Below, piece by piece: positions 1 to 64,000 of a stretch of DNA of 64,000 bases (its first letter is position 1; each line of letters starts with the position of its first letter). Origin of the DNA: Acidimicrobiales bacterium. GTDB lineage: Bacteria; Actinomycetota; Acidimicrobiia; Acidimicrobiales; Iamiaceae. The translations under genes and the position numbers were made by a program. The DNA is taken from contig JAODBM010000114.1 in the NCBI GenBank assembly GCA_025463985.1, positions 45,643 to 109,642 on the forward strand, read 5' to 3'. Below the pieces are notes generated by a model that had not been told where the DNA came from, did no database searches, and was given only the letters and a program-made list of their open reading frames with translations.

Positions 1-54
1 TGTCGCGAGCTGACCTGGCTGACGCGACCTGACCTGGCGCGTCCGGGGCGGGTC

Positions 55-354
55 TCAGCCGGAGGGGCGGTCGAGCGGGGACGCCGCGCCACGACGACGA
101 CCGGAAGGCCGGCGCCGGAGCCCGGCCTCGCGCAGCCGGCGCACGAGCACCCGTGGGTCGACGACCCGCGCGCCGAGCGCGACGGCTTGGTCCCACCACT
201 CGGCCGGCAGGTCGTAGTGGTCGCCGTGGAACGCGCGCGGCGGCAGCCCGACGAGCGAAGCGAACGCGTGCAGCTCGTCGACGTCGGCGTCGCTGACCAT
301 GTGCGCCCAGCGCCGCCCGTGCGCCGACCAGATCGGCCGGTCGATCAGGATCAC
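55..354 (-). CDS. DUF4031 domain protein
   Basis: Encodes about 99 residues starting VILIDRPIWSAHGRRW and continuing HMVSDADVDELHAFA and HYDLPAEWWDQAVALGA. This is the layout of the small DUF4031 family, whose biochemical role is unknown. The longer ORF in the track runs through the upstream gene in another frame. The GTG at 354 fits the family N-terminus and overlaps the stop of the upstream SnoaL-like gene as GTGA, which suggests translational coupling. The C-terminus is Arg/Gly-rich and may be poorly ordered. Confidence 0.75.
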   Translation of the reverse strand: MILIDRPIWSAHGRRWAHMVSDADVDELHAFASLVGLPPRAFHGDHYDLPAEWWDQAVALGARVVDPRVLVRRLREAGLRRRPSGRRRGAASPLDRPSG

Positions 355-794
355 GTTCGAGGCACACGGGGCGCGGGGGTTCGGCCGTCGACGCGCACGA
401 TCCGTTCGACGAGGAGCCAGCGTCCGTCCTCGACCCGCAAGCGGTCCCGGTAGCGGCCCCAGTGGTCGGACCCGTCGCCGGTCAGCACGAGGAAGTAGGA
501 GGAGGAGCTGGCCTCGGCGGCCGACTCGAGGTCGATCAACACGCTGGACACGTGGTGACGTCCGGGCGTGGCGCCGTTGCCGCGGCTGGCCGCGCCGCGG
601 GCGATCACCGCGTCGATCTGCGCGGCGATGGCGGCGCGTCCCACCCACCGCCCGCCCGCGTCGCCGACGTCGAGCACCCCGTCCTCGGTGAAGCAGGCGG
701 CGAGGTCGCCGGCCCGGCCGCGGTCGCCGGCATGCGTGTAGCGCGCCAGCGTGTCCCGCACGCCCTCGCGCGCCACGGCCTCCCAAGCTTCCAT
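351..794 (-). CDS. SnoaL/NTF2-like protein
   Basis: A protein of about 147 residues with an NTF2-like fold signature: an N-terminal helix (VAREGVRDTLARYTHAGDRG), then CFTEDGVLDVG, a central HHVSSVLIDLE strand and the closing YRDRLRVEDGRWLLVERIV. Members are small polyketide-cyclase-like or hydroxysteroid-isomerase-like enzymes, or scaffolds that bind hydrophobic ligands. No substrate can be assigned. The ATG at 794 is preferred; a GTG lies three codons upstream. Its stop overlaps the DUF4031 start, so the two form a two-gene unit. Confidence 0.75.
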   Translation of the reverse strand: MEAWEAVAREGVRDTLARYTHAGDRGRAGDLAACFTEDGVLDVGDAGGRWVGRAAIAAQIDAVIARGAASRGNGATPGRHHVSSVLIDLESAAEASSSSYFLVLTGDGSDHWGRYRDRLRVEDGRWLLVERIVRVDGRTPAPRVPRT

Positions 795-900
795 GGCCCG
801 CACGGTAGGCGTCGCGTGTCGACGTCCCTGGGTGGTCCGCGCTCGCCGGCCCGGGGGTCAGGTCCGCGGAGGCGCTGGGGCCCGATACCGTCCAGCGCCG

Positions 901-1635
901 ATGACCGGTCCCGACCGGGGGCACGGCGCGCCCCCACCGCCGCACCCCATCACCGCGAGCCTCGTGCTGGGTCTTGCCGTCGGCGTGTTCGGCATCTCGT
1001 TCGGCGTGCTCGCCGTGTCTGCGGGGCTCTCGCCCAACAAGGCCGTGGCGATGTCGCTCTTGGTGTTCACGGGCGCCTCCCAGTTCGCGGCCGTGGCCGT
1101 CGTGCAGGCGGGCGGCTCACCGCTCGCGGCGCTCGGCGGCGCGCTGCTCCTCGCCGCCCGCAACGGTGCCTACGGCTTGGCGCTCACCGACGTGCTGCGC
1201 GGGCGCCTTCGCATGCGGCTCGTGGCCGCGCAGCTCGTGATCGACGAGTCGACGGCCATGGCCGCCGCGCAGCACGATCGCCGCGACCAGCGCCGCGCCT
1301 TCTGGACCGCGGGCATCGCGACGGGCATCTGCTGGAACATCGGCACGTTGATCGGTGCCCTCGGAGGCGACGCCATCGGCGACCCGGCCCGCTTCGGGCT
1401 CGACGCCGCGTTTCCGGCCGGGTTCGTGGCGTTGCTCGTGCCCCACCTGCGCCACCTCGACGGTCGGCGGGCCGCGGCGCTCGGGGTCGCGGCCGCGCTG
1501 GTGCTGGTGCCGTTCGCTCCGGCGGGCGTCCCGGTCCTGGCGGCAGGAGCGGCCGCGCTGCTCGGGCTACGGGCGCCGCGTCGTGAGGATCGGCCGGCCG
1601 CGCCGCCCGCCCCACCGGTCGAGGACGCCGGGTGA
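901..1635 (+). CDS. azlC: AzlC family branched-chain amino-acid exporter, large subunit
   Basis: A membrane protein of about 244 residues. The hallmark AzlC core is visible (GLAVGVFGISFGVLAVSAGL, SLLVFTGASQFAAVAVVQAG, LLAARNGAYGLAL). Hydrophobic segments alternate with short loops, and a Pro/Ala-rich tail follows. AzlC works with the small AzlD subunit to export branched-chain amino acids or analogues. The ATG at 901 begins just before the conserved hydrophobic core; the earlier in-frame ATG at 751 would add a low-complexity Arg-rich leader. The downstream azlD overlaps by four bases. Confidence 0.88.
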   Translation: MTGPDRGHGAPPPPHPITASLVLGLAVGVFGISFGVLAVSAGLSPNKAVAMSLLVFTGASQFAAVAVVQAGGSPLAALGGALLLAARNGAYGLALTDVLRGRLRMRLVAAQLVIDESTAMAAAQHDRRDQRRAFWTAGIATGICWNIGTLIGALGGDAIGDPARFGLDAAFPAGFVALLVPHLRHLDGRRAAALGVAAALVLVPFAPAGVPVLAAGAAALLGLRAPRREDRPAAPPAPPVEDAG

Positions 1636-1934
1636 GCTGGACCACGCTGCTCGTGCTGGCTGCGGGCGCCTACGGCTTCAAGGTGCTGGGCCTGGTCGTC
1701 CTCGGCCGGCGGGGGCTTCCCGAACCGCTCACGCGCTGCGTCCAGCTGCTCCCGGCCGCGCTGCTGCCCGCGCTCATCGCTATCCAGACGTTGACCACGG
1801 GCCACCGGCTGGTGGTCGACGCGCGGGCCGCCGGGGTGGGCGTCGCGATCCTCGCGGCCTGGCGCCGGGCACCGTTCCCCGTGGTGATCCTCGTGGGCGC
1901 CGCGGTCACCGCCGGCGTCCGCGCCCTCAGCTGA
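1632..1934 (+). CDS. azlD: AzlD family transporter, small subunit
   Basis: A hydrophobic protein of 100 residues with about four membrane segments and the AzlD motif pattern (YGFKVLGLVVLGRR, LLPAALLPALIAIQTL, VDARAAGVGVAILAAWRRAPFPVVILVG). It is the obligate partner of AzlC. The GTG start at 1632 overlaps the azlC stop as GTGA, so the pair is translationally coupled. It runs convergently towards larC with only 13 bases between stops. Confidence 0.88.
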   Translation: MSWTTLLVLAAGAYGFKVLGLVVLGRRGLPEPLTRCVQLLPAALLPALIAIQTLTTGHRLVVDARAAGVGVAILAAWRRAPFPVVILVGAAVTAGVRALS

Positions 1935-1947
1935 GAGCGCGCCGACG

Positions 1948-3225
1948 TCACGCCGGGGCGTCGGGGTCGGGCTCGGGGTCGTCGGGCGCGTGGTCGGCGG
2001 GGTGGTGGTCGTGCAGGTGGCCGATGTCGGCGTCGCCGCGGTCCGGCGTGGCCGCGTTGGCCGTGCCGTGGTCGTGGCGCCACGTGCTCTCGACCAGCGA
2101 CAGCACCTCCCGCAGCGGGCGACCGCTGCGCCGCGCGAGCTTCGCCGCGTCGTCGAACTCGGCCTTCACCCGGCCGGGGCTGACCTTGACCCGGACGGCG
2201 AGCCCGTCCACCACCACCCGGTCCACGTCGCGTGATGACGGCCACCGCTCGAGCCGCTGGCCCCGCACGCCGAGCGAGCCGGTCTCGGCGATGAGCACCG
2301 CGGTCACCTGGCGCGCCAGGGCGGGGTCGGCCAGCGCGCTGACGGTGTGGGCCGGTCGCCCCTTCTTCATGAGGATGGGCGTGAGCCACGCATCGTGGGC
2401 ACCGGCCTCGAGCAGCGCCGCGATCGCGTGCGCCAGCACCTCGCCGGTCGCGTCATCGACGTTGGCTTCGAGCAGCACGACCGGCTGGCCTTGCTCGAGC
2501 TGCGTGTCGAGCTCTTGGCCGATCACCACTTGCGTGAGGTTGGGGCGCCCGTCGATCTCGCGGCTTCCGGCGCCGAACCCGGTGGCCTCGATGCGCATGG
2601 CCGGCATCGGACCCCACGTGGTGACCGTGGCGGCCAGTAGCGCGGCCCCCGTCGGGGTGGTCAGCTCGACCGGGATGTCGAGGCCCTGTGTCGGCGCGCC
2701 GCGGAGCAGCTCGACGACAGCGGGCGCCGGGTTGGGGATGTGACCGTGCGCGCTGCGGACCATGCCGATGCCGGTGGTGACGGCAGATGAGCAGACCCGG
2801 TCGACGTCGAGCAGCTCGAGCGCCGCGCAGGTGCCCACCACGTCGACGATGGCGTCGATGCCGCCGACCTCGTGGAAGTGCACCTGGTCGGGCGGCCGGC
2901 CGTGCAGGCGCCCTTCGGCCCGGGCGAGCGCCTGGAACGCGGCGAGCGCACGCTGCTGGACCCGCTCGGGCAGGCGCGCCTCGGCCACGAGCCCTTGGAT
3001 GTGGGCGGCCGTGCGCACGACCGTGCTGTCCGCGGCGTGCACGTGGACCTTCGTGCCCGCGATGCCGCCACGCAGCACCGGCTCGGCCTCCAGGCTCCAG
3101 CCGCCGACGGGCAGCGCGTCGAGCATGCGGATGACGCCGTCGATGTCCGCACCGGCATCGATCAACGCCCCGAGGGCCATGTCGCCGGCGATGCCCGAGA
3201 AGCAGTGGAACCAAGCGACGGTCAT
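1948..3225 (-). CDS. larC: Nickel-pincer cofactor biosynthesis protein LarC
   Basis: A protein of about 425 residues starting MTVAWFHCFSGIAGDMALGA, the LarC N-terminus. VHFHEVGGIDAIVDVVG and the C-terminal ILMKKGRPAHTVSAL block follow. LarC is the CTP-dependent cyclometallase that inserts nickel into the pincer nucleotide used by lactate racemase and related epimerases. In Lactiplantibacillus the gene is split and needs a programmed frameshift; here it is one uninterrupted frame. The last 35 or so residues are rich in His and Asp (HDHG, GHLHDHHPADH) and look like a metal-binding tail. ATG overlaps the larB stop (ATGA). The longer ORF in the track only adds a shadow of larB. Confidence 0.92.
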   Translation of the reverse strand: MTVAWFHCFSGIAGDMALGALIDAGADIDGVIRMLDALPVGGWSLEAEPVLRGGIAGTKVHVHAADSTVVRTAAHIQGLVAEARLPERVQQRALAAFQALARAEGRLHGRPPDQVHFHEVGGIDAIVDVVGTCAALELLDVDRVCSSAVTTGIGMVRSAHGHIPNPAPAVVELLRGAPTQGLDIPVELTTPTGAALLAATVTTWGPMPAMRIEATGFGAGSREIDGRPNLTQVVIGQELDTQLEQGQPVVLLEANVDDATGEVLAHAIAALLEAGAHDAWLTPILMKKGRPAHTVSALADPALARQVTAVLIAETGSLGVRGQRLERWPSSRDVDRVVVDGLAVRVKVSPGRVKAEFDDAAKLARRSGRPLREVLSLVESTWRHDHGTANAATPDRGDADIGHLHDHHPADHAPDDPEPDPDAPA

Positions 3226-4061
3226 CGCGTCGCACGACTCGGTTGGCTGGTGTCCGCTGGGTCGCGGTCGGCCGGCGCCGCGGTGGGCGGCTCGGACGGC
3301 TCGACCGGCACGCGGCGGGCCGGGTTGAGGAACAGGCGAACGACGGCGCACGCGGCGCCGAAACCGTTGTCGATGCCCACCACCGTGATGCCCGACGCGC
3401 ACGACGAGAGCATGGCCAGCAGCGCGGTGACCCCTTCGAGGGCGGCGCCGTAGCCGACGCTCGTGGGAACGGCCACCACGGGCGCGCCCGTGAGCCCGCC
3501 GACGAGGCTGGCCAGCGCTCCCTCCATCCCGGCCACGACCACCACGGCGTCGGCATCGACGACCACCGCGGCCTGCGCGAGCAGCCGGTGCACGCCGGCC
3601 ACTCCGACGTCGGTGAGCCGCCGCGGCACGAACCCGTGGGCGCTCAACGTGGCCACGCACTCCTCGGCGACCGGGAGGTCCGCGGTGCCGGCCGTGACGA
3701 CCACGATGCGCTCGGCCCGACGTGGCGCCGGCCGCCACACGACGGTCGTGCCGCTCACGATGCCGCCCGGGTTGGCGTCGAGCACGGCGGTGATCTGCTC
3801 GGCGGAGGCGCGGGTGAGCAGCACCGGCGTGCGGTCCGAGGCCGACAGCAGCTCGCGCACGATCGCGGCGCAGTGCTCGGGCCGCTTGCCGGGCCCGTAC
3901 ACCGCTTCGGCCATGCCCTGCCGCAGCTGGCGGTGGTGGTCGACGGTGGCGAACCCGAGCTCGGCGTAGGGCAGCCGCCGCAGCGCGGCGACCGCGTCGT
4001 CGGGGGTGGCGCGACCGGATCTGACGTCGTCCAGCAATCGGCGCAGCGCGGCCTCGTCCAC
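3222..4061 (-). CDS. larB: Pyridinium-3,5-biscarboxylate synthase LarB
   Basis: A protein of about 279 residues with a PurE/AIR-carboxylase-like core: VVTAGTADLPVAEE, VVVVAGMEGALASLVGGL, PTSVGYGAALEG and DNGFGAACAVVRLF. LarB carboxylates and hydrolyses nicotinic acid adenine dinucleotide in the first step of nickel-pincer synthesis. The GTG at 4061 (VDEAALRRLLDDVRSG) is the usual family start. The longer ORF in the track begins inside pheA on the other strand and is not real. Its stop overlaps the larC start by four bases. The sulfur transferase LarE and the racemase LarA are not in this window. Confidence 0.9.
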   Translation of the reverse strand: MDEAALRRLLDDVRSGRATPDDAVAALRRLPYAELGFATVDHHRQLRQGMAEAVYGPGKRPEHCAAIVRELLSASDRTPVLLTRASAEQITAVLDANPGGIVSGTTVVWRPAPRRAERIVVVTAGTADLPVAEECVATLSAHGFVPRRLTDVGVAGVHRLLAQAAVVVDADAVVVVAGMEGALASLVGGLTGAPVVAVPTSVGYGAALEGVTALLAMLSSCASGITVVGIDNGFGAACAVVRLFLNPARRVPVEPSEPPTAAPADRDPADTSQPSRATR

Positions 4062-4191
4062 CGGCCCATCATGCTCCGTCGCCCAGCCATACCTCGCGCT
4101 CGCCGGCCCGCCCCCGCTGCCCGCCTCGACGTCGGCGTCCGGGCGCTGAGGCCTCAGGCCGGCGCGATCGCGCCGGTGGTGGCGTCGGCTC

Positions 4192-5172
4192 GTGCGTATC
4201 CTGCCGGTCGTGTCCGCCGCCGAGCCTGACGTCCGTTCCGCCGCCGCGCCGCTCCGCGTCGGGTTTCTGGGCCCGCTGGGCACCTTCACCGAGCAGGCCC
4301 TCCTGACGCAGCCTGATCTGGCGGAGGCCGAGCTGGTGCCGATGCCGACGATGGCCGACGTCCTGCGGGCCACCGAGACTGGCGCCGTCGACATCGGGTT
4401 CGTCGCTATCGAGAACTCGATCGAGGGCACGGTCAACGTCACGCTCGACACGTTGGCCTTCGACGTCGACGTGCTCATCCAGCGCGAGGTCGTGATCTCC
4501 GTGCAGCAGCACCTGCTGGCCGTGCCCGGCACGGCGCTCGGCGACATCGAGCTCGTGCTGTCGATCCCGCACGCCACCGCGCAGTGCCGCCGCTTCCTGC
4601 AGCGCGAGCTGCCCGGCGTCACCACCCAGGCCGCCAACTCCACCGCCGAGGCCGCACAGCGGGTGGCCGAGTTGGGGCTGCGGACCAACGCCGCGATCGG
4701 CAACGCGCTCGCCGCCAAGATCTATGGCCTCGAGGTCCTAGCCGAGGAGATCGAGGACCATCCGGAGAACAAGACCCGGTTCGTGGCCGCCGGCCGAGGC
4801 ACCGTACCGGCGCCGACCGGGCACGACAAGACCTCGCTCGTCGTGTTCCAGCGGGCCGACCGCCCGGGCAGCCTGCTCGCCATCCTGCAGGAGTTCGCGG
4901 CTCGATCCATCAACCTGACCAAGCTCGAATCGCGCCCCACCAAGCAGGCGCTGGGCGACTACTGCTTCATCCTCGACCTCGAAGGCCACATCGCCGACGA
5001 GGTCGTGGCCGACTGCCTGCGAGCCCTGCACGCGAAGCACGGCGACGTGAAGTTCCTGGGCTCGTATCCGGCCGCGGGCGAGCACGGTCCCGCGGCCCGG
5101 CGGGACAGCGATGCCGCCTGGCTGGCCGCTGACCAGTGGCTGCAGGCCATCCGCGCCCGGGTCCAGGTCTGA
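4192..5172 (+). CDS. pheA: Prephenate dehydratase
   Basis: A monofunctional enzyme of 320-326 residues that converts prephenate to phenylpyruvate for phenylalanine synthesis. The catalytic domain shows [13 protein letters not shown] and [14 protein letters not shown], with the conserved TRF motif in [13 protein letters not shown]-terminal ACT regulatory domain ([20 protein letters not shown], with LESRP) normally gives feedback control by phenylalanine. GTG starts exist at 4192 and 4210; the second (VSAAEP) is equally plausible. It is divergent from larB, separated by about 130 bases. Confidence 0.93.
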
Positions 5173-5208
5173 CCGTCCGTCCGGCCGCGGTGACTCGACG
5201 TTCCTCGG

Positions 5209-5293
5209 CGGAGCGGGAGGGATTCGAACCCTCGGGCCCTTGCGGGCCGCCGGTTTTCAAGACCGGTGCATTCGTCCTCTCTGCCACCGCTCC
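5209..5293 (-). tRNA. tRNA-Ser (anticodon UGA)
   Basis: Read on the minus strand, the acceptor arms GGAGCGG and CCGCTCC pair. The D-arm is GCA/TGC, the anticodon stem CCGGT/ACCGG carries the loop CTTGAAA (anticodon TGA), a long variable arm is present as expected for serine tRNA, and the T-arm is GAGGG-TTCGAAT-CCCTC. The discriminator is G. CCA is not encoded. Confidence 0.95.
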
Positions 5294-5406
5294 GCCGAGC
5301 AGCCTACGAGGCGGCGCCCACCCCGCCCGCCGACGTTGGACCCGAGTGACCTGCGATCGTGTGGGCGGCCGCTCGGAGCGGGTGTGTACCATCGGCTCCC
5401 CAGAGA

Positions 5407-5495
5407 GGAGAGGTGCCGGAGTCTGGTTGATCGGGCCTCCCTGCTAAGGAGGTGACGGGGTAACTCGTCCGTGGGTTCAAATCCCACCCTCTCCG
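5407..5495 (+). tRNA. tRNA-Ser (anticodon GCU)
   Basis: Acceptor arms GGAGAGG and CCTCTCC, an anticodon stem CCTCC/GGAGG with loop CTGCTAA (anticodon GCT), a long class II variable arm (GACGGGGTAACTCGTC) and a T-arm GTGGG-TTCAAAT-CCCAC. The discriminator is G. It lies opposite the tRNA-Ser(UGA), with their 5' ends about 110 bases apart. Confidence 0.95.
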
Positions 5496-5523
5496 CCGAC
5501 ACCTGGCCGTCGTGTCCAGGTCC

Positions 5524-5563
5524 GAACCCCGCCCGCTGCCAGTGGGCGGGGTTCCGTCGTTTT
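5524..5563 (+). terminator. Rho-independent terminator after tRNA-Ser(GCU)
   Basis: A perfect 11-bp stem, GAACCCCGCCC and GGGCGGGGTTC, with a nine-base loop, followed by CGTCGTTTT. It begins about 30 bases after the tRNA 3' end and points the same way. Confidence 0.8.
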
Positions 5564-5781
5564 CGGTGCTGGCGGGCGGCGTGGTCGGGGCGGAGGATCT
5601 CCGTCCCAAGCGCGGCCGACTAGGCCTTTCGGCCCATCTGGTGGCCCGCCCTGTAAGAGCGGCGTCGCGTGAGCCGTCCAAAGCCGCGTCGGAGCCCGCT
5701 TTCCATTGGTGGGCCAGCCGGATGCATGACGGGGGGGACTCTCCTCGGCGGGCTCCAACCGACCGCCGGACGCGCCGCGCC

Positions 5782-5798
5782 TGGTGTGGTCCACACCA
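5782..5798. promoter_or_regulatory. Perfect 8-bp palindrome next to a ribosome-binding site
   Basis: TGGTGTGG-T-CCACACCA lies just upstream of AGGAGAAG and the ATG at 5814. It could be a repressor site or an mRNA hairpin that influences translation of the secreted protein. The rest of the 5,496-5,813 gap holds the tRNA terminator and no gene that I can see. Confidence 0.5.
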
Positions 5799-5813
5799 CA
5801 GGAGAAGCAGCTG

Positions 5814-6668
5814 ATGAACTACAAGACCAAGGCGATGGCCCTCGGGGCCGTCCTGGCACTGGCGGTGGGCGCGTCCTCTGCGCTCGCATCGCCGGGGTCG
5901 GCCAAGGCGCCGACTGCGAGCCCGCCCAAGGCCTCCAGCAAGGCCGGCAAGTCGCTGGGCGAGTTCGGCATCCAGGGCGCGACGCTCGTGTTGCTCAACA
6001 ACCCGTGTCGCGTGCTGGACACCCGCCAGACCAAGAAGACGCTGGTTCCGGGTGTCCCGCTGGGCGTCCAGTTCACCGGGAGCGGGCTCACCGGCGGTGG
6101 TGAGAGCAACTGCAACATCCCGGACAACGGCATGATCGCCGGCGTCCAGGCGTCGATCAGCGCCGTTGCCCCCTCCGCCACCGGCTACCTGCGGCTCGGC
6201 GTCGATGGCATCGCCGCCGCGACCGAACTGAACTACCAGAAGGGGCAAGGCATCACGACGGGTGCCGCCATCCCGCTCTGCACGTTCGCCGGTTGCGTGT
6301 CGGGACACCAGGTCAACTTCGAGGCCAACCAAGGTGGGACGGACCTCGTGGTCGACGTGCAGGGCTACTACCTGCGGCCGACGGCCACGCAGGTCGAGGG
6401 TGCCAACGCTGGCACCGTCGCCCCCTATGACACCGACGCCACGTCGGGCATGCTCGGCACCGGAGCGCTTCACACGTCGAAGGGCGTGTACGTCCTGGCC
6501 ATGAAGAACAACGTGGCCACCTGCGCACTGAACGTGACGGCGCACAACGGCAACCGGTTCGGTCAGGTCAGCATCAACGATGCGTTCCCGAACACGGCCA
6601 CGGTGTTGATCCTCGACGCTGCGGGCAATCCGCAGGACGCCGACTTCAGCTTCGTCGCCACCTGCTAG
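5814..6668 (+). CDS. Secreted protein with actinobacterial LDTR/DVQGYY beta-domain
   Basis: A protein of about 284 residues. It begins MNYKTKAMALGAVLALAVGA, a clear signal peptide with a cleavage region near ALA-SPG. The mature part carries NPCRVLDTRQ, then ISAVAPSATGYLRLG, LNYQKGQG and LVVDVQGYYL. This set recurs in the beta-rich domain of many actinobacterial cell-surface proteins. No catalytic motif is visible. The ATG at 5814 follows AGGAGAAG; the track ORF starts ten codons earlier without an RBS. Four cysteines are spread over the mature protein. A role in the envelope or in adhesion is inference. Confidence 0.8.
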   Translation: MNYKTKAMALGAVLALAVGASSALASPGSAKAPTASPPKASSKAGKSLGEFGIQGATLVLLNNPCRVLDTRQTKKTLVPGVPLGVQFTGSGLTGGGESNCNIPDNGMIAGVQASISAVAPSATGYLRLGVDGIAAATELNYQKGQGITTGAAIPLCTFAGCVSGHQVNFEANQGGTDLVVDVQGYYLRPTATQVEGANAGTVAPYDTDATSGMLGTGALHTSKGVYVLAMKNNVATCALNVTAHNGNRFGQVSINDAFPNTATVLILDAAGNPQDADFSFVATC

Positions 6669-6705
6669 TCACCCCCTAGCACGGCGTCATCGCCGAACGC
6701 TGAGC

Positions 6706-6740
6706 GGCCCGGCTCCTTCGTCGAAGGAGCCGGGTCGTTC
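6706..6740 (+). terminator. Rho-independent terminator after the secreted protein gene
   Basis: The strong hairpin CCCGGCTCCTT-CGTCG-AAGGAGCCGGG lies about 40 bases after the stop, followed by a short T-containing stretch. Confidence 0.75.
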
Positions 6741-6790
6741 GCGTTGCGGCTGTCACGCTCGCCGCTCGCCGCTTGCCGCTTGCCGGTCGC

Positions 6791-7192
6791 TCAGCCGGCA
6801 AGGAAGCTGAGCCGGATCGTGCGTTGCGCGTTGTCGACGTTGGTGTCGACCAGCACGATGCTCTGCCACGTGCCGAGGGCAGGCTCGCCGTCCAGCACGG
6901 GCACCGTCAGCGCCGGGCTCACGATCGCCGGCAGCACGTGGTCGGCACCGTGGCCGGGCGAGCCGTGGTGGTGCCCGTACCGCCCATCGCGGGGGAGCAG
7001 CCGCTCGAGCGTCGCCACGAGGTCGTCGTCGCTGCCGGCACCGGTCTCGATCAACGCCAGCCCGGCAGTCGCGTGCGGCGCGAACACGTGGACCAGCCCG
7101 TCGCCGCGCCCGCCACAGAAGGCCACGACCTCGGCGGTGAGGTCGGTGATGACCCTGCGCCCTGTGCGCACCTCTAGCTCCACGCTGTCCAT
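6791..7192 (-). CDS. YjbQ/UPF0047 family protein
   Basis: A protein of 133 residues matching the YjbQ family along its length: HVFAPHATAGLALIETG, DGRYGHHHGSPGHGADHV and the closing GTWQSIVLVDTNVDNAQRTI. Members are small trimeric proteins with a His-rich metal pocket and have been reported to have weak thiamine-phosphate synthase activity; the physiological role is uncertain. It is the last intact host gene before the integrated element. Confidence 0.9.
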   Translation of the reverse strand: MDSVELEVRTGRRVITDLTAEVVAFCGGRGDGLVHVFAPHATAGLALIETGAGSDDDLVATLERLLPRDGRYGHHHGSPGHGADHVLPAIVSPALTVPVLDGEPALGTWQSIVLVDTNVDNAQRTIRLSFLAG

Positions 7193-7272
7193 CGCCGGCT
7201 CCTGCCCTCGTCCGACAATCGTCGCCGCCCGCCTGCTGGGAGGCTACGCCCGTCGACCGTTCGCTTTGACCG

Positions 7273-7303
7273 TTGGAAGCGCTCCAAGGCCTGCGGCTAG
7301 GGT
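7273..7303 (+). promoter_or_regulatory. Possible native promoter of the interrupted tRNA-Arg
   Basis: TTGGAA and TAGGGT hexamers 19 bases apart lie upstream of the tRNA-Arg half gene. The second sits about 18 bases before the tRNA 5' end. A TTGACC at 7,266 is spaced too far from TAGGGT for an ordinary promoter. Transcription from here would now run into the element. Confidence 0.3.
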
Positions 7304-7319
7304 CCGTGGTCCACACGGC

Positions 7320-7363
7320 CTGCGCTCGTAGCTCAATTGGAGAGAGCATCTGACTACGGATCA
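7320..7363 (+). repeat. attL: 5' half of tRNA-Arg(ACG), left 44-bp direct repeat
   Basis: Identical to 27,313-27,356. It covers the acceptor 5' strand, the D-arm and the anticodon stem-loop (ending TACGGATCA), then diverges. It cannot make a tRNA alone. It marks the left junction of the element. Confidence 0.92.
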
Positions 7364-7506
7364 TCCCGGCCTGAGCGCTGTGCTGACCTGCGGATTCCCT
7401 GCAACAGGTCGAGCGGAACCGTCCGAATCAGATGGTGTCGATCCAGGCGAGGGATCAGCTCACCGTGAGGGATCGGCCCATGTGGGGTTCGCCTCGGGCG
7501 TGGGGT

Positions 7507-7905
7507 TTAGGAGGACCACCATGCTGCAATCTCGGCGTCCATGAAGTAGGTCATCCCAGCCCCGGTCTGCATGGACCGCATTGGCCACATCACCTTGCCC
7601 CACAGACGTCGAGTCAGCTTGCTCATCGCTCCGAGGTCGGATGCGATCTGCTTGCGCTCAAGGCGGCAGTTCTCCTGGATCTCGTCAAGGCTGACGGGTC
7701 GCCCTGCATTCGACGCCGCGAGATCGAGAGCGGCCCAGGCTCCCTGGTAGCGGGCGACCTCTTGCTTCAGTTGCCGCACCATTGATTCGGTCCACTCACC
7801 ATTCGCCGGAACGGCTACTCGGCGTTCGCCTGAATCATCGGCGTACGCAGCCAGCTCGAGCATGAGGCGTCGTGGAACTTGGACGTAATCGGATTCTGTT
7901 GGCAT
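7507..7905 (-). CDS. Hypothetical protein at the left end of the element
   Basis: A protein of 132 residues, MPTESDYVQVPRRLMLELAAY, with a helical middle (SMVRQLKQEVARYQGAWAALDL) and a C-terminus ending MTYFMDAEIAAWWSS. I do not recognise the family. The mix of amphipathic helices and a closing Trp-rich segment could be a winged-helix or accessory element protein, but that is a guess. The start ATG at 7905 has AAGGAGC upstream, a good RBS. The 140 bases between attL and this gene hold nothing I can name. Confidence 0.6.
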   Translation of the reverse strand: MPTESDYVQVPRRLMLELAAYADDSGERRVAVPANGEWTESMVRQLKQEVARYQGAWAALDLAASNAGRPVSLDEIQENCRLERKQIASDLGAMSKLTRRLWGKVMWPMRSMQTGAGMTYFMDAEIAAWWSS

Positions 7906-7970
7906 GAGAGCTCCTTGGTTGGAGCCGAACGTATAGGTACCACCTGATAACTACAACCCGCTATCAGCTG

Positions 7971-8225
7971 TTATGCCAGACCGGCCGATCCCATGGTGAA
8001 CGACACCCGCTCCGCGCCGAGGTCAAGGGCCTCGACCTCTCGACCATTGTCGAGCCACGCGCTCGCGTGGACGTGCCCTTGCGGGTGGTTAGACCAGAAA
8101 GCCGCATAGGTACGCGCAGACGCTGGGAGACCTCCAACGAGGGCGTCGATCTCGCCGAACGTGAGAGTGAGTGGGCCGTCGATCCGGAGGGCCAATCGGT
8201 CCCGCAGTGGGTCGTACTTCGCCAC
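7971..8225 (-). CDS. DUF7662-like small protein
   Basis: A protein of 84 residues, VAKYDPLRDRL, then LTLTFGEIDALVGGLPASARTYAAFWSN and HASAWLDNGREVEALDLGAERVSF. This is the pattern of the small DUF7662 family, often found next to restriction or toxin-like genes; the function is unknown. GTG at 8225 gives the family N-terminus, whereas the longer track ORF adds an unrelated Arg-rich leader. It lies eight bases downstream of the nuclease-like gene stop, so the two are likely one transcript. Confidence 0.65.
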   Translation of the reverse strand: MAKYDPLRDRLALRIDGPLTLTFGEIDALVGGLPASARTYAAFWSNHPQGHVHASAWLDNGREVEALDLGAERVSFTMGSAGLA

Positions 8226-8233
8226 GGTGCTTC

Positions 8234-9139
8234 CTACTTCGGACTGCCGTAGGCGGCGTGGGCGAGCTTGATGAGGCGGCCAAGAAGCTCTGAGTGGTCG
8301 TCGAGGTCCTTGTCGTGGATCTGCAGACGGTAGGCGCCCCACCGGGCTTGGTAGGTCTGGAGAATGAGACCTGCCTCCTCCATCTCCTGGGTCATCTCGT
8401 CGTCCCGCGGAAGGCGCAGCTCGAGGACGACGTGCTGTCTGCGCGGACGCACCAGCATGAAGTTTGTGGCGACGCCATCGGCGGTGATCCCGATGTAGTT
8501 CTTGTTGTAGTTCGCTTGCGCCTTCGGTTGAGCTTGGCGAGCGAGAGCCACCAGCCGATCGGTGATAGCGAGCGTCGCAGGAGACCCCTTGCTCTCCCAG
8601 TACGACCGATCCCGTGGTTCGGTTCGATCCTCCTCCTCCTCTTCGACTGCAAGTCGGATCGTATCGAGGACCTTAGTTAGGACCACCGTGACTGCCCCGT
8701 TCACCTCCAGGGCCGAGGCTTGGATGGCGACCAGCGGGATGAAGCCGTTGAACAGACTGATCACGTTGAAAAACCGAGAGGTTATGTCCTCGGCGACGAT
8801 CACTCCGACGTGCTCGTACTGGGGGTAGCGGCGACGTTCGATGTCCCAGTACTCGATCGTCCGGATGATGTGGGACTCGTCTGTCGAGCCGAGCTGCAGC
8901 TCGACCTCGTATCGAGTGTTGGCATCCGGGTCTTGGAGCAGGAGATCGAGACGGCCGGCTCTGGGCTGAGAGCGCTCAACGTCCTTCACCTCTAGCTCAC
9001 CGAGGCCAAGGATCGACGGGTCGTTGACGATCAGCTGCTGGAGCCACTTCTCGTCGAACGTCGGATGGGCGCGCATCGAGAGGACGCGATGGGCGACGTA
9101 TCTCGGAGATTCCGTTCCGCCAGCGGTGATGTCAGTCAT
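8234..9139 (-). CDS. PD-(D/E)XK nuclease-like protein
   Basis: A protein of about 301 residues. The N-terminal half has FDEKWLQQLIVNDPSILGLG, then AGRLDLLLQDPDANTRYEVE and LQLG, an arrangement of D and ExE as in PD-(D/E)XK folds related to DUF91/NucS. SHIIRTIEYWDIERRRYPQ and AVIVAED-like strands follow. The C-terminal half contains GSPATLAITDRLVALA and YNKNYIGITADG, probably a DNA- or substrate-binding domain. Activity is inferred from the motif only. The ATG at 9139 is chosen over the track start because it begins at MTDITAGG. It is divergent from the methyltransferases, 330 bases away. Confidence 0.65.
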   Translation of the reverse strand: MTDITAGGTESPRYVAHRVLSMRAHPTFDEKWLQQLIVNDPSILGLGELEVKDVERSQPRAGRLDLLLQDPDANTRYEVELQLGSTDESHIIRTIEYWDIERRRYPQYEHVGVIVAEDITSRFFNVISLFNGFIPLVAIQASALEVNGAVTVVLTKVLDTIRLAVEEEEEDRTEPRDRSYWESKGSPATLAITDRLVALARQAQPKAQANYNKNYIGITADGVATNFMLVRPRRQHVVLELRLPRDDEMTQEMEEAGLILQTYQARWGAYRLQIHDKDLDDHSELLGRLIKLAHAAYGSPK

Positions 9140-9468
9140 CGGCGGCAGGCTAGGTGATGCCCTGCGGCCTGGCGCTCGCCTGCATTCAGTTGAAGCGGGG
9201 GGTTCCTCGTCCGACGTCAGGGAGTCCGGATGGCGTAGCTGGCCTGCGCGAGCGATGCCGGGGGGTAATGGCAAGCGCCTCAACATGTCTGGCCTTGACC
9301 GCGTGCAACACGTCACTGCAGGCCCCCGGCGGGTCGTGGGTGGCCCCCAGGCTGTCAGACGCCCTGCGTAGCGTTGACGGCGTGAAATCCACGAGGCGCC
9401 CTGCTCGAGCCCGACCGGTAGTCGATCCTCCCCGACACCTTCGCCCGGGTCCTCTACCGTTGCAACAC
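9140..9468. other. Divergent intergenic region, nuclease-like gene / methyltransferase
   Basis: About 330 bases without a convincing gene, presumably carrying the promoters of both divergent genes. I see no strong operator or palindrome. The track ORFs here are low-complexity and lack ribosome-binding sites. Confidence 0.4.
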
Positions 9469-11292
9469 ATGCTGCCCTCGCCGGACACTGACGAGTTCGA
9501 TGCTTCCGGAGATGGGCCGATGGGCAGCGACTCGCCGCTGTACGGGGAGCCCCTCCCCTCGGCGCGGACCGGTGCGCTCTACAACGCTTTCTCGTACCCG
9601 ACCAAGATCGACGCCGAATCGGTCGCTCTGTTCATCGCTTCGCACACGAGGCCAGGCGACACGGTCCTTGACCCGTTCGGCGGAAGCGGGGCCACCGGAA
9701 TCGCGGTGATGCTGTGTGACCGGCCGACGGAGGGTATGCGCCGTAGAGCCGCTGCTCTTGGGATGGAACCAGTTTGGGGTCCCCGTTCGGCTGTTTTGTA
9801 CGAGCTCAGCGTCATAGGATCACTCCTTGGACAGGTGATGACGAACCCCCCACCCCGGGAGCGCTTTCTGCAGGCGGCATCGCAGGTCCTACGGCGTGTC
9901 CACCGCAAGCTGGGTTGGTGCTACGAGACCGTCTCGCCGAGCGGTGAGGCGGGAGAAATCCGGCATGTCATCTGGTCTGAAGTGCTTCGCTGCCCCTCGT
10001 GCGGCGAGGACATGTTGTTCTTCGACCTTGCCGTCAGGCGCAACCCGGCCAAGATCCTGCCTGCGGGTTCCTGTTCGTCCTGCAATGCGGCCGTGGTGGT
10101 CGCGGAGGCCGAGCGCAGGCTGGAGACGACGGTTGATCCCGTTACCGGGGAGAGGGTGCTCGGGCGTGTACGGGTTCCAGTGTGGGTCTACGGCAGCGCA
10201 GCATCTGGAAACTGGAGTCGTCGGGCCACCGAGGAGGACGTGGCTGCACTCGCTCGAATCTCCGACCTGTCCCCTGAGGCTTGGGTGCCGTCGTCCTCGG
10301 TCGAGTGGGGTGATCTGTACAGGTCCGGCTACCACCAAGGGATCTCGAGGGTCCATCACTTCTATACCCGGCGAAATCTGCTCGTCATGTCAGAACTCTG
10401 GGCAGAGGTCGATCGCCATCCCAAGTTCCTCGGAGATGCGCTTCGACTGTGGGTCCTTAGCTACAACTCGTCGCACTCGACCCTGATGACCCGGGTTGTT
10501 GCGAAGTCTGGTCAGCCCGATCTCGTTCTCACCGGAGCGCAATCGGGAGTCCTGTACGTGAGCAGCCTCCCGGTCGAGAAGAACATCCTCAAGGGACTTC
10601 AGCGAAAGTCGGCCGTCTTCGCCGATGCATTCTCCCTCACCGAAGGGTCGCGCAGCGCGGTTCAGGTGCTCAACGCGTCCAGTACATCGATGCAGCTGGA
10701 GGACTGCTCGGTTGACTACGTGTTCACGGATCCCCCCTTCGGCGGTTTCATTCCGTACTCGGAGATCAACTTCTTGAATGAAGCCTGGCTGGGCCGCCTT
10801 ACCGACACGCAGGATGAGGCGATCGTCAGCCCAGCGCAGGGCAAGGGCATCGCGGACTATCAGCTTCTGCTCAAGACCGTCTTTCGTGAGGTAGCGAGAG
10901 TTACGACCGAGCGAGCTCCTATGACGGTCATCTTCCACAGCTCACAGCCGGCCGTCTGGGAGGCAATCGGGGAGGCGTTCAGCTCGAACGGGCTCGTGGT
11001 CCTCAGGACCAGCGTTCTCGACAAGCTGCAACCGAGCTTCAAGCAGGTCGTCTCTGACGGCGGTACCCGTGGGGATGCGATCTTCCTGCTCGAGCACTCG
11101 GGAGCGAGTCGCCGTGCGGGTGCCGTGTCGGCTGGTGAACCCGATCCCCGTCAGGTCTCGGGACCAGTGGCGGTCTCGGGTGACCCCAAGCGCCTCTACT
11201 CGCTGTACGTGGGCGACTGCCTGAAGCGCGGCCACCGGGTCGTCCTGAGTGCACCCGAGTTCTACGCGCAACTACCAGCCCGCGAACCATGA
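9469..11292 (+). CDS. DNA methyltransferase with zinc ribbon (COG1743-like)
   Basis: A protein of about 607 residues. SAM-binding motif TVLDPFGGSGATGIAVM is near residue 70 and the catalytic TDPPFGGFIPYSEINFLNEAW near residue 420, the amino-methyltransferase signature (adenine-N6 or cytosine-N4). Between them is a CxxC pair (CPSCGE near 174, CSSCNA near 202), which fits the zinc-ribbon adenine methylases of COG1743. The last 60 residues look like a small tail domain. ATG at 9469 is chosen because the conserved part starts soon after. Its stop overlaps the next methyltransferase start (ATGA). Role: probably the protective modification arm of the McrBC-type locus. Confidence 0.85.
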   Translation: MLPSPDTDEFDASGDGPMGSDSPLYGEPLPSARTGALYNAFSYPTKIDAESVALFIASHTRPGDTVLDPFGGSGATGIAVMLCDRPTEGMRRRAAALGMEPVWGPRSAVLYELSVIGSLLGQVMTNPPPRERFLQAASQVLRRVHRKLGWCYETVSPSGEAGEIRHVIWSEVLRCPSCGEDMLFFDLAVRRNPAKILPAGSCSSCNAAVVVAEAERRLETTVDPVTGERVLGRVRVPVWVYGSAASGNWSRRATEEDVAALARISDLSPEAWVPSSSVEWGDLYRSGYHQGISRVHHFYTRRNLLVMSELWAEVDRHPKFLGDALRLWVLSYNSSHSTLMTRVVAKSGQPDLVLTGAQSGVLYVSSLPVEKNILKGLQRKSAVFADAFSLTEGSRSAVQVLNASSTSMQLEDCSVDYVFTDPPFGGFIPYSEINFLNEAWLGRLTDTQDEAIVSPAQGKGIADYQLLLKTVFREVARVTTERAPMTVIFHSSQPAVWEAIGEAFSSNGLVVLRTSVLDKLQPSFKQVVSDGGTRGDAIFLLEHSGASRRAGAVSAGEPDPRQVSGPVAVSGDPKRLYSLYVGDCLKRGHRVVLSAPEFYAQLPAREP

Positions 11293-13367
11293 GTGTGACA
11301 CTGAGTCCTGACCTTCAGGCAGAGGAACGAAAGCGCCTAGGTCAGTACTTCTCGGGGCGTCGGCTCGCGCTACTACTAGCGCATCTGGCCCGAGCGGGGG
11401 CGGCCAAGTCGGTCGTCGATCCGATGGCGGGCGTGGGCGACATGTTGGCGGCCTCCCTCGAGCTGGGCGGCGGCACGGAGCGTGTGTACGGCGTGGAGAT
11501 TGACCCTGGTGCGGTAGAGCAGTCACGACAGCAGTTGCGGACCGCTTCAGGGTCGATCCTCGTGTCGGAGGGCGATGCCTTCAGCAGAAGCTCGTGGCCC
11601 GACCTCAGGCAGTGGTCACTTGTCATCACGAACCCGCCGTACGTTCGCTATCAACGTGGGGCGGGTGGATCCTTGGCAGGCCTCACGCTGCCCAGCCCCT
11701 CGGACGTCAGATGTGGATTGCTGTCCCTGGTGGAAGCAAACGAGGAACTATCGGTTGAAGAGCGACGCGTGTTTGCGGCCCTAGCTGCGGGCTACGGAGG
11801 ACTTGCCGATCTGGCCGTCCCGTCCTGGCTGCTCAGCGCCTCTCTCGTTCGGGAGGGTGGGACTCTGGCGATGGTGGTGCCGGACACCTGGCTTAGCCGG
11901 GACTACGCGGCGTCGGTTCTCTATGCGCTTTGCCGGTTCTTCAAGGTTGAGTTGGTCGTGGAGGATGCAGATGCCGTGTGGTTTCCCGATGCGCTGGTGC
12001 GCACCACCCTGCTTGTTGCTCGCCGGGTTGCTGACAGGGGAACGGCGTTCGCTGCTTCTGGCACGGGTTACCTCCGCGCCCGGCTGAACTCGTCGACGGT
12101 GGGGCCAGGAAGTGTTGTTGAGAGGATCTTTCCCGATCGTCCGGATCCGGACCTCGCCTTCACTGAGCGTCTCTACGAACTGCTCGAGGCACGATCAGAG
12201 TTCCAGAGTGGGCAGTGGTCCGCTAAGTGGCACGACGACCGAACACTGAGCGATCTCCTGCGGCAACGACAGGGTCCGACCTGGGTCGGCGTGTGTGAAG
12301 GACCGGGTCCTCGCGTCGAGAGCGGTTCACCGGCTCGGGCTCGCATCTGCCTTCCAGGAGACCTCCGCACCGCGCTCGAGGTTCCAGACACAGAACTACA
12401 GGGGATCGATTCGTTTGGGTGGACGGCAGGTCAGGGTCTGCGTACTGGCGGCAACAGATTCTTTTACCTTGACTTAGTCGCAGCAGGCACGAGCGAATCG
12501 CGTCTCTCACCCGGTGGGCTGAAAGGGCTTCCCGAACTCTCGGTACCGAATGTTCTGCTTGCGCCTGTCGTGCAGCGTCAGAGGGACTGTGATGCGGGGT
12601 TCGTCCAAACTGCCGAGGTTCGATCTCGGGTCCTCCTGTTGCGTGGCTGGGCGCTCGCCGAGGACATTGCCTTCACGAGGGAGGCCGGCGTTGCATGCCA
12701 TGACCGGCCACTGCCCGAGGCGCTTGCCGAACATATCCGACGGAGTGCGCACCTAAATGTCGGGTCGGCCGAGGAGCCTCGAAGACTTCCAGAGCTTTCG
12801 GCAGTTCGAACGAACGTAAAAGCACCCGATTCGGCTAGGCCTGACCGATCCCCGAGCCATTGGTACCAACTGCCGGCACTTGCTCCGCGCCACACCCCGA
12901 ACCTCTTCCTTGCGAGGGTCAACCATCTCCACCCTCGGGCGCTTCGGAGTGCGACGCCCGGATTGATCGTCGACGCGAACTTCACCACCTTCTGGCCAAC
13001 CAGTGCAGGGGCCGTTTCGGAGCATGTCATTCTTGCCCTGATGAACAGTTCCTGGGTTCGAGCTCAGCTGGAGCTCTCGGCGACGGTGCTCGGAGGAGGG
13101 GCCTTGAAGGTCGAGGCAGCACATGTTCGACGGCTCGCGTTTCCATCGCCTTCGCCGTCCGCGCTCGAGTCATTGGAAACCTGCGGGCGCGCTCTGGGCG
13201 AGCCCCGTCAGTCTGAGGCGGCTCTCACGATGATCGATCGAACGCTGATCGAAGCCCTTCCCGGGCCAGGTGCGGACGAACGCCAGAATGTCTTAGCCAG
13301 ACTCTCTGCGGATCGGCTGATCACTAGGTCCTCGCGGCTCTCGCTCCGGCACGCCGGAGAGCGTTAG
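11289..13367 (+). CDS. N6-adenine DNA methyltransferase, Eco57I-like
   Basis: A protein of 692 residues. It starts AEERKRLGQYFSGRRLALLL, the usual entry of Eco57I/HsdM-type enzymes. Motif I is SVVDPMAGVGDMLAAS near residue 45, the acidic loop is VYGVEIDP, and catalytic NPPYVRYQ is near residue 115. The remaining 500 residues are a long region probably used for target recognition, ending in a RLAFPSPS-type segment. It overlaps the upstream methyltransferase by four bases, so the pair is co-translated. Its TAG overlaps the TAA of mcrC on the other strand (TTAG). Confidence 0.88.
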   Translation: MSVTLSPDLQAEERKRLGQYFSGRRLALLLAHLARAGAAKSVVDPMAGVGDMLAASLELGGGTERVYGVEIDPGAVEQSRQQLRTASGSILVSEGDAFSRSSWPDLRQWSLVITNPPYVRYQRGAGGSLAGLTLPSPSDVRCGLLSLVEANEELSVEERRVFAALAAGYGGLADLAVPSWLLSASLVREGGTLAMVVPDTWLSRDYAASVLYALCRFFKVELVVEDADAVWFPDALVRTTLLVARRVADRGTAFAASGTGYLRARLNSSTVGPGSVVERIFPDRPDPDLAFTERLYELLEARSEFQSGQWSAKWHDDRTLSDLLRQRQGPTWVGVCEGPGPRVESGSPARARICLPGDLRTALEVPDTELQGIDSFGWTAGQGLRTGGNRFFYLDLVAAGTSESRLSPGGLKGLPELSVPNVLLAPVVQRQRDCDAGFVQTAEVRSRVLLLRGWALAEDIAFTREAGVACHDRPLPEALAEHIRRSAHLNVGSAEEPRRLPELSAVRTNVKAPDSARPDRSPSHWYQLPALAPRHTPNLFLARVNHLHPRALRSATPGLIVDANFTTFWPTSAGAVSEHVILALMNSSWVRAQLELSATVLGGGALKVEAAHVRRLAFPSPSPSALESLETCGRALGEPRQSEAALTMIDRTLIEALPGPGADERQNVLARLSADRLITRSSRLSLRHAGER

Positions 13368-14803
13368 CCCAAGCTGGCTGTGAGGCTTTCGCCGGCTGCC
13401 CTCTGGAAGTCGTCCCACGCCAAGTCGCTAGCGGTGTCGGATGGCTGTGGGTACGGCAGGGCGATCAATGTGAGGCGCATCTGCCCGTCTCGCTGTCGGA
13501 CCAGCTCGCGTACCACCCGGCCTTGTCCATTCGCGGGGTAAATCAGGGCACACCGGTCGACTGCGCTGCCGCCAAGATGCGCCAGATGACCGTACGCGAA
13601 GATCTGGTTGGAGTCTTCCGCCTGTGGGAGGTTCCGGGGTTCGTCCTTGTACTTGGCATCGAGGCACCAGACGGCATCAACGCCTCCGGTGGTGAGCCGG
13701 GCGAGATAGTCCGGGTAGCGATCGGAGGTCTCGGTTCCGTTGGCTGAGTGCCATGGGGCTGGGACCTCAACGTCGGGTCCTCCCGCTCGGTTGTCGGCGT
13801 TGATCCTGAGCGTGCTTACCCGAGGCGAGCGCAGCAGTGCATCGCCAACCAACTTCTCCCAAAGTTTGTCCGTCGGGATGGAGAGAACGAAGCCCGGAGT
13901 GTCATCAGGTGTGGGCGGTGCGGGGGTCCGTGGATCGTCGATGAGGATGGTTCGAGCGACTTGTAGGGGTGAGCGGAATGTTCGCTCATACCTTGAGAGC
14001 CGAATGGACCTCGACAGCCGGAATGCGATCCGGCGGTCGATGATCGGGACCGCCTCGAGCCCTCGGACAAGCCGCACGGCTCGGCTCTGAATCGGTCGGA
14101 AGAGCTCGTTCGTCTCCTGTGTTCCGGGATAGCGCGCAACCACGTGGAGCGCTGCGAGGAGCACCTTCGCCAGATCTGTCGCCGTCGAGTGCTCATCGAA
14201 TCGGCAAAGCACCCTGGGCTGTCGGGTGGCGAGAGTGACTGCAAACGAGGAATCGAGGATGCGGCCCTTTGGGGAAAGCAGCCACTCGTCCGTCTCGACG
14301 TAGTGCGCCCTTAGACGGTTGAGCAACGGCTCGACCTCTGAGACAAATCGCCTGTAGGCGATCAGTCTGAGGAGGATGTGGCGATCTCCGCCCGTTGGAA
14401 TTTGCTCGTCAACCAGGCTGAGTTGGCAACGATCGAATAGCTCGACCATGTCCAGGAGCGACCCCACACCGGGAGTCGGCCCACCGATCGTTTCGGCTCG
14501 GAAATCCCGCCCGATCGATTGCTCGACCTCCAGGAGCTCGGGGTCGGAGTGAGATGCCGTCGCCAGCCAACTGCGCAACGCGTCGAGTAGCGACGTGGGC
14601 GCGTCAACCGCGATGACGTCACCTTCGTAGGCCACGAGACTCAACGGCTGGTTGCTCTCCCATTGAGTCCGGATCAGCCGGGCCTCTCCATCTCGCCATA
14701 CCTTCGGGAGGACGGTCAGGCTCATGCTTCCACCTTTGCTGGCGAAGGCGAGGAAGCCAACTCGCTTGCGCTTGGGAGAAGCCCGCAGGAGCAGCTCAGC
14801 CAT
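13364..14803 (-). CDS. mcrC: McrC-like restriction nuclease subunit
   Basis: A protein of about 479 residues with the McrC layout: an N-terminal beta-rich and helical region, then a C-terminal PD-(D/E)XK domain in which DRYPDYLARL and DAVWCLDAKYKDEP supply the D and DxK residues. In McrBC this subunit cuts DNA once the GTP-driven McrB ring meets a block. ATG at 14803 overlaps mcrB by eight bases; another ATG at 14833 gives the track ORF with a longer overlap. No second restriction gene of this kind is seen in the island. Confidence 0.85.
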   Translation of the reverse strand: MAELLLRASPKRKRVGFLAFASKGGSMSLTVLPKVWRDGEARLIRTQWESNQPLSLVAYEGDVIAVDAPTSLLDALRSWLATASHSDPELLEVEQSIGRDFRAETIGGPTPGVGSLLDMVELFDRCQLSLVDEQIPTGGDRHILLRLIAYRRFVSEVEPLLNRLRAHYVETDEWLLSPKGRILDSSFAVTLATRQPRVLCRFDEHSTATDLAKVLLAALHVVARYPGTQETNELFRPIQSRAVRLVRGLEAVPIIDRRIAFRLSRSIRLSRYERTFRSPLQVARTILIDDPRTPAPPTPDDTPGFVLSIPTDKLWEKLVGDALLRSPRVSTLRINADNRAGGPDVEVPAPWHSANGTETSDRYPDYLARLTTGGVDAVWCLDAKYKDEPRNLPQAEDSNQIFAYGHLAHLGGSAVDRCALIYPANGQGRVVRELVRQRDGQMRLTLIALPYPQPSDTASDLAWDDFQRAAGESLTASLG

Positions 14804-16517
14804 CGCCAGGTGCCGCCACGGCATCACCAACATCTGGTGGTGTATGACCTGGATCTTGAGGATCTGGCGCTGCGTCCTGAACGTCGGCTTCGGCCGGGTC
14901 TAGTGGTGCCTGCGCTGGGTCCGGCGTAGCAGATGCAATGTCCGGGGGAGCCTGGTCCAGAATCACGAGGGTTCGACCCAGGTCGTGGCCGACCACGCGT
15001 AGCCAGATAGACATCTCAGCCAAGAAGTGGTCGAACTGGGTCAGTGCTGGGCCGTTCGCTGGCGAACCGTGCGTTGCCTGCCAGCTCGCCCTCTGGGTCG
15101 TATCGAGCAGATCCTCGATTCCGTTTGAAACCGCAAGCTCCACGAGCTGGGGGAGTATTGCGTAGCGCCAGGTCAACCTAGGTTCGCTCGCATTCGAGGC
15201 CCGCAACTTTGGCATGTCGAATAGACCAAAGTCGCGTCCGCTTGCATTGGCAACAGACCGGTCGTGCCAGGCGCTTAGTGCCTTCAGGACGGCGATCCGG
15301 GCATCGCTCCGATCAATGCGTTGCAGGACTAGATCTCCATTCTCTGCCACTGACCAGATGAGGATGCGGTGCTCGAAATGCTTCGCCTCGGGATGGTCCG
15401 CCACCCCGTCGATCTGGTTGGCGACTGCGCTGAGGTTCTCTCCATCCGCCGTCGTGCCCTGCAGGCGGATCCGCCATACGGGCGAGGCGTTGTAAAGGAT
15501 CTGGTTGTCGGTGTAACGGTCGCCCTCATATCTGACTACGAACGAATCGACGCGCTGGCGGTCAGGGTCTGGCTCGCCAATCGGCGCGTCCGGCGGTCCG
15601 AGTGGGTAGAACAACTCCAGGCTGCCCCCCATGCCACTCACACCGTGCTCAGCGAGGTCGAACTGATTCCGACTGCCACCATTTCCGGAACGGACCTCAG
15701 TCCAGAACGCGCGCTCCGCACCAGCCTGGGCCGCACCGAGTGCCAGCGCGAGACCAGGGTCATTCGTCGAAGCGATGTCGAAGAGATAGCTGTGACCGAG
15801 TTCGCCGTCCGGTCCGAGCGCAGGTCGGAGGACGTCCTTGTTGACTGAAGTGAGCATCGCAATCGATTCCGCGGCCAGGGCGGCTACCTGCGGACCGCGC
15901 GCCTGAGCGAGGCGTTCGCTGAGCATGGCACCGCCGAGCGGTGGAACCCGGACAAACGCGAAACGTCGACGGAGGGCAGCGTCCAGCGGGGCGATCGACT
16001 GGTCCGACGTGTTCATTGTCCCGAGGACATAGATATTGTCAGGGACCGAGAATTGCCGAGCCGAGTAGGGCAAGGTAACGATCGAGCCGCTCGTCCAAGT
16101 GCCGGCTGCTGCATCCCACCGAGTTCTCTTCGATTTCTCGAGCGTCAGTAGAAGGTCGCCCAGGACCTTTGGCACGTTGGACCGATTCACCTCATCCAGA
16201 AGTAGGAGGAAATCGGCACCGGGGTTGGCTTCTGCGATGACTACGGCTCGGGTCATGAAGCCGTTGCGCAAGGCGAAGGCTCCTGTGTGCTCGTTGTAGC
16301 GCAGGCCCTCCACGAAGTCCTCATACGAGGTACTTGGGTGCATTGTGATCGCGTATTCTCCCTGGCCCGCTCCGAGGAGCGGCCGACCCGTGAATGCGCT
16401 CCACCGCTCGGCAATCTCATCCACGACGAACGTCTTTCCCGTGCCGGGGGCCCCCTCAAGGATCACGTTGTGAAAACGTTGAAGTGCTGCGATCGCCTCG
16501 TCTGCGAGAGACACCAC
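14796..16517 (-). CDS. mcrB: McrB-like GTP-dependent AAA+ translocase
   Basis: A protein of 573 residues. Walker A GAPGTGKT is at 22-29, Walker B LLLLDEVNR at 104-112 and the McrB-specific MNTSDQS motif near 168, followed by LDAALRRRFAFV. It should form the hexameric motor that activates McrC. Unlike E. coli McrB, the AAA domain starts at the N-terminus, with no modified-base-binding domain before it. Instead about 180-200 residues of unrecognised sequence follow, and the tail is Pro/Asp-rich. GTG start at 16517. It overlaps mcrC. Confidence 0.88.
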   Translation of the reverse strand: MVSLADEAIAALQRFHNVILEGAPGTGKTFVVDEIAERWSAFTGRPLLGAGQGEYAITMHPSTSYEDFVEGLRYNEHTGAFALRNGFMTRAVVIAEANPGADFLLLLDEVNRSNVPKVLGDLLLTLEKSKRTRWDAAAGTWTSGSIVTLPYSARQFSVPDNIYVLGTMNTSDQSIAPLDAALRRRFAFVRVPPLGGAMLSERLAQARGPQVAALAAESIAMLTSVNKDVLRPALGPDGELGHSYLFDIASTNDPGLALALGAAQAGAERAFWTEVRSGNGGSRNQFDLAEHGVSGMGGSLELFYPLGPPDAPIGEPDPDRQRVDSFVVRYEGDRYTDNQILYNASPVWRIRLQGTTADGENLSAVANQIDGVADHPEAKHFEHRILIWSVAENGDLVLQRIDRSDARIAVLKALSAWHDRSVANASGRDFGLFDMPKLRASNASEPRLTWRYAILPQLVELAVSNGIEDLLDTTQRASWQATHGSPANGPALTQFDHFLAEMSIWLRVVGHDLGRTLVILDQAPPDIASATPDPAQAPLDPAEADVQDAAPDPQDPGHTPPDVGDAVAAPGDG

Positions 16518-17196
16518 CGTGCTGTAACCCCCCTGATCTGACAGCGGTGCGCTGCCTGATCTTGCAACTGGCTGAGGCCGGTCATCCTTGCAGGTCCGCT
16601 GGTCGAGGTGTCTTCGAAGGACGCCACCACATCGCCCTCGGTTGTGCTGGCGCCTCGGGTCGGGGCCATGCAGGCGAGGCGCGAGAGATCAGGGGCGTAG
16701 GTCGGGTGGGGTGAAGGTCCCAGGAACTGCGTCGAACGCTCCATCGAGGTTGGTAGTTGGGTGTGCGATTACCTGGCTGAACGCAGCTCGCATGGTCAAC
16801 AGACGTGGGCTTCACCCAGGACCTCCCAGAGACACTCAGAGATGCTCGTCTGTCCCTCGCCTAGCGGCGACTCGATCGGAACTAGCGGCTTGCCGACGCT
16901 GTGACCAGAGCCTGTCCCCACCGATCCCGGCGGCAAGACCCGGCTGGGCTCGAGCTCTGCCTCGATCGCAGCAGCGGCTTCCTCCCACTGCCCGCAGACC
17001 GCCGACCGCCGGATGATGGGCTCTCGACCAGCTAACGGAGGACGAGATGACCACGATCGTGTCCGACCGAACGCGGACGTGCGTGTCACGCAAAAGCGAG
17101 GGCGGTCCCTGCACGGCTAGCGTTTCGCCGGCGGCAAGTCAGGTTTCAACTGTTCCGAACACATGCGAACGCACGAGGTGCGTCAGAGAGGGATTT
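16518..17196. other. Gene-free spacer between the McrBC locus and the AAA operon
   Basis: About 680 bases between divergent genes. The short ORFs here are Arg/Pro-rich and without RBS. One minus-strand ORF (16,796-17,089) has a more protein-like C-terminal half (GKPLVPIESPLGEGQ) and might be a gene remnant, but I cannot assign it. Promoters for mcrB and the AAA operon should lie here. Confidence 0.4.
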
Positions 17197-18456
17197 ATGA
17201 GGCTCACCGGCCTGACTGTGGAGAACTGGAAGTCCTTCCGAGAGCCATCCCACTTGGAGCTCAGGCCACTGACCATTCTTCTGGGCCGCAACAATGCCGG
17301 CAAGAGTGCTCTGACGAGGCTTCCCCTTCTTCTTGCCGCTGGGTTCGGCGGACAAGTTGGACCGCCACTTCCCTTTGATCTCTCACAAGCCGACGTCGGG
17401 CGGATCCTTCCCGATGTAATCTATAAACGCCTCGCTCACGGAAGTGTCACCCTCGCAGCGGATTTGCAGACCCAGGCGAGTGATTCTCTCAGGGTGACCT
17501 TCCGGGTCCAGAATATTGATGAACTAAAGCTGCAGCTGCTGACAGAATGGTCGGTCAGCAAGAACGGCGACAAGGTCGCAGAGCTATTGTGGATTGGTAG
17601 CGATCCTCGTGCCTCGATCCAACCATATCGAGACAGCGTTAGTGACGTCGATATCCTTCTTGCCTTTGATGGGTTGGTACCCCGGCCCGATCAAGACAGC
17701 GAACTCACTGAAGTATTCACCAGCGTCTTGTCCGACCTTTCTGAGAAGCTGTTTGTCACTTACCTCGGACCGTTTAGAGAACAACCGAAGCGGAGCTATG
17801 AGTATCCGGGAACCGATCCAGACCACGTAGGTACGCACGGAGCGGGAGTCGCTGGGATCCTTGGCTCCGATGCACTCCGACGACAGGGTCGCCTTGTTGG
17901 CCAGGTCGCAGACGGCATGGAGGATCTGATTGGCCCATGGCGTCTTGCTGTCGAGCCATCGGGAGATGCTTTCAGGTTGGAACTCGTGTCGACTTCAGAC
18001 GCCGCGCTGCGGATAAACCTGGTTGATGTCGGGACCGGGGTGTCTCAGGTCATGCCGATCGTGGTGCAACGTGTCATGGATCGCAACCAGGAGGATCATG
18101 ATTTCCTTGAGGTCGTCGAACAGCCAGAGCTACACCTTCACCCTCGGGCGCACCTGCCGCTTGCTGATCTCTACATAACGGGGGCTCAGCGCACGGGTGC
18201 ACAGTTCGTTGTGGAAACCCACTCAGAAAACTTCGTGCTTCGAGTTAGGCGCCGCATTGCCGAGGGGTTGTTCGATCCAGATCTACTAGCGCTCTACTAC
18301 ATCGAGCACGACGGACAGGAAGCGACTGTTCGAAGGATCGAAATAGGCCCACTCGGGGATGTGGACTATTGGCCCTCGGGTGTCTTCTCCGAAGACTATG
18401 AGGAGACACGCCACTTGGCGGAGGCGCAGTTGGCCCGGGATCCAGATGCTGGTTGA
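17197..18456 (+). CDS. AAA/ABC-type ATPase with DUF3696 C-terminus
   Basis: A protein of about 419 residues. MRLTGLTVENWKSFREP and Walker A GRNNAGKS (residues 30-37) show an SMC/OLD-like ATPase head. A signature-like NLVDVGTGVSQVMPIV precedes Walker B EVVEQPELHLHPRAH and FVVETHSENFVLRVRRRI. The closing VDYWPSGVFSEDYEET fits DUF3696. There is no TOPRIM domain in this chain; one is supplied by the next gene, which overlaps by 11 bases. ATG at 17197 has GAGAGGGA upstream. The split OLD-type or PARIS-type arrangement suggests a sensor-effector defence pair. Confidence 0.85.
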   Translation: MRLTGLTVENWKSFREPSHLELRPLTILLGRNNAGKSALTRLPLLLAAGFGGQVGPPLPFDLSQADVGRILPDVIYKRLAHGSVTLAADLQTQASDSLRVTFRVQNIDELKLQLLTEWSVSKNGDKVAELLWIGSDPRASIQPYRDSVSDVDILLAFDGLVPRPDQDSELTEVFTSVLSDLSEKLFVTYLGPFREQPKRSYEYPGTDPDHVGTHGAGVAGILGSDALRRQGRLVGQVADGMEDLIGPWRLAVEPSGDAFRLELVSTSDAALRINLVDVGTGVSQVMPIVVQRVMDRNQEDHDFLEVVEQPELHLHPRAHLPLADLYITGAQRTGAQFVVETHSENFVLRVRRRIAEGLFDPDLLALYYIEHDGQEATVRRIEIGPLGDVDYWPSGVFSEDYEETRHLAEAQLARDPDAG

Positions 18457-19390
18457 GGTTTCTGCGGATCTCCTAGGTGACCCGGATGGCCATGGATGCT
18501 GTGACGCGATGCTGCTGATGTGGACTCGGCGGAAGCACGAATGGGCACTGTCATCTCCGGCCGGGCTCGATCAACTCCTGAGCAGCAGCTGGTACGAGTC
18601 TGGCCTCACGGCCGACCGTAAAAAAACGGTTCGGGCGCTCGCGGAGCATGGGTTTCAGGCCCAGGCCGCTTACGGAGGTCCCCAGACCACCATAGGCTTA
18701 GTCGGTGGAGACGATGGCGCCCGCCAGATTGAGAGTCTGTTCCACCCAGCGGTTCTTGTCGTGGAAAACGCCGAATCCGACTCCACCTTCGTTCGGTCAA
18801 TCCTGCAGGCATACGACGAGCGAGCGCTCCTTGAGGCGATCGACAAGTCGTGGATTGTGTTTCGCCACAGTGGCGGGTCTGGCGGGGTTGTCGATCGAAT
18901 GTTGGCCGAGCTGCGAGTCGTCGGATACGCGGAGCGCCTTGCAGCGCTTCTCGACTCGGATAGTCGCTGGCCCGGTGAGGTGACGGTCAATCATAAGAAG
19001 GCACAACAGTTGGCGGACGAGGGTATGCGAGTGCACGTCCTCGCCAAGCGCGAGGTCGAGAACTACATTCCCAACCGAGCACTGGCGGTTCGGGTGAGTT
19101 GCCGGGATCTGATTCGGTGGCTCAAATTGCTCAGTCATGAGCAGCGTTCTTACTACGATATGAAGAAGGGATTTCCTGCCGCGGCCCCAGTCGATGAGGC
19201 CTACGTCTCGCTATGGGAGGATCTCGACGCAGGAGCTAGGACGCACCTCGAAGAAGGCCTCGGTGATAGCGTCCTCGGAGTGCTCCCGATTGCCATAGCC
19301 TCACTACGGCCCGCCGACTTCGATGGTCCCGACCTTAACGCCAGCGCGGAACTTCTCACCCTAATTGAGTTGTTGAAGAGCATGGTCTGA
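18446..19390 (+). CDS. TOPRIM-like nuclease candidate
   Basis: A protein of about 314 residues. Residues 105-112 read VVENAESD (acidic residue of a TOPRIM strand), HSGGSGG follows near 141, a DSD triad lies at 170-172 and REVENYI at 202-208. This spacing matches the DUF4435/OLD-type TOPRIM fold. An N-terminal extension of about 100 residues has no recognised domain. The ATG at 18446 overlaps the ATPase gene by 11 bases. The likely role is effector nuclease or primase-fold partner of the ATPase, by analogy with AriB in PARIS or the C-terminal half of GajA. The 5-base gap to the DUF262 gene implies one operon. Confidence 0.72.
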   Translation: MLVEVSADLLGDPDGHGCCDAMLLMWTRRKHEWALSSPAGLDQLLSSSWYESGLTADRKKTVRALAEHGFQAQAAYGGPQTTIGLVGGDDGARQIESLFHPAVLVVENAESDSTFVRSILQAYDERALLEAIDKSWIVFRHSGGSGGVVDRMLAELRVVGYAERLAALLDSDSRWPGEVTVNHKKAQQLADEGMRVHVLAKREVENYIPNRALAVRVSCRDLIRWLKLLSHEQRSYYDMKKGFPAAAPVDEAYVSLWEDLDAGARTHLEEGLGDSVLGVLPIAIASLRPADFDGPDLNASAELLTLIELLKSMV

Positions 19391-19395
19391 AATCT

Positions 19396-21042
19396 ATGTC
19401 TTCACCATTCGTAAAGCCAGATATTGCTCTGCTTCAAGACCTCATCGCCGAGGTTCAAGCCGGCGATCTGCGGGTGCCCCGGTTTCAGCGTCCATTTGTC
19501 TGGAGCCCTGCGAAGATGCTCGCTCTTTTCGACTCGATCGATAAGGGGTATCCGGTAGGAAGTCTGCTTCTGTGGGAGACACCCGCTCCTATTCAAAGCA
19601 TCGGAATGGTCGGGTGCGTACCGGTGGCGCCGAGTCCTTCGTCGTCCAAGACCTCCTACGTACTGGACGGGCATCAGCGTCTGTCGACTTTGTTCAGCTG
19701 TCTGTCGCCCGAAAGCTCATTGGACTCCGGGACGCGCGAATGGTGGTGGGAGATTTACTGCGACTTGAGCGTGCCAGAGGGGGATCGGACGAATCGGTTC
19801 CGTCATTGGCGTAGCGCCGTTCCGCCGCCAGCGTCGTACATGTCGCTTCGTCACGTGCTCAGGACCATGGACTTCCTTGGGTTCGCCCGCAGGTTAGAAG
19901 CACAGTCGGTGAAGCGCAGCGACGTCGATGCCTTCGTCGCCACAGCGGAGGTCATCGCCCAACGGATCAAGTCATACCGATTTGCGGTAGTTCGCATCGT
20001 CGGGGGAACCCTCTCCGAGGCGGTCGAGATCTTCTCGCGCTTGAACAGCAGCGGGCAGTCGATGACGGCTGACCAGATGGTGTCGGCGCTCACCTTCTCA
20101 ATGGACGGCCCTTCGCTGGCAGATGGGATCGACCAGGTTCTGGAGGACGTGGCCCGCATTGGCTTCGGCCAGTTGCCTCGCCCGCCGGTGTTCCGCGCAG
20201 CGCTCGCTGTCAGTGGGGAGAGGGACATCCAGGACGCACGGTGGGAAACCATCGCCCAGAGGCTCGGGGGACGAATAGGGGAGGTGGTCGAATCCACTTC
20301 AGATGCAGTTGCTCAAGCGGTCGAGTTTCTGCAGACCGAGGTTGGTGTTCCGCTGGCGCGTCTCATTCCCTACGGCCTTCAAACCACCTTGCTCGCCGCC
20401 TATTTTCACCATGCCGCCCCGGAGCAGTCCGATGAAAACTTGAGCGTGCTCCGGACGTGGTTTTGGGCTACCTCGTGGTCGGGTTGGTTCGCAGGCGCAA
20501 ACACCACCCAGGTGAAAGAGGACCTCGAGGCGATGGTGGCTTTCGCGTCCGGCAGCGGAACACCGACAGGTCTGGCGGCTGCACCACAAGGTTTCCCGGA
20601 GAGCTTCGACCTCCGATCTGCTCGAGTCCGCACGCTCCTGATCTGGTTCCTGCGAGATCGGGTGCTACTCGACCCGAGTGGTAACGAGTTCGATGCTCGG
20701 GGGTACATCGCCGCTCTCGACACCGACGCGTTCAGACAGGTGATCCGGGACCCGAGAGCTGCGCGGTCGCATCCCGCTAATCGGGTGGTGCTCCCTACGG
20801 ATCGGGGGGTTTCAGTTCGCGCAGCTCTCATCGCTCTCGCACCCGAGAACGTCGAAGCCGTTTGCGAGTCACACCTGATCCCATTGGAAGCTCTCGACCG
20901 GCTTCGTCAGGGCAACAACGAGGATTTCGTACGGCTGCGTACCGACCGTCTGGCCGCGTCGGAGCGCTCGTTCATGACAGAGGTTGGCGTGGTCGCTGAA
21001 TCGACGTTGTCCACGGCGGAAGACCTGTTCGACTCGGACTGA
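19396..21042 (+). CDS. DUF262 protein (GmrS/ParB-like)
   Basis: A protein of 548 residues. VPRFQRPFVWSPAKMLALFDSI and YVLDGHQRLSTLFS are the DUF262 signature; in the GmrSD enzymes this ParB-like fold hydrolyses nucleotides. IFSRLNSSGQSMTADQMVSA is the second conserved block. Near the C-terminus CESHLIPLEALDRL and FVRLRTDRLA resemble the His-containing element of DUF1524-type HNH domains, but the full motif is not clear, so nuclease activity is uncertain. ATG at 19396 begins five bases after the TOPRIM gene. Third member of the operon. Confidence 0.85.
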   Translation: MSSPFVKPDIALLQDLIAEVQAGDLRVPRFQRPFVWSPAKMLALFDSIDKGYPVGSLLLWETPAPIQSIGMVGCVPVAPSPSSSKTSYVLDGHQRLSTLFSCLSPESSLDSGTREWWWEIYCDLSVPEGDRTNRFRHWRSAVPPPASYMSLRHVLRTMDFLGFARRLEAQSVKRSDVDAFVATAEVIAQRIKSYRFAVVRIVGGTLSEAVEIFSRLNSSGQSMTADQMVSALTFSMDGPSLADGIDQVLEDVARIGFGQLPRPPVFRAALAVSGERDIQDARWETIAQRLGGRIGEVVESTSDAVAQAVEFLQTEVGVPLARLIPYGLQTTLLAAYFHHAAPEQSDENLSVLRTWFWATSWSGWFAGANTTQVKEDLEAMVAFASGSGTPTGLAAAPQGFPESFDLRSARVRTLLIWFLRDRVLLDPSGNEFDARGYIAALDTDAFRQVIRDPRAARSHPANRVVLPTDRGVSVRAALIALAPENVEAVCESHLIPLEALDRLRQGNNEDFVRLRTDRLAASERSFMTEVGVVAESTLSTAEDLFDSD

Positions 21043-21098
21043 TGGCTCACGCTGGTAAGGGCTGACCGTGCCGTCCGACCGGAGAGCCTGGCAGGCTG

Positions 21099-21776
21099 CT
21101 AGGTCGGCGGAACTCGTGATGTCCAGACGTTTCGTACTGTGGCCGGGTACCACTCCCGGCCCCCGTGCGCAGTGGGTACGGACTCGGCGTTCAGGCGACG
21201 GGCGATCGAGGACCAGCCGTTGCCCGCATCGTGCTCGGCAAGGATTCGGTTGGCGGTCTCGTCTGGCAACTGCCGAGGTCGGCCGAGCTTCACGCCCTGT
21301 GCGCGTTTTATCACGAGAGCGTCGCGAGTTCGCTGGCCGATGATGCGTCGCTCCCACTGGGCGGCAGATGCCATGACGCTTGCCATGAACTCGCCAGCGG
21401 GCGTGCTCAGGTCGATCCCAAGATCGAGGGCGACGAGATTCCAGCCGTTTGCCTGTGCATCCGACATGAGGCTGGCGAAGTCGAGCAACGATCGTGAGAG
21501 CCGGTCGAGCTTCGACACCATCAGGGTTCCGGCTCGTCCCGAGCGAACCTCCGCGAGCCCGTCTGCCAGGCCGTCCCGATTGCGAAGAGACTTGCCGGAT
21601 GCGCCTGCGTCAACGTGTACGCCCACGAGCGTCCACCCTCGGCGCTGGCACTCCGCCTCGATGGCTGCGCGCTGGGAATCGAGGCCGAGCCCGCTGTCGG
21701 CTTGCTCGGCCGTGGACACCCGTAGGTAGGCGACGACGGTGTCTGGACCCGCGCTCTGTGGTCGTTTGCGAGGCAT
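21099..21776 (-). CDS. Serine recombinase, resolvase/invertase type
   Basis: A protein of 225 residues. VVAYLRVSTAEQADSGLGLD holds the nucleophilic Ser and Arg. VHVDAGASGKSLRNRDGL, LMVSKLDRLSRSLLDFASLM and QWERRIIGQRTRDAL follow, and the C-terminus LGRPRQLP through ARRLNAESVPT is a Hin-type HTH DNA-binding domain. Size fits small resolvases, not large serine integrases. It faces away from the DUF262 gene end-to-end and has a palindrome directly upstream of its start. Confidence 0.9.
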   Translation of the reverse strand: MPRKRPQSAGPDTVVAYLRVSTAEQADSGLGLDSQRAAIEAECQRRGWTLVGVHVDAGASGKSLRNRDGLADGLAEVRSGRAGTLMVSKLDRLSRSLLDFASLMSDAQANGWNLVALDLGIDLSTPAGEFMASVMASAAQWERRIIGQRTRDALVIKRAQGVKLGRPRQLPDETANRILAEHDAGNGWSSIARRLNAESVPTAHGGREWYPATVRNVWTSRVPPT

Positions 21777-22087
21777 GTTCTTATAGTAAACCCTCGTTTG
21801 CTATAAGCACGCCGGCAGCGTTGGAAACTGAAACACTGTGAGTGTGCAAATTCTCGACTCACAGTAGGCGGACTGACTCGCTCCTCATTAGTGAGGCGGA
21901 GTTCGTGCCGAGGTGGGACGCACCTTTCGGGCCCCGGGGGGGTCAACGGCGCCTCTTCGCCCTGTTCGTACATATCAGAGACTCGCGAAAGCGCCGGACC
22001 TCCGGCGTACTGATCCGCTTCTCCACCAGCGGCTCCAGGCCGAACCCGTCTGACGACGCCCTGACGTCTTCCGATACCGTCGGGCGC
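21777..22087. other. Promoter region between the serine recombinase and a zinc-ribbon gene
   Basis: About 310 bases. The first 30 contain an AT-rich palindrome (listed separately). The remainder could be read as an N-terminal extension of the zinc-ribbon gene, but that stretch is low in protein character and has no RBS. Confidence 0.4.
21781..21806. promoter_or_regulatory. AT-rich palindrome upstream of the serine recombinase
   Basis: TTATAGTAAAC-CCTC-GTTTGCTATAA: two 11-base arms matching at 10 positions, starting 5 bases before the recombinase ATG. It is far more AT-rich than its surroundings. Candidate autoregulatory operator or recombination (res-type) half-site pair. Confidence 0.6.
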
Positions 22088-22474
22088 ATGTCCTTCCTGC
22101 ATCCACAGGAGCAGCGCGTATGCAAGTCGTGCGGCTGGCAATGGTACGCGGAGAAGTGGCCGAAGGCTCGTCCTTCGACGCTCAGCGCCATCGGATCTGA
22201 TGCCTGGGTACCCGGCAGTGGCGCCGCGAATGCGATCAACCAGGTGGACCGCCTGAGGAAGTACGAGCGGTGGGCCGTATGCCCAAAGTGCGGGAGCAAC
22301 AAGATACGCACCGTGAAACGCGGTCCGTTCGAGCCATCGGCCGCCGCTCCCTCCTCAGACCCACCGGCGAGGGCGCGTACGCCACCGGCGAGCATCCATC
22401 AGTGCCCATGCGGCATGGCGCTGTCGCCAGCGTGGCGGTTCTGTCCAATGTGCGCATCCCCGGTCGAGCCGTGA
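22088..22474 (+). CDS. Small zinc-ribbon protein of the element
   Basis: A protein of about 128 residues with two pairs of zinc ligands. CKSCGWQWYAEKW through CPKCGSNKIRTVKRG forms one ribbon and CPCGMALSPAWRFCPMC a second one, separated by a Pro/Ala linker. The ATG at 22088 (MSFLHPQEQRVCKSCG) puts the first ribbon near the N-terminus. No enzyme motif. Perhaps a nucleic-acid-binding element protein; I cannot be more precise. Confidence 0.65.
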   Translation: MSFLHPQEQRVCKSCGWQWYAEKWPKARPSTLSAIGSDAWVPGSGAANAINQVDRLRKYERWAVCPKCGSNKIRTVKRGPFEPSAAAPSSDPPARARTPPASIHQCPCGMALSPAWRFCPMCASPVEP

Positions 22475-22621
22475 GTCGTCCACATGGTGGACATTCGGTT
22501 GCCCTAGCCATGTTCTGATCGTGGGCCGTTGCGTGGCCCGGCCCGTCCGGCTATTGCCCTTCGTAGGGCCTGCCGACTCGGCCGTCGTCGGTCTGGGTTC
22601 GTCGCATAACCGCTCTGCCGG

Positions 22622-22644
22622 TGATAACCGTTTTACGGGTATCA
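22622..22644. repeat. Dyad between convergent element genes
   Basis: TGATAACCGT-TTT-ACGGGTATCA: 10-base arms matching at nine positions, in the 200-base gap between two convergent genes. Possible bidirectional terminator stem, though no T-run follows, or a protein-binding site. Confidence 0.4.
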
Positions 22645-22674
22645 CAGCGACGAACCGCGCCGGCGGTCCGGACT

Positions 22675-23130
22675 TCAGGCGCGATCGTCGGCGGGCCAAG
22701 GGGGCGAGGGACCGAGGAGGCGGGCCTTGGCGACCTTGGGCGGCGCGGCCGATTGCGCTGGGGGGGCGATCGCAGCGCGCATGGCGGCAAGGTCGACAGG
22801 GCGAGGAACGTGTCGGGCGGTGGCGGTGCCGTGCTGGTTGCGCCCCCCGCAACCCGGCGTGTCTCGGCAGGTCGACCATGTGTCGCGGGGCTTGCCGCCT
22901 GCCGATTTCGCCGCAGTCATGGTCGCTGCTCCACAACATTCGCAGAATGCGAGGAGATGGCCGGTGCTGCGGCCGAGCAGGTGCGCATCGAGCAGATCAC
23001 GGTGCTCCGTGATGTGCGGGCCCAGGTCGGTGATTGCAGAGCGCGATCCTGTAGCAACGATCCTTTCGCGGGTCTTCGCCAGCGAGACGCCTTTTGCGTC
23101 GAGCGCATCGAGGAGGTCCCGCAAATGCAT
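22675..23130 (-). CDS. Hypothetical protein with a putative zinc finger
   Basis: A protein of 151 residues, MHLRDLLDALDAKGVSLAKTR. The middle has FCECCGAATMTAAKSAGG and WSTCRDTPGCGGRN, a possible four-Cys zinc site. The C-terminus is Ala/Pro-rich. Its ATG directly follows the primase stop (TAGATG), so it should be co-translated with the primase and may assist it. Family not recognised. Confidence 0.6.
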   Translation of the reverse strand: MHLRDLLDALDAKGVSLAKTRERIVATGSRSAITDLGPHITEHRDLLDAHLLGRSTGHLLAFCECCGAATMTAAKSAGGKPRDTWSTCRDTPGCGGRNQHGTATARHVPRPVDLAAMRAAIAPPAQSAAPPKVAKARLLGPSPPWPADDRA

Positions 23131-25503
23131 CTAGAAAACCGCCTCGATCACCTCGTCTGGCTCGCCTTGATTGGCTCGCTCGGATGCGGTCGCTACGGCA
23201 ATAACGGCAGTTTTCGGCTGATCGTCCCCCGGGTGAGGATCCGAATCCTGATGCTCGTTCTCACGCATGGGAGGAGAGGGGCTGAATTGCCGTAACCGCC
23301 GTTCGTCGCCCGGTGGAACGGTTGTTTCCGGCGAGGAGGGCGCTGCATCCGCATCGTTCGGACGGGGGCCTGCCGCTGGGACGGCAGTTACGGCAGTGTC
23401 CGGCGAGGAGATCGTGCCGACGGCGGTGTGGCCAGTCGGGTCCCCCGGACCCGGTGCAGCGGTGACTTCCGCTTTTGGGCCAGATGCGCTGGCAGGCAAG
23501 GAGGCCGTACTGGCTTCCGGTGGCCCCCACTCGTCGTCGGGCCGCAGTGTGATTCCTCGGATCACAACGGTACCGGCGCCGTTCTTTCCCACCCCCAGAC
23601 CCGCCGAGCGGACCACCTCGTAGAACTTGTGCTTACCGAGCAGGTTGCGGCGGTTGTCTGCGCACCACCTCTCGAATGCGCGCCACAGCTCGGTGCGGGG
23701 CACACCGCCGTGTGGGACGGGCTGTGTGGCTTCAGCGAGGAACAGCCGCACACGATCCGAAGCCTGAGCGAACTCGTCAGCGGCGCGACGAGTAGCGGGA
23801 GTCTCGAGGTATGCCCCGCGTGCCGCATGCGCGTGGTAGGCGCCCTGGAGCCGTACGAGGATGCCGGACAGCTCCTTCACCAACTGGTCCTCGATGGTCG
23901 GGTCCTCGTGACTGGCGAAGCTGTTCGGGAAGGGGAAAGGACGTATGCGGTTGAGGTACGCGGTCGTCACCTCGGACGCGGTGGGGATGGAGTTGGCGCT
24001 GAACACGAACAGGCATCGGGCATGGAAGATGAATGGCTGGCCATACTTGCGCTGGGCGCGCACCAGATCGTCACCGGTCAGGGCCTTGAAGGTCGACAGG
24101 TCCTCGAGATGAGCGGCCGAGAGGTCGGCTGCGCTGTTGAGGATGGAACCGGCAAGGTCTGCGGCAGCGAAGGTGTCTCGCGCGAGCTGGCCGAGAGTGA
24201 CCGCGGAGCGGTGAGGCCCTACAAGGTGTTCAAGAATGCGTAGGAACGTCGACTTACCCGACCGACTCGGACCATGGAGGAACAGCGCCCGCCTCTGTTG
24301 GCGGTTCGGCCGCGTCTCCAGCAGTTGAGAAGCTGACTCCAGGAGATCCTCGACGAGGCCATCGCCAACGACGGTGGGGAGCCAGCCGTCGAACGTCGGG
24401 CAGGTGGCGGACGGATCCCACGCCACCGGGAGCTGCACGAGCGAGAGGTGGGCGGGGTCGTGGTCGTGGAGCAGGCCGGTGAGTGGATCGAGCATGCCAT
24501 TGGCGACGTTTACGAGCCCTGGGTGGGGGTCGTCGCTCGCCACCCGACCCTCGGCCCGAAGCCGGCCCTGCGCGTACTCAGTCAGCGTCCGCGCGTGCTG
24601 GGGCCGATAGGCGTCGCCGAGTAGTCCGGTGAGGATTGCGCCCCAGTCGGCGGCATCGGTTCGGTCTGCCCGGTAGACGCCATCGGAGTAGGTGGCGACA
24701 CGGCCGGAGCGGTCGAGGCAGAGGTGATGCTCGGCCCGAATCGCGGCCAGGGCGGCGTCGGCCCGGATGCCGCCGTCGGTATCGAGCAGGGGCGACTTGT
24801 GTCGGATCGCCTTAGGTCGCCGGCCGAGCTTTTCGGCCATGTCGACCAGCCGGGCCAAGACGTTGGCGCGGTCGACCTGCTCGGCATTGGCGAGGTAGTC
24901 GTCAAGGCCGATCTTGGGCCCGGCGGGCAGCGCGACGAACTTGACGGTCTTTGCACCCAGCACCTCGAGGTGGGTGCCAAGGCGAGCGCCCGCATCATGG
25001 ACGTCGGGGTTGGTTGCCACATCGGCGTCGAGGGCGATGACGACGGGCAAGCCGGCGATACCGAGCCGTCCGAGCTCGGGGTTTGCGAGCTTGTCGCGAG
25101 ACCAACCCCAGCAGCCGGCCATGCCGATCACGAGCACGTCCGATGGCGCGTAAGCGATGGCGGCAAGGGTCTGGCGGGTGCCCTCTACAATCAGCACCCA
25201 GCTGGCAGAGCCGATGCGGGCGCGCATGTCGGGAACGATGTTCAGTGGCGCCGGCCCGGCAGGGAAGACGTATTTTCGAAGTCGGCCCTTGGCGTCGGGC
25301 GTCGGGGAGTCGGGGCGGTACTGCGGCACGGGCGGACCGTCGAGCGGGCAGAGCTGGAACACGATTCCCGGTCCATCCCAACGGAATCCAGTAGGGAGCT
25401 CACAGGATGACATCACGCTGTAAGCGCCGGCACTTTCTGCCACGTTCTTTGGGATGGCAGTAGCGGCGAGGAAGTGGGCATGGTCCGAACTGAGACCATG
25501 CAT
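23131..25503 (-). CDS. Primase-helicase, D5/P4 type with DUF3854-like TOPRIM
   Basis: A protein of 790 residues that could start and unwind element replication. The N-terminal part has WVLIVEGTRQTLAAI and LPVVIALDADVATNPDVHDAG, a TOPRIM/DUF3854 primase fold. Next come a D5_N-like region (VANGMLDPLTGLLHDHDPAHLSLVQLPVAW) and an SF3 helicase with Walker A GPSRSGKST near residue 415 and LFVFSANSIPTAS. The last 120 residues are a disordered Pro/Ala/Asp tail. It is the only replication gene in the element, so it may support a circular replicative form after excision. Confidence 0.85.
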   Translation of the reverse strand: MHGLSSDHAHFLAATAIPKNVAESAGAYSVMSSCELPTGFRWDGPGIVFQLCPLDGPPVPQYRPDSPTPDAKGRLRKYVFPAGPAPLNIVPDMRARIGSASWVLIVEGTRQTLAAIAYAPSDVLVIGMAGCWGWSRDKLANPELGRLGIAGLPVVIALDADVATNPDVHDAGARLGTHLEVLGAKTVKFVALPAGPKIGLDDYLANAEQVDRANVLARLVDMAEKLGRRPKAIRHKSPLLDTDGGIRADAALAAIRAEHHLCLDRSGRVATYSDGVYRADRTDAADWGAILTGLLGDAYRPQHARTLTEYAQGRLRAEGRVASDDPHPGLVNVANGMLDPLTGLLHDHDPAHLSLVQLPVAWDPSATCPTFDGWLPTVVGDGLVEDLLESASQLLETRPNRQQRRALFLHGPSRSGKSTFLRILEHLVGPHRSAVTLGQLARDTFAAADLAGSILNSAADLSAAHLEDLSTFKALTGDDLVRAQRKYGQPFIFHARCLFVFSANSIPTASEVTTAYLNRIRPFPFPNSFASHEDPTIEDQLVKELSGILVRLQGAYHAHAARGAYLETPATRRAADEFAQASDRVRLFLAEATQPVPHGGVPRTELWRAFERWCADNRRNLLGKHKFYEVVRSAGLGVGKNGAGTVVIRGITLRPDDEWGPPEASTASLPASASGPKAEVTAAPGPGDPTGHTAVGTISSPDTAVTAVPAAGPRPNDADAAPSSPETTVPPGDERRLRQFSPSPPMRENEHQDSDPHPGDDQPKTAVIAVATASERANQGEPDEVIEAVF

Positions 25504-25569
25504 CAGGTCCGCTCCGGAGCGGCGAAAGCCCTGTGCTCGGCCGCCTTGAATCCGTCATTAGCCAGATCT

Positions 25570-25830
25570 CTATTTCGGGTCGACATCGACGCCCTTCCGG
25601 GCTCGTGACTGCGCGCTCTTTAGAGCAAGACGCTTGAAATAGGCTCGCTTGGCGCATTCGGCCCGGCGCCGCCGTTCGTCGGCTGAGAGGACGCAACCGG
25701 GGTCCACCTCGCGTTCGAATCGAGCCATGAAGGCACGCCGGGCGGGGGCAGTAACCTCTCGACTGTCGTACTTGGAGTGCAGGCTGTAAGCGGCGATGCT
25801 CGCCCTGAGGCTTCGCTCGCTCGCAGTCAC
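25570..25830 (-). CDS. Small Arg-rich protein of actinobacterial elements
   Basis: A protein of 86 residues starting (GTG) TASERSLRASIAAYSLHSKYDSREVTAPARRAFMARFEREVDP and ending in a basic helix. The pattern recurs beside excisionase genes in actinobacterial integrative elements and phages; function unknown. The start overlaps the stop of the HTH gene as GTGA. Confidence 0.7.
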   Translation of the reverse strand: MTASERSLRASIAAYSLHSKYDSREVTAPARRAFMARFEREVDPGCVLSADERRRRAECAKRAYFKRLALKSAQSRARKGVDVDPK

Positions 25831-26012
25831 GTGTTCGCCTCGTGGGACGGCAGCGTCTGAAGGAATCGCGCGAAATCTTCACTCCGCACGCGCCGGAAAC
25901 GACCTAGATGGACACTTCCGAGTTGACCCGAACGGAGAAGATCCCACACCTTTCGATTAGAGAGACCGAGTCGCTGCGCCACTTCTGGAACTGTAAGCAA
26001 GAGGTCTGACAT
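25827..26012 (-). CDS. Excisionase-like HTH protein
   Basis: A protein of 61 residues, LLTVPEVAQRLGLSNRKVWDLLRSGQLGSVHLGRFRRVRSEDF, the MerR-like winged HTH of Xis/excisionase proteins. It should bend DNA at the attachment sites and bias the integrase to excision, and may regulate the downstream genes. It is in the same orientation as the integrase, 276 bases downstream of it. That gap shows no gene. Confidence 0.8.
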   Translation of the reverse strand: MSDLLLTVPEVAQRLGLSNRKVWDLLRSGQLGSVHLGRFRRVRSEDFARFLQTLPSHEANT

Positions 26013-26288
26013 AGTTCCTCACGCGCTGGTCGGACGCACAGGCGCCGCCCTCAAGCGATCACCTTGCCTGGAACCGGCGATGCCGGCACGGACCCCACGA
26101 TTGCCGGGTGCAGCATCATGCGTCCAGCAGGCTTTAGCAGTTCTTTTCGACGCATCGGCGTGCACGACTTTTGTGAGATCGGCCCGTAAAGGAGTGCGAG
26201 ATCTCCAAAAGGTGCAGTCGCGCATGCCCCAGGCTGGAAAAGTGAATGCCTTGCTTTCGTCGTTGTCTTTTCCGCTGGATTTGCGGCC

Positions 26289-27230
26289 CTATAACCGGTC
26301 GCCGGGCGATAGGCGCCGGTGAGCCTCGCGTGCCCGTTGTGCGGCGGCTGACGATGCGTAGCGGGCCAGCATGTCCCGGCTGGTCCACCCGGCGACCTGC
26401 ATCAGGTCGCCCTCGTTGCCGCCCTCGGCGAGCCAGGTGTGGGCCATCGTGTGACGGAACCGGTGCGGGTGTACGTCGGCCACCTTCGCCTCGAGGCCTC
26501 GGCGTCGCATCATCTGGGAGATGCCCGACGGGGTCATGGCCCCTCGGTTGCCGATCCAGAGCGACGGCGAGTCGGCATGGATGTGGTTCGCCCGACGCCG
26601 GATGTAGCGGTCGAGCTCCTTGACGGCCTTCGATCCGATCCTCAGGTGGCCCATGCGCCGTCCCTTGCGGGTCACGGTGATGAGGTTGACGTCGAGATCG
26701 AGGTCGGACAGCTCGGGGGCGTCAGGGTGGTGCCTCAGGCCGGCGATCTCCGACACCCGAGCGCCGGTGTCGATGAACAACCGGAACAGCGCCCTGTCTC
26801 TCAGGTCATCGAACGACTTGCCGGCACAGGTTCCGAGCAGGCGCCGCATCTCGTCCTCGCTGAAGATCGGGACCGGCTGCTCGGGAACCTTGGGTGGGCG
26901 CATCTTCGCCATTGGCGAGGCGACGATCTCTCCCTCGTCGACCAGCCACCGGAAGAGCTGCTGCAACGAGCGAAACCGGTTGGCGGCGGTTGAGGCGGAG
27001 TGCTTGGTCAGCAGCTGCTCGAGGAAGCTCTCGATGTGCTCCCTGGCGATGCCGGTAGGAGAAGTGGGCATCCCGGCGGCGTTGAGGAAGGCGGCCAGCT
27101 GGGTCCCGGCCTCAACGTAGGACTGGATGGTCCTTGGGCTGAGGTTCGCCGCCCGGAGGTGGCGCTGCCAACTGGGGAGCAGTGATTCCACGTCCGGTAA
27201 GGTGCGGGGCGTCGACGTCCTCTCGGCCAT
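26289..27230 (-). CDS. int: Tyrosine integrase of the element
   Basis: A protein of 313 residues. The N-terminal core-binding domain ([38 protein letters not shown]) precedes the catalytic domain. Visible active-site residues are Arg in [12 protein letters not shown], Lys in [16 protein letters not shown], the His/Trp position GWTSRDM and the nucleophile Tyr in LARYASS. It has the size of XerC/D-like tRNA integrases. Start lies 85 bases from the tRNA-Arg, typical for int-att adjacency. Confidence 0.92.
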
Positions 27231-27274
27231 ACCAAATCATACGCTGTAGAAGCGGTGTGCTGGGAGGGTCGACA

Positions 27275-27301
27275 TGACCAAGGGAGAGAAAACCCTGGTC
27301 A
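27275..27301. promoter_or_regulatory. Imperfect dyad between integrase and attR
   Basis: TGACCAAGGG then an AGAGAAAA spacer and CCCTGGTCA: arms match with one bulged base. It sits in the integrase promoter region and just upstream of the rebuilt tRNA, so it may be an arm-type site or operator. Confidence 0.4.
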
Positions 27302-27312
27302 GAGCAGTGAAT

Positions 27313-27356
27313 CTGCGCTCGTAGCTCAATTGGAGAGAGCATCTGACTACGGATCA
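27313..27356 (+). repeat. attR: right 44-bp direct repeat
   Basis: Perfect copy of 7,320-7,363. Here it continues into the tRNA 3' half, so it marks the right end of the element. The two copies diverge right after GGATCA. Confidence 0.92.
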
Positions 27357-27388
27357 GAAGGTTGGGGGTTCGAGTCCCTCCGAGCGCG
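27315..27388 (+). tRNA. tRNA-Arg (anticodon ACG), rebuilt at attR
   Basis: Acceptor arms GCGCTCG and CGAGCGC, D-arm GCTC/GAGC, anticodon stem TCTGA/TCAGA with loop CTACGGA (anticodon ACG) and T-arm GGGGG-TTCGAGT-CCCTC. The discriminator is G. Its first 42 bases come from the element, so the upstream promoter is also element DNA. The 236 bases after it hold no gene that I can see. Confidence 0.95.
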
Positions 27389-27624
27389 CTGAGTTCTTCC
27401 GGCGAATGCGCTGGTCATGGAGGTGCGCCATGGCCGCACCACTTTCTGGCAGGCAGTCAAGGATGTGGGGGAAGCACTGACCCGCCTGGGGCACGTGAGA
27501 GCGCGCTGACATGCAGCTCTGCACCCAGAACCTTCTGATGACTGAATCAGACGATTGGACTCGCCAACAGGGACGCTCGCGAGTCGGCTTCGCGTCGCGG
27601 GAACGGCGCGTCGAGCGCGTTCGG

Positions 27625-28071
27625 TCAGGTTGGGTTCGAGTAGACGCGGGTCGGCGTGACGAAGACGGCGGCTCGGCGTTCGTCGCGCATCGTTTGGTCG
27701 TATGCATCCCAGTCGTCGTGGGTTCCGCCTGCTGCGGCGTAGACGTCGCGCAGCATCAGCCGGAGCTGTTCGGCGTCGACGTCGGAGTGGGGATCGTCGG
27801 GTCCGATCAGTTCGGCGGTGCCCTCGACCGTCGTCCATTGCCAGCCGGCTCGGACGACGACGGCGATGGTGTGGTTGGTGCGCAGATGGGCGAGCTTGCG
27901 AGTTCCACCTGCGGACACGAACGCGACCGTGTCCGCACCAGTGCGGGGGTGGGGAAGGACGCCCGCGTTCACGACGACCGAGGCGGGACTGTGATCGGCG
28001 CGGAGCGTGACGACGACGCTCAGCCCGTGGTCGAGGGCGACCAGGTCGGCGAAGGGGGTGAGGTCGGACAT
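27625..28071 (-). CDS. PPOX-class F420- or FMN-dependent oxidoreductase
   Basis: A protein of about 148 residues with the split-barrel fold: LDHGLSVVVTLRADHSPASVVVNAG, HPRTGADTVAFVSAGGTRKLAHLR, then VVVRAGWQWTTVEGTAELIG. Family members use F420 or FMN; the substrate is unknown. Of two ATGs, 28071 (MSDLTPF) has GAGGAG at the proper distance, while 28080 abuts it. Likely co-transcribed with the VOC gene upstream. Confidence 0.78.
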   Translation of the reverse strand: MSDLTPFADLVALDHGLSVVVTLRADHSPASVVVNAGVLPHPRTGADTVAFVSAGGTRKLAHLRTNHTIAVVVRAGWQWTTVEGTAELIGPDDPHSDVDAEQLRLMLRDVYAAAGGTHDDWDAYDQTMRDERRAAVFVTPTRVYSNPT

Positions 28072-28108
28072 GTTCGTCATCTCCTCAATAGAGCCCGGCG
28101 CGGCTGCC

Positions 28109-28516
28109 TCATGCCGCGAAGTTGAGCTGCCAGGTGACGCCGTAACGATCAGCGACCCACGCGAACGCGGTGCTGAAGCCGTAGTCATCGAGCGGCATGA
28201 GCATCACTCCGTCTTGGCGGAGCGTCGCCGCGAGACGATCGATCTCCTCGCGTGTGGAGCATTCGACCCAGATCGAGATCGCTGGGGTGAACGTGAAGGC
28301 GTGCGGTGCGGCACTGTCGATCGCCATCAAGCGGTGACCGCCGAGCTCGAAGACGGCCACGCGGACCGTGCCCTCGGGTTCGGAGTCACCCGGGCCGTAG
28401 TAGGTGATCTCAACGACGCTCGACTGGTCGAAGATCGAGCAATACCAGCGGATCGCCTCTTCGGCCTTGCCGTGCTGTTCGCCGCAGAACATGAGAAACG
28501 GGTTGAGTGCGCGCAC
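28109..28516 (-). CDS. PhnB/VOC-fold protein
   Basis: A protein of 135 residues. LNPFLMFCGEQHGKAEEAIRWYCSIF, GTVRVAVFELGGHRLMAIDS, ISIWVECSTREEIDRLAATL and closing YGVTWQLN fit the PhnB-like VOC family with its paired beta-alpha-beta units. Many members have no known activity. Runs with its neighbours on the minus strand. Confidence 0.82.
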   Translation of the reverse strand: MRALNPFLMFCGEQHGKAEEAIRWYCSIFDQSSVVEITYYGPGDSEPEGTVRVAVFELGGHRLMAIDSAAPHAFTFTPAISIWVECSTREEIDRLAATLRQDGVMLMPLDDYGFSTAFAWVADRYGVTWQLNFAA

Positions 28517-28531
28517 CCGCAGATCCTGCCA

Positions 28532-29089
28532 TCACGCGGGGCGGTAGCAGAGGTAGACGACGCCGTTGCTGAATCGGCGCTCGTCGAGCAGCTCGAGATC
28601 GACGCGCATGTTGGTCGGCAGCGCCGGCTTGCTTCCGCCGAGGACGACGGGCCAGATGAACAGGTGGCACTCGTCGACCAGCCCAGCCGCGATTGCCTGT
28701 GCCGCGAGGTTCGGACCTCCGACGATGAGATCGCTTCTGGCCGTGGCCTTCATGTCGAGCACCGCGCCCGGGTCGAAGTGGCGTTCGAGCCGGGTGTTGG
28801 CGGTCGGCGCCGCGGCCAGGGTCGTGGAGTAGACGACCTTGTCCGCCGCCTGCCAGACCTTCGCGAAGTTGCTCGTGAGGTCCGACTGAGCGGCCAGGGC
28901 GCCATCGGTCTCCCACACGGCCATCGCGTCGTACATGCGCCGCCCGTAGAGATACGTGTCAACGGGCCGCAGGAGGCCGGTGGTGAACGCGAACACGTCG
29001 TCGTCCGGTGTGGACCAGTCGAAGGCGCCGCGTTCGTCCTCGGTACAGCCGTCGAGGGACACGTTCGACGCGTAGATCAGCTTGGCCAT
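28532..29089 (-). CDS. Dihydrofolate-reductase-like / RibD C-terminal family protein
   Basis: A protein of about 185 residues. MAKLIYASNVSLDGCTEDE, then TYLYGRRMYDAMAVWE, DLIVGGPNLAAQAIAAGLVDE and FIWPVVLGGSKPALP are the DHFR-fold RibD_C pattern for binding NADPH. Substrate unknown. The ATG at 29089 has GGAGGGCG upstream; the longer track ORF is a run-through. First gene of a likely three-gene unit. Confidence 0.82.
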   Translation of the reverse strand: MAKLIYASNVSLDGCTEDERGAFDWSTPDDDVFAFTTGLLRPVDTYLYGRRMYDAMAVWETDGALAAQSDLTSNFAKVWQAADKVVYSTTLAAAPTANTRLERHFDPGAVLDMKATARSDLIVGGPNLAAQAIAAGLVDECHLFIWPVVLGGSKPALPTNMRVDLELLDERRFSNGVVYLCYRPA

Positions 29090-29269
29090 CGCCCTCCTCC
29101 ACATCCGCCGACACCATCTCCACGAGCTTGCTGTCGCCGACCGTAGTGGGCGTCGATCGGTGACTGGCCGGGATGACCCGCGAACTCGTCGTGGTGGGTC
29201 GAGAAGACCACCTCCGACTGGCCCGCAAGGCATCGGTGCCCGGCTCATCCTCGGCGGCGAACCCCGAGA

Positions 29270-29497
29270 TCACATGCGCAGGTTCTCGCGGTCGTCGCCC
29301 CTGAGGTGCCCACTGCGCACGGACTCTCCGATCTCGTCGCGCAGCGCGAGGAGCCGCATGATGCGGTCGTGCCCGGATCGCGACTCGGCCGCGACGGCAT
29401 GAGCGAAGAACTCGATCCACGGTGCCCAGTCGCCTGACGTGCTGACCGCGAGGAGATGATCGCGAGTGAAACTTGGAATTGCATCTTTGTAATCCAA
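29270..29497 (-). pseudogene. Fic-family C-terminal remnant
   Basis: A 75-codon ORF reading SFTRDHLLAVSTSGDWAPWIEFFAHAVAA and then SGHDRIMRLLALRDEIGESV. This matches the helical region that follows the catalytic HPFxxGNG motif in Fic proteins. The catalytic part is absent, and the only start is a TTG. The reading frame upstream runs straight into the neighbouring LLM gene. It is likely the stump of a deleted gene. Confidence 0.6.
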
Positions 29498-29548
29498 GTT
29501 GCGGGGCCCAGACTCCCGACCGCTGTCGACGACTGTCCAACTGAGTGA

Positions 29549-30610
29549 TCAGGACGTGGTGGGTGGCTCGGCGTTGACCTGGTCGACGAGCTCGAGGAGG
29601 TGGGCGAGGTCGGCGAGCTTGCGGTCGAGCTCGTCGTCCGTCGGGCCGCCTTGGAGGCCCACGCGCAGCGTGTTGACGCCGGCGTCGCGGTAGAGGCGGA
29701 GGCGGTCTCGGACGAGGTCGTCGGTGCCGATGAGGTTGGTGCCAACCCCGATGGCGGTTGGGACGCGGTTGCGAGCCGCCTGCCGGTCGCCGGCCAGCCA
29801 GAGGCGTTGGACCGCGCGGACGTCGTCTCCGTAGCCCTGGCGTTCGAACGCGTTGTTGTAGAAGTTCGTGCTCGCCGATCCCATGGCCCCGAAGGTGAAG
29901 GCGTAGCCCTCGGCGTGACGGCGGCCGGCGGCTTCGACGTCGTCGGTGAGCTCGAGGCCGACGGCGACGGTGAGGTCGATGTCGGACAGGGCGCGGCCGG
30001 CCGCTTCGGCGCCGTCGCGCATGGGTCCCAGGAAGACGTCGGCGCTCTCGGGGAAGAACGAGTTGCCGATCCAGCCGTCGGCGAGCTCGCCGGTGAGCCG
30101 CAGGTTCGCGGGTCCGAGCGACGCGAGGTAGATCGGGATGTGCGTCGGGGGCATGAGCGAGCGGATGCTGCGGCCTTCGCTGTCGGGCAGTGGCAGCTCG
30201 TAGATCTCGCCGTGGTGGTCGAGTCGTTCGCCGGCGCTGATGGACCGGATGATCTCGATGGTCTCGCGGGTGCGGCGGACGGGCCGGTCGAAGCGCACGC
30301 CGTGCCAGCCCTCCATCACCTGCGGTCCGCTGGTGCCGATACCGAGCACGAACCGACCGTCGGAGAGCGCCTGGAGCGACATGGCGGACATCGCGAGCAT
30401 CGCTGGCGTGCGGGCGCCGAGCTGCACGATGCCGGTGGCGAGCCGGATGCGGGTGGTGCAGGCGGCGAGGTAGGCGAGCGGGGTGAGGGCGTCGCCGGCC
30501 CAGAACTCGGGCACCCACACCGAGTCCACGTCGAGGTGCTCGGCCTGGCGGATCAGCTCGACCCCCTGGGACGTCAAGGGCGCGGCGGCGATGCCCACGC
30601 GCAGGGTCAC
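29549..30610 (-). CDS. LLM class F420-dependent oxidoreductase
   Basis: A protein of about 353 residues with a luciferase-like TIM barrel: LRVGIAAAPLTSQGVELIRQAEHLDVDSVWVPE, ALTPLAYLAACTTRIRLATGI, then GRFVLGIGTSGPQVMEGWHG. These are the marks of actinobacterial F420-linked LLM enzymes. Substrate unknown. GTG start overlaps the SRPBCC stop as GTGA, so the two are coupled and may act on the same compound. Confidence 0.85.
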   Translation of the reverse strand: MTLRVGIAAAPLTSQGVELIRQAEHLDVDSVWVPEFWAGDALTPLAYLAACTTRIRLATGIVQLGARTPAMLAMSAMSLQALSDGRFVLGIGTSGPQVMEGWHGVRFDRPVRRTRETIEIIRSISAGERLDHHGEIYELPLPDSEGRSIRSLMPPTHIPIYLASLGPANLRLTGELADGWIGNSFFPESADVFLGPMRDGAEAAGRALSDIDLTVAVGLELTDDVEAAGRRHAEGYAFTFGAMGSASTNFYNNAFERQGYGDDVRAVQRLWLAGDRQAARNRVPTAIGVGTNLIGTDDLVRDRLRLYRDAGVNTLRVGLQGGPTDDELDRKLADLAHLLELVDQVNAEPPTTS

Positions 30611-31098
30611 GGTTGCGTCTCGGCGAGGTGCTTGATCCCCTCGAGGGTGGCGCGCATGTTGGTCTCGTACTCGCCGAGGCGGCGGGCGATGATCCGCTCC
30701 TCCTTCTCGGGCATCGCGGTGATGGCGATCGTGAGGCCCGACGGTGCCGGGCCGATGCGCGTGCCTTGCCGGAGCCGGACCCCGTCGTGCTCCTCCTCCA
30801 GCTCGAACCACCAGGTGGAGGACGGGTTGTCGGGATCGGTCACGGCCCAGCCGAACGCGCGCCCGGGCTCGTAGCGGTTCACGAAGGAGGTGGTCTCCCA
30901 CTCGCCCAGCGCTTGGTGGTGGTTGCGACCCAGGAAACGGGCGCCGAGGCCCGGCACGTCGTCGAGCCAGCGGGCGCCGAGGAGCTCGGTCGAGAACTGG
31001 GCGGGCAGGTCGATGTCGGTGACGAGGTGCCAGACCCGCTCGATCGGGGCGTCGATCAGCACGTCGACCTCGGTCGACGGGCCGTCCTCGTATCTCAT
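30607..31098 (-). CDS. SRPBCC/START-fold protein
   Basis: A protein of 163 residues. VDVLIDAPIERVWHLVTDIDLPAQFS is the first strand and helices of the Bet v1/START fold. RFLGRNHHQALGEWETTSFVNRYEPGRAFGW and WWFELEEEHDGVRLRQG follow. Members bind hydrophobic ligands or act as cyclases. Coupled to the LLM gene downstream. The 219 bases upstream (31,099-31,317) hold nothing recognisable. Confidence 0.82.
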   Translation of the reverse strand: MRYEDGPSTEVDVLIDAPIERVWHLVTDIDLPAQFSTELLGARWLDDVPGLGARFLGRNHHQALGEWETTSFVNRYEPGRAFGWAVTDPDNPSSTWWFELEEEHDGVRLRQGTRIGPAPSGLTIAITAMPEKEERIIARRLGEYETNMRATLEGIKHLAETQP

Positions 31099-31317
31099 GC
31101 CCCGCGCTCTCGACCGCTGGCCGCGGTTCGGGTCGCGGCGGGTGCTGCTCCGTCGCCGCCCGGTCCGCTAGTCAGTTGCGTCATGTAACGGACTCTAGGG
31201 CTCACCATCCTCACCCGCCGGGCTGCTTGCCCGGCGGGCGACCGTGTCCGCGCTCGGCGCACCACGAGTCCTGACGACGTGCAACGGGAGCTGCGGGTTC
31301 GTGCCGTGGGATCGCCG

Positions 31318-32247
31318 CTACACGTGGGGGAGGACTTCCCTCGCGACGAGGCGCAGGTGGTCGAGGTCGTGGAGGTCGAGCACCTGGAGGTAGGCCCGGG
31401 TCGCACCGAGCGCGCCGAAGGCTTCGAGCCGTTCGACGACCTCTGCCGGCGTGCCCGTGGCCCCGTGTTGGCGCAGGTCGTCGAGGTCTCGTCCGATGGC
31501 GGCGGCGCGTCGCTCGATCTCGGCGTCGTCCGATCCGCAGCACACGACCTGAGCCGCGGAGAACACCATCGACGCGGGGTCGCGGTCGACCGCTTCCATG
31601 GCGGCCCGCACGCGGTCGAACGCCGCGGCGGTGTCGTCGAGCGACTCGAACGCCACGTTGAACTCGTCGGCGTAGCGCGCCGCGAGCCGCGGGGTGCGCC
31701 TCGGCCCGGTGCCGCCCATGACCAGCGGCGGGTGAGGCTGCTGGACCGGCTTGGGGAGGGCGGGCGAGTCGATCAGCTCGTAGTGCTCACCGCGGTGGGT
31801 GAACGTGCTGCCGAGCGGGGTGTCCCACAGGCCGGTGATGATGGCCAGCTGCTCCTCGAGGATCGCGAAGCGCTCGCCCACGGGCGGGAACGGAATGCCG
31901 TAGGCCCGATGCTCGTCGTCGAACCAACCGGCACCGAGGCCGAGCTCGACCCGGCCTCCGCTCATCGCGTCGACCTGCGCGACAGAGATGGCGAGCGGAC
32001 CCGGCAGCCGGAACGTGACCGGCGTGACGAGCGTGCCGAGCCGGATCGTCGAGGTCTCGCGCGCCAGGCCGGCCAGGGTGATCCAGGCATCGGTCGGGCC
32101 CGGGAGTCCGTCGCCCTGCCCCATCACGAGGTAGTGGTCGGACCGAAAGAACGCGTCGAACCCCAGCTCTTCGCTCAGCTGAGCCACGGCGAGGAGGTCG
32201 TCGTAGCTCGCGCCCTGCTGCGGCTCGGTGAAGATCCGGAGGTCCAT
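31318..32247 (-). CDS. LLM class F420-dependent oxidoreductase
   Basis: A protein of about 309 residues. MDLRIFTEPQQGASYDDLLAVAQLSEELGFDAFFRSDHY is the typical start. STIRLGTLVTPVTFRLPGPLAI, DAMSGGRVELGLGAGWFDDEH and HPPLVMGGTGPRRTPRLAARYAD follow. This is the subgroup often named Rv-type F420-dependent LLM. No operon partner. Start at 32247 is preferred to the longer track ORF. Confidence 0.87.
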   Translation of the reverse strand: MDLRIFTEPQQGASYDDLLAVAQLSEELGFDAFFRSDHYLVMGQGDGLPGPTDAWITLAGLARETSTIRLGTLVTPVTFRLPGPLAISVAQVDAMSGGRVELGLGAGWFDDEHRAYGIPFPPVGERFAILEEQLAIITGLWDTPLGSTFTHRGEHYELIDSPALPKPVQQPHPPLVMGGTGPRRTPRLAARYADEFNVAFESLDDTAAAFDRVRAAMEAVDRDPASMVFSAAQVVCCGSDDAEIERRAAAIGRDLDDLRQHGATGTPAEVVERLEAFGALGATRAYLQVLDLHDLDHLRLVAREVLPHV

Positions 32248-32316
32248 GGCCGCACGGTATCCCTGGAGCGCTGGGGCGCCACGGGCCGGAGGCGGCACGG
32301 CTCGGCGCCGCCGCGG

Positions 32317-33419
32317 TCAGCTGGCGAAGTCCACCGCGGCCAGCTGCGCGTTCCGCACGGTCGCCAAGCGCTCGGCCTCGGCCGCGAGGGCAGCTCGCAC
32401 GGCCCCGCTGGGGCTCGTCCAGAGCTGCACGGCCACGCTGAGGTTGGAACCGGCCTTGCGGGGCCGCCAGATGCCCGAGACCTCGCCGTCGACGAGGACC
32501 GCGCCGGGACGACCGAGCACGGGCCACAGCGCCTTGGCCCGGGCCGCGTCGCTGACGAGGAGCGAACGGTCTTTGGACTGGAGCAACGGATCGAACGGTC
32601 CCAACAGCGTCGTGACCTTGGCCGGACCCGCGGTCAGCCGATCCTCGTCGCGGGCGAGCACCCACCGGGGCTCTCCAGCGACCATGACCTCGACGGCATC
32701 GGCGGGCCAGCGGGCCTCGATCTCCTTCACCGGCGCGTCCACGTACGCGGCGACATGAGCGCGGGAGCCGCGGGACCGAGGAGGCGCAGGTAGGCGCGCA
32801 CGACGTCATGGTCCGGTCGCGGCTCCGCGGCTGGTACGAAGCCGGCGATGCGCTGCAGCACCGGTGGTGACGTGTCGGGCTGCAGCTCGAGGCCGGCCCG
32901 CAGCGCCGCGAGCCGGAACGGCATCTCGTAGAGGTGGGTCGCATCGCACGACCGGCAGAAGCGCAGGTACGGCTCGTCCATCAGCGCTGCGAGCCGCGTC
33001 GAGACCTCGCCCTTGACCAGCGGCTTGGTCACCACCTTCCGCATCGCCGACGCCACGGCGTCGAGCGCAGCGAGGCTGTCGATGCCGGCGGCCTTCAACG
33101 GCCTGCTGGCGTCGAAGATCCGCTTGCGGGCGTCGGCCTCGGAGAACGGTTGGACCGCGGCCGCGACCGAAGCCAGGTCGGCGCGGCGGTAACGATGGGG
33201 CGCCCCGCGCAGGGTCCACGCGACGACGAGGTCGTCGGCATCGACCGTCGACAGGTCGACGCCGCGGCCGGCCAACGCCCAGCGCGCGCCGTCCGCGCCC
33301 GTGTCCTGCACGCCGAGGTCCAGCGCGGCCGTGTCCTCGAGCCGGCCCGCGTCGCGATCGAGCTGCTGCGCCCGAAGCCGGAAGCCCAGCGCCTCAACCC
33401 GCGTCATCGAGGCAACCAT
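32317..33419 (-). pseudogene. Winged-helix DNA-binding (HTH_42) protein broken by a frameshift
   Basis: Two overlapping ORFs (32,727-33,419 and 32,317-32,742) together give one protein of about 365 residues. The first begins MTRVEALGFRLRAQQLDR and ends in the family block VVRAYLRLLGPAAPA. The second continues it in another frame with APVKEIEARWPADAVE and ends in LVDGEVSGIWRPRKAG. The switch maps to a CGCGC stretch near 32,755, consistent with a small indel. Members are AlkX-like glycosylase-associated winged-helix proteins. A sequencing error would restore it. Confidence 0.75.
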
Positions 33420-33479
33420 GAGCTCACCCTAAGGAGTCGGACGATGCCCCGCGAGCCCGGGACGCGGGCGGGCGGTCGG

Positions 33480-33830
33480 GCGGTTGGCCGTGTTGGCCGG
33501 GCGGGGCGTGTTGAGCGGCGACGGGTGCGGGTGACGGGTGCGGTTGGTCGGGCGGGCGCGTTTGGTGGTGACGGGGCGCGGGTGCGGGTGACGGGCGCGG
33601 TTGGTCGGGCGGGCGCGTTTGGTGGTGACGGGCGCGGGCGCGGGCGGGCCCGTCGGGCGGGTGCGGGTGCGGGTGCGGGTGTGGGTGTGGGTGTGGGTGG
33701 TTGGGCGGTGACGGGCGCGGGCGCGGGTGCGGGTGACGGGTGCGGGCGACGAGCGCGGGTGCGCGTGACGGGCGCGGGTGGGGGTGCGGGTGGTTGGCGT
33801 GGACGGGCCGCGGTGGTTGTCGGGCGGGGT
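33480..33830. repeat. GC-rich degenerate minisatellite
   Basis: About 350 bases of short imperfect repeats built of GGGTGCGGGTGACGGGCGCG-like units, including a longer duplicated block (GGTTGGTCGGGCGGGCGCGT appears twice, 69 bases apart). Track ORFs through it are Arg/Gly or Pro/Ala strings. No coding support. The gap 33,420-33,830 holds nothing else. Confidence 0.7.
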
Positions 33831-34195
33831 TCAGCGGCCGCGGAAGCGGTCGATGTCGCGGCGCTCGCGCTTGGTGGGTCGTCCGGCGCCGGGAGTCCGG
33901 CGCAGCACTGCGGGGTCGCGGGTCGGTGGGGGCGGGCTGTGGTCGACCAGGCACTCGGCCGCAACCGCGGCGCCGACGCGCTTGTCGATGAGGCGGACCA
34001 CCTCGACCACGCGATCGCGTTCGGCGACCCTGGCCTCGACCCGAGCACCAACCGCGAGCGGCGTGGCTGGCTTCGCGGCCGTGCCGTTGACCCGGACGTG
34101 GCCGGCCCGGCACGCCGCCGTCGCCGCGGAACGCGTTCTGAACAAGCGCACCGCCCACAACCACTGGTCGACCCGGGTGGCCTCGATCCGGCCAT
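33831..34195 (-). CDS. S4-domain RNA-binding protein, Hsp15-like, with a damaged start
   Basis: The frame reads IEATRVDQWLWAVRLFRTRSAATAACRAGHVRVNG, the S4 domain of the Hsp15/ribosome-recycling heat-shock family, then KRVGAAVAAECLVDHSP and a closing KRERRDIDRFRGR. The only in-frame start nearby is TTG at 34160, which lies inside the conserved helix. An ATG at 34195 would fit exactly if one more C were present in GGCCGG (giving MARIEATRVDQWL). Either the reading has a one-base error or the gene is frameshifted. Basic, cytoplasmic, RNA-binding. Confidence 0.7.
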
Positions 34196-34300
34196 CGTTG
34201 CAGCATCGGGCGCGGCACGCCGCTCCTCCGGCGACCGGTACGCCGAGGGTGTCCTGGTGGCGGGCGGTTTGAGCGGCGGCGCTGGGGGTAGACCGAACAT

Positions 34301-35587
34301 ATGTTCGCTACGATGCTTGACCGGCTGGCAACGGTTGCCGACGATCCGCAGGCGGTCACCGATGAGGAGCTGGCGGAGTGCCTGGTCGAGATCGGGCGAA
34401 TCGAGGCGCACGTGCTTGCGATCACGGCCAAGCTCACCGCGGCGTGGGACGGCCGGATGGTCTGGGCCGCCGATGGTGCGCTGTCGGGTGGCGCCTGGCT
34501 GGCGCGGCACGCCGAGGTGTCGCGGGCGCAGGGTCATGCGCAGGTGCGCCTGGCGCGTCGGTTGGTGGAGATGCCCGGCACGCTGTCGGCCCTGCAAGAC
34601 GGCGCGATCGGCGCCGCGAAGGGGCGGCTGCTGGCCGGTGCGCGCCGCGACGATCGGGTCGAGCAGTTCGCCGTGGCCGAGGCCGCGCTGATCGACCATG
34701 CGCAGCGCTTCACCGTCGACCAGACGGCGCGGATCGTGCGCCACTGGCTGCAGGTGACCGAGCCCGACGGGGGCGCTCACGAGGCGGCCGCCGCGCGTGA
34801 GCGCAGCGAGGTCCACCTGTCCGCCACGCTCGACGGCGTCCACGTGCTGGCCGGCCAGCTCGACCCCGAGTCCGGGGTGATCGTGCGCCGCCAGCTCGAC
34901 GCCATCGCCCGTGAGATCTACCTCGCCGAGCGCGAGGCGACCGGCGCTCCCGAGCGAACGCCGGCCCAGCGTCGGGCCGAGGCACTCGTCGAGATGGCTC
35001 GGCGCTCAGGGGCGCTTCAGGCGGCGACCGGCCGTCCGGTGCGGCCGACGCTGCTCGCCATCTGCGACCTCGGCGTCCTCCACGGCGATCAGGGAGAACC
35101 AGTCCCGTTCGGGACGATCTGCGAGATCGACGGTATCGGTCCCATCCCGGCTGAGACCGCCCGGCGGCTGGCCTGCAACGCCACGATCACCGACGTGGCG
35201 CTCGGCGCGGAGGGCAAGGTCCTCGACGTCGGCCGCAGCTCGCGGCTGGCCACCAGCGCACAGCGCAAGGCGCTGCTCGTGCGCGATCAGGGCTGCGTGT
35301 TCCCCGGGTGCGACCGGCAGGCCGACTGGTGCGAAGCCCACCATGTCACCGAGTACCGCCACGGCGGAGCCACCGACCTCGCCAACCTCTGCCTCCTCTG
35401 CAGCCGTCACCACCACCTCGTCCACGAAGGCGGGTTCGGGCTGGCACGCGGCCCCGACGGCCTGCGCGTCACCCGGCCCGACGGCACGGTCATCGCGAGC
35501 CACACCCCCAATCACGTCCCCATGAGGATCCGCGCGCCGGCCTGCGAGCGTCGGCCTGTCCCCACGGGGCGCCTGCCAGCCAGCTGA
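34301..35587 (+). CDS. DUF222-HNH endonuclease
   Basis: A protein of 428 residues. The N-terminal two thirds (LVEIGRIEAHVLAITAKLTA, ARRLVEMPGTLSALQDGAIG) is DUF222, and the C-terminal HNH shows CVFPGCDRQADWCEAHHVTEYRHGG and LCSRHHHLVHEGGF. This is the 13E12/DUF222 family that is greatly expanded in actinobacteria; biological role unsettled. ATG at 34301, divergent from the S4 gene. The 186 bases downstream carry nothing recognisable. Confidence 0.9.
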   Translation: MFATMLDRLATVADDPQAVTDEELAECLVEIGRIEAHVLAITAKLTAAWDGRMVWAADGALSGGAWLARHAEVSRAQGHAQVRLARRLVEMPGTLSALQDGAIGAAKGRLLAGARRDDRVEQFAVAEAALIDHAQRFTVDQTARIVRHWLQVTEPDGGAHEAAAARERSEVHLSATLDGVHVLAGQLDPESGVIVRRQLDAIAREIYLAEREATGAPERTPAQRRAEALVEMARRSGALQAATGRPVRPTLLAICDLGVLHGDQGEPVPFGTICEIDGIGPIPAETARRLACNATITDVALGAEGKVLDVGRSSRLATSAQRKALLVRDQGCVFPGCDRQADWCEAHHVTEYRHGGATDLANLCLLCSRHHHLVHEGGFGLARGPDGLRVTRPDGTVIASHTPNHVPMRIRAPACERRPVPTGRLPAS

Positions 35588-35773
35588 CCCCGGGGGGCTC
35601 AGACCCAGTCACCGAGCCACGCAGCCATCGAGCCACCCAACGATCGACCCGGCGCCGCCGGAGGCGTCGGCGCCGGCTGGAAGCGAGGCGTGATCTCGCG
35701 ACCTCGGGACTCATGCCGGGCATGGCCGCCAGCGACGGCTTCGACGCTGGGGTGAGAAGCGTGGGTGGCTCGG

Positions 35774-38431
35774 TCAGCCCGGCGGGCGGCGCTCGAGGAT
35801 CAGCAGGGCGACGAGCGCGGTCCAGCCGGTCTGGTGGCTGGCGCCTAGGCCGGCGCCGTCGTCGCCGTGGAAGTACTCGTGGAACTGCACGTGCTCGTTC
35901 CAGGCCGGGTCGTGCTGCTGCCGCTCCGTGCCGCCGAAGCAGGGTCGCGTCCCGTCGGCCCGCCGGCGGAACAGGGTCACGAGGCGGTCGGACAGCTCGT
36001 CGGCGACGGCACCGAGGTCCAGGCGGCGTCCCGAACCAGTCGGACACTCGACCGTGAACGTCTCGCCGAGATCGTCGTGCAGCCGCCGCAGGCTCTCGAT
36101 GACCAAGTAGTTGACCGGGAACCAGACGGGCCCCCGCCAGTTCGAGTTGCCGCCGAACAGGGCGGTGGTGGATTCGGCCGGCTCGTAGTCGAGCCGCATC
36201 ACCGAGCCGCCGATCTCGAACTCGAGCGGGTGGTCCCGGTGCCAGCGCGACAGCGAGCGGATGCCGTAGGGGGACAGGAACGCTTCCTCGTCCAACATGC
36301 GCTCGAGGATGCGCTCCACCCGCTCGGGCGGGACCAGCGTCATGAGCGTGCGCCCCTGCACGTTGCGCCAGCAGTGCGCGATCGCCTCCATCTCCGCCCG
36401 ACGGAAGCGCAGCAGCCGGCCGATCGTGGCGTTGAGCTCGCCCAACGAGCTGCGGGCCGACTCGTGCATGACCGCGGTGGCGGTGAGGGGCAGGAGTCCG
36501 ACCAGCGAGTACGACTCGACCTGGCGCACCGTGCCATCGGGCAGCCGCAGCTGATCGTGGTAGAAGCCGTCCGCCTCGTGCCACATGCCCTGCCGTTCCA
36601 TCGCCGCAGCGATCAGGGCGAAGTGCTCGAAGAACTTGATCGTGATGTCCTCGTAGACCCGATCGCGCAGGGCCAGCGTCAGCGCGATGTCGAGCATGTC
36701 GAGGCAGTAGCGCGCCATCCACGCCGTGCCGTCGCTCTGTTCCAGCACGCCGCCCCCGGGGATGGGCTTGCTCCGGTCGAACGGGCCGATGTTGTCGAGG
36801 CCGAGGAACCCGCCCTCGAAGACGTTGTCGCCCTCGACGTCCTTGCGGTTGACCCACCAGGTGAAGTTCAGGAGCAGCTTGTGGAAGACCCGCTCCAGGA
36901 AGTCGGCGTCGCGGCTGCCGTCGATCTCGAAGACCCGCCGCGCCGCCCACGCGTGCACCGGGGGGTTCACGTCGTCGAACGACCACTCGTACGCGGGCAG
37001 CTGGCCCTCCGGGTGCATGTACCACTCGCGCCCGAACAGGACGAGCTGCTGCTTCGCGAACGTGGGGTCGAGGTGCGCATAGACCACGCAGTGGAACGCG
37101 AGGTCCCAGGTCGCGTACCAGGGGTACTCCCACGGATCGGGCATCAGCACCACGTCGGCGTTGCGCAGATGGCGCCAACCACCGTTGCGGATGTGGCCTC
37201 GACCGGGCGGGGGCGCCGGGCTGGCCGGGTCGCCGTCGAGCCAGTGCGCGACGTCGAAGTGGAACCACTGCTTCGACCAGCAGAGTCCGGCGAACGCCTG
37301 CCGCGCGATCGACCGGGCCTCCTCGTCGACCCCGTCCGGCACGACCGCGGCGTAGAACGCGTCGGCCTCCCCCCGCCGCACCGCGAACAGATCCGCCCGT
37401 GCCGCAGCCGGTGCCGGAGCCGGAGCGGGAGCCAGAGCCGGAGCCAGAACCGCAGCGCTCACGGCGTCCTCGCGGCGGGGCTCGCGGCTGAGCCGCAGCT
37501 CCAACGTGACGGTTGCCCCTGGTGCCACCTGCACGACGTGATGGAGCGCGGCCTTGGTGCCTTCGAGCGCGGGGTTCACCGTCGCCGCGCCCGTCAGGAC
37601 GTGGTCGCCGATGCCGTCCTTGGGGAACGGGGTGGTCGGCTCGCTCTGGAACACGCGGGCCGTGTTCGTCTCGTTCTCGCAGAAGAGCGGGTCGTGCTGG
37701 CCGTCGCTGCGCAGCGAGTACCGACCCAGGAACTCGTGCTCGGCCTGCACCGCACCGTCCTCCCACCACAGGCGCGGACGGCGATCGTCCCGACCCCAGG
37801 ACCAGGTGTTGCGGAACCAGAGCGTCGGCAGCACGTGCAGCGTCTCGACCTCGGGCGACAGGTTGCGCGCCGTGATGCGCCAGCTCAGGTCGTCGGCGCT
37901 CGCCTTGGCCACATCGACGTCGATTTGCCAGAAGCCATCGTCGAACACGCCGGTGTCGAGCACCTCGTATTCGGGATCGGCGCGGGTGCGCCGCCCGTTC
38001 TCGGCGCGAAGGTCGTCGTAGGGGAAGGCCCGGCGCGGATAGTGGTAGCGCCAGGACATCCACGAGTGGGTCGGCGTGCCGTCGACGTACCACCACGCTT
38101 CCTTGGCGTCCTCGCCATGGTTCGCCTGGTGCTGGTCGAGCCCGAAGATCCGCTCCTTGAGGTGCGCGTCGCGCCCGTTCCAGAGCGCGAGCGCGAGGCA
38201 GAGGAACTGGTGGTCGTCGGACCAGCCACAGAGCCCGTCCTCGTTCCACCGGTAGGTCCGGGACCGCGCGTGCTCATAGGGGAAGAACGACCAGGCGTCG
38301 CCATCGGCGGAGTAGTCCTCGCGAACGGTCCCCCATGCACGCTCAGCCAGATACGGGCCCCACTGCCGCCAGGGGGCGACGCCCGCGTCCGCGTCGGCCA
38401 AGCGGTCGTGCTCAGGAGTCGTCACGCGCAC
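35774..38431 (-). CDS. MGH1/GH63-like glucosidase
   Basis: A protein of 885 residues with the (alpha/alpha)6 GH63/MGH1 pattern: RAWGTVREDYSADGDAWSFFPYE, CLALALWNGRDAHLKERIFGL, later LMPDPWEYPWYATWDLAFHC and the closing NSNWRGPVWFPVNYLV. Acidic catalytic candidates sit in these last two blocks. An Ala/Pro linker (ALAPAPAPAP) near residue 335 separates a beta-rich N-terminal domain from the catalytic domain. No signal peptide, so cytoplasmic. Divergent from glucose dehydrogenase with a 35-base spacer. Confidence 0.85.
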   Translation of the reverse strand: MRVTTPEHDRLADADAGVAPWRQWGPYLAERAWGTVREDYSADGDAWSFFPYEHARSRTYRWNEDGLCGWSDDHQFLCLALALWNGRDAHLKERIFGLDQHQANHGEDAKEAWWYVDGTPTHSWMSWRYHYPRRAFPYDDLRAENGRRTRADPEYEVLDTGVFDDGFWQIDVDVAKASADDLSWRITARNLSPEVETLHVLPTLWFRNTWSWGRDDRRPRLWWEDGAVQAEHEFLGRYSLRSDGQHDPLFCENETNTARVFQSEPTTPFPKDGIGDHVLTGAATVNPALEGTKAALHHVVQVAPGATVTLELRLSREPRREDAVSAAVLAPALAPAPAPAPAAARADLFAVRRGEADAFYAAVVPDGVDEEARSIARQAFAGLCWSKQWFHFDVAHWLDGDPASPAPPPGRGHIRNGGWRHLRNADVVLMPDPWEYPWYATWDLAFHCVVYAHLDPTFAKQQLVLFGREWYMHPEGQLPAYEWSFDDVNPPVHAWAARRVFEIDGSRDADFLERVFHKLLLNFTWWVNRKDVEGDNVFEGGFLGLDNIGPFDRSKPIPGGGVLEQSDGTAWMARYCLDMLDIALTLALRDRVYEDITIKFFEHFALIAAAMERQGMWHEADGFYHDQLRLPDGTVRQVESYSLVGLLPLTATAVMHESARSSLGELNATIGRLLRFRRAEMEAIAHCWRNVQGRTLMTLVPPERVERILERMLDEEAFLSPYGIRSLSRWHRDHPLEFEIGGSVMRLDYEPAESTTALFGGNSNWRGPVWFPVNYLVIESLRRLHDDLGETFTVECPTGSGRRLDLGAVADELSDRLVTLFRRRADGTRPCFGGTERQQHDPAWNEHVQFHEYFHGDDGAGLGASHQTGWTALVALLILERRPPG

Positions 38432-38466
38432 AAAGGTCGCACACGCAACGGTGCGATGATGCGGCA

Positions 38467-39516
38467 GTGCGCGCCCTCACCGTCCTGCCCGGTACCGCGA
38501 GCTCGGCGGCGGTGACCGACATCGACGAGCCGCCCGAGACCGATGGGTCCGTCCTCGTCGAGACGCTGGCGATCGGCGTGTGCGGGACCGACCTCGAGAT
38601 ATGCCGCGGCGACTACGGCACCGCGCCGCCGGGCAGCGACCGGCTCGTCATCGGCCACGAGTCGCTCGGGCGCGTGATGGAGGCGCCAGCGGGGGCGGGC
38701 CTGGTGGCCGGCGATCTCGTGGTCGGCATCGTGCGCCGGCCCGACCCCGTGCCGTGCCGACACTGCGCGATCGGCGAGTGGGACATGTGCCGCAACGGCC
38801 GCTACACCGAGCGAGGCATCAAGGACGCCCACGGCTACGCGTCCGAGCGGTACCGGATCGACCCGTCGTTCGCGGTCAAGGTCGACGCCAAGCTCGGCGA
38901 CCTCGGCGTGCTGCTCGAGCCCACGAGCGTGGTCGCCAAGGCGTGGGACCACATCGAGCGCATCGGCGCTCGGTCGCCGGCATGGGTGCCGGAGCGGATC
39001 CTCATCTGCGGCGCCGGCCCGATCGGTCTGCTGGCCGCGCTGCTCGGCGTCCAGCGCGGCCACGACGTGCACGTCGTCGACCTCGCCACCGACGGTCCCA
39101 AGCCGTCCCTCGTCGCCGACCTCGGGGCGACGTACCACGCCGATCCGGTGGGGAAGGTGACGGGCACGGCCGACGTGATCATCGAGTGCACCGGCGTGCC
39201 ACAGGTGGTCGTGGACGTGCTCGGCCACAGCGCCACCGACGCCATCGTCTGCCTCACCGGGGTCTCCTCGGGCGGCCGGACCATCCCGTTCGATGCCGGC
39301 GAGGTCAACCGGGACATGGTGCTCGGCAACGATGTCGTGTTCGGCTCGGTCAACGCCAACCGGCGCCACTACGAGGCGGGCGCCGCCGCGCTCGCGATCG
39401 CCGACCCCGCTTGGCTGGCCCGCCTGATCACGCGGCGCGCTCCCTTGGAGCAGTTCGCCGACGTCCTCGAGCGCCGCCCCGACGACGTCAAGACCGTCAT
39501 CACCATCGGCTCGTGA
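38467..39516 (+). CDS. gdh: Glucose 1-dehydrogenase, zinc MDR family
   Basis: A protein of about 349 residues. GVCGTDLEICRGDYGTAPPG and HESLGRV provide catalytic zinc ligands. CRHCAIGEWDMCRNGRYTERGIK fits the structural-zinc lobe with glucose-dehydrogenase-type ERGIKxxHGYASE. The Rossmann fold is ILICGAGPIGLLAALLGVQRG. Oxidises glucose to gluconolactone with NAD(P). GTG at 38467 is chosen because VRALTVLPG is the family start. With the glucosidase and glucokinase next to it, it forms a glucose-processing set. Confidence 0.85.
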   Translation: MRALTVLPGTASSAAVTDIDEPPETDGSVLVETLAIGVCGTDLEICRGDYGTAPPGSDRLVIGHESLGRVMEAPAGAGLVAGDLVVGIVRRPDPVPCRHCAIGEWDMCRNGRYTERGIKDAHGYASERYRIDPSFAVKVDAKLGDLGVLLEPTSVVAKAWDHIERIGARSPAWVPERILICGAGPIGLLAALLGVQRGHDVHVVDLATDGPKPSLVADLGATYHADPVGKVTGTADVIIECTGVPQVVVDVLGHSATDAIVCLTGVSSGGRTIPFDAGEVNRDMVLGNDVVFGSVNANRRHYEAGAAALAIADPAWLARLITRRAPLEQFADVLERRPDDVKTVITIGS

Positions 39517-39624
39517 CCGCCCCCGTGATGCGTGATCTCGCCGCCCTCCACGAGGTCTGTCATAACGTGGCTCGCCGCCGGCTGCGTGTTCCCGGGGCGC
39601 GTGTTCGCGGCCAGTTGGTGACGG

Positions 39625-40356
39625 TCACTCCATGCCGGCGCCGTCCCAGAGCTTGATGCCGCCGAGGAGGCCGTCGTCGTTGTCGACGAGGCTGACCTTG
39701 GGGCCGAGGTCGGCGGTGATCTTCTGCGCGTTGCCGCCGCCGATCAGGATCGCGTCCGGCGTGATGAGGAGGTCGAGGAGGCCGATGGCCTTGGCGACCC
39801 GCTTGTTCCAGCGCTTGGCGCCGACCTTCTTGCGGGCCGCGTCGCCGAGGTAGTCGTTGTAGGTCTCGTCGGTCTTGATCGGGTGGTGGGCCAGCTCGAG
39901 GTGCAGCGCGAGCTTGCCGTCGTCGAACACCGCGCTGCCGACGCCAGTCCCGAGCGTGATGACCAGCTCGATGCCCTCGCCCTTCACCGCCCCGGCTCCC
40001 TGCACGTCGGCGTCGTTCGCAACCTGCACCGGCTTGCCGAGGCGCTTCGCGAGCGCGCCGGCCAGGTCGACGTCCGCCCACGCCGCGACGAGGTCGTGGT
40101 CGACCTTGCTGCCGAGCCCGGCGACGGTCACGAACGCGGGCGCGGTGCGGATCCGGCCACGGCGCACCACGCCGGGGAAGCCGACCGACACGCGGTCGTA
40201 CGGCGGCAGCGGCTCGACGAGCCCGGCCAGGTCGGCGACGAGCTTGTCGGGCGGGCAGGGGAACGTGGTCGGGATCCGCACCCGCTCGTGCTCCTCACGA
40301 CCCGCGGGGTCGAGCACCGTGGCCTTGAGCCCGGTGCCCCCGATGTCGATGGCCAA
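39625..40356 (-). CDS. ppgK: Polyphosphate glucokinase
   Basis: A protein of 243 residues of the ROK superfamily. AIDIGGTGLKATVLD binds phosphate, SVGFPGVVRRGRIRTAPAF and VANDADVQGAGAVKGEGIE hold substrate residues, and VITLGTGVGSAVFDDG is the second phosphate loop. Actinobacterial PpgK phosphorylates glucose using polyphosphate or ATP. The only in-frame start is a TTG at 40356, placing the phosphate loop at the very N-terminus. The nearby upstream TGA rules out a longer form unless a frameshift exists. Confidence 0.85.
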   Translation of the reverse strand: MAIDIGGTGLKATVLDPAGREEHERVRIPTTFPCPPDKLVADLAGLVEPLPPYDRVSVGFPGVVRRGRIRTAPAFVTVAGLGSKVDHDLVAAWADVDLAGALAKRLGKPVQVANDADVQGAGAVKGEGIELVITLGTGVGSAVFDDGKLALHLELAHHPIKTDETYNDYLGDAARKKVGAKRWNKRVAKAIGLLDLLITPDAILIGGGNAQKITADLGPKVSLVDNDDGLLGGIKLWDGAGME

Positions 40357-40401
40357 GGTGTGCTCGTCGATGCGGGCAACGTAGTGCGGTTTGCAGCAGC
40401 G

Positions 40402-40797
40402 TCAGTCGAGGATCCTGGCGTAGGCGTTGGCCCAGAAGTCCTGGCACACGGGCGGCGGCAGCGGTGAGCTCCACATCTGGGTGGTGAGCAGGATGCCGGT
40501 GAGGTCGGCAGCTGGGTCGTTCGCCCAGGACGTGCCCAGGCCGCCGTCCCAGCCGGAGCGGCCGACGGGCTCGGTGGGGCCGCCCGCGCCGACCCGGACA
40601 CCGACGCCGTAGCCCCAACCGACCTGACCGTCGGGCTCGGGACCGGACGTGACGCGCTGCTCGGTGGTCAGGTGATCGGTCGTCATCCCGGCTCCACTGC
40701 CCGAGCGACGAGCCAGACCAAGCCGTCGACGTCCGCCGCGCTCGGCATAGCCGGCCATCACGTCCAACCGCCCGGGGTCGAATGCTGCGCTGTCCAC
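40402..40797 (-). pseudogene. Serine hydrolase (beta-lactamase family) with an internal deletion
   Basis: A 131-codon ORF. Residues 1-25 (FDPGRLDVMAGYAERGG) resemble the N-terminus of EstB-like serine hydrolases. From residue 38 the chain reads MTTDHLTTEQR and VGWGYGVGVRV, and then DGGLGTSWANDPAADLTGIL, which is the C-terminus of the same family. The SxxK motif and some 250 residues between are absent. The frame stays open across the joint, so it is a clean internal deletion and probably a dead gene. Confidence 0.7.
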
Positions 40798-41013
40798 GAA
40801 ACGTCCTCGGCCGTGTGGGGCTCACCGTCAGCATGTCGGACGGGCTCGCCGGAAGGAGCTCATCGCGACGCACGCCGGCACGCGATCGCTTCGCCGGCAA
40901 CCGTCGACTGGGCAACAAGTTCTGTGCGGCCCCGTCCTGGGGCAAGTGAATGTCGCCTCGACACTCGGCGGGGTCGCCGGTCACGGCCGGCCCATGAAGG
41001 AGCGTGGAACCGA

Positions 41014-41103
41014 ATGCTCACCATCCTGTTGCTCGTGCTGCTCGTCGTCCTGCTCACCGGTGGCGGCGGCTACTACTACAACGGTCGTCGCCGGCGCCTC
41101 TAG
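41014..41103 (+). CDS. Single-span membrane microprotein, 29 residues
   Basis: MLTILLLVLLVVLLTGGGGYYYN and GRRRRL: one hydrophobic helix followed by a Gly/Tyr turn and a basic tail. AAGGAG lies 12-13 bases before the ATG. It sits before the ABC1-kinase gene on the same strand. The pattern recurs as short annotated proteins in actinobacteria; function unknown. Too short for the ORF track as a separate entry. Confidence 0.6.
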   Translation: MLTILLLVLLVVLLTGGGGYYYNGRRRRL

Positions 41104-41244
41104 ACGTCGTCGCGGCGGCATCCCGCTCGGCCCCGGCGCCTTCGGGCGTCGGTGGCCGAGGAGGGGATCGCCTGGTGCGGGATGTGACGATGACGGTCGA
41201 CGCCAACCGGCACGACCCCGGCCCCCTGATGAGGCGTTGCATCC

Positions 41245-42921
41245 ATGGAGCTGTCCTTCAAACCGCGACACCTCGTGCGCTATCGCGAGGTCGCGTCCCT
41301 GCTCGTCCGCCATGGGCTGCCCGTCTGGCGCGCGGGCAACGGAGGCGACGATGCCGCGCTGACCGCTGAGGAGACGGCCGACCTCGACGAGGCGGGCGAG
41401 AAGCTCGCGGCGTCCCTCGAGTCGATGGGGCCGACGTTCGTGAAGCTCGGCCAGATGCTGTCGACTCGCGCGGACCTGCTGCCCGCGCCGTATCTCGCCG
41501 CGCTCGCCCGCCTCCAGGACAAGTGCGAGCCGTTCGGGTTCGCCGAGGTGGAGAAGCTGGTCAGCACCGAGCTCGGCGTGCGGCTCTCCGACGGCTTTCA
41601 GTCCTTCGATCACGAACCGTTGGCGGCAGCATCGCTCGGTCAGGTACATCGAGCCACGCTGCGCGACGGGCGCGACGTGGTGGTCAAGGTGCAGCGGCCG
41701 AACATCCGCGCGCAGATCCTCGACGACATGGAGGTCATCTCCGAGCTGGCCGCCTTCGTCGATGAGCGGACGCAGACCGGCCGTGACATCGGCTTCGCCC
41801 CGATGGTCGAGGAGTTCCGCCGCTCGCTGCTCGGCGAGCTCGACTACAAGCGGGAGGCTTCGAACCTCACGCTGCTCAGCACGCAGCTCACCGACCACCC
41901 GCACCTCCTCGTGCCGTGCCCGATCGCGGACTACACGACGTCGCTCGTGCTCACGATGGACCATGTGGCCGGCCGCAACGTGGGTGCGCTCGGACCGCTC
42001 GCGCAGCTCGACATCGACGGCGTCGCGCTGACCGAGGAGCTGTTCGACGCGTACCTCGACCACATCCTCGTGGACGGGTTCTTCCATGCCGACCCGCACC
42101 CCGGCAACATCCTGCTCACCGACGACGGCCGCCTCGCGCTCATCGACCTCGGCATGGTCGCCCGGGTCACGCCGCCGCTGCAGGACGCGCTGATCCGCCT
42201 GCTCGTCGCCATCGGCGAAGGCCGCGGTGATCAGGCGGCGGAGGTGCTCGCGGGCCTCGGCGAGCCCCAGCCCGGCTACGACGCGGCCGCCTTCCGGAAT
42301 CGCACGGTCGCGCTGCTCGACGAGTACCGGTCGGCGAGCCTCGCGGACATCCAGGCCGGCCGGCTCGTCGGCGAGCTTGCCCGCATCTCGGGCGCCGCCG
42401 GGCTGCGGCCGCCGCCCGAGCTCACGATGGTCTCGAAGGCGCTGCTCAACCTCGACGAGGTGGCCCGGCGGTTGGCGCCGACGTTCGATCCGAGCGAGGA
42501 GATCCGGGGTCACCTCCAGTCGATCCTGCGCCGGAAGATGGCGGCCAGCGCCTCGCCCGGCAACCTGCTCCACGCCGCGCTCGACGCCAAGGAGTTCGCC
42601 GAGAAGCTGCCCTCGCGCGTCAACAAGGTGATGGACGCCCTCGCCGAAGGGCAGCTCACGCTCAACGTGCAGGGCATCGACGAGGCCGAGCTGATGCGCG
42701 GCATCCAGAAGCTGGCCAACCGCGTCACCGCCGGCCTGGTCGTGGCCGCGCTCGTGCTCGGTGCGGGCTTGTTCGGCGGGGTGCATTCGGGCCGCACGAC
42801 GTTCGGCTATCCCACGCTCTCGGTCGTGCTCCTCGCGCTGGCCGGCCTCGTGGGTGCCTGGCTCGTCACCTCCGCGCTGCGTCACGACCTGCCCCAGGCC
42901 GCCAAGCGTCCGAAGCGCTAA
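41245..42921 (+). CDS. ABC1/UbiB-family atypical kinase
   Basis: A protein of 558 residues. GPTFVKLGQMLSTRADLLP is the KxGQ motif, AAASLGQVHRATLRDGRDVVVKVQRP the Ala-rich loop and lysine, EFRRSLLGELDYKREASNL a conserved acidic helix, and DPHPGNILLTDDGRLALIDLGM the metal-binding loop. Two C-terminal membrane spans (VVAALVLGAGLFGGV, VVLLALAGLVGAWLV) follow. UbiB/COQ8 homologues support isoprenoid-lipid metabolism. In an actinobacterium, menaquinone or lipid transport is possible. No operon partner is seen. Confidence 0.9.
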   Translation: MELSFKPRHLVRYREVASLLVRHGLPVWRAGNGGDDAALTAEETADLDEAGEKLAASLESMGPTFVKLGQMLSTRADLLPAPYLAALARLQDKCEPFGFAEVEKLVSTELGVRLSDGFQSFDHEPLAAASLGQVHRATLRDGRDVVVKVQRPNIRAQILDDMEVISELAAFVDERTQTGRDIGFAPMVEEFRRSLLGELDYKREASNLTLLSTQLTDHPHLLVPCPIADYTTSLVLTMDHVAGRNVGALGPLAQLDIDGVALTEELFDAYLDHILVDGFFHADPHPGNILLTDDGRLALIDLGMVARVTPPLQDALIRLLVAIGEGRGDQAAEVLAGLGEPQPGYDAAAFRNRTVALLDEYRSASLADIQAGRLVGELARISGAAGLRPPPELTMVSKALLNLDEVARRLAPTFDPSEEIRGHLQSILRRKMAASASPGNLLHAALDAKEFAEKLPSRVNKVMDALAEGQLTLNVQGIDEAELMRGIQKLANRVTAGLVVAALVLGAGLFGGVHSGRTTFGYPTLSVVLLALAGLVGAWLVTSALRHDLPQAAKRPKR

Positions 42922-43019
42922 CCGGCTCACCCGACCCAACCCGACCCGCCGCGCTGCTCGGATCACGATCGCCGACGTCGAGATGGACGGTCTCCCGGAG
43001 CGGCGGCCTGCAGGCTGGA

Positions 43020-43740
43020 TGGTGGGCGACCAGCACGTTGAGGTGCTGGTAGGCCGTGCGGTGCGGGCTGGATGGGTGGGCCGGCGACTGGGCCGAGGTG
43101 CTGGTAGGCGGCGTGGGTGCGGGCTGGATGGGTGGGCCGGCGACTGGGCCGGGGTGCTGGTAGGCGGCGTGGTGGAGGCTGGATCGGTGGGCGACGACCG
43201 GGCCGGGTGTTGGTAGGCGGCGTGGTGCAGGCAGGTGGGCGTCGACCAGGCCGGGGTGCTGGTAGGCCGTGTGGTGCGGGCTGGTTGCGTGGGCGCGACC
43301 AGGGCGAGGTGCTCGCAGTCAGTGTCGTGCGGGCTGGATCGGTGGGCGTCGACCGGGTCGGGGTGCTGGTAGGCGGCGTGGTGGGGGCTGGATTGGTGGG
43401 CGTCGACCAGGCGGGGTTGCTGGTAGGCCGTGTGGTGCGGGCTGGTTGCGTGGGCGCGACCAGGACGAGGTGCTCGCAGTCAGTGTCGTGCAGGCTGGAT
43501 AGTGGGCGTCGACCGGGTCGGGGTTGCTGGTAGGCGGCGTTGTGCGGGCTGGGTCGGTGGGCGCCGACCGGGCCGAGGTGCTCGCAGTCAGTGTCGTGCA
43601 GGCCGGATTGGTGGGCGACGACCAGGGCGAGGTGCTCATAGGCCGTGTGGTGCAGGCTGGATCCGTGGGCGACGACCAGGCCGAGGTGCTCGTAGGCGGC
43701 GTGGCCAACGCGGGGGCCGTGGTGCGGGTGGGTCGTCACG
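43020..43740 (+). repeat. 54-bp tandem repeat array encoding an 18-residue peptide unit
   Basis: About 13 imperfect copies at spacings of 48 to 56 bases, most often 54. The unit translates as EVLVGGVVRAGSVGDDQA-like peptides. Two subtypes alternate: one with GTGCTGGTAGGC and one with GTGCTCGCAGTC (three copies). Single-base indels shift the frame between copies, so no single ORF crosses the array. The last copies are in frame with the phosphotransferase. The gap 42,922-43,685 holds only this array. Confidence 0.85.
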
Positions 43741-44465
43741 TCCTGCGGCCGAGCAACCGGCACTCGGACACGATCCACGAGCTGCTGCGTCACGTCCGCG
43801 CCGCCGGCTGCCTCGGCGTGCCCGAGGTCGTGGGCGTCGAACCCGATGGGCGTGAGCGGCTGGTGTTCGTGCCGGGGGACGTCCCCGTGCCGCCGTACCC
43901 GGCCTGGTCGCTGGCCGACGCGGTGCTGGCCTCCACCGCCCGCGTGCTGCGTCGGTTCCACGACGCCACCGTCGGCTTCGTGGCCACGTCAGCCGCGGGC
44001 TGGAGCGACGAGATGCGCGACCCCCTCGGCGGCGACGTGATCTGCCACAACGACGTCTGCCCCGAGAACGTCGTCTACCGCAGCGGGACTGCGATCGCGC
44101 TGCTCGACTTCGACTTCGCGGCGCCCGGCCGGCGGGTCTGGGATCTCGCCGCGTTGGCCCGCATGTGCGTGCCGGTCGACGCCGACGAGGATGCCGCCCG
44201 CACGGGACGCGGCGGGCTCGACGTCGGTGGCCGGTTGCGCGTCGTCGCTGACGGCTACGTGCTGGGGCCCGCCGAGCGCCTCGAGCTGCTCGACGTGCTG
44301 GGGCACCAGATCGAGCACGGCGGCGAGTTCGTGCGTCGCCGGGTCGCGGCCGGCGAAGCCGCGTTCATCGAGATGGACCGGATGATGGGCGGACCGGCCC
44401 GGTTCGATCGCCGTCGCCGCTGGTTCGCCGACCACCACGCCCGGTTCGCCCACCACCTGGCCTGA
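43686..44465 (+). CDS. APH-like phosphotransferase
   Basis: A protein of about 259 residues. VLVGGVANAGAVVRVGRHVLRPSN is the entry of aminoglycoside-phosphotransferase-like proteins; then GVEPDGRERLVFVPGDVPVPPYPAW, the catalytic ICHNDVCPENVVY (HxDxxxxN) and the metal loop ALLDFDFAAPGRRVWD. Kinase of an unknown small molecule. GTG at 43686 gives the normal N-terminus, but the frame is open back to 43524 (TTG), which would add three 18-residue repeats. No resistance role can be claimed. Confidence 0.8.
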   Translation: MLVGGVANAGAVVRVGRHVLRPSNRHSDTIHELLRHVRAAGCLGVPEVVGVEPDGRERLVFVPGDVPVPPYPAWSLADAVLASTARVLRRFHDATVGFVATSAAGWSDEMRDPLGGDVICHNDVCPENVVYRSGTAIALLDFDFAAPGRRVWDLAALARMCVPVDADEDAARTGRGGLDVGGRLRVVADGYVLGPAERLELLDVLGHQIEHGGEFVRRRVAAGEAAFIEMDRMMGGPARFDRRRRWFADHHARFAHHLA

Positions 44466-44507
44466 GCCGGGTGCGAGACGCCGCATCGGGCCAGCCGGTG
44501 TGTGCCG

Positions 44508-45170
44508 TCAGGCCTGCGGGAGGCTGGCGACCAGGGCGGCGCGTGCTGGCTGCCACTGTTCGGCCAGCAGGGCCTGCACCGGGGGAGGGAGCGGGCTGGT
44601 GATGCGCGCTGCGACGTCGGCGGGTGCGCCGTCGAGGAGCCAGGGGAGGAAGCGCGGCGGCACCGCTTCGGCCTGGCGCCGCTCGAGGAACGCCGCCATG
44701 TAGGCGTCGTCGGCGGCGCGCCGGATCAGCGGCACGCAGTCGCGCTCCTCGTGCGCGAGGTGCGCGGTCGTGACCTGCTGAGCCGCGGTGATGGCGTCCC
44801 GGGCGTGGGCCGCGCGTTCGGCCGTGGGGTCAGCGACGAGCGCCTCTACTGTCTGCCGCGCTCGATCGATCGCCGCGACGAGCTCGTCGTGCTCGGTCGC
44901 CATCGCCGCCAGCACGGGGCTCGCCTCGTGGCCGACGGAGGCAGCCACCTGCACGTAGATCTCATCGTCCTCGACCCGGTGGTGGTCGTGCAGCTCGATC
45001 TCGAACGCCGTCCAGTAGCGCTCGATCGCCGTGGCGTCGGCCATCGCTGGCCGGGTCCTCTCGGCCTGCGCGAGCACCGCGGTGGCGGCGACCAGCCGCT
45101 CGAGGTCGCGCCGGAAGGCGTCGTGCATCGCCATCAGGGTGGCCAGGCCGGTCTCGACCAGTGCAGTCAC
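44508..45170 (-). CDS. Hemerythrin-like protein
   Basis: A protein of about 220 residues. MHDAFRRDLERL, HDHHRVEDDEIY, EHDELV and HLAHEERDCVPLI supply the four-helix bundle His/Glu ligands for a diiron site, typical of HHE/hemerythrin domains in oxygen, NO or iron sensing. The GTG at 45170 has AGGAGC upstream. It faces a TetR gene across a 95-base intergenic region, so regulation by it is likely. Confidence 0.85.
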   Translation of the reverse strand: MTALVETGLATLMAMHDAFRRDLERLVAATAVLAQAERTRPAMADATAIERYWTAFEIELHDHHRVEDDEIYVQVAASVGHEASPVLAAMATEHDELVAAIDRARQTVEALVADPTAERAAHARDAITAAQQVTTAHLAHEERDCVPLIRRAADDAYMAAFLERRQAEAVPPRFLPWLLDGAPADVAARITSPLPPPVQALLAEQWQPARAALVASLPQA

Positions 45171-45223
45171 GGAAGCTCCTTTGGTGCGACGGGATGGCGG
45201 CGTCGTTCGCCGCGCACTTTCTG

Positions 45224-45259
45224 TGTGGATCAACACTCTGCGCAGAATCAAGTTATGAT
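45224..45259 (+). promoter_or_regulatory. Promoter and near-palindrome for the hemerythrin-linked TetR gene
   Basis: TCAACA and TATGAT hexamers 18 bases apart end six bases before the TetR GTG, so the mRNA would be leaderless. TGTGGATCAACA, a 12-base near-palindrome, overlaps the -35 and could be the operator. Confidence 0.5.
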
Positions 45260-45265
45260 GTCAAC

Positions 45266-46006
45266 GTGGACGTTGCCGGGAAGCGCAGCTACGACGCGGC
45301 GAAGCGCAAAGCACGAGCGGCCGTGGAGCGGGATGCGACGCGGCGCAAGGTGGTGGAGGCCGCGCGTGACCTGTTCGCCAGCCGCGGCTATGTCGCGACG
45401 ACGGTGCAGGACATCGCGACCGAAGCCGGCGTGGCCCTGCAATCCGTCTACAACGCGGGTGGCAGCAAGGCCGAGCTGCTCCACCTGGCCGCCGACCTCG
45501 CGGTCGCCGGGGACCACGGCGACCAGAAGCTCGTCGCCCGGCCGGCCATCGGCGACATCGGGGCCGAGCCCGACCTGCGTCGCCAGCTCGCGATGTTCGC
45601 CCGCTTCGTCGCGACCACGATCGACCGCGCGCTGCCGATCTTCACGGCCGAACGCGAGGCGGCGGCGGTCGACCCTCGCGCCGCGGCCCACCTGCAGGAG
45701 GCCAGGTCGTTGCGGCTCGAGACGTTCCGCGGCATCGTGCGGCTGCTCGCGCTCGACCAGGCCGATGGCGTCGCAGCGACGCCGGCGGCGGTCGACGAGC
45801 TGGCCACGACCATCTGGTCGATCGCCAGCCCCGAGGTCTTCCTCCTGCAGAGCGCGACCCTCGCCTGGTCCGGCGCCGACTTCGAGCCCTGGCTCATCGA
45901 GCTCTTCACCCGCCTCGTAGCCCCCCGCCCCCCCACCCAGTCGGGCCGGCCCGGCAGATCCGGCCGGCCCGGCAAGAAGCGCCCGCCCGGCAGGTCGACC
46001 GCGTGA
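45266..46006 (+). CDS. TetR-family regulator
   Basis: A protein of about 246 residues. RRKVVEAARDLFASRGYVATTVQDIATEAGVALQSVYNAGGSKAE is the HTH, with an unusual YNAGGSK in place of YxxFxSK. The C-terminal domain is helical and ends in a Gly/Pro/Arg low-complexity tail rich in SGRPGRSGRPG. It probably controls the divergent hemerythrin gene. GTG at 45266. Confidence 0.85.
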   Translation: MDVAGKRSYDAAKRKARAAVERDATRRKVVEAARDLFASRGYVATTVQDIATEAGVALQSVYNAGGSKAELLHLAADLAVAGDHGDQKLVARPAIGDIGAEPDLRRQLAMFARFVATTIDRALPIFTAEREAAAVDPRAAAHLQEARSLRLETFRGIVRLLALDQADGVAATPAAVDELATTIWSIASPEVFLLQSATLAWSGADFEPWLIELFTRLVAPRPPTQSGRPGRSGRPGKKRPPGRSTA

Positions 46007-46195
46007 ACCCGCCGCGTGCGAGTTGAGTCGCCCCCACCCCCCCGCCCACCACGTCGGGCCCGTCCACCAAGTCGGGCCTGCCACCAAGACGGGCCGAACC
46101 GGCCAGTCGGGCCGCCGCCATGCGAGTTGACGCGGCCCCGCCGACGGCGCCCTGGCCTGGTCTGGCCTGGCCTGGCCTCGCCGCGTCAGCTGCCG
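46007..46195. repeat. GC-rich degenerate repeats after the TetR gene
   Basis: Repeats of GTCGGGCC, CCACCAAG and GGCCTGG-type units continue the low-complexity 3' end of the TetR gene to the stop of the next one. No coding support. Confidence 0.55.
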
Positions 46196-46498
46196 TTAGA
46201 GGCGCTCGAAGGCGACGCGGGCAGCGTCCGACTGGCGCCGCTCCTGGGCCACCGCCCACTGGCGGGTGGGACGATCCACGGCGACGGTGGTCCATCCCGG
46301 TCCGTCCTCGTCGCTGAGGTGGATCAGCAGCGTGTGCGGGTCGTGCTCGACGCGCAGGCGGTGGCGGGGGTTGACCTGCTCGTGCAGGGAACGGAAGACG
46401 GTGCCCGGCGTCGCGTCCTCGGCGACGAAGGAGGTCCAAGCGCCGCCGGCCGCCTTCGGTCGGGTGGGACGTTCGGCGTCACGAGGATCGGTGAACAT
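46196..46498 (-). CDS. Hypothetical small protein
   Basis: A protein of 100 residues starting MFTDPRDAERPTRPKAAGGA. The body (TVFRSLHEQVNPRHRLRVEHDPHTLLIHLSDEDG, GWTTVAVDRPTRQWAVAQE) looks folded. I do not recognise the family. ATG at 46498 has GGAAAGG upstream. Resembles no toxin or enzyme motif that I can name. Confidence 0.55.
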   Translation of the reverse strand: MFTDPRDAERPTRPKAAGGAWTSFVAEDATPGTVFRSLHEQVNPRHRLRVEHDPHTLLIHLSDEDGPGWTTVAVDRPTRQWAVAQERRQSDAARVAFERL

Positions 46499-46573
46499 GG
46501 GCGCGACCTTTCCGAACCGGCAGGGCCGCGCCATGGTGGCACCCGTCCCACCCGAGCGCCGTGGCCGCGCGTG

Positions 46574-47311
46574 CTAGCCGCGCTGGCGGCTCACGGCCTC
46601 GTTCACGACCCGCTGGACCGCGGCGAGATCCACGGGGTCGTCGAGCGCGAGGAACCGGATCGTCGTGGCGACCGCTCCGGTCCGCACGGTGACCGTGCCG
46701 GTGTGGAGCGCGTGCTTGGCGCCGGTCGGTGAGGTCACGACGTACTCGCCGGTCGTGTTGACCATCTGCGTGGCGCGGCTGAGGAAGCGGCCGCCCGGCA
46801 GGATGCCACCCTGGACCTTGGCGCCGAACTGGGCCCGCACCGCCCGATCCAGGCAGCTCGTCCCCGGGGGCGTCGACACGGTGGCCACGCTCCACTGCGC
46901 ATGTCCGGCGTCGACGAAGACCGTGGTGCGCACGGAGATCAACGAGCCCGGACCGGTCGGCAGATGCCCGCGGACGAGGTCGGCGCTTGCGTGGCCGGCC
47001 AACTCGGCCGCCGATCGGCTCGCCTCGGGCGGGCAGCGGAGCGCGTCGGCGCTGCTGGGACTGCTCGTACGCCACCCGCTGCCGGCCGCCGAGAGCGCGA
47101 CGTCGACCGCGTCAGCGCGTCCCTTCGGTTCGCCGCGCCCCCAGTCGGCGCCGACGCCGTTCGAGCGGAGCAGGCTCGTGGACGGACGACGGCTGAGCAG
47201 GGTCATGGCCCCGATCGAGATGATCGGTATGCACAGCGCCAGCGTGAGCGAGCGACTGGTGATCCGCGCCGACGGCGCGGACTTCTGGCGGGTCGACGAC
47301 CTCTTCGACAT
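46574..47311 (-). CDS. Hypothetical secreted or membrane-anchored protein
   Basis: A protein of about 245 residues. MSKRSSTRQKSAPSARITSRSLTLALCIPIISIGAMTLL is a basic leader plus one hydrophobic helix, so type II membrane or exported. The remainder has VRTTVFVDAGHAQWSVATV and GKVQGGILPGG-like beta patterns. No known domain. ATG at 47311 follows GGAAGGCG. Confidence 0.6.
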   Translation of the reverse strand: MSKRSSTRQKSAPSARITSRSLTLALCIPIISIGAMTLLSRRPSTSLLRSNGVGADWGRGEPKGRADAVDVALSAAGSGWRTSSPSSADALRCPPEASRSAAELAGHASADLVRGHLPTGPGSLISVRTTVFVDAGHAQWSVATVSTPPGTSCLDRAVRAQFGAKVQGGILPGGRFLSRATQMVNTTGEYVVTSPTGAKHALHTGTVTVRTGAVATTIRFLALDDPVDLAAVQRVVNEAVSRQRG

Positions 47312-47433
47312 CGCCTTCCATCGGCACCACCGCGCAGCAGCTGAGCCCATGGCACACGTTCGACGGGTTTCGCCGCGCATCCTCCACAGCGATCACCGCC
47401 TGGGACACCGACCAACAGCCGCTGGCGGTACCG

Positions 47434-49260
47434 CTAGCCGGCCGGGACGATGCGGGCCACGGCGCCGGAGCGCAGGCAGAGGCGCTCGCCGGGCTGCAGG
47501 CCGAACCCGAGGCGTTCGGCCCCGAAGGGGAGCGGTGTGACGGCCCAGCGCTGACCGATGGCCGGCGGGTGCGGCACGAAGTCGGCCCGTCGAGGAGCGC
47601 CGCTGCCGGTCGCCGCCCACAGCGCCGGTCGGGACGAGTCGAGCCACGAGGACCCCGGCCGGACGTCGAGCTGCAGGACCCAGCTGCCGAGCGGCACCCG
47701 GCTGGAGAGTGGCACCCAGACCACGAGCGGTCCCGACGACGCGTCCCAACACCGCCCCGCCGCCGCGGCCCGATCGACCATCAGCGAGGCCTGGCCCACC
47801 AAGCCGACCGGGCGCACGATGCCCTTCAGGCCGGGAGCGACGAGCTGCCGGCTGAGATCGTTGAAGCGCATGTCCCGCACGGCGAAGCTCATGGTGCGCG
47901 AGAGGAACGTGAAGCGGGCGAGCAGGGCGGGGGCCAGGTCCGGTCCGGCGGGCACGTCGAGCATCGAGAGGCCGGGCCGCACGCTCCGCTGCTCGCGGTA
48001 GCTCGCCACGAAGCGGTCGCGATAGGCGCGGCTGGCCCGGGGGCCGATGGACCGGGCCTGTGCGGCTTGGCCGAGGAGACCGAGCGCAACGAGCACGCCG
48101 GTCACGACGAAGGCGGTGCGGTGGCTGACGCTTCGGTCTCGTCCGGCCTCCGGCGGCCGCCGCTCCGGCCGCTCCCGCGTCCAGGTCGCCGCGAACAGCA
48201 CCGGTGCGATCCAGGCGAGATCGGCGTCGTAGCGCTGGTCAGACGCGGCCGACCAGCCGAGCAAGCCGAACCGAGCCCACGCCACCAGTACGGCGCGGAC
48301 CGAGACGACGACCACGACGATCGCCACCGCCCACCAGCCACGGTGCCCGACCACGCGCGACCACCAGGCGAGTCCGAGGCCGCCGGCAGCGAGGGCCACG
48401 GCCACGGTCAGCGCTTCTGACCCCCCGAGCTGGAGCCCGCCCACGCCGGTGCCGAGCAGGCCCGGCAGGTAGCCCCGGGCCACAGCCACGAACGGGAACT
48501 GCAGGAGCGTCGCGGGCCCCGGACGTCCGGCGCCGATGCCCGGGCTCAGCGTGCTCGTGAGCACCAGCGAACCGATGCACGGCACCGCGTAGGCGGCCCA
48601 GGCCGGCCACCGCGCCGCCAGCCCGCGCACCCGCTCAGCCGGCCCGCCCGTGGTGAACCAGGCGAGCGTGATGGCCACGACGAGCACCACGAAGACGATC
48701 GAGCCTTCTTGCACCGACAGGGCGCCGGTCAACCCCAACGTGGCGGCGAGCAGCGACCGGCGGCTCCGCCGCTCGAGCCAGCGCACGTGCCCCAGCACGA
48801 ACACGAGCGCACCCGCCGCACCGGGCACGGCGTTGAGCCCGGCCGACCACCAAGTGGTCGCGCCCACCCACAGGGTGCTGGCCCCCGTGAGCGCCACCGC
48901 GGCGAGCGCGGCCCGCCGCGAGGCCCCGAGGGCGCGCGCCAGCGGACCGACCAGCGCGAGCACGACCGCGTAGGCGCCGATCATCTCGGCTTGCGCCCAG
49001 CCGTAGCGTCCGTCGCCGGGCCGTGCCACCAGCCACGCGAGCGCCATGAAGCCAGGCACCACGTGTCCGAACAGATTGCGGGTCAGGTAGTGCCACCCGA
49101 ACCCCATCGAGCGGGCCTCGGTCAGGTTGTAGAGGTCGTCGGAGAAGAACCAGCCCCGGTTGACCAGCACGGCCATCCAGGCGCTGAGGGCGACGACCGT
49201 GACCAGCGCGGCCACGTGTGAGCGCTCGACCACGTGTCGGCGCACGCCCGCTGACCCCAT
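47434..49260 (-). CDS. Large polytopic membrane protein, GT-C/PMT-like
   Basis: A protein of 608 residues with about ten hydrophobic helices over residues 15-400, then an extracytoplasmic C-terminal domain. WFFSDDLYNLTEARSMGFGWHYL near residue 38 carries an acidic pair in the first loop, as in GT-C glycosyltransferases, but there is no family-specific motif to prove this. Candidates are a glycosyl- or mannosyltransferase, or an O-antigen-like protein. No partner genes. Confidence 0.65.
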   Translation of the reverse strand: MGSAGVRRHVVERSHVAALVTVVALSAWMAVLVNRGWFFSDDLYNLTEARSMGFGWHYLTRNLFGHVVPGFMALAWLVARPGDGRYGWAQAEMIGAYAVVLALVGPLARALGASRRAALAAVALTGASTLWVGATTWWSAGLNAVPGAAGALVFVLGHVRWLERRSRRSLLAATLGLTGALSVQEGSIVFVVLVVAITLAWFTTGGPAERVRGLAARWPAWAAYAVPCIGSLVLTSTLSPGIGAGRPGPATLLQFPFVAVARGYLPGLLGTGVGGLQLGGSEALTVAVALAAGGLGLAWWSRVVGHRGWWAVAIVVVVVSVRAVLVAWARFGLLGWSAASDQRYDADLAWIAPVLFAATWTRERPERRPPEAGRDRSVSHRTAFVVTGVLVALGLLGQAAQARSIGPRASRAYRDRFVASYREQRSVRPGLSMLDVPAGPDLAPALLARFTFLSRTMSFAVRDMRFNDLSRQLVAPGLKGIVRPVGLVGQASLMVDRAAAAGRCWDASSGPLVVWVPLSSRVPLGSWVLQLDVRPGSSWLDSSRPALWAATGSGAPRRADFVPHPPAIGQRWAVTPLPFGAERLGFGLQPGERLCLRSGAVARIVPAG

Positions 49261-49301
49261 CGCACCCGACGCTAGAGGAGCACCCCCCGGCCCCCGCAGC
49301 T

Positions 49302-49494
49302 CATTCCCCGCGCCGACTCGCTCGCCGTCTGCGCTGGTCAGTCGTGCATCCAGCGCCGAGGCGCTCGCCGTCCATAGTCGGGCTTCGTCTGCCGTGGCGT
49401 CGGCCGCTGTTGCTTGGTGCGAGGGGTCGTGGTCGCTTGGTGGTCAGGCCGTGGGGTCAGCCTGGCTGCCCGCGCCGACGCGCTCGCCGTCCGT
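49302..49494. repeat. Coding-derived short repeats at the 3' end of the MFS gene
   Basis: Three copies of GCGCCGAC-CGCTCGCCGTC (about 20 bases) at about 49,311, 49,354 and 49,471. The last lies inside the MFS gene, where it encodes DGERVGAG; the others are in the noncoding gap of about 180 bases. Confidence 0.5.
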
Positions 49495-51198
49495 TGTCAC
49501 GGCTTCATGGGCTGTGGCTTCACGTGACGTGTCAGCCGCTGGTGCTCGGTGTGACATGTCCTCCGGGCTGGCGAGCAGGTCACCGAACGCGGGCGGCACG
49601 CCGGCGAGCCCGACCTCGGCCACGTGCTCGGCTGCGTCCCGCGCTCCGTCGGCGGGGTGCCCGTGACCGTGGGTGACCCGGTGCGGCAGGTAGCGCAGCA
49701 CGATGACCGCGGCGAGCACCGCGAGCACCGCCCCGACCGTGACCGCGAGGTGGACGCCGTCGATGAACGCGACCTCCGCGCCCTGGGTCAGCGGCCGGCC
49801 GATCTGCGCGGGCAGCTGTGCGGCCGTCTGCAGGGCGCCGGCGAGCGACGTGCGGGACGCGGCCCGCGCGGCAGCCGGAAGGTTGGCGGTGAGGCCGTCG
49901 ACCCGGCCGGCGTACTGCGAGGCGGCGAGGCTGCCCATGATCGCGACGCCCAGGGCCGCGCCCAGCTCGCGGGTGGCGTCGTTCATCGCCGATCCGGCAC
50001 CGGCCCGCCGTGGCGGCACCGCGGACATGATCGCCGAGGTCATCGGCGACATCGAGAGCGCCATGCCGCTGCCCAGCGGAACGAAGCAGGCGAGGATGTA
50101 CGGGTACGAGGTCGACGTTCCGATCCCGCGGAACATCAGCAGCCCGACGCCGGCGAGGAACATGCCGCTGGAGACGGCACGGTTCGCGCCGAACCGCTCG
50201 CTCAGGCGGGGGGTGAGTGGGGCCACGACGATCATGATCGGCCCCATCGGGAGGACCCGCAGCGCCGCGCCCATGGCCGAGTAGTGGAGGATCAGCTGGA
50301 GGTACTGCGTGATCAGGAACATCACGCCGAACATCGCCATGAACACCAGGACCATGCCGGCGGTGCTCGTGCTGAACGCACCGTTCTTGAAGTACTGCAT
50401 GTCCAGCATCGGCACGGGCGTGTGCCGCTCCCAGAGCACGAAGAGCACCAGCACGACCGCGCTGGCGGCGAACGCCCCGAGGGTCGTGGCGCTGGCCCAG
50501 CCTGTGGTTGGCGCCTCGATGAGGCCGTAGACCAGGGCGACGATGCCGAGGATCGACAGCCCGGCACCGACCGGATCGAGCTGGCCCTGCTCGTGGTCCC
50601 GCGACTTCGGGATGAGCAGGTAGCCAGCGACCAGCGCCAGCGCCACGATCGGGACGTTGACGAGGAAGACCGAGCCGTACCAGAAGTGCCCGAGCAGGAA
50701 GCCGCTGGCCACCGGCCCGATCGCGCCGGCGCCCCCGGCGACCGCTGCCCAGATCGAGATGGCCTTCGTGCGCTCTTCTGCCGGGAAGACGTTGACGAGG
50801 ATCGACAGCGTCGACGGCATGATGAACGCCGCCCCCGTGCCCATCAGGGCGCGGCTGGCGATCAGCTGCCACATCTGCGTCGACAGCGACGCCGCGACGC
50901 ACGAGATGAGGAACAGCACGAGCCCGAGCTGCAGCGCCCCCTTGCGGCCGAACCGGTCCCCAATGGCGCCGGTCGAGAAGAGCAGGCCCGCGAACACCAG
51001 CGAGTAGACGGCGATCACCCATTGCAGCTGCGACTCGGTGGCGCGCAGATCCCGCGACAGCGTCGGGATCGCGACGTTGAGGCTCGAGTTGCCCACCACG
51101 ATGATGAGCAGGCTCATGCAGAGCACCGACAAGATCAGCCAGCGTCGGCGATGGACGCTCTCGTCGGCGATGGGTTTCAGGGTTCGGGGGGACGTCAT
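49444..51198 (-). CDS. DHA2-type MFS drug exporter
   Basis: A protein of about 584 residues with 14 predicted membrane helices of the EmrB/QacA type. WLILSVLCMSLLIIVVGNSSLNVAIPTLSRDL is helix 1, with GDRFGRKGALQLG the loop A motif. ALMGTGAAFIMPSTLSIL is the D-type helix. Likely exports hydrophobic or toxic compounds with proton antiport. The start ATG at 51198 has GAGGAGCC upstream. The C-terminus is low complexity. Divergent from a TetR gene that likely represses it. Confidence 0.9.
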   Translation of the reverse strand: MTSPRTLKPIADESVHRRRWLILSVLCMSLLIIVVGNSSLNVAIPTLSRDLRATESQLQWVIAVYSLVFAGLLFSTGAIGDRFGRKGALQLGLVLFLISCVAASLSTQMWQLIASRALMGTGAAFIMPSTLSILVNVFPAEERTKAISIWAAVAGGAGAIGPVASGFLLGHFWYGSVFLVNVPIVALALVAGYLLIPKSRDHEQGQLDPVGAGLSILGIVALVYGLIEAPTTGWASATTLGAFAASAVVLVLFVLWERHTPVPMLDMQYFKNGAFSTSTAGMVLVFMAMFGVMFLITQYLQLILHYSAMGAALRVLPMGPIMIVVAPLTPRLSERFGANRAVSSGMFLAGVGLLMFRGIGTSTSYPYILACFVPLGSGMALSMSPMTSAIMSAVPPRRAGAGSAMNDATRELGAALGVAIMGSLAASQYAGRVDGLTANLPAAARAASRTSLAGALQTAAQLPAQIGRPLTQGAEVAFIDGVHLAVTVGAVLAVLAAVIVLRYLPHRVTHGHGHPADGARDAAEHVAEVGLAGVPPAFGDLLASPEDMSHRAPAADTSREATAHEAVTTDGERVGAGSQADPTA

Positions 51199-51286
51199 CG
51201 GGCTCCTCGCCATGGCGGCCGGCGGGATGGTTGTGCGGGCAAAGGGTATTCTGGCACTCAGTAACATTTCAGTTCAAGTCCTAAAA

Positions 51287-51322
51287 GAATCTGAGTTTCT
51301 ATTGGGTCATCGACTCAGATTC
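51287..51322. promoter_or_regulatory. Perfect 10-bp inverted repeat, TetR operator candidate
   Basis: GAATCTGAGT and ACTCAGATTC are separated by 16 bases in the MFS/TetR intergenic region. The region is much more AT-rich than surrounding DNA. The arms flank the -35 element of the TetR promoter. Confidence 0.7.
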
Positions 51323-51331
51323 CGCTAGACT
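51302..51331 (+). promoter_or_regulatory. Promoter for the MFS-linked TetR gene
   Basis: TTGGGT and TAGACT with an 18-base spacer end seven bases before the GTG start, which fits a leaderless transcript. It lies inside the inverted repeat, consistent with autorepression. Confidence 0.45.
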
Positions 51332-51338
51332 GCTCGTC

Positions 51339-51998
51339 GTGGATCGCACCCCACCCCCGCCGGACGCCCGAGTTGCAGGCGTCGAGCCCGCCGCGCTGGG
51401 CCTGCGCGAGCGCAAGAAGTTGCGCACGCAGAAGGACCTGCAGGCGGCCGCGCTCCGGCTCTTCGCCGAGCACGGGTTCGACCACGTGAGCACCGACGAC
51501 ATCGCCGCGGCTGCCGAAGTGTCGAAGACGACCTTCTATCGGTACTTCGACTCGAAGGAAGACGTGCTCCTCGGCGACAAGGCCGAGGCGCTGTGCCACA
51601 TGCGCGACGCGCTCGCCGGCCGGCCCGACACCGAGCCCCCCTTCGAGGCGCTGCGGGGCGCAGTCAAGGAGGTCGTCGGCCACTTCGCGCTCGACCGCGA
51701 GGCGTCTGGGCTCCGGCAGCGCCTGATGCGCGAGACGCCGTCGGCGATGGCTCGCAACCTCGAGCGGCAACGCGAGTGGGAGACGCTCGTGGCCGACTTC
51801 GTACGGCCCCGCCTCGCCCCCGGCGCGAACCGCGACCTGCTGGCCCGCGTCTATGCGGCCAACACCATGGCCACGATGCGGGCCACCATCGAGCACTGGC
51901 TCGACTCCGATGGCGCCGACGTCTCCGAGCTGCTCGACGAGGCCCTCGCCGCCTTCGCCGTCAGCGACGACCGCCGCCCCGCCCCCGCCCCGGCCTGA
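51339..51998 (+). CDS. TetR-family regulator
   Basis: A protein of 219 residues. LRERKKLRTQKDLQAAALRLFAEHGFDHVSTDDIAAAAEVSKTTFYRYFDSKED is a classical TetR HTH. The ligand domain is helical. The C-terminus is short Pro/Ala. It likely represses itself and the MFS exporter through the inverted repeat. GTG start at 51339. Confidence 0.88.
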   Translation: MDRTPPPPDARVAGVEPAALGLRERKKLRTQKDLQAAALRLFAEHGFDHVSTDDIAAAAEVSKTTFYRYFDSKEDVLLGDKAEALCHMRDALAGRPDTEPPFEALRGAVKEVVGHFALDREASGLRQRLMRETPSAMARNLERQREWETLVADFVRPRLAPGANRDLLARVYAANTMATMRATIEHWLDSDGADVSELLDEALAAFAVSDDRRPAPAPA

Positions 51999-52215
51999 CC
52001 TGAGTCGTGTTGGACGTGTTGGTGGCGCCGGTGCGCGCCGCGCGGGCCTGACCTGAGTCGGGCCGGACGTGTTGGTGGCGCCGGTGCGCGCCGCGCGGGC
52101 CTGACCTGAGTCGGGCCGGACGTGCTGGACGTGCTGGTGGCGCCGCCCGGGCCTGACCTGAGTCGGGCCGGACGTGCTGGACGTGCTGGTGGCGCCGCCC
52201 GGGCCTGACCTGAGC
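51994..52215 (+). repeat. 52-53-bp tandem repeat after the TetR stop
   Basis: CCTGACCTGAG recurs at 51,994, 52,047, 52,100, 52,152 and 52,204. Copies 1-2 and 3-4 form two subtypes. The first copy includes the TetR stop codon. The following 60 bases hold GCTGGACGGGCTGGACGGG short repeats up to the next gene. Confidence 0.8.
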
Positions 52216-52277
52216 CCTCAGCCTGCGCGACCCCGTGCTGGATGTGCTGGACGGGCTGGACGGGCTTGCCGTGCTGG

Positions 52278-54011
52278 TCAGCGGGGGCGGTGGTCCGGGC
52301 CGGAGACAACCGTGACCTGATGGACGCCCGGGTCGTAGGTGATGTAGCCGTGGGCGAAGCGGGCGACGAGGAGCTGCCGGTCCTTCGTGATGGAGCCGAT
52401 CGGCGGCCCGAGGCGTCCACCGACGCTGCCGGTGTTCACGTACGCGGCGTAGATCGGTCCGAAGAGCGTGGAGAGGCCGGTCGGCGTGAGGTACACGGCG
52501 CCGTGCTCGAAGCTCGTGATGCCGATGCCCTTGAACGACCACGGGTCGGTGACCGGGTAGCCGAGGGGGCCGGTCGGGCCGCCGGCGGCCGCCCAGCCGA
52601 ACTCGAAGACCGGGAGCAGCACGTGATACCCGCTCGCGCTGCTGCCCCACAGGGAGCCGCCCTGGAACCGCTGGGTCACGCCCCGGCCGTCGCCGACGGC
52701 CTGCCCGTCGCCGGTCGGGTAGCCGAGGATGCCCCGCTCGGCGCCTTGCGCGGCCCACGCGAACCAGAGTGGGCCGTGCAGCTCATGGGCGCCGCTGCCC
52801 GGACTCCAGTAGATCGCTCCACCGGCGAAGGCGTTGAAGCGACCGACGCCGTCCGCGGCGGCGCTCTCGTCCGTGGTGGGCTCGCCGAGGAAGCTCGGCG
52901 CGCTGCCGAGGTCGCGCCAGTGGCGCCAGATGAAGCCGTGGACCTCGCGCAGGCCGGCGGAGGACTGCACGACCGCGCCGTCGCCGAACACGGCCCAGCG
53001 TCCGCCGCGACCATCGGGTCCTGGCCCGCCGACCAGCCCGCCGAGCGGCCCGTACTGCCCGCCGAACACCTGCCAGCGCTGCAGCACCGGATCTCCGGTC
53101 GGGAGCGTGAGGGACAAGCCGTTCGATTGCGCGTCGACCATGAAGCGATCGAGGTCGGAACCAAGCGGGCGGAGCTGCAGGGAGAAGAAGTCGGCGATCG
53201 CGGCGCGGGTGCTGTCCGCCTGCGGGCCCGAGCCGAAGTAGGCGCTGGTGTGCGACGCCCCGCCGAGAGAGATCCAGGCCTTCGGTGCGGCGGCCGTGTC
53301 GTAGACCATGCGCGTGAACGGGTAGTCGCCGAACTCGTTGTTCGTCCCGGCCATGGCGAGCAGCGGGGCGGTGTTGCGAGGCCCGAACGAGCCGCCGATC
53401 CGGAACGAGAGCACGCCCGACAGCACCGCGAACGCCCGGAAGCGATGGTCCTGATAGCCGTCGTGCAGGGCCAGCGCCGCGACGGTCGAGCCCCCGTCGC
53501 TGTGGCCGGCCGCGCCGATGGACGAGAAGTCGATGTCGCCGGGCGCATTGGCCTGCAGCCAGCCGATCAGGAACCCGAGGTCTTGCGCCTGGTTGCCGAC
53601 GTCGTTGTGCGAGGGCGAACCGGGATAGCCCGAAGCCGAGCCCGGGAAGGCGGGCGCGGCCACCACGAACCCCGCCGACGCCAGCGCCTGCAGGAGCGCG
53701 GCGTTGAACGAGGGGCCGACGTTCCAGCCGTGCGCCCAAAGGATGAGCGGCCACGGGCCGGGCAGGGCCGGCCGGTAGATCGTCGTGACGAGGGTGCGGC
53801 CGGCATGTCCGGGCACGCTGCCGCGCGGCGGCGTCGAGCGCGACCCGTCGTACGCCGTCACCTGGGACACCGCGACCGGGTAGGTGCCGACCGGTCGGGT
53901 CGGCGGCGGCGCGGAGGGCTGGCACGCCGTCAGGGCGGCGACGGACAACGCCATCGCCGCGATCCCGCCCGCCACGCGACGGAGCGGCAGCTTGGTCGAC
54001 ACGGGCGACAT
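52278..54011 (-). CDS. Lipoprotein alpha/beta-hydrolase with LGFP repeats
   Basis: A protein of 577 residues. Signal peptide with lipobox VAALTAC; then WPLILWAHGWNVGPSFNAALL (oxyanion region), the nucleophile elbow AAGHSDGGSTVAAL and FTRMVYDTAAAPKAW. The C-terminal half has LGFP-type repeats (LGEPTTDE, LGYPTGDGQ, LGYPVTDP, LGPPIGSI) that hold cell-wall-attached enzymes near arabinogalactan or peptidoglycan. The hydrolase resembles dienelactone-hydrolase or PET-hydrolase-like esterases. Tethered outside the membrane. Confidence 0.85.
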   Translation of the reverse strand: MSPVSTKLPLRRVAGGIAAMALSVAALTACQPSAPPPTRPVGTYPVAVSQVTAYDGSRSTPPRGSVPGHAGRTLVTTIYRPALPGPWPLILWAHGWNVGPSFNAALLQALASAGFVVAAPAFPGSASGYPGSPSHNDVGNQAQDLGFLIGWLQANAPGDIDFSSIGAAGHSDGGSTVAALALHDGYQDHRFRAFAVLSGVLSFRIGGSFGPRNTAPLLAMAGTNNEFGDYPFTRMVYDTAAAPKAWISLGGASHTSAYFGSGPQADSTRAAIADFFSLQLRPLGSDLDRFMVDAQSNGLSLTLPTGDPVLQRWQVFGGQYGPLGGLVGGPGPDGRGGRWAVFGDGAVVQSSAGLREVHGFIWRHWRDLGSAPSFLGEPTTDESAAADGVGRFNAFAGGAIYWSPGSGAHELHGPLWFAWAAQGAERGILGYPTGDGQAVGDGRGVTQRFQGGSLWGSSASGYHVLLPVFEFGWAAAGGPTGPLGYPVTDPWSFKGIGITSFEHGAVYLTPTGLSTLFGPIYAAYVNTGSVGGRLGPPIGSITKDRQLLVARFAHGYITYDPGVHQVTVVSGPDHRPR

Positions 54012-54056
54012 CCTGGCACCCGAGCCCGGGTCCTCGCCCAGTGTCGTCGGTCTGGA

Positions 54057-55235
54057 TCAGACGAGCGCGTTGCCGCCGAACCCGCAGAGCGTGCGGAGGT
54101 CGGCGGCGGTCTGCGGCGGGCTGAACACGTGGCCGAACGCCCCGTGGCAGCCGAGCGCGCGCACGACCTCGAGGTCCGCAGTGGTCTCGATGGCCTCGGC
54201 CGTCACCGTGGCGCCGAGCGAGGCCGCCATGAGCAGGGCCCGGCGCACCGTCTCCTGCTGCGTCGGCGAGGCACTGATGCCGCTGGTCAGGCTGCGATCG
54301 AGCTTGATCGCCGTCGTACGGATGCCGTCGAACGTGCCGGCGGTGGCCGACCCGTTGACGTCGTCGATGATCACGCTGACGCCCTCGGTGTCCAGGTCCG
54401 CCGCCACGCGCCGCGCCCGCATCGGCATGTCGCTCAGGGCCGAGAAGGGCATCTCGACCGCGAGGCACCGGCGGGGCACGCCGGTGACGGTCAGCGCCCG
54501 CCGGAAGCGATCGACCAGCTCGGGGTCCTCGAGGTGATGGTGCGAGAGGTTGACCGACACGCGGATGGGCCAGCTCTGATCCGCCCAGGTCGCCGCCTGT
54601 CGGCACGCCGCGAACACCGACCACACCTCGAGGCCGGCCAGGCGCATGGCCCACGAGGCATCCGCCAGCGCCGCGCCCGGTGAGACCGTGCCCAGGCCGG
54701 GGTGGTGCCAGCGCAGCAGCGACTCGGCGGAGGCGACGACCCCAGTGCGCAAGTCGATCTCGGGCTGGTAGTAGAGGACGAAGCGCCCCGGGAGTCCGCT
54801 GACCTGGTAGGCGTCCCGCGGGTCGGGGCCGTCGGGCGGAGCGACGCCGTGGACGGGGCGGATGACCATGATCACGCCGGAGGGCACGCCGGGCGAGCCG
54901 CGGAGCGTGCACGCGGTGATGGTGGCATCGAGCTCGCCGCCGTCGCGCCGGCGCAGCACGGTCTGACCCTCCCAGCGCCCGCGCACGGCCAGCGTGGTCT
55001 GCATCGACCGGCGCACCGCCGGGTCCATCACCGACCAGGACGTCTGGTTGAGGGCCTGCACGAGGTCGTGCGCCGTGTCCCAGCCGAGCAGCGCGGCGGC
55101 CGCGTGGTTCGCGGCCCGCACGTCGAGCGTGTGGTCGCTGCGGATCACGCCCTCGGAGAGGGGCAGCACCGACTGCAGACGGTCCATGCCCTCGAGCAGG
55201 TCGAGGTCGGGGTCCGTCACGTTCACCGTGGTCAT
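54057..55235 (-). CDS. PAS-EAL protein with degenerate EAL motifs
   Basis: A protein of about 392 residues. The N-terminal PAS-like part (IRSDHTLDVRAANHAAAALLGW, TVLRRRDGGELDATITAC) is followed by an EAL-like domain with YYQPEIDLRTGVVASAESLLRW. Canonical EAL is replaced by ESL, DDFGTG by DDVNGS, and the last loop QGYLF by FGHVF. NLS and the conserved IKLDRSL remain. It probably folds as an EAL domain but may bind c-di-GMP or not act at all. ATG at 55235. Confidence 0.82.
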   Translation of the reverse strand: MTTVNVTDPDLDLLEGMDRLQSVLPLSEGVIRSDHTLDVRAANHAAAALLGWDTAHDLVQALNQTSWSVMDPAVRRSMQTTLAVRGRWEGQTVLRRRDGGELDATITACTLRGSPGVPSGVIMVIRPVHGVAPPDGPDPRDAYQVSGLPGRFVLYYQPEIDLRTGVVASAESLLRWHHPGLGTVSPGAALADASWAMRLAGLEVWSVFAACRQAATWADQSWPIRVSVNLSHHHLEDPELVDRFRRALTVTGVPRRCLAVEMPFSALSDMPMRARRVAADLDTEGVSVIIDDVNGSATAGTFDGIRTTAIKLDRSLTSGISASPTQQETVRRALLMAASLGATVTAEAIETTADLEVVRALGCHGAFGHVFSPPQTAADLRTLCGFGGNALV

Positions 55236-55400
55236 CGCCTGGTTCAACCTCGTTGGCCAATCATCTGCCGGCCCACCAGGAGAGTGCCGGACGAACGATG
55301 AACGCGTCGTGAACACGCGTGGGGGTCGGCGGTCGCTTCGTGAGCCTCGTCGGGCACGATGGAGGGCGGCCAGCGCGGCACGTCGATGTGAGGAGACCCC

Positions 55401-55850
55401 ATGCTCAGCGATCAGCTCCAGGCGGACCTGACCACGGCGATGAAGGCCCGGGACGAGCTGTCCATGTCGGTGCTGCGCCTGGCCATCGCCGCGATGAAGG
55501 AGGAGGCCGTGGCCGGGAGCGCGGCTCGCGAGCTCTCCGACGACGAGGTCCGCAAGGTGCTGGCTCGCGAGGTCAAGCGGCGCGACGAGGCGGCCACGGC
55601 GTTCATGGCCGGTGGCCGAGCCGAGCGTGCCGCCCGTGAGCAGGCCGAACGCGACGTCCTCGCCCGCTACCTGCCGGCGGCGCTCGGCGAGGACGAGCTG
55701 ACGGCGATCGTGGACGAGGCGCTGACCGAGGGCGGGTTCGACGCCCCGTCCCAGATGGGCCTCGCCATGAAGGCGGCCATGGCCCGGCTCGGCGGCCGGG
55801 CCGACGGCAAGGCCGTCTCAGCCATCGTCAGGTCCCGACTGGGCGGCTGA
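55401..55850 (+). CDS. YqeY / GatB-YqeY domain protein
   Basis: A protein of 149 residues. LQADLTTAMKARDELSMSVLRLAIAAMKEE, VLAREVKRRDEAATAFMAGGR, DVLARYLPAAL and the closing ADGKAVSAIVRSRL match the YqeY family, whose domain is shared with GatB. The stand-alone role is not known; perhaps tRNA-linked. GAGGAG lies upstream of the ATG. Confidence 0.9.
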   Translation: MLSDQLQADLTTAMKARDELSMSVLRLAIAAMKEEAVAGSAARELSDDEVRKVLAREVKRRDEAATAFMAGGRAERAAREQAERDVLARYLPAALGEDELTAIVDEALTEGGFDAPSQMGLAMKAAMARLGGRADGKAVSAIVRSRLGG

Positions 55851-56081
55851 CCACCGCTCTGACTCCGACTCCGGATGCCGACACCCACGCGGTCGGTGTC
55901 CTCCCTCGCGTCCGGCCTGCTCTCGGGGCTGACGGTGCCCGCCGTAAGCAACGGCGCCCTGAACCGTCCTTAGGCCGTGGGGGTGCACAGGCCGCGGCCT
56001 GGACCACCCGGTCGTCGACCCCCGCGCTGTGACTGGCGAGCACACCGGCGAGCGGTGGCGAGCACGACCTTCGGAGGAACG

Positions 56082-56330
56082 ATGCACGAGAGCTGGATGG
56101 ACGAAGCACGCTGCCGGAGCTTTCCGCCCGACCTGTTCTTCCCGCACAACGGCACCGGCGTGGTCGCCGCATCCAAGGTGTGCGCCGTCTGCAAGGTGCG
56201 CACCGAGTGCCTCGAGCACGCGCTGAAGAACCGCATCGCCGACGGGGTGTGGGGCGGGTGCTCGGAGCGCCAGCGGCGCCGCATCATCAAGGCCCGGCGC
56301 GAGGAGCAAGAGGCACAGCTTGCGGAGTGA
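56082..56330 (+). CDS. WhiB-family iron-sulfur regulator
   Basis: A protein of 82 residues. Four cysteines, in EARCRSFPPD, VCAVCKVRTEC, with a GVWGGCSERQ turn and a basic RRRIIKARR tail, are the WhiB hallmarks. Binds a 4Fe-4S cluster and works with the main sigma factor region 4. WhiB1/2-like from size. ATG at 56082 has GGAGGAAC upstream. The 230-base region upstream has no gene. Confidence 0.93.
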   Translation: MHESWMDEARCRSFPPDLFFPHNGTGVVAASKVCAVCKVRTECLEHALKNRIADGVWGGCSERQRRRIIKARREEQEAQLAE

Positions 56331-56378
56331 GCGAGATGGGCTCGACCAGCGAGGTCTCGCGTGCCGCGCGGGTGCGGG

Positions 56379-56912
56379 TCAGGGCATCTCGTCGAGGCGG
56401 GCCAGGTCCGAGCCGTACTGGGCCAGGATCGACGCGTGCGAGATGCCCTTGAAGGACGAGATGCGGTCGAGCGCCACCTCGTCGGCTTCGACGAGCGCGA
56501 CCCAACGGGCCAGCTTGGTCGACGCCCGCAGCGGCTCGGTTCGCATGGCCAGACCTGGCGCGGGCGACCCGGCGAACGTCTGCGCCCAGTCGCGGGCGCC
56601 GCGGACCGTCGCTTCGGCGCCGGCGGGGACCTTCACCTCGACCCGTTCCCAGATCCAGCGCTGCACGGTGGCCGCGGGATCGGCCGTGTACTGGGCCAGG
56701 ACCTGGACCTGGCCCCGCAGCAGGTTCGCCGCCGCGACGCAGCGCCGCACCCAACAGGCCATGCCCGAGGGGCGGGTCATGTCGGCCACGAGCATCCAGC
56801 CGATGCGGTCGAGGTCGTCGCCCCCGTCGAGCCGGCGCGTCATCTCGGCGATGACGCGCCCGTAGTCGTCGGAGGTGGGTCGTTCCCGGAAGCCAGTGCG
56901 CTCGTGCTCCAT
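56379..56912 (-). CDS. Hypothetical protein
   Basis: A protein of about 177 residues starting MEHERTGFRERPTSDDYGRVIAEMTRRLDGGDD. WMLVADMTRPSGMACWVRRCVAAANLL and VALDRISSFKGISHASILAQYG look helical. I do not recognise the family. ATG at 56912 has GAAGGACG upstream. An earlier ATG (56939) adds nine residues with a weak RBS. Convergent with the whiB gene. Confidence 0.6.
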   Translation of the reverse strand: MEHERTGFRERPTSDDYGRVIAEMTRRLDGGDDLDRIGWMLVADMTRPSGMACWVRRCVAAANLLRGQVQVLAQYTADPAATVQRWIWERVEVKVPAGAEATVRGARDWAQTFAGSPAPGLAMRTEPLRASTKLARWVALVEADEVALDRISSFKGISHASILAQYGSDLARLDEMP

Positions 56913-56994
56913 CGTCCTTCGGACGTCCGATTGGTGCATCCACTTACCGTCTGACGAGGGCTGACGACCGACCCGGGGCGTACCCTTGTCACCC

Positions 56995-58779
56995 GTGGCC
57001 AACCGTCCTGTCGTGCCCGCGCCCCACCGTGCCACCGACGATCCGCCGGTGTTGATCCGTGGCGGCACCGTCTTCGACGGCACTGGCCGACCGGGCCTCG
57101 TCGCCGACGTCCTCGTGCGCGACGGCGTGGTGGCCGCCATCGGGTTGGCGCTGGACGCACCGCCCGACGCCACCGTGGTCGATGCGACCGGGCGCTGGGT
57201 CACCCCCGGGTTCATCGACCTGCACACGCATTACGACGCTGAGGTCGAGCTGGCGCCGGGCTTGGGCGAGTCGGTGCGCCACGGTGTCACGAGCGTGCTC
57301 GTCGGCAGCTGCGGCCTGTCGTTCGCCATGGGCACGCCCGAGGATCTCGCCGATCAGTTCTGCCGCGTCGAGGCGGTGCCGTACGACACGGTCCGGCCGC
57401 TGCTCGAGAAGATCAAGGACTGGGAGACGCCCGCGGAGTACCTCGACCACCTCGAGGCCCTGCCGCTCGGTCCCAACGTCACGGCCCTCTTCGGCCACTC
57501 GGCCGTGCGGGCCGCGGTGATGGGCCTGGGCCGCTCGGTGGACGACCGCGAGCGCCCGACCGCCGTCGAGCTGGCCACGATGGTCCGCCACCTCGACGAC
57601 GCGCTCGACGCCGGCTACCTCGGCATGTCGTTCAACACGCTGCCGTGGGACAAGCTCGACGGCACCCGGTTCCGCTCGAGATCGACGCCCTCGGTGTACG
57701 CGAAGTGGTCCGAGTACCGCACCTTTGCGCGGCGGCTGCGGGCGCGCGACCGCCTGCTGCAGATGGTGCCGGACCTGCAGGGCCGCTGGAACATGAGCCT
57801 CATCCTCGGGCTCAGCACCGGCGTGCGCCGCAAACCGCTGCGGACCATGGTCATCTCCCTGGTGGACTCGATCGCGCTGCGCGGCATGCACCGCGTCGCC
57901 GGCTCGGTCACCGATTGGGCCAACCGGCGGCTCAACGCCGACATGCGCTGGCAGTCGCTGCCGGTGCCGTTCGAGCTGTGGGTCGACGGCCTCGAGGTCC
58001 CGGTGATGGAAGAGCTCGGTGCCGGCACCGAAGCCCTGCACGAGATCGACGTCGCCGTGCGCCAGCAGCTGCTGGCCGACCCCGCCTTCCGCGCCCGGTT
58101 CCGCAAGCAGTGGGCCAACCCGTTCGCCCCGAAGGCCTGGCACCGCGACCTCGGTGAGCCCCGCATCGTCGGCTGCCCCGACGGCACGCTCGTCGGTCGC
58201 TCGTTCGCCGACGTGGCCGCCGAGCGCGGCGTCGATCCGCTCGACCTGTTCCTTGACCTCCAGCAGCAGTACGGCAACGACCTGCGCTGGTACACCGTGG
58301 TCGGCAACGACCGCTTGGCCGAGCTGGAGTACGTGGTGACGCATCCCGCCGTGCTCATCGGCTTCTCCGATGCCGGCGCGCACCTGCGGAACATGGCGTA
58401 CTACGACTTCCCCCTCCACCTGCTGCGCCTGGTGCTCCGGGCCCAGGCCGAGGGACGCGAGCTGATGTCGGTGGCGCGCGCGGTCCACCGCCTCACCGGC
58501 GAGATCGCCGACTTCCTGGGCATCGACGCCGGGTCGCTCGCCGTCGGCCGGCGCGCCGACATCGCGGTCGTCGATCCGGGGGCGCTCGACGAGCGGCTCG
58601 ACGAGATCAGCGAGCACGAGATGGTCGGCATGCCCGACCTCCAGCGGCTCGTGCGGCGCCACGACGAGTGCGTCCCTGCGGTCGTGATCAACGGCCGTCT
58701 CGCGTGGCACGACGGCGCCTTCGCTCCCGGCTTCGGTGACCGCCCGGGCTACGGCACCCTCCTCCGCGCCCAACCCTGA
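56995..58779 (+). CDS. N-acyl-D-amino-acid deacylase-like amidohydrolase
   Basis: A protein of about 594 residues. GFIDLHTHYDAEVELAPGLGESVRHGVTSVLVGSCG carries the first metal-ligand His pair and the D-aminoacylase-like segment. FSDAGAHLRNMAYYDFPLHLL near residue 460 is the later acidic metal site; ADIAVVDP and INGRLAWHDG close the protein. Reaction likely hydrolysis of N-acylated D-amino acids or related compounds. GTG at 56995; a TTG three codons earlier is the track start. Confidence 0.85.
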   Translation: MANRPVVPAPHRATDDPPVLIRGGTVFDGTGRPGLVADVLVRDGVVAAIGLALDAPPDATVVDATGRWVTPGFIDLHTHYDAEVELAPGLGESVRHGVTSVLVGSCGLSFAMGTPEDLADQFCRVEAVPYDTVRPLLEKIKDWETPAEYLDHLEALPLGPNVTALFGHSAVRAAVMGLGRSVDDRERPTAVELATMVRHLDDALDAGYLGMSFNTLPWDKLDGTRFRSRSTPSVYAKWSEYRTFARRLRARDRLLQMVPDLQGRWNMSLILGLSTGVRRKPLRTMVISLVDSIALRGMHRVAGSVTDWANRRLNADMRWQSLPVPFELWVDGLEVPVMEELGAGTEALHEIDVAVRQQLLADPAFRARFRKQWANPFAPKAWHRDLGEPRIVGCPDGTLVGRSFADVAAERGVDPLDLFLDLQQQYGNDLRWYTVVGNDRLAELEYVVTHPAVLIGFSDAGAHLRNMAYYDFPLHLLRLVLRAQAEGRELMSVARAVHRLTGEIADFLGIDAGSLAVGRRADIAVVDPGALDERLDEISEHEMVGMPDLQRLVRRHDECVPAVVINGRLAWHDGAFAPGFGDRPGYGTLLRAQP

Positions 58780-58820
58780 CCACCCACCGCTCCGGTGCGG
58801 GACGGGCATACATCAGCTCG

Positions 58821-59978
58821 TTAGTCCGCGGCGGCGACGGACTGGTAGGCGGCGAACGTGAGCATGGCGCCGCGTAGGTCGCCCAGCAGGGCGGGGGCCA
58901 TGCGGTTCATCACGTAGGAGACGGTCATCTGGGCATCGAGGTCGATCACCGCGATCGAGCCGCCCCAGCCGCCCCAGAAGAACGCCCGCGGGTTGGGGCT
59001 GAGCGGGATCAGCTCGCTCATCAGGCCGAAGCCCATGCCGTGGCGCATGGGGACGCCCAGCACCCGGTCGCGGCCGTCGCTCTGCAGCTCGAGCACGCGC
59101 TCGACGCCCGCCAGCGAGAGCAGCCGGACCCCGTCGACCTCGCCGCCGCAGGCCAGCGCGGAGTGGATGCGCCCGACGGACCGCGCGTTGCCGGTGCCGT
59201 TGACCGCCGGCAGCTCGGCCGCGCGCCACTCGCGCGTCCGCGGCTCGAGCCCGGTGAGCGGGCAGCTGGACAGCGTGCGGAGCGCCATCGATCCTTCGGC
59301 GAGGCCGCCTTCGACCGGTTGGCCGCGGCCGGCGATGCCCATGGCCGGCGCGACGAGGTCGGCCACGCGGTGGTCCTCCGACGCGGGCAGCCCGATGTGG
59401 AAGTCGGCGCCGAGCGGTTCGGCCACCTCGGTGCGGAAGAACGTGCCGAGCGTCTGGCCGGTCACCCGCCGCACGATCTCGGCCTGCAGCTGGCCTTGGG
59501 TGATGGCGTGATAGCCGGCCTGCGTGCCCGGCTCCCACCACGGCGCCTGCGCGGCGAGGTGGGCGGCGACGACGTCCTGGTCGTAGAGCGTCTCGGGGCT
59601 GATCGGCGGGTCGAAGCCCGCGAGCCCCGCGGTGTGGCCCATCACCTGCCGGACGAGCACGGCGTCCTTGCCGTTGGCCGCGAACTCGGGCCAGTAGCTG
59701 GCCACCGGCGCGTCGAAGTCGAGGCGCCCGCGGTCGGCGAGCATCAGCATGCAGGTGGCGGCCATCGTCTTGGTCGTCGAGTACACGTTGACGATCGTGT
59801 CTCGCTCCCATGGCCGGCCGTGGTCGTCCGCGTCCCCCGCCCAGAGGTCGACCACCGGCTCGCCGCCGACGGTGACGGCGACGCTCGCGCCCTGCTCCAA
59901 GCCCTCCTCGAAGTGCTTCTCGAACGTGGTGCGGACCGGCTCGAACGCCTCGTTGCAGGTTCCATGGATCTCGGTCAC
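58821..59978 (-). CDS. Serine hydrolase, beta-lactamase family
   Basis: A protein of about 385 residues. NVYSTTKTMAATCMLMLADRG contains the SxxK nucleophile (STTK), QAGYHAITQGQLQAEIV the YxN-like motif, and FFWGGWGGSIAVIDLDAQMTVSYVMNRM the HxG-equivalent WGG. No signal peptide is obvious. EstB-like esterase rather than antibiotic lactamase. GTG at 59978. It is a complete relative of the deleted gene at 40,402-40,797. Confidence 0.85.
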   Translation of the reverse strand: MTEIHGTCNEAFEPVRTTFEKHFEEGLEQGASVAVTVGGEPVVDLWAGDADDHGRPWERDTIVNVYSTTKTMAATCMLMLADRGRLDFDAPVASYWPEFAANGKDAVLVRQVMGHTAGLAGFDPPISPETLYDQDVVAAHLAAQAPWWEPGTQAGYHAITQGQLQAEIVRRVTGQTLGTFFRTEVAEPLGADFHIGLPASEDHRVADLVAPAMGIAGRGQPVEGGLAEGSMALRTLSSCPLTGLEPRTREWRAAELPAVNGTGNARSVGRIHSALACGGEVDGVRLLSLAGVERVLELQSDGRDRVLGVPMRHGMGFGLMSELIPLSPNPRAFFWGGWGGSIAVIDLDAQMTVSYVMNRMAPALLGDLRGAMLTFAAYQSVAAAD

Positions 59979-60135
59979 AGCTGCTCCCTCGGGCCGCACG
60001 ACGACCGGCGGACCCTAGCGAGGTCGCCTCCGGCCCGGAGGGTCGTCGGCGTGCTCGAGGCTCGGTGCGCTCGGCCCATGGCTCAGGACGTTGGAGATAT
60101 GAGGGTTTTGTCCGGTCCATGGCTGGGCAGGCTCG

Positions 60136-60172
60136 GCGGGCTCAGGATGGGGTGCGCAGCCTGAGCCCGCCG
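60136..60172. repeat. Perfect 12-bp hairpin upstream of the secreted nuclease gene
   Basis: GGCGGGCTCAGG and CCTGAGCCCGCC with a 13-base spacer, about 80 bases before the ATG. Both neighbouring genes point away from it, so it is not their terminator. No T-run. Possibly a leader structure or a protein-binding site. Confidence 0.6.
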
Positions 60173-60248
60173 GTCGTCCGGTCTCACCCGCTCATCGCGC
60201 TGCGGGGTCGCGTTGCCGGCCCGCGTCGCCCTCCCCGCCTGGAGCCTC

Positions 60249-63200
60249 ATGCGTCGCCGCCTGTTCCCGTCCGCCCTCGCGCCGATGGCGGTGTCCGTCG
60301 TGGTCGTCAGCCTCCTCGGGTCGGCCTCGGTCGCCGCGCCGTCGGCGGCCGCGGCTAGCTGGGCGCCGAGCGTCTCCTGCAGCGAACCGCCGAGCCACAC
60401 CATCGCCCAGGTGCAGGGTCCGGGCGCCACGTCGCCCATCCCGCCGGACACGCCGGTGAGCGTCGAGGGCGTCGTCACGGCCGATCACCGCGTCGGCGGG
60501 TTCGCCGGCGTCTACATCCAGTCGATCGGCAGCGGGGCCGGGCGACGCGTTGCGGCCGGGGTGCCGTCCGACGGGCTCTTCGTGGGGCTCGGTGCCGTGC
60601 CCGGCGCCGGGCCGCTCGCCATCGGCGAGCGTCTGCGGGTGGCTGGCACCGTGGCCGAGCGCGGTGGCCTCACCGAGCTGGTCGTCGCCACGGCCACCGA
60701 CCTCGCCTCGTGCGGCACCGCGCCGTCGCCCGCACCGGTGCCGCTCGCGCTCCCGGCGTCGGACGCGGAACGGGAGTCGGTCGAGGGCATGGCCGTGCGG
60801 CCGGTCGGGCCGTTCACCGTCTCCGACGTGGCTGGCCTCGACCGCTACGGCGAGGCGGTCCTGCGCGCCGGCGCCGAGCCCGCGGTCGTCCCCACCGATG
60901 CCTACCGGCCGCGGTCGGCCGCTGCAATCGCGCTCGCGGCGCGGAACGCGGCGCGTCGGCTGGTCCTCGACGACGCCCGCAGCGCCCGCCTCAGCAACCG
61001 CGTCGAGCCGCCGTACGAGTCGAAGACCAACCCGGTGCGGGTCGGCGACCGCGTCGCACGCTTCGGCCCGACCGTGCTCTCGTTCGCGTTCGGTGACTGG
61101 CGGCTGCAGCCGACCACGCCGGTGGACGCGTCCACGCCGGCCGCGGCGCGAACCACCTTCACCCGCACCAACCCGCGGGTGCCAACTCCGGATCGGGTGG
61201 GCGGCGACCTGCGGCTGGCCGGCCTCAACGTCCACAACTACTTCGTGCACTTCGGCGGGCTGGCGCGCGGCGCGGCCGACCCCGCGGCGCTCGCTCTGCA
61301 GCAGGCGAAGATCGTCTCGGCTGTCCGAGGGCTGCAGGCCGACGTGGTGGCCCTGTCGGAGGTCGAGAACTCGGTTCGCTTCTCGCCCGACCAGCCCCAG
61401 CTCGCGCTCCAGCAGCTGGTGGGCGCGCTCGACGCCGCCGATCCCGCCCACCCGTGGGACTACGTCCGGACGCCGAGCGGCCTGCGCCCGCCGGAGCGCC
61501 AAGACGTGATCACCACCGCCATCATCTTCCGGCCGGCCGCGGTGACGCCGGTGGGCCCGAGCGTCACCGGCGACGACGAGCGGGTGTGGTCGAACGCTCG
61601 TCCGCCCCTCGCCCAGACGTTCCGCCGTGGCGCCGCCACCTTCACCGTCGTCGCCAACCACCTCAAGTCGAAGAGCGCGGGGGTGCCCCCCACGGGCGAC
61701 AACGCTGATGCTGGCGACGGGCAGGGGCCGTACAACGGCGATCGCACCCGTCAGGCCGGGTCCTTGGCCCAGTTCGTCGACCGGCTGAAGGCGTCGAGCG
61801 GCAGCTCCGACGTGGCCCTCCTCGGCGACTTCAACGCCTATGGGCACGAGGACCCCATCCAGGTGCTCGCCGGCCACGGCCTCATCGACGTCGAGCAGGC
61901 CCGGGGCCACGGTGAGCACTCCTATGTGTTCGGTGGTGAATCGGGGTCGCTCGATCACGTGCTCGTCACGCCGTCGCTGCTGTCCAAGGTCACCGGCATC
62001 GACATCTGGAACGTGAACGCCGAGGAATCGGCGGCGTTCGACTACGCGGGCTACCCGCCGTACTACGACCGCGGGCCGTTCCGCTCCAGCGACCACGATC
62101 CCGTGGTCGTCGGGCTCCGCACGAGCTCGCGACCGCTCCCGCCGATGCCACCGGCGCCGCCAGCGCGACCGTCTCCGGTCCCGATCGAGCTGCAGGTGCT
62201 GGCGATCAACGACCTGCACGGGCGGCTCGAGGCGCCGGCCAGCCTCCCCCCGCCCGACCGACGGCCGATCGGCGGCATGGGCCAGGTGGCCGGCTTGGTC
62301 GGGCAGCTGCGCCTGGCAAATCCCAACACGGTCTTCGTGTCGGCCGGCGACAACATCGGTGCGTCGACGTTCGTCTCGGCTGTCGACGGCGACACGCCGA
62401 CCATCGATGCGCTCAATGCGTCCGGCCTTGCGGTCTCCGCGCTCGGCAACCACGAGCTCGACCGGGGGTTTGCCGACCTCGAAGGCCGCGTCGTGCCGCG
62501 CGCCCGCTTCCCGTACCTGGCGGCCAACGTGTACAAGGACGGCCGGCGCGCGCTGCCGGCCTTACGGATCCAGCGGATCGGCGGCGTGCGCGTCGCCACC
62601 ATCGGGGTGGTCACCGAGGAGACCCGCTCGCTCGTGAACCCCGCGGGCATCGCTGGCCTCGAGATCCGCGATCCCGTCGCCGAGGCCGACGCCGTCGCCG
62701 CGCAGCTCAAGGACGGCAACCCGGCCAACGGCGAGGCCGACGTCGTCCTGCTGTTGGCGCACGAGGGCGCGGCACCCGATCACACTGGGTCACCGGGCGC
62801 GCTCGCGGCCGACCCGACGTTCGGCCCGTTCGTGCGATCGAGCCCCGCGATCGACGCGGTCATCAGCGGCCACACGCATCAGGCGTACGCGTTCGAGGTC
62901 CCGCTCGCGGCGCGAGTGCCGCTGGCGACGGCGCCCGACGACTGGAGCCGCGGGTTGCGGCCGGTGGTCCAAGCCCTCGACTACGGCGTGAAGCTGGGTT
63001 GCATCACGCTCACGTTCGATCCGGTCGCCCACCGCGTCGTCCGGTCGCGAGCGGAGCTGCTGGACGTGGTCGGCGCACCGGTCGACGCACGGGTCCAGGC
63101 CATCGTCGACGCGGCCGAGGCGAAGGCGGCCGTGCTCGGCCTGCGGCCCGTCGGCTCGATCACCGCCGACATCCTGCGCGGGCGACCGGGCGCACCCGAG

Positions 63201-63773
63201 GACCGTGGCGTGGAGTCGGTGCTCGGCAACTTCATCGCTGACGTCCAGCTCGCCGCGACCCGGGACACCGGCCGCGGCGGCGCGCAGCTCGCGCTCACCA
63301 ACGCCGGTGGCCTGCGTGCGGACCTGCGGCGCGGCCCCAAGGGGGTAGTCAGGTACGCCGACGCGTTCGCCGTGCAGCCGTTTGCCAACGACGTCGTGAC
63401 CAAGACGTTCACGGGCGCCCAGCTCGCCGATGCCCTCGAGCAGCAGTGGCAGCCGGCCGGCACGGGGCAGCGCGTGCTGTGGCTCGGGGTCTCGAAGGGC
63501 GTGACCTACAGCTACGAACCCGCCGCGCCGCTCGGCCACCACGTCCGGCGCGCCACGTTGCGCCTTGACGGGCGACCGGTCGACCCGGCGGGTTCCTATC
63601 GCGTGACGTCGAACTCGTTCCTCGCCGCCGGCGGTGACCACTTCACCGCGTTGGCCGCCGGCACCGACCGCTCCACGACCGGCGACAACGACCTCACGAT
63701 GCTCGTCGCCTACCTCGCCGCACACTCCCCCGTCACCCCCGACCCCACCCCCCGCACAACCCCCGTCTCCTGA
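60249..63773 (+). CDS. Secreted ExeM-type nuclease fused to 5'-nucleotidase
   Basis: A protein of about 1,174 residues. Signal peptide MRRRLFPSALAPMAVSVVVV with an ASVAA-type cleavage region. Residues 40-170 have an OB-like ExeM domain (VEGVVTADHRVGGFAGVYIQS). The endonuclease-exonuclease-phosphatase domain follows: VVALSEVENS, FTVVANHLKSKSAG, LLGDFNAYGHEDP and SLDHVLVTPS. The third part is a calcineurin-type 5'-nucleotidase with LAINDLHGRLEAP, VSAGDNIGAS, LGNHELDRGF and ISGHTHQAY, then a C-terminal domain ALTNAGGLRADL and VQPFANDV. Extracellular DNA degradation plus phosphate release. ATG at 60249. Confidence 0.9.
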   Translation: MRRRLFPSALAPMAVSVVVVSLLGSASVAAPSAAAASWAPSVSCSEPPSHTIAQVQGPGATSPIPPDTPVSVEGVVTADHRVGGFAGVYIQSIGSGAGRRVAAGVPSDGLFVGLGAVPGAGPLAIGERLRVAGTVAERGGLTELVVATATDLASCGTAPSPAPVPLALPASDAERESVEGMAVRPVGPFTVSDVAGLDRYGEAVLRAGAEPAVVPTDAYRPRSAAAIALAARNAARRLVLDDARSARLSNRVEPPYESKTNPVRVGDRVARFGPTVLSFAFGDWRLQPTTPVDASTPAAARTTFTRTNPRVPTPDRVGGDLRLAGLNVHNYFVHFGGLARGAADPAALALQQAKIVSAVRGLQADVVALSEVENSVRFSPDQPQLALQQLVGALDAADPAHPWDYVRTPSGLRPPERQDVITTAIIFRPAAVTPVGPSVTGDDERVWSNARPPLAQTFRRGAATFTVVANHLKSKSAGVPPTGDNADAGDGQGPYNGDRTRQAGSLAQFVDRLKASSGSSDVALLGDFNAYGHEDPIQVLAGHGLIDVEQARGHGEHSYVFGGESGSLDHVLVTPSLLSKVTGIDIWNVNAEESAAFDYAGYPPYYDRGPFRSSDHDPVVVGLRTSSRPLPPMPPAPPARPSPVPIELQVLAINDLHGRLEAPASLPPPDRRPIGGMGQVAGLVGQLRLANPNTVFVSAGDNIGASTFVSAVDGDTPTIDALNASGLAVSALGNHELDRGFADLEGRVVPRARFPYLAANVYKDGRRALPALRIQRIGGVRVATIGVVTEETRSLVNPAGIAGLEIRDPVAEADAVAAQLKDGNPANGEADVVLLLAHEGAAPDHTGSPGALAADPTFGPFVRSSPAIDAVISGHTHQAYAFEVPLAARVPLATAPDDWSRGLRPVVQALDYGVKLGCITLTFDPVAHRVVRSRAELLDVVGAPVDARVQAIVDAAEAKAAVLGLRPVGSITADILRGRPGAPEDRGVESVLGNFIADVQLAATRDTGRGGAQLALTNAGGLRADLRRGPKGVVRYADAFAVQPFANDVVTKTFTGAQLADALEQQWQPAGTGQRVLWLGVSKGVTYSYEPAAPLGHHVRRATLRLDGRPVDPAGSYRVTSNSFLAAGGDHFTALAAGTDRSTTGDNDLTMLVAYLAAHSPVTPDPTPRTTPVS

Positions 63774-64000
63774 CCCACCCGCCCGGCCCGCGCCGACGTG
63801 CTGGCCGCGGCGGGGTGGCGGGGTGGCGCGGGGCCGCGGGGCGCGGTTGGTGGTGGGCCTTGGGCGGTTGGCGCGAGGCGGTGGGCGGTTGGCGCGGTGC
63901 GGGTGGTGCGGGTGGCGGGCGCCGGGAGGCGGTGGCAGTGATGTGCCGCGGGTGGCGTGCGCGGGTCGGCGGACGCCGGTCATGTGCGTGGGCGGCGTGC
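63774..64000. repeat. GC-rich low-complexity DNA at the window end
   Basis: Short GCGGGTGGTGCGGGTGG and GTTGGCGCGG-type repeats start after the nuclease stop codon and run to the end. No gene is seen. Confidence 0.5.

Follow-up and report, generated by a model that had tools for sequence, protein, structure and literature searches.

A palindromic site on the promoter of a small serine recombinase gene, the likely operator and crossover site of its neighbouring recombinase

Results and Discussion

The locus and its host element

The window (the whole analysed stretch of DNA, 64,000 nucleotides) contains a 20-kb integrative element (window positions 7320-27356), which is inserted in tRNA-Arg(ACG). 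The following features of the element are considered here:

7320..7363, no strand assigned: left attachment repeat, 44 bp, identical to the right repeat
21099..21776, minus strand: small serine recombinase, 225 aa, with PF00239 (1e-36) and the N-terminal half of PF07508
21114..21263, minus strand: C-terminal DNA-binding domain of the recombinase, residues 172-221 (AlphaFold2 model and co-variation)
23131..25503, minus strand: putative D5-type primase-helicase (DUF5906, D5_N, DUF3854)
26289..27230, minus strand: tyrosine integrase (PF00589)
27313..27356, no strand assigned: right attachment repeat, 44 bp, within tRNA-Arg(ACG) (27315-27389)

As it encodes a primase-helicase, the element is probably capable of replication in its circular form. 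The genes beside the recombinase (17047-21042) match PDC-M55A/B/C, the three parts of the candidate defence system PDC-M55, and the element reads as a mobile defence island. A gene for an McrB-like AAA ATPase and apparent methyltransferase genes are also present. No transposase was found among the neighbouring proteins scanned with Pfam (part of the ORFs), and the ends of the element are the 44-bp tRNA repeats, where a Tn3-family transposon would have 38-bp IRs.

The recombinase shows the typical organization of the small serine recombinases, i.e. a PF00239 domain with the Ser nucleophile and the Arg cluster, followed by a long helix E and a C-terminal HTH. Its catalytic residues (R19, S21, R67, R92, R95, E142, R143) are present. 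In the AlphaFold2 model (mean pLDDT 88) helix E spans residues 126-159 and the HTH helices span residues 172-183, 188-197 and 211-221, the last of these (PATVRNVWTSR) being the predicted recognition helix. The PF07508 match covers only positions 6-52 of the profile. TP901-1 was the second-best PDB match for the catalytic domain, and DNA invertases were also among the PDB matches.

The dyad upstream of the recombinase gene

The intergenic features are as follows:

21780..21807, minus strand: 12-4-12 dyad, the proposed recombinase binding/crossover site and operator (from shuffles and same-position dyads in homologues)
21780..21791, no strand assigned: gene-proximal arm CTTATAGTAAAC, read from the sequence
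21792-21795: spacer CCTC, in the window reading
21793..21794, minus strand: non-palindromic dinucleotide at the centre, AG in coding-strand reading, the presumed 2-bp crossover overlap, from comparison
21796..21807, no strand assigned: gene-distal arm GTTTGCTATAAG, read from the sequence

A preliminary description of this DNA had noted an AT-rich palindrome with 10/11 matches directly before the recombinase ATG, and had proposed it as a binding site of the recombinase, used for crossover or autorepression. The palindrome is real and its arms are slightly longer than claimed. It reads CTTATAGTAAAC-CCTC-GTTTGCTATAAG in the window (21780-21807) and CTTATAGCAAAC GAGG GTTTACTATAAG on the minus (coding) strand; the arms pair at 11/12 positions and are separated by a 4-bp spacer, which gives a total of 28 bp and an even-numbered centre. 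The recombinase ATG is placed at 21776 on the minus strand, and the nearer arm ends 3 bp upstream of it. Shuffling the upstream 100 bp with dinucleotides preserved gave an equally good dyad in none of 300 trials (p 0.003).

Another dyad, ACTGTGAGT-N13-ACTCACAGT, was detected at window positions 21835-21865, 56.5 bp from the centre of the first (p 0.010 in shuffles). It was not seen in relatives and is perhaps the operator of another gene. We considered it as a res II subsite and dropped this assignment, because its arms are unrelated to those of the first dyad and are not conserved.

Recurrence of the dyad in homologues

Homologous loci (48) were collected from genome contigs, whole genomes, plasmids, phages and viral contigs; their recombinases are mostly 40-67% identical to that of the window. 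In each locus, without any selection, the 100-bp stretch that precedes the conserved N-terminus was compared with its dinucleotide shuffles. An upstream dyad with p<=0.05 was found in 21/48 loci (combined Fisher p 8e-17), whereas the 100 bp that adjoin the dyads on their upstream side, used as a control, gave p 0.69. Rule-based extraction yielded at least 10 of 12 pairs in 18/48 loci, compared with 2/48 in the control region. A clear dyad was absent in about a third of the homologues. Promoters are AT-rich and 12-bp near-repeats do occur in them, which is what a chance palindrome would require; this explanation was rejected on the basis of the shuffles, the rule-based site set and the recurrence of the dyad with a different sequence in homologues, and its remaining probability is negligible.

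The arm sequences vary from locus to locus, e.g. ATAGCAAATG ac CATTTGCTAT in L003, CATACACTAAA ggtccg TTTAGTGTATG in L004, and a perfect 17-bp arm in L015. The distance between the centre and the start codon is mostly 20-23 bp. The dyad accompanies the recombinase gene across differing neighbourhoods, plasmids, phage-like contigs and phyla, and some of the homologues are located on circular plasmids of 5-9 kb. Lack of conservation in related elements had been named in the preliminary description as evidence against its reading; in fact, relatives do not share the sequence, yet they conserve a dyad, its placement and its core.

The Nocardia plasmid pC1 (L042, positions 1-40, at the start point of the record) has a promoter with two direct half-sites, TTGCTATACG and TTTGCTATACGG, and no dyad. 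Its half-site is that of the window, and both recombinases carry a WYPATVR helix.

A predicted leaderless promoter under the dyad

Leaderless genes of high-GC bacteria have been described as marked by TANNNT some 12 bp before the start codon (PMC3160421). In the window this mark is provided by the following box:

21783..21788, minus strand: TACTAT, the predicted -10 box (TANNNT rule), located within the gene-proximal arm at -12 to -7 relative to the ATG

By this predicted -10 box (TACTAT at -12..-7) the window recombinase gene is classed as leaderless. Of 25 dyad loci, 14 have TANNNT precisely at -12 to -7 relative to the start (p 2.6e-33 compared with the local background, in which 0.0016 is expected per position), and in some other loci it is shifted by one base or fits an alternative start. 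Since TANNNT at this position marks leaderless genes, the dyad covers the promoter, and the site is predicted to sit on a leaderless promoter. The autorepression proposed earlier agrees well with this arrangement, in which the dyad overlies the leaderless -10 box; it is likely that the recombinase represses its own gene.

In one homologue (L005) the leaderless -10 box is directed at a short ORF upstream of the recombinase, six codons long (MERVQR) and out of frame; its stop codon and the start codon of the recombinase overlap (TGATG). This ORF is possibly a leader peptide with coupled translation.

Co-variation of the arms with the protein domains

Pairwise differences between sites (positions 8-13, counted from the centre, for the outer half-site and 3-6 for the inner one) were compared with those between protein domains in partial Mantel tests. 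For the curated sites (n=25), outer half-site distance correlated with HTH distance (raw r 0.62; partial r 0.58 given the N-terminal domain, p 1e-4), and the rule-chosen sites gave a partial Mantel r of 0.48 (p 0.0002). No correlation was seen between the outer arms and the N-terminal catalytic domain when the HTH was accounted for (0.03/-0.05). The inner half-site of the rule-chosen sites correlated with the helix-E/linker arm of the protein, residues 148-171 (partial 0.30, p 0.006). The crossed comparisons in the same set were empty (inner arms and HTH, 0.02; outer arms and protein arm, -0.01), i.e. there was a double dissociation. In sliding windows the outer-arm signal was located at residues 198-216 and the inner-arm signal at residues 150-171.

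The HTH codons lie about 0.5 kb from the dyad, farther than the N-terminal codons. Genetic linkage cannot explain the pattern, because hitch-hiking predicts the opposite. Resolvases contact their sites via helix E and the linker in the central minor groove, and via the HTH at the outer motifs (PMC9943657), and the outer/inner split seen here is, by analogy, that expected of a resolvase at its site I. Arm changes that track the enzyme's own DNA-binding domain are stronger evidence than simple conservation, and the comparison with relatives argues that site and enzyme evolved together.

The earlier suggestion that the dyad is the recombinase's own binding site is thus borne out by co-variation of its arms with the recombinase's own DNA-binding domain, and we have little doubt that the recombinase binds it. 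That the dyad should instead serve another regulator and not be bound by the recombinase is very improbable: it does overlap a promoter, and the dyad at 21835-21865 may be an operator of that kind, but such a regulator would account neither for the co-variation with the HTH and arm of the recombinase nor for a dyad that follows the recombinase gene through such different surroundings.

The core of the site and a catalytically dead lineage

The 26 curated sites share the centre G-NN-C, with G at -2 in 23/26 and C at +2 in 25/26, and all of them, belonging to active enzymes, have even centres. The central dinucleotide is palindromic in 0/26 of the curated sites and AC/GT in 16/26; as the curated centres were set by eye where scores were close, the figure for the rule-based set is safer (palindromic 2/28, AC/GT 14/28, p 1.6e-6). 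The window core is AG with G/G at +-2, and differs from the common G-AC-C.

A dead lineage of the recombinase was identified in one actinobacterial family (12 of 42 genomes of family f28; L032, L036, L064-L075). In these proteins the catalytic Ser is replaced by A/G and R71 by Y, and E124/R125 are lost. The dyad is nevertheless kept by 9/12 members, with arms near TTTACAC...GTGTAAA. All nine of these dyads have odd-numbered centres and no shared core. In 8/9 cases the dyad-bearing gene is divergent to one conserved gene, with the dyad in between; in L067, the member tested, the conserved gene encodes myo-inositol-1-phosphate synthase (PF01658, 2e-37). The lineage represents a single evolutionary event and counts once. 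It appears to separate an operator role, which was kept, from a crossover role found in live enzymes only, and its protein is a probable domesticated regulator.

The even spacing and the asymmetric central dinucleotide, both missing in the dead lineage, also speak for the other use proposed in the preliminary description, and the dyad is probably the crossover site of the recombinase. It is unlikely that the dyad is an operator only, through which the recombinase represses its own promoter while crossover takes place elsewhere or has been lost. The dead lineage, which keeps the dyad beside the gene, indicates that such a site can persist for regulation alone, and neither accessory sites nor a second copy were detected; yet an operator would need neither of the two features that the sites of active enzymes retain and the dead lineage has lost, and the catalytic residues are conserved.

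Copy number and accessory sites

The search for further copies in the element and the host, suggested earlier, yielded none. No second copy was found within the window at <=3 mismatches (0 expected in shuffles), in the host's own assembly (4.19 Mb, 83% complete), in the homologous loci, in whole 5-8.5-kb plasmids or in two further genomes; thus, there is one copy per plasmid or genome tested. Accessory half-sites within 313 bp upstream were not found above chance (Fisher 0.998), although degenerate or host-factor sites could escape this search, and the scan of the next 100 bp revealed no conserved second dyad in homologues. The small serine resolvases of Tn3 and Sin need accessory sites for directionality (PMC9943657). 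A single site without accessory half-sites argues against both an invertible segment and a Tn3-like res of three subsites.

A role as an integration attachment site, or as one of the paired sites of an invertible segment, is quite improbable for the dyad. Some relatives are annotated as DNA invertases and a tyrosine integrase gene often follows the recombinase, which would suit such a role; against it stand the absence of a second copy from the replicons listed above and the ends of the element, which are the 44-bp tRNA repeats of the tyrosine integrase.

Comparison with known systems

In the Tn3/gamma-delta system the res site lies next to the resolvase gene, over its promoter, and a resolvase site placed in this way is a known principle from Tn3-type transposons. 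The present system shares this placement, the small serine recombinase, and a 28-bp 12-4-12 dyad with an even centre and a presumed 2-bp overlap; the reading of the outer arms by the HTH and of the inner arms by helix E/linker is likewise suggested by the co-variation. In contrast to Tn3/gamma-delta, subsites II and III were not detected and no transposase was found among the proteins scanned; the predicted promoter is leaderless, the family has a GC-containing asymmetric core (AC/GT, here AG), and the C-terminal domain resembles the start of PF07508, not the short resolvase HTH.

The Hin/Gin DNA invertases act on dyad sites with a non-palindromic central dinucleotide. The dyad described here is of the same form and the catalytic domains are similar (PDB matches), but there is no inverted partner site and the dyad lies in the recombinase's own promoter. 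With the large serine integrases (TP901-1, Bxb1) the enzyme shares the catalytic domain, part of PF07508, and simple sites with a 2-bp overlap, which is presumed here; it differs in size (225 aa compared with about 500, range ~450-600), in having no zinc-ribbon domain, and in its full symmetric site instead of an attP/attB pair. The Sin/beta resolvases are small serine recombinases of plasmids as well; each plasmid has one site region for them, and they resolve multimers, as may be the case here. The res site of Sin includes an accessory site II and an HU site (PMC9943657), neither of which was detected in the present loci. Searches of the open-access literature yielded no account of this architecture, or of repressors of such a type derived from recombinases. 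The novelty lies in the predicted leaderless promoter carrying one bare site, and in the dead lineage of probable regulators.

Proposed mode of action

The most comprehensive explanation, which we consider likely on sequence grounds, is that the neighbouring recombinase has its cognate site in the dyad, which serves as both its operator and its crossover site. A recombinase dimer would bind the outer arms through its paired C-terminal HTH domains, while its helix-E/linker arms would contact the AT-rich inner arms. The -10 box of the predicted leaderless promoter lies within the site, so that a bound dimer would shut off its own gene. Two directly repeated copies would be present, e.g., once the excised circular element has formed a dimer. 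The recombinase dimers bound to them would then synapse and cleave the central 2 bp, which would restore monomeric circles, and the non-palindromic dinucleotide would keep the joining polar. Against this explanation count the lack of detected accessory subsites, which the known small serine resolvases need, the divergent core of the window and the homologues without a clear dyad.

More broadly, there may be a widespread family of small serine recombinases in which a bare crossover dyad without accessory subsites is the operator of a leaderless promoter, so that expression and recombination are coupled within 28 bp, one lineage of which is now a dead transcription factor beside an inositol-phosphate synthase gene. 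This generalization is tentative, at slightly less than even odds in our estimate. As the site sits on the promoter of the gene, matched pairs can be found from sequence alone, and more than 20 recombinase/cognate-site pairs with diverged specificity were obtained in this way. They point to a recognition code (e.g. WYPATVR with GCTATA, and W[HY]ASTV with TGTAC) and constitute a set of compact recombination systems for testing. If no accessory sites are needed, the way in which directionality is imposed comes into question. In the dead lineage, a recombinase would have been domesticated into a regulator.

The least certain step is the resolution of circular multimers by the enzyme, for and against which we see about equal chances. 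Of the roles considered this one nevertheless fits best, and it agrees with the small circular plasmids and with an element that has its own primase-helicase.

A tyrosine integrase gene lies directly downstream of the recombinase gene, on the same strand, in 12/48 loci, in one of them (L007) as a fusion. Since the genes adjoin and are once fused, the recombinase and the integrase are probably used together. The fused gene (L007:1670-3952, Dietzia aurantiaca) encodes one serine recombinase-tyrosine integrase protein of 761 aa, with PF00239 and a weak PF00589 match.
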